Shown here: positions 1 to 27,250 of the stretch, in pieces
Numbering within the stretch: the stretch's first letter is position 1
Layout of the letters: every line of letters starts with the position of its first letter
Source: a virus
Virus record (IMG/VR): IMGVR_UViG_3300029319_000036
Location: 35,059 to 62,308 of that record
Reading direction: 5' to 3' (one strand)
DNA length: 27,250 nucleotides
Notes under the pieces: generated by a model
Seen by the model: only the letters and a program-made list of their open reading frames with translations
Told to the model about the DNA's origin: nothing
Database searches by the model: none
Program-made: the position numbers and the translations under genes

Positions 1-1276
1 ATTTTTTAACAAAACTTCTGTTAAAACCTTCAGCACCTTTAGCAATTAACTCAACATTAGAAACACCATTTTGCATTCCCATGTCAACAAATACCATCTT
101 ACCTGATTCGTTAGAAGAATCAAATGTAGATGACATTGATGCATGTAAATTGTCGTCGTCAAATACTGGACAATATGCAAGAATCATTTTGTTTCCTAAA
201 ATGTTGTACTCGCTAAAGTTAGCACCTAATGCAACATTGTTACCATCTTTACCAGCAAATACAGGTGTTCCAGAACCTAAAGTAACTAATAAGTCTTTCA
301 TAGCTCTGTGGAAGTCAATTCTTCCTTGTGTTCCTGTAAATACAGTAAATACATTACCTTCTGGGTTTAACGCGTTTTTAGATAGTGTTCCAATAAAGTT
401 TACAATATCTTCTTCAGTTAAAGCACCAGCAGTATATGTAGCTTGGTTAGCTGAATCAATTTGTGCTAATAGACCATCACCCATGATTGGTAATCCTGCT
501 ATAGGAGTTCCTGTATCACCTGGATAATCATCTGCACTAGTTACTAGACCTCCAGACTCAGCGTATGATTTTTTACCATACCATCTTTGTAGTTCTAGTT
601 CGTACATAAATTGGTCAGTCATTTGCTGTTCCTTAGTAAAGTACCATAATCTGTGTCCGTTAGACTCAATCCAAGTAACATCAGTTAAGTCAGACCCCAT
701 AATTTTAGTTTTCTTACGAGATAGAGTTAACCAGTTCTTGTATGTATCTGGGTAAGCATAGTTTTGCCCAACCTCAGACGCTAATGAACCTTGATTAAAT
801 GCACTACCAATACATCCTATTACATCACCTGCAACTAAAACATCAGATAAAGCGTCTATAGCTCTAAATCCTATTGTGTTGCTAGATGCACCTGGAGTAG
901 GTACAGATGTAACTAAAGCAGTTCCTCCTGAAGGAAACCTTACTACATCATTTACATTTAAGTTATCACCGAAAAATCCAGAACCATGCTTGATTACTAC
1001 ATCAAATGTATCTCCAGCATTTTCTGATAAAGTTTCACCTGTGTGTACAACAGCTGGTTTTCTGTATCTTCCCATCATCTTCCATTCGAAAGCATAATCA
1101 CCGATAATTTTTTCTGCAGCATTTCTTCCTGCAGCTTCTAACAAGTATGTTAGAGAGAAACGTGGGTATTGTTGAATAAGTTTTTTTCCTATTTCTGGGT
1201 ATTTAAGTAGGTTGGTTACTAAAGCCGTTTCATCAGTAGTGTCCTTTCCATACGTACCCGTATAAATCTTTGCCAT
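1..1276 (-). CDS. Major capsid protein, C-terminus cut by window edge
   Basis: About 425 codons are visible, reading leftward from ATG at 1276 (begins MAKIYTGTYGKD); the stop lies outside the window. I call it the major capsid protein from its place directly after terminase, portal and scaffold genes, its size, and its composition (Gly/Asn/Thr-rich beta-type sequence, no catalytic motif). The N-terminal region is helical (KYPEIGKKLIQQYPRFSLTYL), followed by stretches such as YAFEWKMMGRYRKPAVVHTGE that resemble N-arm/E-loop regions of HK97-fold coat proteins. This fold assignment is inference. The gap to the scaffold gene is 73 bp and carries a possible promoter or leader, so the capsid gene may be transcribed both from the operon and separately. 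A wrong assignment is unlikely given the synteny, but no homology search was possible. Confidence 0.85.
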   Translation of the reverse strand, partial: MAKIYTGTYGKDTTDETALVTNLLKYPEIGKKLIQQYPRFSLTYLLEAAGRNAAEKIIGDYAFEWKMMGRYRKPAVVHTGETLSENAGDTFDVVIKHGSGFFGDNLNVNDVVRFPSGGTALVTSVPTPGASSNTIGFRAIDALSDVLVAGDVIGCIGSAFNQGSLASEVGQNYAYPDTYKNWLTLSRKKTKIMGSDLTDVTWIESNGHRLWYFTKEQQMTDQFMYELELQRWYGKKSYAESGGLVTSADDYPGDTGTPIAGLPIMGDGLLAQIDSANQATYTAGALTEEDIVNFIGTLSKNALNPEGNVFTVFTGTQGRIDFHRAMKDLLVTLGSGTPVFAGKDGNNVALGANFSEYNILGNKMILAYCPVFDDDNLHASMSSTFDSSNESGKMVFVDMGMQNGVSNVELIAKGAEGFNRSFVKK

Positions 1277-1302
1277 TTTTTCAAAGTTTTAATTGTTAAA
1301 CA
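1277..1302 (-). promoter_or_regulatory. Leader and possible -7 box before the capsid gene
   Basis: On the minus strand AAACTTTG (plus 1282-1289) lies 5 nt before the capsid ATG and differs from TAnnTTTG only at the first base. Just upstream is TGTTTAAC (plus 1295-1302), a motif also found before several early genes. No Shine-Dalgarno sequence is present; five A residues directly precede the ATG, as in A-rich Bacteroidota start regions. Whether it is a promoter or only a translation leader is uncertain. Confidence 0.4.
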
Positions 1303-1349
1303 AAATATTAATTTTGCAACAAATAAAAAATTCGTTGAACTTTTATTCA

Positions 1350-2351
1350 TTACTTCATGAACTCAACTGGGTCGAAGCCTCCTTTCGGTTTTACTTCAGT
1401 TCGTTGACTTCTTCTACCAAGGTCGGGATTAGTAATCTTATTTATTACAGAGGCTTTGCCTGTTTCCATTCCTTGACCACGTAACATTTTAAAAATTTTG
1501 TCTTTGTATTTCCACAAAAAGGCAGCATCGGCGACATTGGCAACATTGCTATAAACCTCATCGGCAAAATTTCCTGATGTTATGTAGTTATAAAGTTCTT
1601 TTCTATCTTGTGTTTTAATCTTACCACCAAAAAAGTCTTTCTTTTCTTTTATATATTTTTGTAAAGACTTTCTTGTTTGTAAATTTTCTCTCTCTGCTGT
1701 TTGTTTTTTTTCTAATTCTTGTCTTGCTATTTTATCTCTTTCGTTAGAAATATAGTTTTGCAAGTTTTTTCTAATCATTACAGCTTCTCTTTTTAGTAAA
1801 CCTGAATCTACTAATCTATCCACTGTGTCTGCCACTTCTTCTTTTGACAAACCTGATGCTTCTAAATCAGCTTTTACAAGTGATTTGTCTGTCATCTTTA
1901 AAAACCCTTCCATGTTACGTATAGTGTCATTAACAGGAACAGTTTTGTTAACAGCTGATTTTACAGCTTTTTTAAAATCTTCTTCATTCTTAGCATCAAG
2001 ACCTAACTCTTGTCCTAGTGCTTCCCAATCATAAACAGATTCTTCAACTGTTTCTTTCTTTTGTTCTGGTTTTGGGTCCCAATCTTCTTCTTGTGGCTCT
2101 TCAGCCTTTTTCTCTACACTTCCCCACTCAAAGCCATCTTCATCTGTTTCTTCTGTAGAATCAACTTCTTCAGCATCCTCTTTTTCAGATTGTTCTGGAG
2201 ATTCTAATTCTTCTTTAACAGTTTCTTCATTACCAGCAAATGCCTTAGCATCAAATCCAGTAGATTCCTCTGTTTTGTTTTCTGTTTGTTCAGCAGTTTC
2301 TTGCTCAACTTTTTCTATTAGGTCTTCACCTGATTTTTGTTCTGTACTCAT
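1350..2351 (-). CDS. Putative capsid scaffolding protein
   Basis: 333 residues between portal and capsid genes, the usual place for a scaffold. The first ~110 residues are extremely acidic and Glu/Thr/Ser-rich with low complexity. The middle (about 110-230) is helical and Lys/Glu-rich. The C-terminus is basic (RRSQRTEVKPK) and ends in GGFDPVEFMK. An acidic N-terminus, helical middle and basic C-terminal coat-binding tail is the design of P22/T7-type scaffolds; that comparison is of general architecture, not sequence identity. No protease catalytic triad is evident, so a separate maturation protease, if used, lies elsewhere. ATG at 2351 is the only sensible start and is preceded by A-rich sequence and, about 30 nt upstream, a TATCTTTG box. 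Confidence 0.75.
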   Translation of the reverse strand: MSTEQKSGEDLIEKVEQETAEQTENKTEESTGFDAKAFAGNEETVKEELESPEQSEKEDAEEVDSTEETDEDGFEWGSVEKKAEEPQEEDWDPKPEQKKETVEESVYDWEALGQELGLDAKNEEDFKKAVKSAVNKTVPVNDTIRNMEGFLKMTDKSLVKADLEASGLSKEEVADTVDRLVDSGLLKREAVMIRKNLQNYISNERDKIARQELEKKQTAERENLQTRKSLQKYIKEKKDFFGGKIKTQDRKELYNYITSGNFADEVYSNVANVADAAFLWKYKDKIFKMLRGQGMETGKASVINKITNPDLGRRSQRTEVKPKGGFDPVEFMK

Positions 2352-2379
2352 AGTTTTAATTTTTGCTCTTTGCTTTGTA

Positions 2380-2387
2380 CAAAGATA
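2380..2387 (-). promoter_or_regulatory. Late-type -7 box TATCTTTG before the scaffold gene
   Basis: The minus-strand sequence TATCTTTG exactly fits TAnnTTTG and is identical to the boxes before the genes starting at 8217 and 9185. Here it lies 28 nt before the ATG at 2351, leaving a short A-rich leader. I see no TTG-type -33 element 19-21 nt upstream. It overlaps the intergenic space after the portal stop, so it would give extra scaffold and capsid transcript independent of portal. Confidence 0.5.
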
Positions 2388-2393
2388 GTTAAT

Positions 2394-4628
2394 TTATTTT
2401 TTATCTTTTTCTATTCTTTTCTTTTCTTTTTCCATATCATATTCTGCTTTTACAGACTCTTTTTGTAGTGCAGTTTTTAGTTTATCAGCATTCATATCCG
2501 CTTCTACATCAGCTTGTATATTAGCAACATCTATTCTACCTTTAGCATTTTCTCTAGCTACATTAATTTTAGCTTCAGCATCTATACTTCTTAAATTAAT
2601 TTCATGTTGTCTTTGTGCTTCAGCTTGTTGTGCTTGTGCTTGTAAAACAGCTTGTTGTTGTTGTTGAGCCATTTGAGCTTGTTGTTGCATTTCTTTTAAT
2701 CCATTTTCTAGTACATGTTCTGCTTCTACTAAAGTATCTGCTTTTAATACTTTAATAACATCTAATAACTTTAAGTTACCACTTTGTAGTGCAGCTTGAG
2801 ATAATTGTGTAATAGATTGTTTAATAGCATCATCTTTACCACCTTCATTAATAAATATACCATAGTCATTTAAAGCTATCTCAGGTAATATATTTAATAA
2901 CTTAAATGCACCATCTCCTAATATAAACCCAGCTCTTTTACCTTCTGCCCAACAAATCTTCATTAAGTTACATACTCTTTCTACTACACGTTTTTTAACT
3001 TGTGAATGTTGAAAAAACCAATTTTCTGTAACTAAATTAGATTGTATTACAGTTCTTTGTACATTACCTACTGCTTCATATTGCGATACAGCACCTTCTC
3101 TTTGTGGAGATATACCACATACCTGACCTGCTGTTTGTTCTAGCATTAACTTAAGATTGATAAGTTGTTGAACTGAATTAGATAAAGTAAAGTCTACTTG
3201 TTGGAATTGATTAAATCTTGCAGTATCTGCCCCTTCGTCTCTAGAGTTTATAGGAATAATACCATCGTTTTTAATATGGTATAATACTGTTTGCATATCC
3301 ATACCTATATTAGACGGCATTTGTGAAACATCATAAACTACAGCCTTACCACCCGCTCTAGATAAAGTAAGTTCTATATGATACATTACAACATTATATA
3401 AAACTTGTATATGTTTTAACACATCTACTAAACTAGTTACTCTACCAGCAGACATATTATGAGTACAACCCACATAAGATAAAGGCGTAGAACCAGCATC
3501 ATCTACGGACCTTACTTGATTAGGTCTTCTTCTGCATCTTACAACTATTCTACCACCTATTTTAGTTCCTTCCCAAATATCATCTACGTACTTAGTTTCT
3601 ATTTGTTCTCCTTTTCTAGGTCTGTATGTATCAGATACAGCTTTTCTAAATGGATTAGCAGGGTCATATTTGTTTGGAGATACTTTAAATTTTAAAGCTC
3701 TTATTGATTTCCACTCTCCTTGTATTATTCTAATTCTTACACCAGTAGAAGAATCATAGTTTAACCACTCCATGCTAGTGTTGTAGTGTGCTAATTCAGT
3801 ACCAGAAGATATGTGTCTCATTTTTTCTAATTCTACTACATCTTCTTTAGTTAGCTCTTCGCCAAACTCATCTAGTATTTCGTTAACACTTAACCATCTT
3901 TGTTCTATTACCCACTGTGATTCATCTATATAATCAGTATCTATAGCAGAATCAAACGCTATATTTCTAGGGTCAACTCTTCTAATAAATGGGTCTCCGT
4001 TTTTTACCTCTATTCTATAAAAAACTTTACCTAATACTAATAAATCTCTAAAGCCATTCTTAAATATTTCTTTCCAACGATACTTTTGTTTTAAATATTC
4101 TATACCATCTTCAGCTACTTCTTCAACAGCCTCTTTATAAGTATATCTCATAAACTGTTCTATATCATCAGGCATTTCAAAATCTTCATTGTTTTGATTT
4201 ATCTCCATGCCCATAACATCATTTATCTCTTTTTTAACATCACCTAGTAAAGAATCTAAAATTAAACCTACCTTAAAGTCTTGTTTTCTATTAACAGCAT
4301 CTCTATTTACAGAACTTATTTTTGTTTCCATTGGTCTTCTAAGTTCTTCACTTGTTAGCAAATCTATTTTAGGAGCTATAATATTATAATTAGTCATTCT
4401 AGCTGGAAAAGGTGTTCCATATTGGTCAGTTACATGTTCGTAATCTTTTGGGTCAAAGTGACCATGATAAGCTTGATAATTACGAATGTCTTTATATCTA
4501 TCGTTAATATATAGATTGTTATTGTATTGAGCTATATAAGGTGCCATAGCATCTAAATTTTGCTCACACCATTCTTTTGTTTTTTCTTTGTCACTAAGCA
4601 GTTGCCTAGGAAAATTATTATATGGCAT
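2394..4628 (-). CDS. Portal protein
   Basis: 744 residues, directly downstream of the large terminase (3-bp gap). It forms the dodecameric ring at the capsid vertex through which DNA is packaged. The N-terminal half has portal-like features: helical start, NYNIIAPKIDLLTSEELRRP near residue 95, then a long mixed region, and the segment QVLYNVVMYHIELTLSRAGG suggests the pore/tunnel helices. The last ~130 residues are Gln/Ala-rich (QQQQQ run near 655) and then charged, predicting a long C-terminal coiled coil or barrel like that of P22 portal. Its length is typical of large podovirus portals including crAss-like ones; I cannot settle the family. The assignment rests on position plus architecture. 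Confidence 0.85.
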   Translation of the reverse strand: MPYNNFPRQLLSDKEKTKEWCEQNLDAMAPYIAQYNNNLYINDRYKDIRNYQAYHGHFDPKDYEHVTDQYGTPFPARMTNYNIIAPKIDLLTSEELRRPMETKISSVNRDAVNRKQDFKVGLILDSLLGDVKKEINDVMGMEINQNNEDFEMPDDIEQFMRYTYKEAVEEVAEDGIEYLKQKYRWKEIFKNGFRDLLVLGKVFYRIEVKNGDPFIRRVDPRNIAFDSAIDTDYIDESQWVIEQRWLSVNEILDEFGEELTKEDVVELEKMRHISSGTELAHYNTSMEWLNYDSSTGVRIRIIQGEWKSIRALKFKVSPNKYDPANPFRKAVSDTYRPRKGEQIETKYVDDIWEGTKIGGRIVVRCRRRPNQVRSVDDAGSTPLSYVGCTHNMSAGRVTSLVDVLKHIQVLYNVVMYHIELTLSRAGGKAVVYDVSQMPSNIGMDMQTVLYHIKNDGIIPINSRDEGADTARFNQFQQVDFTLSNSVQQLINLKLMLEQTAGQVCGISPQREGAVSQYEAVGNVQRTVIQSNLVTENWFFQHSQVKKRVVERVCNLMKICWAEGKRAGFILGDGAFKLLNILPEIALNDYGIFINEGGKDDAIKQSITQLSQAALQSGNLKLLDVIKVLKADTLVEAEHVLENGLKEMQQQAQMAQQQQQAVLQAQAQQAEAQRQHEINLRSIDAEAKINVARENAKGRIDVANIQADVEADMNADKLKTALQKESVKAEYDMEKEKKRIEKDKK

Positions 4629-4631
4629 ATC

Positions 4632-6452
4632 CTAATCTTTAAAAGGGACAAGTCTACCATTTTTTCTTTTATAGTAAACAAATCCAAGTTTCTTATTTTT
4701 ATTTTCTTTCTCTCTTGCCTGAACACGAAATATATCTACATTATGTATTAAACACAATCCAAAAGCAATAGCTCTATCCGTATTTCGTGTACCATAATCA
4801 GCAAGCTCATTTAACAAATCAATGAACCATATATCATCAACACTAGTTTTGATATAATCGTTCATGTACTGCTCCATAACGGCCTTTGTTTGTTTGTTCA
4901 TTTGTAAACCAAATCTATTTCTAGTTAAGGTTCCAGGCGCGTGTGCAGTTTTTGGTTTTTCTTTCATATACTTAAGAGCATTTTTTCTCTTAAAATAATC
5001 TATAATACCAATTTTTGTATACTCAATAAGCATTTTCGCTTCGTAATATACGGCTAATTTTAAACATCCATCCCAAAATTCTTCAGCAGTTTTTGGTCTT
5101 TCTGTGTATTCTGCTACAACATAATCGCTAGGTATATCTGGAGAAACAAATCTTCTGTATATTATAGCGCTACCCAACGAAGATGTAGATTGTGCTGTGT
5201 CTTGGTCATAAGAGTCAATACCACCTATATCCAATCCTTCGTATTCTTCTAAAGGGTGGTCTAAAACTTTATATGGACCTTTTGGGTCTGCTATCCATTC
5301 CACCTCATCTACAAATCCATCTTCATCATCAAACACCCATTCCAGCCTACCTCTTTGTATTTGTGTTTCTAATCTGCTATGACTCATTATTCTACCTCTT
5401 TGTGCGTTTATAAGAGCCAAATCAAATCTACTTCCTTTAGTTTTTAAGAACGCTTCTTCAACAGTTAGTGGGTAGTTTTGTATATGTAGATTATAAGCCT
5501 TGCTATTATCTTTACCTTCTAACTTTTTTCTTTCATCCAACAACTCTTCTCTTGCTCCTTTTTCATCACTTACACCAGTTTTGGTATCAAAAAAACCATA
5601 GTAACATACAGAAGCTGGTATAAACATAGGAATTAAATTAAATGAATCTGCATTGTAATACATCTCCATAAAATCTTTAGATGATGTTTCTATATCACCC
5701 CCAGTACCACCAATAACAGGTACACCAAATTGTACGTTACCATCCATAAAACAAGCTTTAGAAGACATGTATGCATTTAGTAACTCTTTAAACTCACCAG
5801 CTTCTTCAAATATCATAACACTTAAACGTTCACCCTTAAATACTTCAGGGTTAGACATTGTTCTACAGTGTATAGCTGATTGATAACCTCCTATAATCCA
5901 TTTTCCGTCTTTTGTTTTTTGTTTATAACCACTTTTAACAATATCAGATGAATCTTTAATTACAGAATGTTTAAAGTTATTATGCTGTGCATTTAAACCT
6001 TTTTTTACTTTATCAAAGAACGAATCTGCAGTAACCTGTAGCCCTGCAGCTATTCCTACCTCATTATAAGGATAGAATGTATATTCATGAGCACATAAAG
6101 CAGAGTTCATATAACTAAAACCTTTGTCTCTGGCTTTAATTACAATCATTCCCTTTTGTTCATCTTTGCACTGCTCAAACAAATCAAAGTATAGTTTATC
6201 TAAATCTCTATACCACGGAGCAATTAAAGTTTTTCTATTACCCATGTCCTCACCACTATTACCTAAAATTCTATAAAAATTTAAATAGTAATAATGTTTT
6301 CCTGTTATTTTGTCCAATCCCTTTGGCTTATAGCCATGCATGCATCTATGTATCTGTTCTTCCCAATACTCTTGAAAAGAAACAGATTCTGGGTCCAAAT
6401 CAGGTATCCCCTGAAATACAACAGGAGAATATTTTTTTATATTTTTTGACAT
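4632..6452 (-). CDS. Terminase large subunit (packaging ATPase/nuclease)
   Basis: 606 residues; motor that pumps phage DNA into the prohead and cuts it. The ATPase half has a Walker A-like KARDKGFS at about 106-113 (lacking a canonical GK[ST], as in many terminases), Walker B SVMIFEEAG at about 211-219 and a coupling-type GGTGG at about 248-252. The nuclease half shows GGIDSYDQD (about 410-418), an acidic MLIEYTK (about 474-480) and NTDRAIAFG (about 557-565), giving the three acidic positions of an RNase H-like nuclease. It follows the 175-residue gene with a 1-nt TAATG overlap and precedes portal by 3 bp, so the three are one transcription unit. Assignment is strong from motifs and context. 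Confidence 0.93.
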   Translation of the reverse strand: MSKNIKKYSPVVFQGIPDLDPESVSFQEYWEEQIHRCMHGYKPKGLDKITGKHYYYLNFYRILGNSGEDMGNRKTLIAPWYRDLDKLYFDLFEQCKDEQKGMIVIKARDKGFSYMNSALCAHEYTFYPYNEVGIAAGLQVTADSFFDKVKKGLNAQHNNFKHSVIKDSSDIVKSGYKQKTKDGKWIIGGYQSAIHCRTMSNPEVFKGERLSVMIFEEAGEFKELLNAYMSSKACFMDGNVQFGVPVIGGTGGDIETSSKDFMEMYYNADSFNLIPMFIPASVCYYGFFDTKTGVSDEKGAREELLDERKKLEGKDNSKAYNLHIQNYPLTVEEAFLKTKGSRFDLALINAQRGRIMSHSRLETQIQRGRLEWVFDDEDGFVDEVEWIADPKGPYKVLDHPLEEYEGLDIGGIDSYDQDTAQSTSSLGSAIIYRRFVSPDIPSDYVVAEYTERPKTAEEFWDGCLKLAVYYEAKMLIEYTKIGIIDYFKRKNALKYMKEKPKTAHAPGTLTRNRFGLQMNKQTKAVMEQYMNDYIKTSVDDIWFIDLLNELADYGTRNTDRAIAFGLCLIHNVDIFRVQAREKENKNKKLGFVYYKRKNGRLVPFKD

Positions 6453-6979
6453 TAAATATTATTTTTAATATTTAACTGCTGCTCCAAATAGCTCATTTTT
6501 GCTTCCCCTTTTATTTTTTTTCTCTCACCTCTTCTTTCAATAGCATCTAATAATTTTTGTCTAGTATTTAAGACTTTTTCTATGCCTATCATTATTTTCT
6601 GCATGCTTTCTGCATTATCTTCTGTTATTGTAACAGTACGCATAAGTCTAGTATACTCATCAATTTTTTCATTAAATGCTATTAATTGTGCATCTAATGG
6701 GTCAAATTGCAACTCTTTATACTTTGATATTGCATTAGCTATACTTTGACTTTTAATCCCCTTCCACTCAAACTTATCAAACACAGCCTTACTTACCGAC
6801 TTTACTCTTTCTCTTTCTACAAAGTGCCTATATGGAGAGTCATAGTCACAAACTAATGCCACCCAAAGTATTCCTTTCAATCCATGTTCTTCAACTACCT
6901 GTCTAAACTCTTCTATCGCATACAAACTATCGTCTGTTTCTACTGCTTGCCCCCGCTTATCTATATTTAATAAATACAT
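6452..6979 (-). CDS. Unknown protein before the large terminase, possible packaging subunit
   Basis: 175 residues, largely helical. The first half contains LKGILWVALVCDYDSPYRHF and the second half is a charged helix-rich region (about 95-165) likely to form a coiled coil. It sits immediately before the terminase with a TAATG overlap, where a small terminase subunit is often found, but I see no clear N-terminal helix-turn-helix. Small terminase is therefore only a positional guess; a head-assembly protein is equally possible. Confidence 0.6.
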   Translation of the reverse strand: MYLLNIDKRGQAVETDDSLYAIEEFRQVVEEHGLKGILWVALVCDYDSPYRHFVERERVKSVSKAVFDKFEWKGIKSQSIANAISKYKELQFDPLDAQLIAFNEKIDEYTRLMRTVTITEDNAESMQKIMIGIEKVLNTRQKLLDAIERRGERKKIKGEAKMSYLEQQLNIKNNI

Positions 6980-6980
6980 A

Positions 6981-7454
6981 TTATGTAGTTGTATTCATTG
7001 CTATAAACACTTCTAATTTACAAGCAGAACTATCTGCTAAAGCTGTAATAGTTTCTATATCTATAGGTGATGCACTTGAATCGTGAGCACTATCGCTTGT
7101 AAAAAACTGTGGATGTTCTGTTGCTGTATTAGATATAGGTAATATAAAGCTCCTGCCCGCATCTAATCTAAAAGCAGCCACTGAAGCAGTAGCGCTTTCT
7201 TTTTCTATACCTATTGTAATAAAATTGCTAGAATCTAAATTAGTAAGTCTTACATATTCTATGTCATCTTGGTCCAAAGTAGATATACCTGTTGCAGCTG
7301 AGGCAAATGTTACTATATTTATTTCACTAGTTGGACATTCTACTATAGTTTTTAAAACTTGTGTAATGTTTTGTATACTTTTTATTTTTGTAGAATCAAA
7401 GGTTTGACCATCTAATGTTAATGTTTCTATTATTGTTGATGTTAGTGTAGCCAT
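6981..7454 (-). CDS. Putative virion protein, paralogue of the next gene upstream
   Basis: 157 residues, Thr/Ser/Ala/Ile-rich, few charged residues, predicted beta-rich. It aligns by eye with the 154-residue product of 7458-7922: both start MATL with an alternating Thr-rich strand, both contain YVR[LI]TNL near residue 85, a serine/Phe stretch ending in SF.L, and end in a helix plus [KI].[EV]VF.A.[NT]. This looks like a tandem duplication. Composition and location in the late operon suggest a small structural or decoration protein; there is no motif for a specific function. Confidence 0.65.
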   Translation of the reverse strand: MATLTSTIIETLTLDGQTFDSTKIKSIQNITQVLKTIVECPTSEINIVTFASAATGISTLDQDDIEYVRLTNLDSSNFITIGIEKESATASVAAFRLDAGRSFILPISNTATEHPQFFTSDSAHDSSASPIDIETITALADSSACKLEVFIAMNTTT

Positions 7455-7457
7455 ATT

Positions 7458-7922
7458 TTAAAAATTAGATTGTGTACTTGCTGCAAAAACTTCTATTTTA
7501 GCTGTGTTTCTAGCGCAATAAGCTTTTACCGCATCAATATCTTTTAAATCTGTTATTTCAGTATTACTTATAGAATCAGTATCATCAACTCTTGTTACTA
7601 AATTATGAGAATATAAATAAAAAGATTCTGTTGGTTGTATTTCAAAAGCAGAATCCATATCACCTTCCCCTATAATATTAATTATTACTGGCTCATCTGC
7701 TAAATTTGTAATTCTAACATATTTTAAAGCAGCATCATCAAATTGACTTCCTTGTTCTGCTGCAGAATCTGTAGTATATATGCTTGTAGAAGTTTGTTGC
7801 GCTAAAGTAAATGTTCTTGTAAATGTACTTACTATATTTTCAAATGTCATTGTTCTAGTAGAACCTTGTTGTCTTCCATCTAAAACAATATCTTCTGTGT
7901 GTGTAACTCTAAGTGTTGCCAT
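7458..7922 (-). CDS. Putative virion protein, paralogue of the adjacent gene
   Basis: 154 residues, Thr-rich and beta-type. Shares YVRITNLADEPVIINI with the YVRLTNL block of the neighbour at 6981-7454 and a similar C-terminal block (AKIEVFAAST versus CKLEVFIAMN). The 4-bp spacing between the two genes and the 14-nt overlap with the gene upstream place it in a tightly packed operon. Role in the capsid or tail is inferred from context only. Confidence 0.65.
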   Translation of the reverse strand: MATLRVTHTEDIVLDGRQQGSTRTMTFENIVSTFTRTFTLAQQTSTSIYTTDSAAEQGSQFDDAALKYVRITNLADEPVIINIIGEGDMDSAFEIQPTESFYLYSHNLVTRVDDTDSISNTEITDLKDIDAVKAYCARNTAKIEVFAASTQSNF

Positions 7923-8217
7923 TATTTTTTTTAATTTTAAATTTTAATTTCCATACACCATGTTCTACATAAGTGTATTTATCTATTTCGTATTTACCAG
8001 TGTCATAATTTAAGTATGTATCCACTCCATTATATACACCTCCCCCTACATAACTTATTATTTTTTTAGTTATAACATAACCTAAATTAACAAGTTCTAG
8101 CGCTATTTTTGATTCTTTCTCCATTATTCCTTCAAAATCCTTAAAAAATGTATTATGGTACAGATTTCCCCTTAAGGTTTTGTGAACCTGACCATACTTA
8201 GTTTTTTTCATTAGCAT
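7909..8217 (-). CDS. Unknown late protein at the head of an operon
   Basis: 102 residues (MLMKKTKYGQV...), Lys/Tyr-rich, with a glycine-rich turn (SYVGGGVYNG) in the middle and a basic C-terminus. ATG at 8217 lies only 4 nt after a TATCTTTG box; a second in-frame ATG is 6 nt further on. If the box is a promoter, translation would start from a leaderless mRNA. It is followed, with a 14-nt overlap, by the two paralogous structural genes and then the terminase unit. No recognisable family. Confidence 0.55.
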   Translation of the reverse strand: MLMKKTKYGQVHKTLRGNLYHNTFFKDFEGIMEKESKIALELVNLGYVITKKIISYVGGGVYNGVDTYLNYDTGKYEIDKYTYVEHGVWKLKFKIKKNNGNT

Positions 8218-8221
8218 ATGT

Positions 8222-8229
8222 CAAAGATA
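8222..8229 (-). promoter_or_regulatory. Late-type -7 box TATCTTTG, 4 nt before ATG
   Basis: Minus-strand TATCTTTG matches TAnnTTTG exactly. The spacing of 4 nt to the ATG at 8217 would put the first transcribed base at or next to the A of the start codon. No TTTG is found 19-21 nt upstream, which is a shared property of the late boxes in this window. Confidence 0.6.
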
Positions 8230-8247
8230 TGAAATTTTGACAACATG

Positions 8248-8886
8248 TTAATTTATGTTTTTAGCAATAGATGTTATAACTTTATTAACACTAACAAATA
8301 TAGAACTTCGTTTTCCTAATAATGTATTACCTATTTCAGTGTAATGTCTTTTATTTGGGTTTGAAAATTGAGCTAAAATTAAATTTAATACTTCTACAGT
8401 TCTATCTTTAGGTGTGTTTATTCTTACCTCGTCTATCAAATCATTGTTTCTTTTAAAAAACAAAGACAATATAGAATCAGAGTAGTTAGCAGCGCCTATA
8501 TAACAATCTACTGGGTATGAATACATTTCATAAGTTTTGTTTAAGTTTCTTGTAACAAAAACTTCCGCACTTGCTAATTTATTTTGCTCAAACAAATCTT
8601 CACCTATAGCTGTGTTAGAAATTACTCTTTCAGTTGCTACCGAAGAAACCAATCCTATTTTTGTATTTGTTATTTTATTTGAAAATCTTCCAAATTTATT
8701 TTTTTCTTTTTTAGCAAAATATATTTCGTCACCTATTTTTATGTCTAAAGTGGCAAAATCTATATACTTACTGTCATTAGAATCATAATACTGAATAAAT
8801 GAAGTAGCAGAAGAATTAGCAAATGGGGCTAATTTACCTAACCTTTCTATATGACCCTTAACTGAAAATATTACGTGATATCTCAT
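8248..8886 (-). CDS. Unknown protein, probably structural
   Basis: 212 residues. The opening MRYHVIFSVKG resembles the MRYLYF start of the 249-residue protein at 9375-10124, then beta-type sequence with a short basic stretch (FAKKEKNKFGRF, about 55-66). It overlaps the 100-residue gene upstream by 4 nt and so belongs to the operon driven from 9190-9197. No catalytic motif and no family recognised. The C-terminal part is Asn/Lys/Ile-rich. Confidence 0.55.
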   Translation of the reverse strand: MRYHVIFSVKGHIERLGKLAPFANSSATSFIQYYDSNDSKYIDFATLDIKIGDEIYFAKKEKNKFGRFSNKITNTKIGLVSSVATERVISNTAIGEDLFEQNKLASAEVFVTRNLNKTYEMYSYPVDCYIGAANYSDSILSLFFKRNNDLIDEVRINTPKDRTVEVLNLILAQFSNPNKRHYTEIGNTLLGKRSSIFVSVNKVITSIAKNIN

Positions 8887-9185
8887 TTGACTACTATTTT
8901 AGTGAAAGTGCCCACTGCTGTTACACTACCCACAGCATAAAAAGAATCTACATCAGAAAACTTAATAGTATTTTCTGGATAAGTGTTAAATACCTCAGAA
9001 ATACTTTCAAGTACTATATCACCCCTGCTGCTATCTACTGTTAGTGGTATTTTATAAGACAAAGGTGCTTTTTCAAAATACAAGTCAACTACTGTAGCCG
9101 AAGACACTTTACCGCCTATAAAACTTTTTACTGGTAACAACAACATATCTGTTGCGCTATTAACAAACAAAGCATATTTTTCCAT
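8883..9185 (-). CDS. Small putative virion protein, family-A domain
   Basis: 100 residues. It has the same layout as the 115-residue protein at 10121-10468 and the first ~100 residues of the protein at 9375-10124: an opening aromatic strand, a loop with GG, an aromatic L/MYF strand (DLYFEKAP), a LTV-S/T strand, a helix (LESISEVF), and a final ITAxxxI-type strand (SVTAVGTF). Short beta-type domains of this kind are common next to head genes in marine phages. ATG at 9185 follows a TATCTTTG box by 4 nt. Function inferred from context only. Confidence 0.6.
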   Translation of the reverse strand: MEKYALFVNSATDMLLLPVKSFIGGKVSSATVVDLYFEKAPLSYKIPLTVDSSRGDIVLESISEVFNTYPENTIKFSDVDSFYAVGSVTAVGTFTKIVVK

Positions 9186-9189
9186 TGTA

Positions 9190-9197
9190 CAAAGATA
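9190..9197 (-). promoter_or_regulatory. Late-type -7 box TATCTTTG, 4 nt before ATG
   Basis: Minus-strand TATCTTTG, exact TAnnTTTG match, ends 4 nt before the ATG at 9185. It lies directly after the T-run of the terminator at 9198-9228, so termination of the upstream unit and initiation of the next are back to back. No -33 TTTG is present; that position falls inside the terminator hairpin. Confidence 0.6.
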
Positions 9198-9228
9198 ATA
9201 AAAAAAAAGAGGGCCAGAATGACCCCCT
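9198..9228 (-). terminator. Intrinsic terminator, minus strand
   Basis: On the minus strand AGGGGGTC pairs with GGCCCTCT (8 bp, two G-U pairs) around a 5-nt loop, followed by a run of eight to nine T. It ends the unit that starts at 10468 and includes the genes down to 9286. Confidence 0.85.
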
Positions 9229-9285
9229 AATCACATGATAATTTAAAACATTAAGAAAAGAATATTCAAATATACAAAATATTTT

Positions 9286-9375
9286 TTACAAGTTTATATC
9301 GTCGGGCGCCTCGTCTATAATGTGGTTCTTAAACCAAACGCGCAAGCGTTTAAAAAATTTTTGTAATACACCCAT
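9286..9375 (-). CDS. 29-residue basic/acidic peptide
   Basis: Small open frame starting MGVLQKFFKRLRV, 29 residues. Its ATG overlaps the stop of the upstream gene as TAATG, the coupling seen elsewhere in this operon, and it lies before the terminator at 9198-9228. The N-terminal half is an amphipathic basic-aromatic helix; the C-terminus is acidic (DEAPDD). Local GC content is higher than in the flanks, which supports coding. The function is unknown; a membrane-active or virion-associated peptide is possible. Confidence 0.5.
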   Translation of the reverse strand: MGVLQKFFKRLRVWFKNHIIDEAPDDINL

Positions 9376-10124
9376 TATCCAAAATTTGGAGATATTACTA
9401 CTCTACCACCATGTATTTCATCACTACTTCCATCTGAGGTCACTCTAATTATCATATAATTTTGATTACTACTAACAAATTCAGTTGCTAAAGTACAAGT
9501 ACTTTCTATAGCTGTAGCTCCAGTTCCAATATCAGTGATGTTTTTGTTTCGTATATCTGCCGAATATACAAAAAAGTTTTGACCCGTATCGCTACCATAT
9601 ATTTGAACAGATGTTGCTTTAAAACCATTTGGAACAGCAATAGTGGCATACATATCATTTGCTCCATCGCTAAATAAAAATAACTCATCACTACCAATAC
9701 TAGCATCATTTATCATTACTGGCCTACCATTATCAGCGGCTGAAAAATCACTTGGTATTATTTTTATTACATCATCATGACCATTCCATCCAATGTTAAA
9801 TCCATAAGTTTGAGAGTCTGTATGTGCTGCAGCTGTTATACTTGCGTCTATGTATATACTATTCTCGTCATCTGCCACTACAATCATAGCATTTTCTGAT
9901 GTTAGTATTGCATCATATATTGCATCTAAAGCATTTTTGTGACTATTTGAATTTACAGTTAAATCTATTATATAAGACGTAGTATTAGGCAAAGCGTTAG
10001 CGCTTGTTGAGTTTTCAAAAAACAATCTTAAGTTGGTGTCACTTGTAGGAAAACCGCCTAGAAAAGCGTCTACAGTAAACATTTTGTGTGTATTGGCTGC
10101 TGTGTTAAAATATAAATATCTCAT
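9375..10124 (-). CDS. Putative virion protein with N-terminal family-A domain
   Basis: 249 residues. Residues 1-100 repeat the fold plan of the small proteins at 10121-10468 and 8883-9185 (opening MRYLYF, VDAFLGG, LRLFFE, IDLTV, helix ALDAIYDAIL, ending SIYIDASITAA). The remaining 150 residues are Gly/Ser/Asp/Thr-rich with beta character (TSVQIYGSDTGQNFFVY), ending GRVVISPNFG, suggesting a surface-exposed domain such as a decoration or fibre-attachment module. It overlaps the gene upstream by 4 nt. No enzyme motif was seen. Confidence 0.6.
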   Translation of the reverse strand: MRYLYFNTAANTHKMFTVDAFLGGFPTSDTNLRLFFENSTSANALPNTTSYIIDLTVNSNSHKNALDAIYDAILTSENAMIVVADDENSIYIDASITAAAHTDSQTYGFNIGWNGHDDVIKIIPSDFSAADNGRPVMINDASIGSDELFLFSDGANDMYATIAVPNGFKATSVQIYGSDTGQNFFVYSADIRNKNITDIGTGATAIESTCTLATEFVSSNQNYMIIRVTSDGSSDEIHGGRVVISPNFG

Positions 10125-10468
10125 GTCTCGTTTATTGATATTAATGCAACTGATGTTATATCGCTACTTACTTTATCTCCAGTTACAGCATCAAATATCG
10201 TAACTATAGACTCTTCACCATTATCTACTGCGTTGGCTATATCTTGTAGAACTGTTTTTGCCCTTCCAGTAGTTATAGTTAAAGCTACACCGTTTGGAGC
10301 TACATCATGTTCCTCTGGGTTATCTACCAAGCCCTTAAAGTACATTGAAACTATAGAAGAAGAAGCTATCATATAAAAAACCTTGTTTACAGGAACTATT
10401 AACGAATTGTCATTATCGTCGTCATCTGTAAGGGTAGAACTCTTTCTAAAGTAGAAACTTTTATTCAT
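10121..10468 (-). CDS. Small putative virion protein, first gene of the late block
   Basis: 115 residues. A short Asp-rich loop (DDDDNDN, about 15-21) follows the opening strand; then VPVNKVFYMI, VSMYFKG, LTITTGRAKTVLQDIANAV and a final DITSVALISI. The order of elements is that of the family-A domain shared with two downstream proteins. ATG at 10468 lies 4 nt after a TAGCTTTG box. As the first gene after the divergent intergenic region, it marks the start of minus-strand transcription in this part of the genome. Confidence 0.6.
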   Translation of the reverse strand: MNKSFYFRKSSTLTDDDDNDNSLIVPVNKVFYMIASSSIVSMYFKGLVDNPEEHDVAPNGVALTITTGRAKTVLQDIANAVDNGEESIVTIFDAVTGDKVSSDITSVALISINET

Positions 10469-10472
10469 ACAG

Positions 10473-10480
10473 CAAAGCTA
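10473..10480 (-). promoter_or_regulatory. Late-type -7 box TAGCTTTG, 4 nt before ATG
   Basis: Minus-strand TAGCTTTG fits TAnnTTTG and ends 4 nt before the ATG at 10468. Upstream is a long A-tract/T-tract (10483-10507) with no -33 TTTG. The rest of the divergent gap up to about 10590 shows no other clear signal. Confidence 0.6.
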
Positions 10481-10599
10481 CGAAAAAAAAATTTTTTTAT
10501 ATTTTTGAAAGGATGAACGTTTATATCACATAGCCCCTACGGTCCTGTAAATTTAGAGCACCCCCTGCTACTTTTTACTCTAACTTTCTACACAGATAT

Positions 10600-10630
10600 T
10601 TTGTTGTTGTACAATGTTTAACTAAAATTG
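10600..10630 (+). promoter_or_regulatory. Early promoter TTTG-N19-TAAAATTG
   Basis: TTTG at 10600-10603 and TAAAATTG at 10623-10630 are 19 nt apart, the Bacteroidota -33/-7 layout with one mismatch in the -7 box. The -7 box ends 7 nt before the ATG at 10638. It overlaps the repeated leader motif TGTTTAACTAAA (10615-10626). This is the first plus-strand promoter after the divergence point. Confidence 0.6.
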
Positions 10631-10637
10631 TATTACT

Positions 10638-10772
10638 ATGGAATCAAACACAGAACCTCGCATTTGTTGTGATTGTGGAGGAGTTATCGAAGGTCCACTA
10701 TGTGATGGACAAATATGTATCTACTCTGGTATTAACCTACCAGAACTACCAAAAGATGACTTACCCTTCTAA
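10638..10772 (+). CDS. 44-residue cysteine-rich early protein with SSB-like tail
   Basis: Begins MESNTEPRICCDCGG. Four or five Cys (C10, C11, C13, C22, C27) in a C-C-x-C-G-G ... C ... C arrangement suggest a small zinc ribbon or knuckle. The last residues are KDDLPF, resembling the acidic tip of bacterial single-strand binding proteins that docks replication proteins. It has its own promoter (10600-10630) and intrinsic terminator (10777-10805), so it is a single-gene transcription unit and probably one of the earliest genes. Function unknown; a host-takeover or replisome-binding peptide is a reasonable hypothesis. Confidence 0.65.
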   Translation: MESNTEPRICCDCGGVIEGPLCDGQICIYSGINLPELPKDDLPF

Positions 10773-10776
10773 CTAA

Positions 10777-10805
10777 AAGGAGAGCTTAACAGCTCTCTTT
10801 TTTTT
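10777..10805 (+). terminator. Intrinsic terminator after the 44-residue gene
   Basis: GAGAGCT and AGCTCTC form a stem around the loop TAAC, flanked by A-run and followed by eight to nine T. It separates the small Cys-rich gene from the structured RNA element that follows. Confidence 0.9.
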
Positions 10806-10819
10806 GTTGTTCTATACTG

Positions 10820-10981
10820 TATAACATTGTATTGTGTATTAACATAATACTAACAAGCTTTAATACAAAGTTTAGACACACATTGTGGAGACTTGCCTGC
10901 CGAGGCTCAGTCTTAATTAACCTACGAGAGGTGGGACCTATTTGTGTGAGCAGGAGTGTCCGCCTGTAATACAATGTTATA
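10820..10981 (+). ncRNA. Putative structured RNA closed by a perfect 14-bp stem
   Basis: TATAACATTGTATT (10820-10833) is perfectly complementary to AATACAATGTTATA (10968-10981). Inside are GTATT/AATAC (10836-10850), CTTT/AAAG (10858-10870), a bipartite hairpin AGACT-t-GCCT/AGGC-tc-AGTCT (10889-10913, loop GCCG), ACCT/AGGT (10920-10932), and a possible second closing stem GACAC/GTGTC (10875-10879 with 10956-10960). Internal GC is higher than the surroundings. It lies between a terminator and the gene at 11008 with no plausible coding frame. It could be an independent ncRNA or the leader of the 11008 gene. No known family recognised. Confidence 0.6.
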
Positions 10982-10985
10982 TACA

Positions 10986-10997
10986 TGTTTAACTAAA
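10986..10997 (+). promoter_or_regulatory. Leader motif TGTTTAACTAAA before the 11008 gene
   Basis: This 12-mer is identical to 10615-10626 and 12820-12831, always 9-11 nt before an ATG. It probably combines the -7/start-site region with an A-rich translation leader. No good -33 box was found here, so transcription may come through the preceding structured element. Confidence 0.4.
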
Positions 10998-11007
10998 ACT
11001 TATTATT

Positions 11008-11361
11008 ATGGATTTATTACAAATTATTACAGGTTTACTTTGTGTCGGCGCTATCGTATGTTTAGCTTACCAAATCAAAGAACTACATCATGCGTTTAAG
11101 AACACAGATAACTTCAAAGACTTTTTATCTAATAATGATTATGACAATCAAAAACTAAAAGTAGAGTTAGATATATTAGAAGACAAATATCGTTCATTAC
11201 AAAAAGAATATAATGAACTTAATCATATATCTGGTATAACTGGTAAGGAAGACGAAGAAACAATTGACCGTCTTAAAGATGAAAATCGTAAACTTAAAGA
11301 AAAATTAGATTATTTAATTAATGCAAATCAAAATCTTTATAAAAATCTTACAGATAAATAA
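11008..11361 (+). CDS. Membrane-anchored coiled-coil protein
   Basis: 117 residues. Residues 3-22 (LLQIITGLLCVGAIVCLAYQ) form one hydrophobic transmembrane segment. Residues about 45-112 are a charged heptad-type coiled coil (LKVELDILEDKYRSLQKEY...). The topology is probably N-out/C-in or a signal-anchor with a long soluble helix. This is the shape of i-spanins and of some early membrane-located phage proteins; location in the early block makes lysis less likely. Followed at once by an intrinsic terminator, so it is the last gene of its unit. Confidence 0.65.
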   Translation: MDLLQIITGLLCVGAIVCLAYQIKELHHAFKNTDNFKDFLSNNDYDNQKLKVELDILEDKYRSLQKEYNELNHISGITGKEDEETIDRLKDENRKLKEKLDYLINANQNLYKNLTDK

Positions 11362-11363
11362 AA

Positions 11364-11393
11364 AATAGGGTACATATAGTGTGCCCTTTTTCT
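11364..11393 (+). terminator. Intrinsic terminator after 11361
   Basis: GGGTACA and TGTGCCC pair (one G-U) around TATAG, followed by a T-rich run at 11387-11395. Confidence 0.85.
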
Positions 11394-11396
11394 TTA

Positions 11397-11454
11397 TTCA
11401 CTATCATTATGACAAGTATTGTAAGGTGGGTGGACTCTAAGTATGCACAGTAGT
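11397..11454 (+). repeat. Intergenic repeat, copy 1
   Basis: TTCACTATCATTATG (11397-11411) followed after 31 nt by ATGCACAGTAGT (11443-11454). Both parts recur in the same order at 12741-12789 with one difference each. Confidence 0.55.
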
Positions 11455-11694
11455 GTACAATTTTATACGCTTTCAGCGGTTGTACCTGCGGTACGGCTTG
11501 TTTTACAGCACTAAAGTGCTAAAATTTTGTAGTTTTTCTTTGTACAAGCGTGTGTACGATATACTATTTTCGTCTATAATTCTTGTTATTAAGAATTCTT
11601 GCAGAATTGCTTTGCAGTACTTGTATATTGTTTAGGTGTTTTGCATGGTTTGTGTGTACCAGTTGTCCCACTCCCGCCCAAGTTACGAAAAATT

Positions 11695-11709
11695 TTTGAC
11701 ATTGTCAAA
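11695..11709 (+). repeat. Inverted repeat TTTGAC-ATT-GTCAAA
   Basis: A perfect 6+3+6 dyad inside the non-coding region. Size and symmetry are those of an operator for a small dimeric regulator, but no second copy was noticed. Confidence 0.35.
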
Positions 11710-11908
11710 TGGTCTTGTGTTCTTTTTTCATTTCAGTATACTATTTGTACAATTTGTGCTGTATTGCTATTTTGTAAAGTTTTGTTGTTTTCTGTTGTGT
11801 AAGTTGTTTTGTACTAGTTACGTACTTTGATATAGTGCTAGCCTACAGCTTATATATATACAATCACGGATTCATCAGTAGCCTTGCGAACAACTGAAGC
11901 ACCAGATA

Positions 11909-11917
11909 TGTGGATAA
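11909..11917 (-). promoter_or_regulatory. Exact DnaA box
   Basis: The minus strand reads TTATCCACA, the classical 9-bp DnaA box. It lies at the end of the 600-bp non-coding region. A single box is weak evidence for an origin, but this window also encodes a DnaA-domain-IV-like protein (23082-23534). Confidence 0.4.
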
Positions 11918-12002
11918 ACTATCAATATTTTTCATTATTATTTATTACTCAGTAGAGTTCAGCTTTTGTTGTTCTCTACTGTTTAATCAAAAATTATATG
12001 TT

Positions 12003-12557
12003 ATGAGTTTAATAACTTCAATCACCAAAGACTTATCTAAAGTCAAAACTGTTATATCTAATGATTACCTAGATAGAACAGAGGGTATCAAAAAAGGTAA
12101 TCTTACTAGCATTATGCCATCTTATAAATTTTCTTTTGCAGATGGTACTGAAGCTAAAGCTTTTGATATTGCTGATATAGTATTACATCAAAGACAAAAA
12201 ATCGATGGTAAATGGACTAACAAAGACTTACCATGTTTTGCTATCAATATCAAAGCTTCTAAACAACCTGAATCACACAAGACTGTTTATTACAGTATGT
12301 TATTCAGAAATACTTCTTCTAAAGAAATTATTGACGAGTTCAAATCAGGCATGAATCTAAACAGGTCTAAAGCCTTATATAATATCATCATGCAAAACAA
12401 AATGAACATTAATAACTTCTTTGAGAACTTAGCTAACGGCGATACTATTGAGTTTGCTCAATACAAACGTGACAATGGTCAACTAAACTTTGTAGATTCA
12501 AAGTATTATGCTGATAAAATCGCAGTTAAGGCTACTAATGATGATTTACCATTATAA
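12003..12557 (+). CDS. Unknown early protein ending in an acidic DDLPL tip
   Basis: 184 residues from ATG at 12003 (MSLITSITKDL...). The frame is open further upstream to 11910, but that part is hydrophobic, unlike the rest, and covers probable promoter sequence, so I reject it. The protein is mixed alpha/beta with a basic surface (Lys-rich); it contains YKFSFADGTEAKAFDIADIV and FAINIKASKQPE, and ends ATNDDLPL. The tip resembles the SSB C-terminal peptide and the KDDLPF end of the 44-residue protein at 10638. A single-strand-DNA-binding or replication-associated role is possible but unproven. A strong terminator follows the next small frame. Confidence 0.65.
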   Translation: MSLITSITKDLSKVKTVISNDYLDRTEGIKKGNLTSIMPSYKFSFADGTEAKAFDIADIVLHQRQKIDGKWTNKDLPCFAINIKASKQPESHKTVYYSMLFRNTSSKEIIDEFKSGMNLNRSKALYNIIMQNKMNINNFFENLANGDTIEFAQYKRDNGQLNFVDSKYYADKIAVKATNDDLPL

Positions 12558-12559
12558 TC

Positions 12560-12649
12560 ATGAACTATGATACTGGTTGTAATATCTTCATTATTACTGT
12601 ACTTACGCTCTATGTAAGTTTTATGTTATATATGGTAATAACATTTTAG
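12560..12649 (+). CDS. 29-residue membrane microprotein
   Basis: MNYDTGCNIFIITVLTLYVS and on to ITF: almost the whole peptide after residue 7 is one transmembrane helix. It starts 2 nt after the stop at 12557 and precedes the terminator at 12659-12700, so it is co-transcribed. Similar single-helix peptides occur at 14042-14110 and 22390-22491. Confidence 0.5.
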   Translation: MNYDTGCNIFIITVLTLYVSFMLYMVITF

Positions 12650-12658
12650 TTTAACATT

Positions 12659-12700
12659 AAGGGGAACTACTATTAATTTAGTATGTTCCTCTTTTTTTTT
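12659..12700 (+). terminator. Intrinsic terminator
   Basis: AGGGGAAC-TACT and AGTA-t-GTTCCTCT form a long stem with a short AT loop, followed by nine T. Ends the unit containing 12003-12649. Confidence 0.9.
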
Positions 12701-12740
12701 AAGGTGTTCACTTCGTTCACGGGTTAACGCCTTCGGCGTG

Positions 12741-12789
12741 TTCACTATCATCATGCTCGGTAGTGGTTGCCACTTACATGCACGGTAGT
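12741..12789 (+). repeat. Intergenic repeat, copy 2
   Basis: TTCACTATCATCATG (12741-12755) and ATGCACGGTAGT (12778-12789) repeat the pair seen at 11397-11454. Just upstream (12705-12742) are three GTTCAC copies and a small hairpin ACGCC/GGCGT (12727-12739). Confidence 0.5.
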
Positions 12790-12819
12790 TTATTTTGTTG
12801 TTGTGTGGCGTTTTGCTTT

Positions 12820-12831
12820 TGTTTAACTAAA
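12820..12831 (+). promoter_or_regulatory. Leader motif TGTTTAACTAAA before the 12841 gene
   Basis: Third copy of the 12-mer, 9 nt before ATG. The overlapping TAAATTTA (12828-12835) is one base from TAnnTTTG and sits 5 nt before the ATG. A TTTTGTTGTTGT stretch identical to that at 10599-10610 is found at 12793-12804, but its spacing is too long for a standard -33. Confidence 0.45.
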
Positions 12832-12840
12832 TTTATAGCC

Positions 12841-13038
12841 ATGAAAGAAATATACGCAATAATACAATCTACCGATAACGGTAAGCACGAAAAAGAACAA
12901 TTAGTTGACAATACGCTTTATGAAAACTTTAGTGAAGCATTAGAGCAACTAGAACTAATATATGATACAGTTGACATGTCAGATGATGATACATACATTC
13001 AAATATCTTACCATATAGCTACATATAATTTAGTTTAA
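12841..13038 (+). CDS. Small acidic early protein, unknown
   Basis: 65 residues from ATG at 12841 (MKEIYAIIQSTDNGKHEKE...). The open frame extends upstream to 12763, but the repeated leader motif and the -7-like box fix the start at 12841. Acidic (DTVDMSDDDTY), mixed alpha/beta, no family recognised. It is followed directly by the structured RNA region and may share its transcript. Confidence 0.6.
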   Translation: MKEIYAIIQSTDNGKHEKEQLVDNTLYENFSEALEQLELIYDTVDMSDDDTYIQISYHIATYNLV

Positions 13039-13041
13039 ACA

Positions 13042-13103
13042 TACAGGGTGGACTTTTCCGTAAGGTGGTCAGGGCATGATTGAAGCCTATCATACACCCT
13101 GTA
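13042..13103 (+). ncRNA. Structured element 1
   Basis: TACAGGGTG (13042-13050) pairs with CACCCTGTA (13095-13103), 9 bp. The interior has TCCGTAA (13057-13063), TGATTGAAGCC (13077-13087) and the optional hairpin ATGAT/ATCAT. The interior core is shared with the element at 16979-17062. Confidence 0.6.
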
Positions 13104-13109
13104 ACTTAC

Positions 13110-13203
13110 ACAGGGTCGCCTTAGCCGTAAGGTCTGGCAAAAAAAATGTTATTGTTTCTTTTAAGATTTTCATTCAATAGCATTAGAGGTTAACAGGCCC
13201 TGT
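13110..13203 (+). ncRNA. Structured element 2, two hairpins in a closing stem
   Basis: ACAGGGTC (13110-13117) pairs with GGCCCTGT (13196-13203). Inside are CCTT/AAGG around AGCCGT (13119-13132) and a 10-bp stem AATGTTATTG/CAATAGCATT (13145-13154 with 13175-13184). This is a three-way-junction plan. Its 5' arm can alternatively pair with the 3' arm of element 1 (ACCCTGT/ACAGGGT). Confidence 0.55.
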
Positions 13204-13205
13204 AA

Positions 13206-13377
13206 CTTATAAAAGAAGGCAGTCTTCTTAGCGATAAATAGTATCACTTCAAAGATTCTTGCGAGTCCGTTAAAATTGATTTTTCATTGATACTACGCCG
13301 TAATAGAAGTTCGCATAATTAAATCGCACTTTTATTTTATTTATGTTTAGTTTCACTGCCTTCTTTTACCTTATAAG
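13206..13377 (+). ncRNA. Structured element 3, closed by a perfect 14-bp stem
   Basis: TAAAAGAAGGCAGT (13210-13223) pairs perfectly with ACTGCCTTCTTTTA (13355-13368), extended by CTTA/TAAG outside a small bulge. Inside, GCG/CGC and TAGTATCA/TGATACTA (13239-13246 with 13278-13285) carry a hairpin GATTC-ttgc-GAGTC (13254-13267). Nested compensating stems of this size in AT-rich DNA are strong evidence for a folded RNA. Confidence 0.65.
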
Positions 13378-13397
13378 ATAAGACTATTAGGTTACAG

Positions 13398-13449
13398 AAT
13401 AAGACACAATGTGTCCTCTATCTGTAGCCAATGTCTTATTATTTTTTTT
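13398..13449 (+). terminator. Intrinsic terminator or attenuator at the end of the RNA chain
   Basis: AATAAGACA (13398-13406) pairs with TGTCTTATT (13432-13440), followed by ATTTTTTTT. A competing fold pairs GGTTACAG (13390-13397) with CTGTAGCC (13422-13429) around GACAC/GTGTC (13403-13415) and would break the terminator stem, so this may be a regulated terminator for the gene at 13476. Confidence 0.65.
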
Positions 13450-13475
13450 ACTAATTATTAATTAATATTTACATC

Positions 13476-13814
13476 ATGAAAAAATTACTTAACTCTATTA
13501 ATTTATTGATAGCTGATTATCTTTCAGGTAAAGATAAAGTTATCATACCCAAATCAGAACTTAATTTGTTTATTAAACAATGTGAAGATGATTTACATGC
13601 TTTAAAATATGAAATTCAAAACATAACCATAGACGGTAGTTCTATTAGTGGCATGATACAAGACGCAGTTGCAGACGCTATAGATTTTCGAAGTGATGAC
13701 TTTGAACAGTATATAGAAGGCTGTGGTATTTGTGATGATATGGTCATAGGTTTAAAATCAAAACTAGATAAGTTTAAAACTAAAAACAGTTTACATGAAA
13801 ATACTAATAAATAA
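13476..13814 (+). CDS. Unknown early protein
   Basis: 112 residues, helical and acidic in its second half (MIQDAVADAIDFRSDDFEQYI), ending Lys/Asn-rich. First gene after the structured RNA region, preceded by an AT-only stretch. It overlaps the next gene by 20 nt. No motif or family recognised. Confidence 0.55.
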   Translation: MKKLLNSINLLIADYLSGKDKVIIPKSELNLFIKQCEDDLHALKYEIQNITIDGSSISGMIQDAVADAIDFRSDDFEQYIEGCGICDDMVIGLKSKLDKFKTKNSLHENTNK

Positions 13815-14037
13815 CCAAGAGGTTGACATAGCCACATTGTCTTTGGAAGAAGTACATAACTGGGACTTTCCAGAATTTTCTGATGCGTTTGTTTCATCAG
13901 GTAAGTTTAAAAATGGTAAACCACTGAACGGCAGTGACTTACAAGAATTAGAAAAAACTTACCCTGACCTTATAAATCAATTAGCAATAGAAAGTTATTG
14001 GAATGGATACTGTCCTGATGGCTATCATAAAAATTAA
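13795..14037 (+). CDS. Unknown small protein
   Basis: 80 residues starting MKILINNQEVDIATLSLEEV. Mixed alpha/beta, Asp/Glu/Trp/Tyr-containing, ending ESYWNGYCPDGYHKN. The 20-nt overlap with the upstream gene implies translational coupling. No family recognised; the N-terminal strand-turn-strand plus LSLEEV helix is common in small phage adaptor-type proteins but is not diagnostic. Confidence 0.55.
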   Translation: MKILINNQEVDIATLSLEEVHNWDFPEFSDAFVSSGKFKNGKPLNGSDLQELEKTYPDLINQLAIESYWNGYCPDGYHKN

Positions 14038-14041
14038 AAAC

Positions 14042-14110
14042 ATGAACATAGAAAATATATTTACTTTCTTAATTATTGTAATCACAGTATTTATGATAAG
14101 TACTTGTTAA
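14042..14110 (+). CDS. 22-residue membrane microprotein
   Basis: MNIENIFTFLIIVITVFMIS plus TC: a polar start followed by a single hydrophobic helix. Begins 4 nt after the previous stop and ends 15 nt before the next ATG, filling the gap exactly. Comparable in form to the peptides at 12560-12649 and 22390-22491. Confidence 0.45.
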   Translation: MNIENIFTFLIIVITVFMISTC

Positions 14111-14125
14111 ATTAAAATTTAAAAA

Positions 14126-14662
14126 ATGGAAAAATTAAAAACAGGAGTAATGGCTTATGCATTAAAACAAATGCTAAGCCATCCAAATCAATTGATTGAA
14201 GATAATGTTAATCAAAAAGATGTCCAAGAAGCTATTTATCAATTAGAAGATATAGTTGAAGGCAAAGCTTTTCTTAAAAACAAATCTAGAAATAATAAAT
14301 ATGTAGACAATAATGTACATATGCGTCTTAGAGACATAGTAGATTTAATTAAGATGAAGTTAAAAATATCAGATTATACTAATTACTCTTCAAACCCAGT
14401 AATTACTTTAGCCAGTTGTGAAAGAAAAAAGATTAATACAAAAGTGTCAATTACTTATCCTACACAATATGAGCAAGATACCCTTTCTAATCAAAGGATG
14501 TTTGCTTCTTCATATCTAGTTAACCAATTAGTTACAATTTTACTTCCATATACAAGCAAAGGAGATTTTGCTGATTGTAAAAAAAGTTTTGAAATGGAAA
14601 TAAAACGTAGAAATGAATTGGAATTGAAAAAAGAAGAATTGATAAACGAAGCTGAAGTATGA
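14126..14662 (+). CDS. Unknown protein upstream of the amidotransferase
   Basis: 178 residues. N-terminal helical part with KTGVMAYALKQML, a middle Lys/Asn-rich part, a region with Cys112 and several Thr/Ser, and a C-terminal charged helix (EMEIKRRNELELKKEELINE). ATG is preceded by an A-rich tract. Its stop overlaps the next start as ATGA at 14659, linking it to the amidotransferase-amidoligase pair; it may be a partner or substrate carrier of that system. No family recognised. Confidence 0.6.
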   Translation: MEKLKTGVMAYALKQMLSHPNQLIEDNVNQKDVQEAIYQLEDIVEGKAFLKNKSRNNKYVDNNVHMRLRDIVDLIKMKLKISDYTNYSSNPVITLASCERKKINTKVSITYPTQYEQDTLSNQRMFASSYLVNQLVTILLPYTSKGDFADCKKSFEMEIKRRNELELKKEELINEAEV

Positions 14663-15660
14663 TACTAGATGAGTTTGGGCCAGGGGGCGTACCTTATGAC
14701 GCAATTAATGATTATTATTTAACACTTAAAAACGAAAAAAAAATGTGTGGATTAGTTGGATTTAGTGGTAAAGCTGATACAAGTATATTTAAGGCTTTAC
14801 ATTTACTAGCAGATAACGACGATAGAGGCGGACACTCTACAGGGTTATATGCAAACAATAAAATATACAAGACAACAGATGAGTCTTTAAACATTCTGCC
14901 TATGCTTGATACTAATGTAACAGGCAGTGTTCTAATTGGACACACAAGATTTGCCACACATGGTGAACATACTGTAGAAAATGCACATCCTTTTCAATAC
15001 AAAAACATTATAGGTGCACACAATGGTGTACTAAACAATTACAAAGAAGTAGGCGAAAAGTTTGGCATTAAACCAACTACAGTAGATTCTCAAATGATAT
15101 TTAAATTATTAGCACAAGAAAAAAATGATAAACATCTAGGTCTCTTTGGGGGCGCAAAGAATGTTATATACACAAAAGGTGATAATAAATTATATGTATA
15201 TCGTAGAGACAATCCATTGTATGGCGTAGAAACAGAAGATGGATACTACTTTAGTTCTTTGAAAGAAGGTCTAAAGAATATAGCAGGCAAAAACAAAGTA
15301 AAAGAAATTCCTCAGAATAAACTTTATATACTTGAAAATGGTAAGCTAATCAAAACTATTAAGATTAAGCACAAGCCAGTTCCTGCTAAATCTACTGTTA
15401 ATACAGATTGGAGAAGCTATGGTAATTATTCTAACAGAGATTGGGGTTACTTGGGTAATATAGATAAAGATGATTATTCTTTTGAAGATGAGCTTAAACA
15501 TAATGAATATGAAGAGTTTGAAAGAATGCAAGATTATGCATCATTTATTTATGAAATATATACTGAAGCTCACAAAAGAGGTTTTACAGAAGAAGAATCT
15601 GAAAAGCTTCTTGATTTGTATAACCAATTAAACCAATTCTCTTATGACTACTACTACTAA
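14659..15660 (+). CDS. Class II glutamine amidotransferase
   Basis: The Ntn-type glutaminase domain releases ammonia from glutamine for transfer to an acceptor. MCGLVGFSG gives the catalytic Cys directly after a Met; further family blocks are RGGHSTGL, IGHTRFATHG and GAHNGVLNNY. There is no second synthetase domain: after ~190 residues of GATase the protein ends in a Lys- then Asp/Glu/Tyr-rich tail. The 333-codon frame begins at 14659 with an ATGA overlap, but the catalytic Cys needs a free N-terminus, so either translation starts at 14743 (after an A8 tract) or the first 28 residues are removed as a propeptide, as in PurF. It overlaps the amidoligase gene by 17 nt. Confidence 0.88.
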   Translation: MILDEFGPGGVPYDAINDYYLTLKNEKKMCGLVGFSGKADTSIFKALHLLADNDDRGGHSTGLYANNKIYKTTDESLNILPMLDTNVTGSVLIGHTRFATHGEHTVENAHPFQYKNIIGAHNGVLNNYKEVGEKFGIKPTTVDSQMIFKLLAQEKNDKHLGLFGGAKNVIYTKGDNKLYVYRRDNPLYGVETEDGYYFSSLKEGLKNIAGKNKVKEIPQNKLYILENGKLIKTIKIKHKPVPAKSTVNTDWRSYGNYSNRDWGYLGNIDKDDYSFEDELKHNEYEEFERMQDYASFIYEIYTEAHKRGFTEEESEKLLDLYNQLNQFSYDYYY

Positions 15661-16969
15661 ACAAAAATGTATTGAAAGCGGAGAAAAGTATGACATTGAT
15701 GAAATGTACAAAACTATTGATGGCGACTATGTACATCCAGATTATGCAGAGGATTATGTTAATGTTGACGGTAGCAATACATATATTCATCAGGACGATG
15801 CTACACTATGTGAGTGTAATGAGTTATGGTATCCTACAGAAGAGCTTGGAAATTATTATATATCTTGGGACAACTGGTCTGAAGTATATAGGTTTGAAGA
15901 CAACATGTGTTGGGGTTGGGTAAGCTCTAGTCGTGAAGGTTGGTTTCATAATGAATGTGACTATGCTTATTCAGAAGATAGAGATGAATACTATATGTCT
16001 TCTGATGTTGCAAGAGATTGTGATATGCAATATTGTGAAAGCTCAGATGATTGGTTACATATAGATGATATACAAGGAGATGAATGGGAAAATCAATTTA
16101 GAGTTCCTAGTCTTAAAGAATCTAATACTTTTGATTTGACACATGGAATGAAATATACATTCGGTGTAGAAATAGAAACTTGTGAAAGTGGTTTAGAACA
16201 CTCTGACCTCTCTCTATCTGCAGTTCACGATGGTAGTATCAACGGCATGGAGTTTGTCACGGGTGTTCTTCAGGGCGATAAAGGTTTGGATATGTTATCA
16301 CGGATTTGCACAGAACTAAATGATAATTATTGTTATGTAGATAAGTCTTGTGGACTGCATGTTCATATTGGTGGAGCTACTTTTAACAGGAAGTTTTCTA
16401 TCCTAGCGATTATGCTAGGTCAAATGCTTCAAGATGAAATATATACAATGCTACCACCATCAAGGCTAACAGGTTCTTATTGTTACAAAATCAAAGACAA
16501 ATACAAAGACATAAAATATGTAAGTAAAAAACTATATCCTAGAACATACTCTAGGCAACTTAAGTTACTAGCAGAATATGTCAATGTAGATAGTTCAGAA
16601 TTTGATTCAGGAAACAATAAGAAAACAGCACATCCTTATGGTAGATATCATAGTTCAAGATATACATGGCTAAATCTTAATAATTGTAGTTACAGTTATT
16701 CACCTGATACTGTAGAGTTTAGGTGTCATAGTGGTACTACAAGTTATACTAAAATGTATAATTGGATTTTGATATGTATGTGCTTTGTTAGGTATATAGA
16801 AAATCATCCAAGAAACATTGTGGAGTCTTTTAAGCATTATGTTAGCAAGTACCCTGAACCCTGTATATTATTGGAAGATATAATATCTACAGGTATTCAA
16901 AATACTGATAAAGCTATAGAGCTTATGCAATACGTAAGAACTAGAAAAGATAAGTTTAAACAAAGTTAA
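15644..16969 (+). CDS. Amidoligase (GCS-like carboxylate-amine ligase family)
   Basis: 441 residues. The C-terminal ~270 residues carry the Amidoligase_2 pattern: GVEIET (174-179, metal-binding Glu pair), HDGSINGMEFVT (195-206), CGLHVHIG (236-243), RYTWLNLNN (339-347) and TVEFRCHSGT (356-365). Such enzymes make ATP-dependent amide bonds between a carboxylate and an amine, related to glutamate-cysteine ligase. The first ~150 residues are an unusual Asp/Tyr/Trp/Cys-rich region with repeats of a C-x-[CS]-x-[ED] ... [WY] type, like worn-out zinc ribbons. Overlap with the class II glutaminase suggests a two-gene pathway making an amide on a small molecule, peptide or protein. The substrate is unknown. 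Confidence 0.85.
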   Translation: MTTTTKQKCIESGEKYDIDEMYKTIDGDYVHPDYAEDYVNVDGSNTYIHQDDATLCECNELWYPTEELGNYYISWDNWSEVYRFEDNMCWGWVSSSREGWFHNECDYAYSEDRDEYYMSSDVARDCDMQYCESSDDWLHIDDIQGDEWENQFRVPSLKESNTFDLTHGMKYTFGVEIETCESGLEHSDLSLSAVHDGSINGMEFVTGVLQGDKGLDMLSRICTELNDNYCYVDKSCGLHVHIGGATFNRKFSILAIMLGQMLQDEIYTMLPPSRLTGSYCYKIKDKYKDIKYVSKKLYPRTYSRQLKLLAEYVNVDSSEFDSGNNKKTAHPYGRYHSSRYTWLNLNNCSYSYSPDTVEFRCHSGTTSYTKMYNWILICMCFVRYIENHPRNIVESFKHYVSKYPEPCILLEDIISTGIQNTDKAIELMQYVRTRKDKFKQS

Positions 16970-16978
16970 TCGCTACTC

Positions 16979-17062
16979 ATTAACAGAAAGGTGTGTGGTA
17001 ATAGTTATTATTATTCTCCGTAACTATGCCCGTGATTGAACCATGCACCTTTCTTTGTTAAT
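16979..17062 (+). ncRNA. Structured RNA element related to element 1
   Basis: ATTAAC/GTTAAT (16979-16984 with 17057-17062) and AGAAAGGTG/CACCTTTCT (16985-16993 with 17046-17054) form a closing stem with a 2-nt bulge, then GGT/ACC, then an inner hairpin ATAGTTA/TAACTAT (17001-17007 with 17021-17027). The core TCCGTAA (17017-17023) and TGATTGAACC (17033-17042), followed by CACC of the closing stem, matches the order in 13042-13103. It lies between the amidoligase stop and the helicase-operon promoter and may also help end upstream transcription. Confidence 0.6.
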
Positions 17063-17069
17063 AACTTTT

Positions 17070-17101
17070 TTTGACTATTAACAATTATTAACATAAATTT
17101 G
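17070..17101 (+). promoter_or_regulatory. Promoter TTTG-N20-TAAATTTG of the replication operon
   Basis: TTTG at 17070-17073 and TAAATTTG at 17094-17101 match the Bacteroidota consensus exactly with 20-nt spacing. The -7 box ends 7 nt before the ATG at 17109, so the leader is only a few nucleotides. Confidence 0.8.
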
Positions 17102-17108
17102 CAACCCA

Positions 17109-17429
17109 ATGGATAAATTACAAAAACAATTATGGTTCGATACTTTTTGGAAAGAGTATCCTAAAAAGGTAGGTAAAAAACAATGCAAGACATACTGGTC
17201 TAAACTAAAGATGTCGGCAGAGTTATTCACTATCATCATGGAAAGTTTGGTTAATCAAAACGTCCTGCGTGCAAAATATGCACAGAACAAGATGTGGTAC
17301 CCCAATCCTCCAGACCCTATACGTTGGCTTAAATATGAGCGTTGGGAAGATGAATTACCACCCATAGACATTAAGGAAGTTAAACAGGTTTATACTAAAC
17401 CAAAATACAAAGATTACGATGAAAGATGA
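17109..17429 (+). CDS. Replication-initiation-type protein, putative helicase loader fragment
   Basis: 106 residues. FDTFWKEYPKKVGKKQCKTYWSKLK near the start and PDPIRWLKYERWEDE near residue 68-82 are the F-W-x-x-YP-x-K ... WL....W-x-[DE]-E signatures found at the C-terminus of many phage replication proteins that sit before DnaB helicases. Here the module stands alone, without the usual N-terminal DNA-binding winged helix. First gene of the operon with its own consensus promoter. The likely job is recruiting or loading the helicase encoded 160 bp downstream. Confidence 0.65.
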   Translation: MDKLQKQLWFDTFWKEYPKKVGKKQCKTYWSKLKMSAELFTIIMESLVNQNVLRAKYAQNKMWYPNPPDPIRWLKYERWEDELPPIDIKEVKQVYTKPKYKDYDER

Positions 17430-17595
17430 ATTAGATTTAGATATCGTTAAAGATGGTATTAATTATTTTACGGACTTTAGAATAGAAGAATTAAAGTCTG
17501 ATGACCAATACTACCTTCAACATATTATTAAATACATTGAGTATTTAGAGTTTAAAATAGACATTAAAAATCGAGCATTAAATAAATATGAATGA
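17419..17595 (+). CDS. Small acidic protein between loader and helicase
   Basis: 58 residues, MKDELDLDIVKDGINYF and so on, predicted as two helices with many Asp/Glu/Tyr. It overlaps the upstream gene by 11 nt and the helicase gene by 8 nt, so all three are translationally linked. No family recognised; a helicase accessory factor is a contextual guess. Confidence 0.55.
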   Translation: MKDELDLDIVKDGINYFTDFRIEELKSDDQYYLQHIIKYIEYLEFKIDIKNRALNKYE

Positions 17596-18889
17596 TATAG
17601 AATATTTTGAACAAGTTTTATTGGGTAAACTAATAAACAACCCTAACCATTACTATGAAAATCATACTTTATTAAACGAATCATTATTCACTAATGCTGA
17701 GCATAAAAAACTATACAACGCTATAGATGCTCAGTATCAAACTAATAATAAAGTAGATTTAACACAGTTTTACTTATCATTTTCAAATAAGTCATCTGCT
17801 ATAAGTCTTGCACAAAAATGTATGGAAAATTCATACGACTTATATCAACCTCAGTCTCTTATATTAATGTTAAATCAATCGAGTAAAAAGAAAAGTCTTA
17901 AACACTTGTGTGAAAATACATTAAAAAGAATACAAAATGATGATGATTTATTTGAAATGGTTCAAGAAATAGAATTAGAGTCACAAAAAATTGGTAACAT
18001 TGATGACTCTAAAATTATTTCTATCAAAGAACAAATGCCCAGTATGATGAAGTGTTTAGAACAAAACATGAAATCTGATGGATTAACAGGTATTCCTAGT
18101 GGATTCTTATCTATTGATAATTTTACTAGTGGTTGGCAAAAACAAGATTTAGTTATTGTTGGAGGTGCTTCATCAATGGGTAAAACTAGTTTTGCTTTAA
18201 ACTTAGCTATAAATGCTGTTAAGCTAGGACACCCTACTGTAGTATTCTCATACGAAATGTCTGTAAATCAGATGCTTATGAGATTAATTAGTGGGGACAC
18301 AGACATCAATAATAAACATTTACTTAAAGGTAAAATATATGACGTTGAAATGACTAAGATACATAATAGTGTGGCTAGGTTAGAAAAACTTAATATGTAT
18401 ATAGATGAATGTAAAAATACATCTTTAAAATACTTATTAAATAGAATCAGACAATATGTTATATCTAAAAAAGTAGAAATGATAGTTGTTGATTATATGC
18501 AATTAATATCTTACAATATACACGGTAGGAGTAGAGAACAAGAAGTTTCTCATGTTGCTAGGGCTCTTAAGAATATAGCTAAAGAATTAGATATTACTGT
18601 TATAGCTTTATCACAGCTATCTAGAAACGTTAGTAAAAGAGAAACAGGTAGACCTACCTTAGCTGATTTAAGAGAATCAGGCGAGATAGAACAAGCTGCC
18701 GACGTTGTTACATTTGTTTACAGACCAGAGTATTATGGTATTAAAGAAGATAGTTCAGGTAATAGTGTAGAAGGACTAGCTGAAATTATCTTTGCTAAAG
18801 GTAGAAATATTGGTATAGGTAGTAGATACTTAAGGTTTGTAGATTATTTAACAAAGTTTGAAGAGTTACCAACAGATTACCGTGGATAA
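17588..18889 (+). CDS. dnaB: Replicative DNA helicase, DnaB family
   Basis: 433 residues, near the normal DnaB length. A helical N-terminal domain (1-140) is followed by the RecA-like motor: Walker A GASSMGKT (193-200), catalytic Glu in SYEMS (221-225), Walker B MIVVDYMQLI (298-307), ALSQLSR (340-346), and RPTLADLRESGEIEQAADVV (355-374), a highly conserved DnaB segment. KGRNIGIG near 404-411 carries the arginine/lysine finger region. It unwinds DNA at the fork, probably as the phage's own hexamer. No primase or DNA polymerase is in this window, so these are host-supplied or encoded elsewhere. Confidence 0.95.
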   Translation: MNDIEYFEQVLLGKLINNPNHYYENHTLLNESLFTNAEHKKLYNAIDAQYQTNNKVDLTQFYLSFSNKSSAISLAQKCMENSYDLYQPQSLILMLNQSSKKKSLKHLCENTLKRIQNDDDLFEMVQEIELESQKIGNIDDSKIISIKEQMPSMMKCLEQNMKSDGLTGIPSGFLSIDNFTSGWQKQDLVIVGGASSMGKTSFALNLAINAVKLGHPTVVFSYEMSVNQMLMRLISGDTDINNKHLLKGKIYDVEMTKIHNSVARLEKLNMYIDECKNTSLKYLLNRIRQYVISKKVEMIVVDYMQLISYNIHGRSREQEVSHVARALKNIAKELDITVIALSQLSRNVSKRETGRPTLADLRESGEIEQAADVVTFVYRPEYYGIKEDSSGNSVEGLAEIIFAKGRNIGIGSRYLRFVDYLTKFEELPTDYRG

Positions 18890-18915
18890 CTAATTATTCT
18901 TTTTGTTGTTTTATT

Positions 18916-18946
18916 TTTGTATATTTGTATTTATTAAGTACATTTG
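18916..18946 (+). promoter_or_regulatory. Promoter TTTG-N19-TACATTTG of the recombination operon
   Basis: TTTG at 18916-18919 and TACATTTG at 18939-18946 fit the consensus exactly with 19-nt spacing. The -7 box ends 6 nt before the ATG at 18953. Two further TAnnTTTG matches (18912-18919 and 18920-18927) lie just upstream. Confidence 0.7.
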
Positions 18947-18952
18947 TACATT

Positions 18953-19177
18953 ATGATTAGGTTTGACGAAAGTATAAAAAAGGTTTCTAAAAAATTAAAA
19001 GTTCCTAGAACTCTTGTTAAAAAGGTTCTTAAAAAAACTTTTGAAGAAATAGAATCCTGCCTTAATGAAGATAAAAATTTTATGTTTAAGGGCTACGTTA
19101 AGTTCGTCAAATCTAAAAACAAAAAAAAACCGATAAGTAAAACCGAATTGTTTAATTTAAAAACGAAAGACAAATGA
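18953..19177 (+). CDS. Short HU/IHF-like DNA-binding protein
   Basis: 74 residues from ATG at 18953 (an upstream in-frame TTG is ignored because it lies in the promoter). IKKVSKKLKVPRTLVKKVLK, then KTFEEIESCLNEDKNFMFKG and YVKFV copy the HU plan: two N-terminal helices followed by the strand that in HU reads GFGTF. What follows is a short Lys-rich tail, so most of the DNA-binding arm is missing. HU/IHF homologues occur in several Bacteroidota phages. It may be a nucleoid or recombination accessory factor or a dimerisation partner of a host HU. Confidence 0.5.
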   Translation: MIRFDESIKKVSKKLKVPRTLVKKVLKKTFEEIESCLNEDKNFMFKGYVKFVKSKNKKKPISKTELFNLKTKDK

Positions 19178-19857
19178 AACCGAACATTATTATTGTGGGA
19201 CCCTCGGGGTCAGGTAAGTCGAGCTCTATGAGAAATCTTGACCCTAAGTCCACTGCTGTGATTAACACAGAAAGAAAACAATTACCATTCAAAAACGCTA
19301 ATGACTTTATGAACGTACCAGTCAAAAGCGTATCTGAATTTCACTCAGCTTTAGACAAAGCTATGGAGAGTGATAAAATTAAAACTATTGTTATTGAATC
19401 TTTTACATCTCTTATAGAAATTATATATAGAGAAGCTGAAATAAGATATAAAGGCTTTGATATATGGGGTTATTATAACAAAGAGATAGGTAGAATACTA
19501 GACAAGTCTAAAAACTCTGATAAGTACGTTATATTCACTGCTATTGATGGTGTATATGATGGAGATAATGGAGTGGAAGAAAGATTTGTTGCCATTGATG
19601 GTAACAGATGGAAGAAAAGAGTAGAAAAAGAATTTGTTATATGTCTATTTACAGATACAAAAGCAACAGATGAAGGAGTTCAGTATAGGTTTAGAACAAA
19701 TACAACAGGTAGAGATTCTGCAAAGAGTCCTATGGGTATGTTCTTAGACTTGCATATTGACAATGACTTAAAACGAGTTATTAATGCATGTAAATCTTAT
19801 TACTCTGAACCACAAACTGCTATTATGAATAGTACGTTTGCTAAAGAAAGTGTTTAA
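19174..19857 (+). CDS. RecA-like AAA ATPase (Sak4-type annealing/recombination protein)
   Basis: 227 residues. Walker A GPSGSGKSS (9-17) and Walker B TIVIESF (71-77) in a compact RecA-type core match the phage AAA_24/Sak4 group. The sequence shows AVINTERKQLPF and, later, TTGRDSAKSPMGMF typical of that group. Sak4 proteins are RecA-core ATPases that act with a single-strand binding protein in homologous recombination; the next gene is such a candidate. The start overlaps the HU-like gene by 4 nt (ATGA). Confidence 0.8.
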   Translation: MKPNIIIVGPSGSGKSSSMRNLDPKSTAVINTERKQLPFKNANDFMNVPVKSVSEFHSALDKAMESDKIKTIVIESFTSLIEIIYREAEIRYKGFDIWGYYNKEIGRILDKSKNSDKYVIFTAIDGVYDGDNGVEERFVAIDGNRWKKRVEKEFVICLFTDTKATDEGVQYRFRTNTTGRDSAKSPMGMFLDLHIDNDLKRVINACKSYYSEPQTAIMNSTFAKESV

Positions 19858-19874
19858 TTAAAATCGAATAAAAA

Positions 19875-20423
19875 ATGTTTCCAAAATTGAATGAAACTAA
19901 AATAGAAAATGCTTCTACGCCTAAGTCAGATTACTTGGGTGCAGGAGCTCATACAGTTGAAATCAGAAAGTTTAAAACAAGTGATGAGGTACCAGGTTAT
20001 CAGGGCACACCATATACAGAATTTATGGTAGGTAATGATGAAGGTATAGCATTCTTGAAATTTAGTGGAGTTGATTCACATACTAGTGAAGCTGCTGCAA
20101 AAGTAAGAACAGAGATATTTAAATCTTTTCTTATCTCTGCAGGAGCAACTACATTTCAAGACCCTCACATGGCTTGCAATAGTGTTATAAACAATAAGAT
20201 TGAAGTCTGTTTGGCGAAAAGGGAGTATTGGACTACAGACAAAGACACCAATATTCCACAAATAAAATCTAGAATTGAATATAAATTTGCTAATCCTTTT
20301 GGTAAAAAGATTACCTTTAAGGATAGCTATAATAAACCAATGTCTGCAGAAGATAGAGCTAGATATGAAGAAGCTTTAAGACTTTCGCAAGGAAGTTCTG
20401 CTGACATTCAAACACCATTTTAA
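19875..20423 (+). CDS. Putative phage single-strand DNA-binding protein
   Basis: 182 residues. Beta-rich first half (AGAHTVEIRKFKTSDE, TPYTEFMVGNDEGIAFLKF), charged Lys/Arg patches and a C-terminal helix followed by a short tail ending DIQTPF. The position directly after the Sak4-like ATPase is the usual place for a DUF669-type SSB. No OB-fold signature can be confirmed by eye, so the call leans on context. The A-rich leader contains GTTTAATTAAAA before the ATG. Confidence 0.6.
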   Translation: MFPKLNETKIENASTPKSDYLGAGAHTVEIRKFKTSDEVPGYQGTPYTEFMVGNDEGIAFLKFSGVDSHTSEAAAKVRTEIFKSFLISAGATTFQDPHMACNSVINNKIEVCLAKREYWTTDKDTNIPQIKSRIEYKFANPFGKKITFKDSYNKPMSAEDRARYEEALRLSQGSSADIQTPF

Positions 20424-20425
20424 TT

Positions 20426-20593
20426 ATGAAAGTAGTAAATTACTTTAAAAGCAAAAGACAGTTAGATAAGTTTGAATTAAAATTTAGAATGCTGAGCTTT
20501 ATATTTTTTGAAATAAAATTTGATATATCAAGAAGATGTGGCAAGTTAGTATTGTTTAATGTAGGTATATCTACAAACAATTGTGACTGCTAA
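20426..20593 (+). CDS. Small basic protein in the recombination operon
   Basis: 55 residues (MKVVNYFKSKRQLDKFELKF ...), basic N-terminal half, hydrophobic-aromatic middle (MLSFIFFEIKF) and three Cys near the end (RRCGK, NNCDC). It starts 2 nt after the upstream stop and overlaps the next start as TAATG. No family recognised. Confidence 0.5.
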   Translation: MKVVNYFKSKRQLDKFELKFRMLSFIFFEIKFDISRRCGKLVLFNVGISTNNCDC

Positions 20594-20997
20594 TGATATA
20601 CAAGCACCGAGCTTTTATTAAAGATGGCAAGGTCACTTTTCAAAACAGAGAAAAGTTTGACAACCACATGCTTAATTACGAGGGAAAGACTGTAGTTATT
20701 ACAGTCAGGGAGCAAAAGGAAAGACGAAGTCTTAACTTAAACTCGTATTATTGGGCGGTGGTTGTCAAGCTACTATCTGAAGAAACAGGTTATAATAAAG
20801 ATGAAATGCACGAAGTTTTGAAGTCTATGTTCTTAAGAACTAAATACCAAATAAAAGGTATATGGATACACGGTACTAAATCTACCACAAAGCTTACTAA
20901 TGAGGAGATGCAAGCGTACATTGAAGAATGTAAATCGTTTGCGTCTACCACGTTAGGTCTTTATATCCCTGACCCAAATGAAGTTGAATATGAATAG
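20593..20997 (+). CDS. NinB-like recombination protein
   Basis: 134 residues. RRSLNLNSYYWAVVVKLLSEETGYNKDEMHEVLKSMF carries the pattern R-S-x-x-x-N-x-YYW ... H-x-x-[LF]-K-x-x-F of NinB (Orf) proteins, which bind single-stranded DNA and act with RecA/SSB-type machinery. The ending LYIPDP fits this family. It sits between the SSB candidate and RusA-type resolvase, as in lambdoid nin regions. Translationally coupled on both sides. Confidence 0.75.
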   Translation: MIYKHRAFIKDGKVTFQNREKFDNHMLNYEGKTVVITVREQKERRSLNLNSYYWAVVVKLLSEETGYNKDEMHEVLKSMFLRTKYQIKGIWIHGTKSTTKLTNEEMQAYIEECKSFASTTLGLYIPDPNEVEYE

Positions 20998-21382
20998 TTT
21001 TTTTATACTTGGTAATGTCCCTTCCAGTAAGAATGGAAAGAGGTGGACAGGTAAGTATCTTATACACAGTAAAACTACTATGAGATACATAAAAGAAACT
21101 AAAGAAGATTATTTAAGAATAAGAAAAGAATTCTTAAAGGAGCTAAAAAAACACAAAGCACCTTATACAATTTCATTTAAATTTATTAGAAACAGCAAAC
21201 GAAAGTTTGACTACGTTAATCCTTTACAAACTGTGCAAGACCTTATGGTTAAGTACGAGTGGATAGAGGATGATAATGCAGACTTTTTATTACCTGTTTT
21301 AGAACCGTATGAATACAATAAAGTTAAACCAGGTGTATTAATCACCATAAAATCGAATACAAATGATAAAGAGAAGAAATAA
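20990..21382 (+). CDS. rusA: RusA-family Holliday junction resolvase
   Basis: 130 residues from ATG at 20990 (an ATG at 20978 would add 4 residues). NVPSSKNGKR near the start and DYVNPLQTVQDLMVKYEWIEDDNADFL in the middle follow the RusA pattern (VP-S-x-N ... D-x-x-N ... D-x-L-...-DD-x-x), with acidic residues that bind the metal for junction cleavage. It resolves branched DNA before packaging. One deviation is DYVN in place of the more usual DxDN. Confidence 0.8.
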   Translation: MNSFFILGNVPSSKNGKRWTGKYLIHSKTTMRYIKETKEDYLRIRKEFLKELKKHKAPYTISFKFIRNSKRKFDYVNPLQTVQDLMVKYEWIEDDNADFLLPVLEPYEYNKVKPGVLITIKSNTNDKEKK

Positions 21383-21587
21383 TACTCATTATACTAGACT
21401 ATTAGAATACCTTAAAGAGTTTAAACATATAACTAGTCTAGATGCAATTAAAGATTTAGGTAACACTAGATTATCAGCAACCATATATGAATTAAGAAAA
21501 GATGGATACAATATAATTAGTGAAGACTTAACAGTAAAAAACAGATGGGGTAACAACACTACTATCGCAAAATATAAATTGATATGA
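21363..21587 (+). CDS. Small helix-turn-helix protein
   Basis: 74 residues. YTRLLEYLKEFKHITSLDAIKDLGNTRLSATIYELRKDGYNI is a winged-helix type DNA-binding motif of the short phage HTH family (recognition helix around RLSATIYELRKDG), followed by a beta wing (KNRWGNNTTIAKY). It overlaps the RusA gene by 20 nt and the nuclease gene by 4 nt. Probably a regulator or accessory factor of the recombination genes. Confidence 0.7.
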   Translation: MIKRRNNTHYTRLLEYLKEFKHITSLDAIKDLGNTRLSATIYELRKDGYNIISEDLTVKNRWGNNTTIAKYKLI

Positions 21588-22402
21588 AAAGACCAAAGAT
21601 AAAATTAATTAAAGACTTAGAGTTAACAGACAATACATACTATGAAGATTATATGTATTTATCTAACTCTATGTTAAAGGCATTTATGGATAAATGTCCT
21701 AAACATTATGCCTACAGAGTAGAAAACCCAATCAACCCAACACAAGCAATGAAATTTGGAACAGCGTTTCACATGTTAGCATTGGAAGGCTTGGATAAGT
21801 TTACGTCAAACTATGTTAAAGAACCAGACGTAGATAAAAGAACCACTTTAGGTAAAGCAACATTAGCTAGCTTTAATCAAAAATTAAAAGGTAGGGAGCC
21901 TATTACTACAAAGAACTATGAAACTATGATGGGTATGTATGAAGAGTTAGTGCACCACAAAAATATAGATTTGTTAAGAGGATGTGATGAGGTAGAAAAA
22001 ATATATACATGGAAAAATGAAGATGTAGATATGTTGTGTAAAGGTAAACTTGATGCTGTTAATAATTCTAAGAAGTACATAGTTGATTTGAAAACAACTA
22101 GAAATGCACATCCAGAAAATTACATAGATACTATAATTAATTCATGTTATCATATGCAGGCGGCTTATTATCTTGATGCTTTGGGGTACGATGATTATTA
22201 TATTATCGCTATTGAGAAAGATAAGCCGCATTGTATATGTACGTTTAAATTAAGTAAAGAAACTATTAATGATGGTAGAGAGCTTTACATGACTGCATTA
22301 AAATATTACAAAAGTATAATGGTGTCAGGAACGGATGTAGGCTTAAGAGACTTGTCTATGTCAGAGATTGATTATAATTCAGGAGAGATATGCGAAATAT
22401 AG
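21584..22402 (+). CDS. PD-(D/E)XK exonuclease, RecB/ExoVIII-like
   Basis: 272 residues. Motifs in order: LSNSMLKAFMDKCPKHYAY (27-45), GTAFHMLALE (59-68), KGKLDAV (153-159, first catalytic Asp), IVDLKTT (166-172, D-x-K) and YHMQAAYY (189-196). This is the RecB-family nuclease core of phage exonucleases (DUF3799/ExoVIII type). It would resect DNA ends for the Sak4/SSB annealing pair. Length is normal for the family. Confidence 0.85.
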   Translation: MKRPKIKLIKDLELTDNTYYEDYMYLSNSMLKAFMDKCPKHYAYRVENPINPTQAMKFGTAFHMLALEGLDKFTSNYVKEPDVDKRTTLGKATLASFNQKLKGREPITTKNYETMMGMYEELVHHKNIDLLRGCDEVEKIYTWKNEDVDMLCKGKLDAVNNSKKYIVDLKTTRNAHPENYIDTIINSCYHMQAAYYLDALGYDDYYIIAIEKDKPHCICTFKLSKETINDGRELYMTALKYYKSIMVSGTDVGLRDLSMSEIDYNSGEICEI

Positions 22403-22491
22403 AACCAGTAAATTTAGTTGCAATATTAATATTTTTAACATTAGCAACTATCAATGTATTATTAATTAAAGTTTTAAGCGATTGTATATAA
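22390..22491 (+). CDS. 33-residue membrane microprotein
   Basis: MRNIEPVNLVAILIFLTLAT and on to DCI: one transmembrane helix from about residue 8 to 28. It overlaps the nuclease gene by 13 nt and ends 1 nt before the next ATG, so it fits the tight operon spacing. Function unknown. Confidence 0.5.
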   Translation: MRNIEPVNLVAILIFLTLATINVLLIKVLSDCI

Positions 22492-22492
22492 T

Positions 22493-22843
22493 ATGGAATT
22501 AGTTTTTGTTTACGGAACATTAAGAAGAGGGCATGGTAATCATGTCCTTTTAAAAAACTCTCAATTTGTAGACGCAGGTCTTACTAAAAAAAAGTATGCC
22601 ATGTATGCAAATGGAATACCTTATGTCAATGACGATGAAGAGGTGTCCAGTATATTTGGAGAGTTGTATAAGGTATCAAATCATACGCTTCGTATGTTAG
22701 ATTTATTAGAAGGTCATCCTAGTTGGTATGAAAGAAAAAAAATAACTGTGATTGGTGGTAAAAAAAGATACAAAGCATGGTTATATTTTAACAACACTAA
22801 AGATGGTGACTTAATAGAGTCTGGCGACTACGAAAGGAGATGA
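22493..22843 (+). CDS. Gamma-glutamylcyclotransferase-like (AIG2/GGCT fold)
   Basis: 116 residues. VYGTLRRGHGNH (6-17) is the substrate-loop motif of the GGCT/AIG2/BtrG superfamily and E73 in LDLLEGHPSWYER is the expected catalytic glutamate. These enzymes release 5-oxoproline from gamma-glutamyl amines. Together with the glutaminase and amidoligase at 14659-16969, it could act on a gamma-glutamyl intermediate, although it lies 5.5 kb away in a different operon. Overlaps the HNH gene by 4 nt. Confidence 0.82.
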   Translation: MELVFVYGTLRRGHGNHVLLKNSQFVDAGLTKKKYAMYANGIPYVNDDEEVSSIFGELYKVSNHTLRMLDLLEGHPSWYERKKITVIGGKKRYKAWLYFNNTKDGDLIESGDYERR

Positions 22844-23085
22844 AGAAACACACTAAAGTTTACATGAAATACTTTAACTATGGGATAGATGATTTCATAG
22901 GATGCACAGTATGTAACGCTAGAGCTGTTGATATTCATCACATTGAAAGACGTGGTATCGGGGGTTCCAAAAACAAAGACTACATAGAAAACTTAGCTGC
23001 TCTTTGTAGAAGCTGTCACGATAAGGCAGAAAGAAACAAAGAGTTTAATCAAAAAGTAAAAGAAAAACATTTAAGATTATTATGA
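22840..23085 (+). CDS. Small HNH-type nuclease
   Basis: 81 residues. C22-x2-C25, DIHHIE (31-36), NLAALCRSCHDKAE with N51, C56, C59 and H60 form a beta-beta-alpha-metal HNH site with a structural zinc. The short N-terminal extension and basic C-terminus (KVKEKHLRLL) resemble phage recombination-type HNH proteins rather than intron homing nucleases. It is coupled to the GGCT gene and the DnaA-like gene by 4-nt overlaps. Confidence 0.8.
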   Translation: MKKHTKVYMKYFNYGIDDFIGCTVCNARAVDIHHIERRGIGGSKNKDYIENLAALCRSCHDKAERNKEFNQKVKEKHLRLL

Positions 23086-23534
23086 TGTATAAAGTAAAAA
23101 CAGACAAAGAAAGTGTCAAAAAACTTATAGACCTTGCTTGTAAAATAGGTAATGTCAATAAAACAGAATTATTAAGTGACTCTAGAAAAGGTAAAGTTAG
23201 AGAAGTAAGAGCTTGTGTAGGTGTTGTATTAAGAATAGCATTTGGAATAACACAAGTAGAAACAGGAGAAATACTAGGCAGAGACCATTCAACTATACAG
23301 TTCTACGAAAGAGAGCACAATAGAATGATGTCTTTTAATTATTATAGAGATATATATAATGAGTTAAGTATCTTTGCAAAAGATTTAGGTCATGAACCTC
23401 AAGTACAGGGGGTAAAAAGTAATGCTATTATACTTGCGTTAAAACAAGAAGTAGCATCTTTAAAATTCAAGAATAAAGAATTGTCTAAGCAATTAAAACA
23501 ATTTCAAAAGTTAAAAGAGCTGATATCTCTATAA
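23082..23534 (+). CDS. DnaA domain-IV-like DNA-binding protein
   Basis: 150 residues. GRDHSTIQFYEREH (66-79) is the DNA-binding signature of DnaA domain IV (GRDHSTV-type), preceded by helices (VRACVGVVLRIAFGITQVET). The AAA+ ATPase domains are absent; instead a C-terminal Lys-rich helix (KFKNKELSKQLKQFQKLKEL) follows. It could bind DnaA boxes in phage or host DNA, either marking the phage origin or blocking host initiation. Last gene of the plus block, followed by a terminator. Confidence 0.8.
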   Translation: MMYKVKTDKESVKKLIDLACKIGNVNKTELLSDSRKGKVREVRACVGVVLRIAFGITQVETGEILGRDHSTIQFYEREHNRMMSFNYYRDIYNELSIFAKDLGHEPQVQGVKSNAIILALKQEVASLKFKNKELSKQLKQFQKLKELISL

Positions 23535-23557
23535 ACTATTCTTTGTTTATTCATGAT

Positions 23558-23588
23558 GAAAGGGGAGCGTAATGCTCCCTTTTTTTTA
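23558..23588 (+). terminator. Terminator between convergent blocks
   Basis: GGGAGC-gtaat-GCTCCC with A-run before and T7-8 after. The minus-strand gene stop lies inside its T-run (23586), so the hairpin serves the plus strand mainly and could act in both directions, with a weaker T-run on the minus side. Confidence 0.9.
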
Positions 23589-24872
23589 TTCCATTGGAAC
23601 GTTATAATAAAACTCTGCTTGTAGACCGTTGTTTTTGCTCCATACAAAACCATGTGCTCTTTTAATATTTCCTACATACCCTTTATCGTCATGCCATTGG
23701 TCAGTAGCACACATACTTCCAAGATTACGAACTGTAATACCACTAAACTCACTTGTTGCACCAATCTTATTATGATGAACTCCGTGTAAATGTCCTCTAT
23801 GTAACTCTACATAATTAACATCACTCCACATTTCCTTAAACCTTTGCGGTAATATTTGCACAGCTTTTTCTGCTTTCATCTTGTGTCCGTGGTCAAAAGC
23901 TATAAGGTTTTTACCGTATTTAAAGCCTTTCATTAGCGGTCTAGTGTTATCCACTAGAACGTTATCATTTTGCTCGTAGTATAGCTCTAATGCGTCTCCT
24001 AGGTACATTATACATTCTTCATCATGGTTTCCAGGCATTACTACTACATGCACAGGGCATATAGCCGCTAATTCATTTATAACCATTATCATTAATCTTC
24101 TAGCCTTCTTATACATCTCTATATGGTGGTCACTATTAAATTGAGGTGTCCCTTTAGTTGTCCGTGGTATTGGCTTATCTCCGTCGCTGTTCAGCAAATC
24201 ATTTCCTACAACAAAGAGTATCTTGTCTATAGTAAACGAAGACGCTCTCATCAACAAGTGCTCTATAGCTTTCATCAATCTCTGTTCAGCTATTTCCATA
24301 CTGTACTCATCTCCTATTATCCCTATCTTTCCTAAATGTAAATCATAAGCACCAATCTCTAGCATATGCGCGGTAGTATCTTGACCTTTCAGTATTTTTT
24401 TGTGCTTAGGTGTATAGGTGGTTAAATAGGATAAATCTTCCATCAAAGACTCTCGCGTGGTTTTGATATTTTTAAATGGGTCTATTCGTTTTAGTTTTGC
24501 TTTACAACGATACATGGTAGTAGTAACAGGTTTTCTTTCATTGTCAAACCCTGTCTGCTCGTAAGTACCAATATCATACCAGTCTACTTCCCATTCACTA
24601 TCATCAACATCAAATGCTTCTAGCAAGTCATCTAGTGACTTTACCCTTGTTGTGTCCTCAGCTATAATAAACCTTCCTTCTGGGCCCTCTTCCATGTGCA
24701 GCTTTTCTTTCTTTTTTGATTTATTATTAGAGTGTGTGCCTCTTATTCTTCTAGCTAAACTTCTTACCTGCTCATAGTTTGTTCCAAACATTGCAGCTGT
24801 ATTAGCATAATCTCCTGTAAGTTTTTCTGGATTGTCAAGTAAATACTTGGTTATTTCATTGTTCCGATTCAT
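23586..24872 (-). CDS. Metallophosphoesterase with N-terminal HTH region
   Basis: 428 residues. Residues 1-45 look like a helix-turn-helix (LTGDYANTAAMFGTNYEQVR). The calcineurin-like core has YDLHLG (176-181, D-x-H), VVGNDLLNSD (221-230), MPGNHDE (279-285), FDHGHK (326-331) and HRGHLHG (358-364), which is the full two-metal set seen in Mre11/SbcD-type enzymes. Probably a DNA or nucleotide phosphodiesterase/nuclease. Last gene of the late minus unit, overlapping the preceding gene by 17 nt. Confidence 0.85.
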   Translation of the reverse strand: MNRNNEITKYLLDNPEKLTGDYANTAAMFGTNYEQVRSLARRIRGTHSNNKSKKKEKLHMEEGPEGRFIIAEDTTRVKSLDDLLEAFDVDDSEWEVDWYDIGTYEQTGFDNERKPVTTTMYRCKAKLKRIDPFKNIKTTRESLMEDLSYLTTYTPKHKKILKGQDTTAHMLEIGAYDLHLGKIGIIGDEYSMEIAEQRLMKAIEHLLMRASSFTIDKILFVVGNDLLNSDGDKPIPRTTKGTPQFNSDHHIEMYKKARRLMIMVINELAAICPVHVVVMPGNHDEECIMYLGDALELYYEQNDNVLVDNTRPLMKGFKYGKNLIAFDHGHKMKAEKAVQILPQRFKEMWSDVNYVELHRGHLHGVHHNKIGATSEFSGITVRNLGSMCATDQWHDDKGYVGNIKRAHGFVWSKNNGLQAEFYYNVPME

Positions 24873-25293
24873 CGTATTTATACATTAAGTTCTTTTTAGG
24901 AATACCAATTTCTTTTGCTAAATTCTCTAAATCAAATCCCATTGTATATTTTGTAAATATACTTATATCACAAATAATTAATGATGGATTCCTAAGTAAC
25001 TTATAGCGTATATAAGCCTCCATTGAATCTACTTGTTTATAAGTTCTGTTATCTACAGTATTATTTTTTAAAGACTTTACATAAGCTATTCTTATAAAAT
25101 TATCTTCATAAAATTCATCGTAAGAAAAACAGTGATTTGATATTGAAGTTAAACTGCCATCTAAATTTATTATATCCCACTTTCCGTTTAAAGTACACAT
25201 TTTGTCCATCAAACTTGTTTTAGAATCGTCTAAATATAAAGCATTAATAACTAAATATTGAGGTTTCTTGGTATTCATGCCACCCAATATCAT
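24856..25293 (-). CDS. Unknown late protein
   Basis: 145 residues, MILGGMNTKKPQYLV...; an alternative ATG at 25278 gives MNTKKPQ. Mixed alpha/beta with a SLIICDISIFTKY strand and acidic C-terminus (YKYDESEQ). It overlaps the metallophosphoesterase gene by 17 nt. No motif or family recognised. Confidence 0.55.
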   Translation of the reverse strand: MILGGMNTKKPQYLVINALYLDDSKTSLMDKMCTLNGKWDIINLDGSLTSISNHCFSYDEFYEDNFIRIAYVKSLKNNTVDNRTYKQVDSMEAYIRYKLLRNPSLIICDISIFTKYTMGFDLENLAKEIGIPKKNLMYKYDESEQ

Positions 25294-25350
25294 AATTTTT
25301 TAATAAAAAAAAGTATTTATAATGCTAAATTATCAACAAATAGGTGTTAA

Positions 25351-25632
25351 TTACGCCTTTTTACCCCTATTTCTAGCTCTATTTCGTCTTTGTAACTCTA
25401 AAACTAGTGAACCTGTTTGAGTGTGTGACATATCTTTACCGTCACCTTTTTTACTTCTAGGATTGTTTCTATTAGCTTTATTTAGCGATACGCGGTAGTT
25501 TTTTCTTTCCGTGGTACTATGATATTTTTTATCATATGATTTTTTTTTTGCTTTTGACTTAGGATTTTTTGCATAAAATTTTGCCGTCTTAGACTTCCCT
25601 GTTCTTTTACCTGCTAATGAATTTCTTGCCAT
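25351..25632 (-). CDS. Small highly basic protein
   Basis: 93 residues, about one third Lys/Arg (AKNPKSKAKKKSYDKKYH), ending NRARNRGKKA. No hydrophobic core; likely nucleic-acid-binding and mostly disordered. One of a run of short basic late proteins of the kind common in marine phage genomes near structural genes. It may be packaged with DNA or act in virion assembly; the function is not known. Confidence 0.65.
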   Translation of the reverse strand: MARNSLAGKRTGKSKTAKFYAKNPKSKAKKKSYDKKYHSTTERKNYRVSLNKANRNNPRSKKGDGKDMSHTQTGSLVLELQRRNRARNRGKKA

Positions 25633-25634
25633 AA

Positions 25635-25865
25635 CTAATCATGTTGTATTATACCGCCCCTTTTAAAAGGTATTTTAAGTTTTATTCCTGGTTGTTTAAT
25701 ATTGTGATATTTTCCTTTGTCTAACATAGTTGTTAAAGAAATGTTTTTTGAAACAGGAAAATCTGCATAAAACCTAGTGTTTATTCCAGTTTTAGCACCT
25801 TTAACAAATATTTTTGGTTTTTTATTTTTAATTTTTTTTAAATGTAAATTTATTGTATCTGCCAT
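25635..25865 (-). CDS. Small basic protein ending GGIIQHD
   Basis: 76 residues. Basic N-terminal half (LHLKKIKNKKPKIFVKGAK), then a short mixed region and the C-terminal motif KRGGIIQHD, nearly the same as KEYGGIIQYD in the neighbouring 94-residue protein. Spaced 2 bp from both neighbours. Confidence 0.6.
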   Translation of the reverse strand: MADTINLHLKKIKNKKPKIFVKGAKTGINTRFYADFPVSKNISLTTMLDKGKYHNIKQPGIKLKIPFKRGGIIQHD

Positions 25866-25866
25866 T

Positions 25867-26151
25867 TTAATCGTATTGTATTATACCACCATATTCTTTT
25901 TTAGTAACTTTCTTTTTCTTTTTTCTTTTATACCTGCTAACTCTTCCTTTAGTATTTTTTTCTTTTTGTGCTCTACGTTTTTCTGCAGGTGTAAGTTCAC
26001 TCCATGTAGTAGGGGTATCTTTACTTATTCTTTTAGTTGGCCTAAAAGTATTTTCACCGCCACTATAATCCTTTTTCCCCCTTGGTGTACGCCAATCTTC
26101 TTTAAACCAACGTTTTAATCTTAATCCAGCTTTTGTTTTTCTTACAGCCAT
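25867..26151 (-). CDS. Small basic protein of the MAVRKTKAGLRLKRWFKEDW type
   Basis: 94 residues. The start MAVRKTKAGLRLKRWFKEDW is a well-known opening in marine phage and giant-virus-related small proteins (DUF5872-like). The middle is Thr/Asp-containing (TTWSELTPAEKRRAQK) and the end is a Lys run (RKKKKKVTKKEY) followed by GGIIQYD. Function unknown; nucleic-acid binding is likely from charge. Confidence 0.7.
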   Translation of the reverse strand: MAVRKTKAGLRLKRWFKEDWRTPRGKKDYSGGENTFRPTKRISKDTPTTWSELTPAEKRRAQKEKNTKGRVSRYKRKKKKKVTKKEYGGIIQYD

Positions 26152-26152
26152 A

Positions 26153-26362
26153 TTAATCTTTTTGATATTCTAATAAACAATTAATCATTCCACCATGCTT
26201 CATCTTTCTAACAACACCTCCTCTTTTTTTCTTTTTCTTTCCACCTTCTCCCCAGTTAGCAACTCCAACTTTTCTACATTTAGCCATAGCACCACTCCTG
26301 TATGCTGATGTCTTTGGTCCGTATCTACGAACAACTTTATGATAACACGCGTCTTTTGGCAT
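26153..26362 (-). CDS. Small basic Cys-containing protein
   Basis: 69 residues. MPKDACYHKVVRRY, YRSGAMAKCRKVGVANWG is a conserved pattern (KDACYHKV ... SGA...CRKVGA-NWG) that I recognise from many marine phages and some large DNA viruses. A Lys run and KHGGMINCLLEYQKD end follow, where GGMI mirrors the GGII of its neighbours. Function unknown. Confidence 0.7.
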   Translation of the reverse strand: MPKDACYHKVVRRYGPKTSAYRSGAMAKCRKVGVANWGEGGKKKKKRGGVVRKMKHGGMINCLLEYQKD

Positions 26363-26365
26363 AAT

Positions 26366-26680
26366 TTATTTTTTTTTACGTTTTCTTCTTATAGCTTCCT
26401 TTGCTCTTTTAAATATACCTGCTTGTCTTGGTTTACCACCATATTTTGACCTTTGCTCTCCAACTGTTAGTATTTGTATTTTTCTAGCAAAAGATTTTTT
26501 AATTTTTTTTACTTTAGCTGCAGTAGCTTTAGCATCTGCCACTGTTGCATATTTAATACTTACAGTATCTTTAGGGTTCTCATCAGTATACAATCTACGT
26601 CCAGAACCTTTTGGTTTTTTTCCTGTCCCTACTTTTGGGTCTTTACTTTTTCTTGGCAACTCTATGAACTTTTTGTACAT
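26366..26680 (-). CDS. Small basic phage protein with GTGKKPKGSGRRLYTDENP motif
   Basis: 104 residues from ATG at 26680; the frame continues to a GTG at 26704, but that lies deep inside the upstream gene. KDPKVGTGKKPKGSGRRLYT and DTVSIKYATVADAKATAAKV define a compact alpha/beta domain conserved in marine phages, followed by ARKIQILTVGEQRSKYGG and a basic tail (RAKEAIRRKRKKK). The first 13 codons overlap the preceding gene in another frame. Role unknown. Confidence 0.7.
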   Translation of the reverse strand: MYKKFIELPRKSKDPKVGTGKKPKGSGRRLYTDENPKDTVSIKYATVADAKATAAKVKKIKKSFARKIQILTVGEQRSKYGGKPRQAGIFKRAKEAIRRKRKKK

Positions 26681-26807
26681 CAAAACTTGCAGATAAACTA
26701 GCACCCCTATGAGGTTTAAATTTACCTGTATGTTTCATTAATTTATATGAGTTTCCTTTTTTCATCCAGTGGAAACCTGCTGGAGCTTTTACTGATTTTT
26801 TTGCCAT
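26643..26807 (-). CDS. 54-residue basic protein
   Basis: Starts MAKKSVKAPAGFHWMKKG, contains KLMKHTGKFKPHRGASLSAS and ends AKKK. The HWMK ... LMKHTGKF.PH.GASLSA pattern is one I recognise in small basic proteins of marine phages. Start ATG at 26807, stop at 26643; the last 38 nt overlap the start of the next gene. Function unknown. Confidence 0.65.
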   Translation of the reverse strand: MAKKSVKAPAGFHWMKKGNSYKLMKHTGKFKPHRGASLSASFDVQKVHRVAKKK

Positions 26808-26810
26808 AAC

Positions 26811-27140
26811 TTAATCTAATTGTCCATATTCGTCGCGCATTGGAACTATACCCCCTTTTTCACAGTTCCATTTACGCAATGACTTATTAATTCTTGAATT
26901 AGGGTCTCTTGCTGTCTTTGCACTAGTTAATTTTCTTTTCATTCCTTTCATTCTAGCACAAAAAGACTTTCTTCTTTTAGCAGCTTTGCTACCTTTTTTT
27001 AATTTTTTAGGGTCTGTAGTTACAGCTGTCTTTAATTTAGAGCCTGGATTTGCTCTTCTATAAGAAGCCACTCCTTTCCTGTTTAATCCTCCACTAGGAC
27101 TTTTACCTTCTTTACGTTGCCATGCGGGTGTTTTAGCCAT
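26811..27140 (-). CDS. Small basic protein of the MAKTPAWQRKEGKSPSGGLN type
   Basis: 109 residues. MAKTPAWQRKEGKSPSGGLN and RRKSFCARMKGMKRKLTSAK match a family widespread in marine phages (DUF6321-like). In this family a helical ARM-rich centre follows the N-terminal WQRKEGKN-type motif. The tail ends KGGIVPMRDEYGQLD, sharing GGI[IV] with three neighbours. It has no known function but its conservation and late location suggest a DNA- or virion-related role. Confidence 0.72.
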   Translation of the reverse strand: MAKTPAWQRKEGKSPSGGLNRKGVASYRRANPGSKLKTAVTTDPKKLKKGSKAAKRRKSFCARMKGMKRKLTSAKTARDPNSRINKSLRKWNCEKGGIVPMRDEYGQLD

Positions 27141-27142
27141 AA

Positions 27143-27250
27143 TTATCTACCTTGTCCTCTATATTGTTTTTTATATGCATTCTGACCTTTAGATGCATTT
27201 TTTGAATGCACACCAGGCCTTTTACTTCTTTTATTCCCTACAAATTTAAA
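27143..27250 (-). CDS. Small basic protein, N-terminus cut by window edge
   Basis: The last 35 residues are visible: KRSKRPGVHSKNASKGQNAY and then KKQYRGQGR-stop. RPGVH.K and the YRGQG end resemble a short conserved basic protein of marine phages. The start lies beyond 27250. It is 2 bp from the next gene and belongs to the same unit. Confidence 0.65.
   Translation of the reverse strand, partial: FKFVGNKRSKRPGVHSKNASKGQNAYKKQYRGQGR

Follow-up and report, generated by a model that had tools for sequence, protein, structure and literature searches.

A structured RNA region of apparently exchangeable modules behind a small phage gene

Structured phage RNAs are few, and most of those described are without a known function. 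In phage HK022 the put RNAs form a pair of hairpins close to the transcript's 5' end, and as nascent RNA they alter RNA polymerase. Type III toxin-antitoxin loci (e.g. ToxI) carry tandem near-identical RNA repeats with the toxin gene directly after the terminator, and the tRNA and stable RNA clusters of phage T4 are processed multi-RNA transcripts. GOLLD and ROOL are ornate RNAs of phages and prophages, i.e. long, highly structured non-coding RNAs of unknown function, and GOLLD combines a constant 3' region with a less constant 5' region (PMC12286853). The RNA region analysed here resembles GOLLD and ROOL as a highly structured phage ncRNA, and it shares with GOLLD the constant 3' part; it differs in being much smaller, in being built from separable modules that share a constant linker and follow a small gene, and in having no Rfam match. 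While GOLLD and ROOL often lie near tRNA genes, no tRNA or tmRNA gene was found in the window, by which we mean the whole 27,250-nt stretch of DNA analysed, which forms the right-hand end of a virus record of 62,308 bases (IMG/VR IMGVR_UViG_3300029319_000036, positions 35,059 to 62,308) in which the region occurs as a single copy.

The terminase is closest to those of crAss-like phages (~28% identity) and the portal protein matches PHROG 6547; the source phage is a distant relative of the crAss-like group. The RNA region sits in a rightward gene block, ~2 kb past the turn of gene direction at ~10986-11008, among small genes and with amidotransferase, amidoligase and DnaB genes downstream. Because the virion RNA polymerase of crAss-like phages transcribes regulatory and replication genes (PMC10136315), this block may be expressed early. 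The preceding gene is closed by a plain hairpin with a T-run (~12660-12699), followed in the window by a promoter-like motif at 12741, the small gene p65, the RNA elements e1, e2, e3 and T, and the gene at 13476 (Table 1). We compared this locus with four close relatives (L002, L003, L004 and L005) and with farther relatives found by scanning with a neighbouring ATPase (65-98% identity in the ATPase protein); scans with the amidoligase and with p65 for further relatives yielded no new contigs.

Table 1. Features of the p65 unit and its RNA elements, in window positions
Feature	Position	Strand	Description
Promoter-like motif TTCACTATCATCATGCTCGGTAG	12741-12763	+	~78 nt upstream of p65; conserved
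p65, 65-aa small gene	12841-13038	+	precedes the modules; dN/dS 0.09-0.24 among distinct relatives
e1	13042-13103	+	9-bp closing stem; three-way junction, second hairpin variable
e1 inner part	within 13042-13103	+	GAC/GUC stem; CC-GUAA-GG hairpin (GNRA loop)
Linker AACTTA(C)	13104-13109	+	between e1 and e2
e2	13110-13203	+	closing stem ACAGGGT as in e1; GCC/GGC stem; CC-GUAA-GG hairpin; long variable hairpin
Linker AACTTATAA	13204-13212	+	last bases able to extend the e3 stem
e3	13210-13368	+	14-bp closing stem; conserved core ~13224-13309; accessory hairpins missing in L002
Linker CCTTATAA	13369-13376	+	between e3 and T
T	13377-13440	+	19-pair stem; constant bulges C13384 and A13389; variable apical loop
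U-run	13442-13449	+	eight T; turns T into an intrinsic terminator (window, L002, L003 and L004)

An earlier note on the window had described a 437-nt gene-free gap almost filled with inverted repeats. The gap is there, between the p65 stop at 13038 and the next ATG at 13476, and so are the closing stems (13042-13050/13095-13103, 9 bp; 13110-13117/13196-13203, 8 bp with one U-G pair; 13210-13223/13355-13368, 14 bp), the 12-nt repeat CCCTGTAACTTA at both junctions (13097-13108 and 13198-13209) and the sequence CCGTAA in each of e1, e2 and e3. The note had also placed a terminator at 13398-13449; it was right about the terminator but not about its start, as the conserved stem begins at 13377 (arms 13377-13383, 13385-13388 and 13390-13397, paired with 13422-13440), while the pairing from 13398 (AATAAGACA/TGTCTTATT) is a local alternative that is missing in relatives with a long T loop. 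A stable hairpin followed by a U-run, as in an intrinsic terminator, was found for T in the window and in L002, L003 and L004; the U-run is weak in L005 and missing in L066 and L071. A tentative pseudoknot in e1 (13076-13080/13089-13093) is intact in the window and L002, and out of register in L004. From the shared closing stem and CC-GUAA-GG hairpin we take e2 to be a diverged relative of e1.

The predicted fold of the 431-nt region is clearly stronger than that of dinucleotide shuffles (-118.4 versus -84.7 ± 5.6 kcal/mol; z -6.06; none of 100 shuffles was as good), a comparison proposed in the note. The same is true of the single elements, with z of -3.5, -3.7, -4.2 and -5.9 for e1, e2, e3 and T, each below all 200 of its own shuffles, and of the counterpart in L002 (z -6.7). 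Among the 66 plus-strand tiles of 408 nt in the window, the tile 13057-13464 is the lowest (z -6.8; tile mean -1.6, sd 1.8). Sliding windows of 160 nt did not single out the region because they cut the modules. The note had asked for covariation in homologues; e1/e2, e3 and T do show compensatory changes, which are not formally significant as covariation, since the sequences are too few (seven for T, seven for e1/e2 and three for e3). In e1/e2 these changes are GC/CG in the closing stem and AU/CG in the inner stem, the latter misaligned by MAFFT, so that its pairs were counted by hand on arms of our own choice, which favours the drawn structure. The e3 changes are UA/CG via UG and GC/UA, and those in T are AU/GC and UG/CG/UA. 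In the T alignment 99.2% of the pairs are standard, versus 33-52% with the partners slid; column shuffling attained its covariation score 13 times in 500, and the one pair in which both sides changed does not stand out, since 253 of 500 shuffles do as well. A conserved reading frame, which would speak against RNA, was not seen in the relatives. The pattern of changes favours plus-strand RNA over DNA hairpins, because the G-U pairs occur in the plus sense, the GUAA loop and the bulges are constant and the T covariance model scores 73-92 bits on the plus strand and at most 39 on the opposite one.

The note's further suggestion, that this is possibly a structured phage ncRNA of no family known so far, is borne out by the fold, the compensatory changes and the searches. 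No Rfam 15 family reached its gathering score in the window or the relatives, and a relaxed Rfam search of 12700-13500 gave nothing up to E 1; a P14 match in L005 (E 0.56) lies far below the cut-off and was taken as chance. Named phages had no real match to the RNA region by DNA. In pattern scans of viral contigs the e1/e2 core and the linker were found only in contigs already known, and T additionally in those of L066 and L071; 29 other matches to the linker pattern were set aside as chance, as were, on inspection, seven matches in genome contigs. The T covariance model finds a single copy each in the window, L002-L005, L066 and L071, with no other site that convinces. We found no description of such an RNA array in the open-access literature. 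Structured phage ncRNAs are already known, and it is the exchangeable modules on a constant linker, together with T, that appear new.

The relatives differ in which modules they carry. While the window and L002 have e1-e2-e3-T, L004 has e1-e3-T and L003 has e1-T only; in L005 an e2-type module is followed by an unrelated module of ~340 nt and by T. Both p65 and T are kept in all four close relatives, and the joints have linkers of the AACTTATAA type. The large single-copy module in the place of e3 in L005 (L005:484-822; closing stem AAAAAGAGAG/CUCUCUUUUU) has no relative in the collection of named phages. Within modules, the outer stems and cores are constant among the close relatives and the inner hairpins differ: those of e1 and e2 vary, the accessory part of e3 is absent from L002 and the apical loop of T is short or long. 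Within a single 100-nt module (window e2 versus L005), the core is constant and the inner hairpin unalignable. Moreover, L002 and L003 differ by 3% in T and by 33% in e1, whereas the window and L002 differ by 3% in e1 and by 19% in T. Parts thus assort among the relatives, T being shared without e1 and e1 without T, and close relatives gain, lose and exchange modules as whole units; a deletion of e2 by recombination between the two 12-nt repeats would give exactly the order seen in L004. Comparison of the relatives thus shows structure, plus-strand RNA, modular gain and loss, and linkage to the small gene and its motif.

As in type III toxin-antitoxin loci, a row of folded RNA units is followed by a terminator and a gene. 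We rejected this class, as there are no near-identical repeats (e1 and e2 have just stem and core in common, and e3 is unrelated) and the following gene is not conserved, the 13476 gene being absent from this locus in L003, L005, L066 and L071. With the T4 clusters the region shares several compact RNAs in one phage transcript that could be released by cutting between them; it differs in the constant linker, the exchange of whole modules and the lack of any tRNA found here.

Among the farther relatives, T is kept in L066 and L071, its stem carrying an A-U to G-C change, and in both a further structured element, which ends in a U-run, follows the T that has none; hence T is more than a terminator. 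Before T, L066 has a closed-stem module of ~150 nt, preceded by a different small gene, and its p65 homologue (37% identical) comes after T. In L071, T stands directly behind the p65 homologue (28% identical) with no module between, and hence the modules are dispensable. In L069 no gene is evident between the motif and the closed-stem RNA that follows it, and the fold of this RNA beats shuffles only weakly (z -1.7). The L066 and L069 modules have T-like closing stems (AGTAAGAC/GTCTTACT), and no likeness was seen between their interiors. L060 and L067 have small genes at the corresponding place instead. The element directly after T, e6 (L066:3904-3982 and L071:4104-4182), has a T-rich tail and a core (GTAAGTAGCGGTTATTCACTCAG...GTAAGCTGCAGCTAAGCACGTG) identical in the two; compensatory changes number three in its outer stem and one in an inner stem. 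A third element, e7 (L059:313-395, L066:4380-4462 and L071:4199-4281; no Rfam match), has a hairpin CCACA-GGUAAG-UGUGG whose loop is able to kiss the CUUACC loop of the next terminator hairpin; its stems change with compensation and the loops remain complementary.

The motif upstream of p65 occurs at the equivalent site in L002-L005, L060, L067 and L071; L066 and L069 have diverged versions of it. In the window, TTCACTATCATNATG has three exact or near sites (11397, 12741 and 17226), versus 0.03 expected by chance; two of them lie directly after a terminator, and the one at 17226 falls within a coding gene ahead of dnaB. We regard it as a candidate phage-specific promoter. From the first copy to the gene at ~12004 runs a long stretch without a convincing gene (11410-12000) but with several hairpins, mostly alike in L003 and shorter in L002. 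The p65 product is predicted to fold as a small beta-beta-alpha-beta protein; its model gave no significant match in the PDB (best E 0.22, a 70-residue chain of a type I-C CRISPR-Cas3 entry) or among viral structures (best E 0.025). Behind T, the 13476 gene (p112, 13476-13814) is gained or lost among the relatives; dN/dS is 0.5-1.0 overall and 0.9-1.0 versus L002 and L004, the structure model of its product is of low confidence, and it is a possible host-interaction gene.

Structure, modularity and novelty of the RNA region are well supported by these results, and from them we infer its function. The reading that we prefer, though tentatively, is that the 3' part of the transcript is an array of exchangeable RNA modules that acts in trans as a stable ncRNA, binding host or phage factors early in infection. 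The transcription unit would run from the motif at 12741 through p65 and the linker-joined, independently folding modules to T, which would end the transcript. Whole modules would be gained, lost or replaced, recombination at the linker repeats and at the ends of the stems being the probable route, and selection would hold their core folds. The RNA might act intact or cut into single modules, in which case the single-stranded linkers are likelier sites than the stems. We favour action in trans because the modules differ widely between close relatives, because in L069 no gene seems to stand between the motif and the RNA, and because the neighbours change fast (dN/dS 0.5-1.0 for p112 and 0.4-0.8 for p178, versus 0.1-0.2 for p65). 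Rapid turnover is common at host-facing loci, and a host-facing role, e.g. host takeover or counter-defence, would fit the rapid change of modules and neighbouring genes. Promoter use, early timing, processing, abundance, trans action and the target are all what we infer. Antisense pairing of the module loops with the window did not exceed that of shuffles; e2 had the lowest fraction, 0.08. At this one locus the related phages amount to a natural set of deletions and swaps, with three modules, two, one or none before a constant T. Swapping modules would therefore test function directly, and phages may, as the locus suggests, trade RNA parts as they do small genes. Less probable is an array of self-contained RNA cassettes swapped between phages like small genes, with a constant cleavable linker, a dedicated promoter and a different host factor for each module.

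It seems to us unlikely that the modules act in cis as a 3' UTR of p65, shielding the mRNA end from exonucleases or tuning p65, with T terminating the message. The start of e1 only 4 nt past the p65 stop codon and the order of motif, gene, modules and T, kept in the close relatives, would suit such a role. However, a plain hairpin would suffice, as at the end of the preceding gene, L071 has the gene with T alone, and in L066 the gene before the module is not the p65 homologue. Still less probable are cis-acting antiterminators, in which nascent RNA would alter RNA polymerase so that part of it passes T into the 13476 gene and onward. There is no motif copy between T and 17226 in the window, so the genes past T need read-through or another promoter. 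The modules stand directly before a terminator and, like the put RNAs, are short structured elements in a presumably early phage transcript; a put-like action is possible. They differ from put in being varied, in lying behind a gene and in being absent from some relatives where T is present. Against it, L071 has T and a further terminator element but no module (although the part past T there may be served by a promoter of its own), T in L066 and L071 is without a U-run, and the modules of different relatives have no common core.

That the elements act as DNA, i.e. as inverted-repeat mobile elements or an origin-type hairpin array, we consider very improbable. The inverted-repeat ends, the clean gain and loss, the CTTATAA direct repeat that flanks the modules on both sides and a location close to where gene direction and GC skew switch would all fit, but a mobile element is unlikely, each genome having a single site with no further copy and the core and linker patterns occurring nowhere else in viral contigs. 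The plus-sense G-U pairs, together with the unchanging GNRA loop and bulges, speak for RNA. Finally, the note's idea of a multi-switch leader (a series of attenuators or riboswitches) controlling the 13476 gene is scarcely credible: that gene does follow the terminator by 26 nt, and the window allows an alternative pairing of the terminator arm (13398-13406/13432-13440), but the idea, and with it membership of the riboswitch or attenuator leaders, fails because the gene is missing at the locus in the four relatives named above, all of which keep T, while T terminates ahead of it in the window, L002, L003, L066 and L071 do not preserve the alternative pairing, and the conserved partner is instead p65, the upstream gene of the unit, which has a promoter-like motif of its own.

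Two other sites in the window drew our attention. At 14659-14742 the amidotransferase frame carries a near-invariant extension of 28 residues before MCGLVGFSG, the start expected for a class II enzyme; this is a candidate propeptide or separate small gene. Very low fold energies were observed at 20641-20960, inside and just past the NinB-like coding region (z -8.6 at 20641 and -5.7 at 20801).
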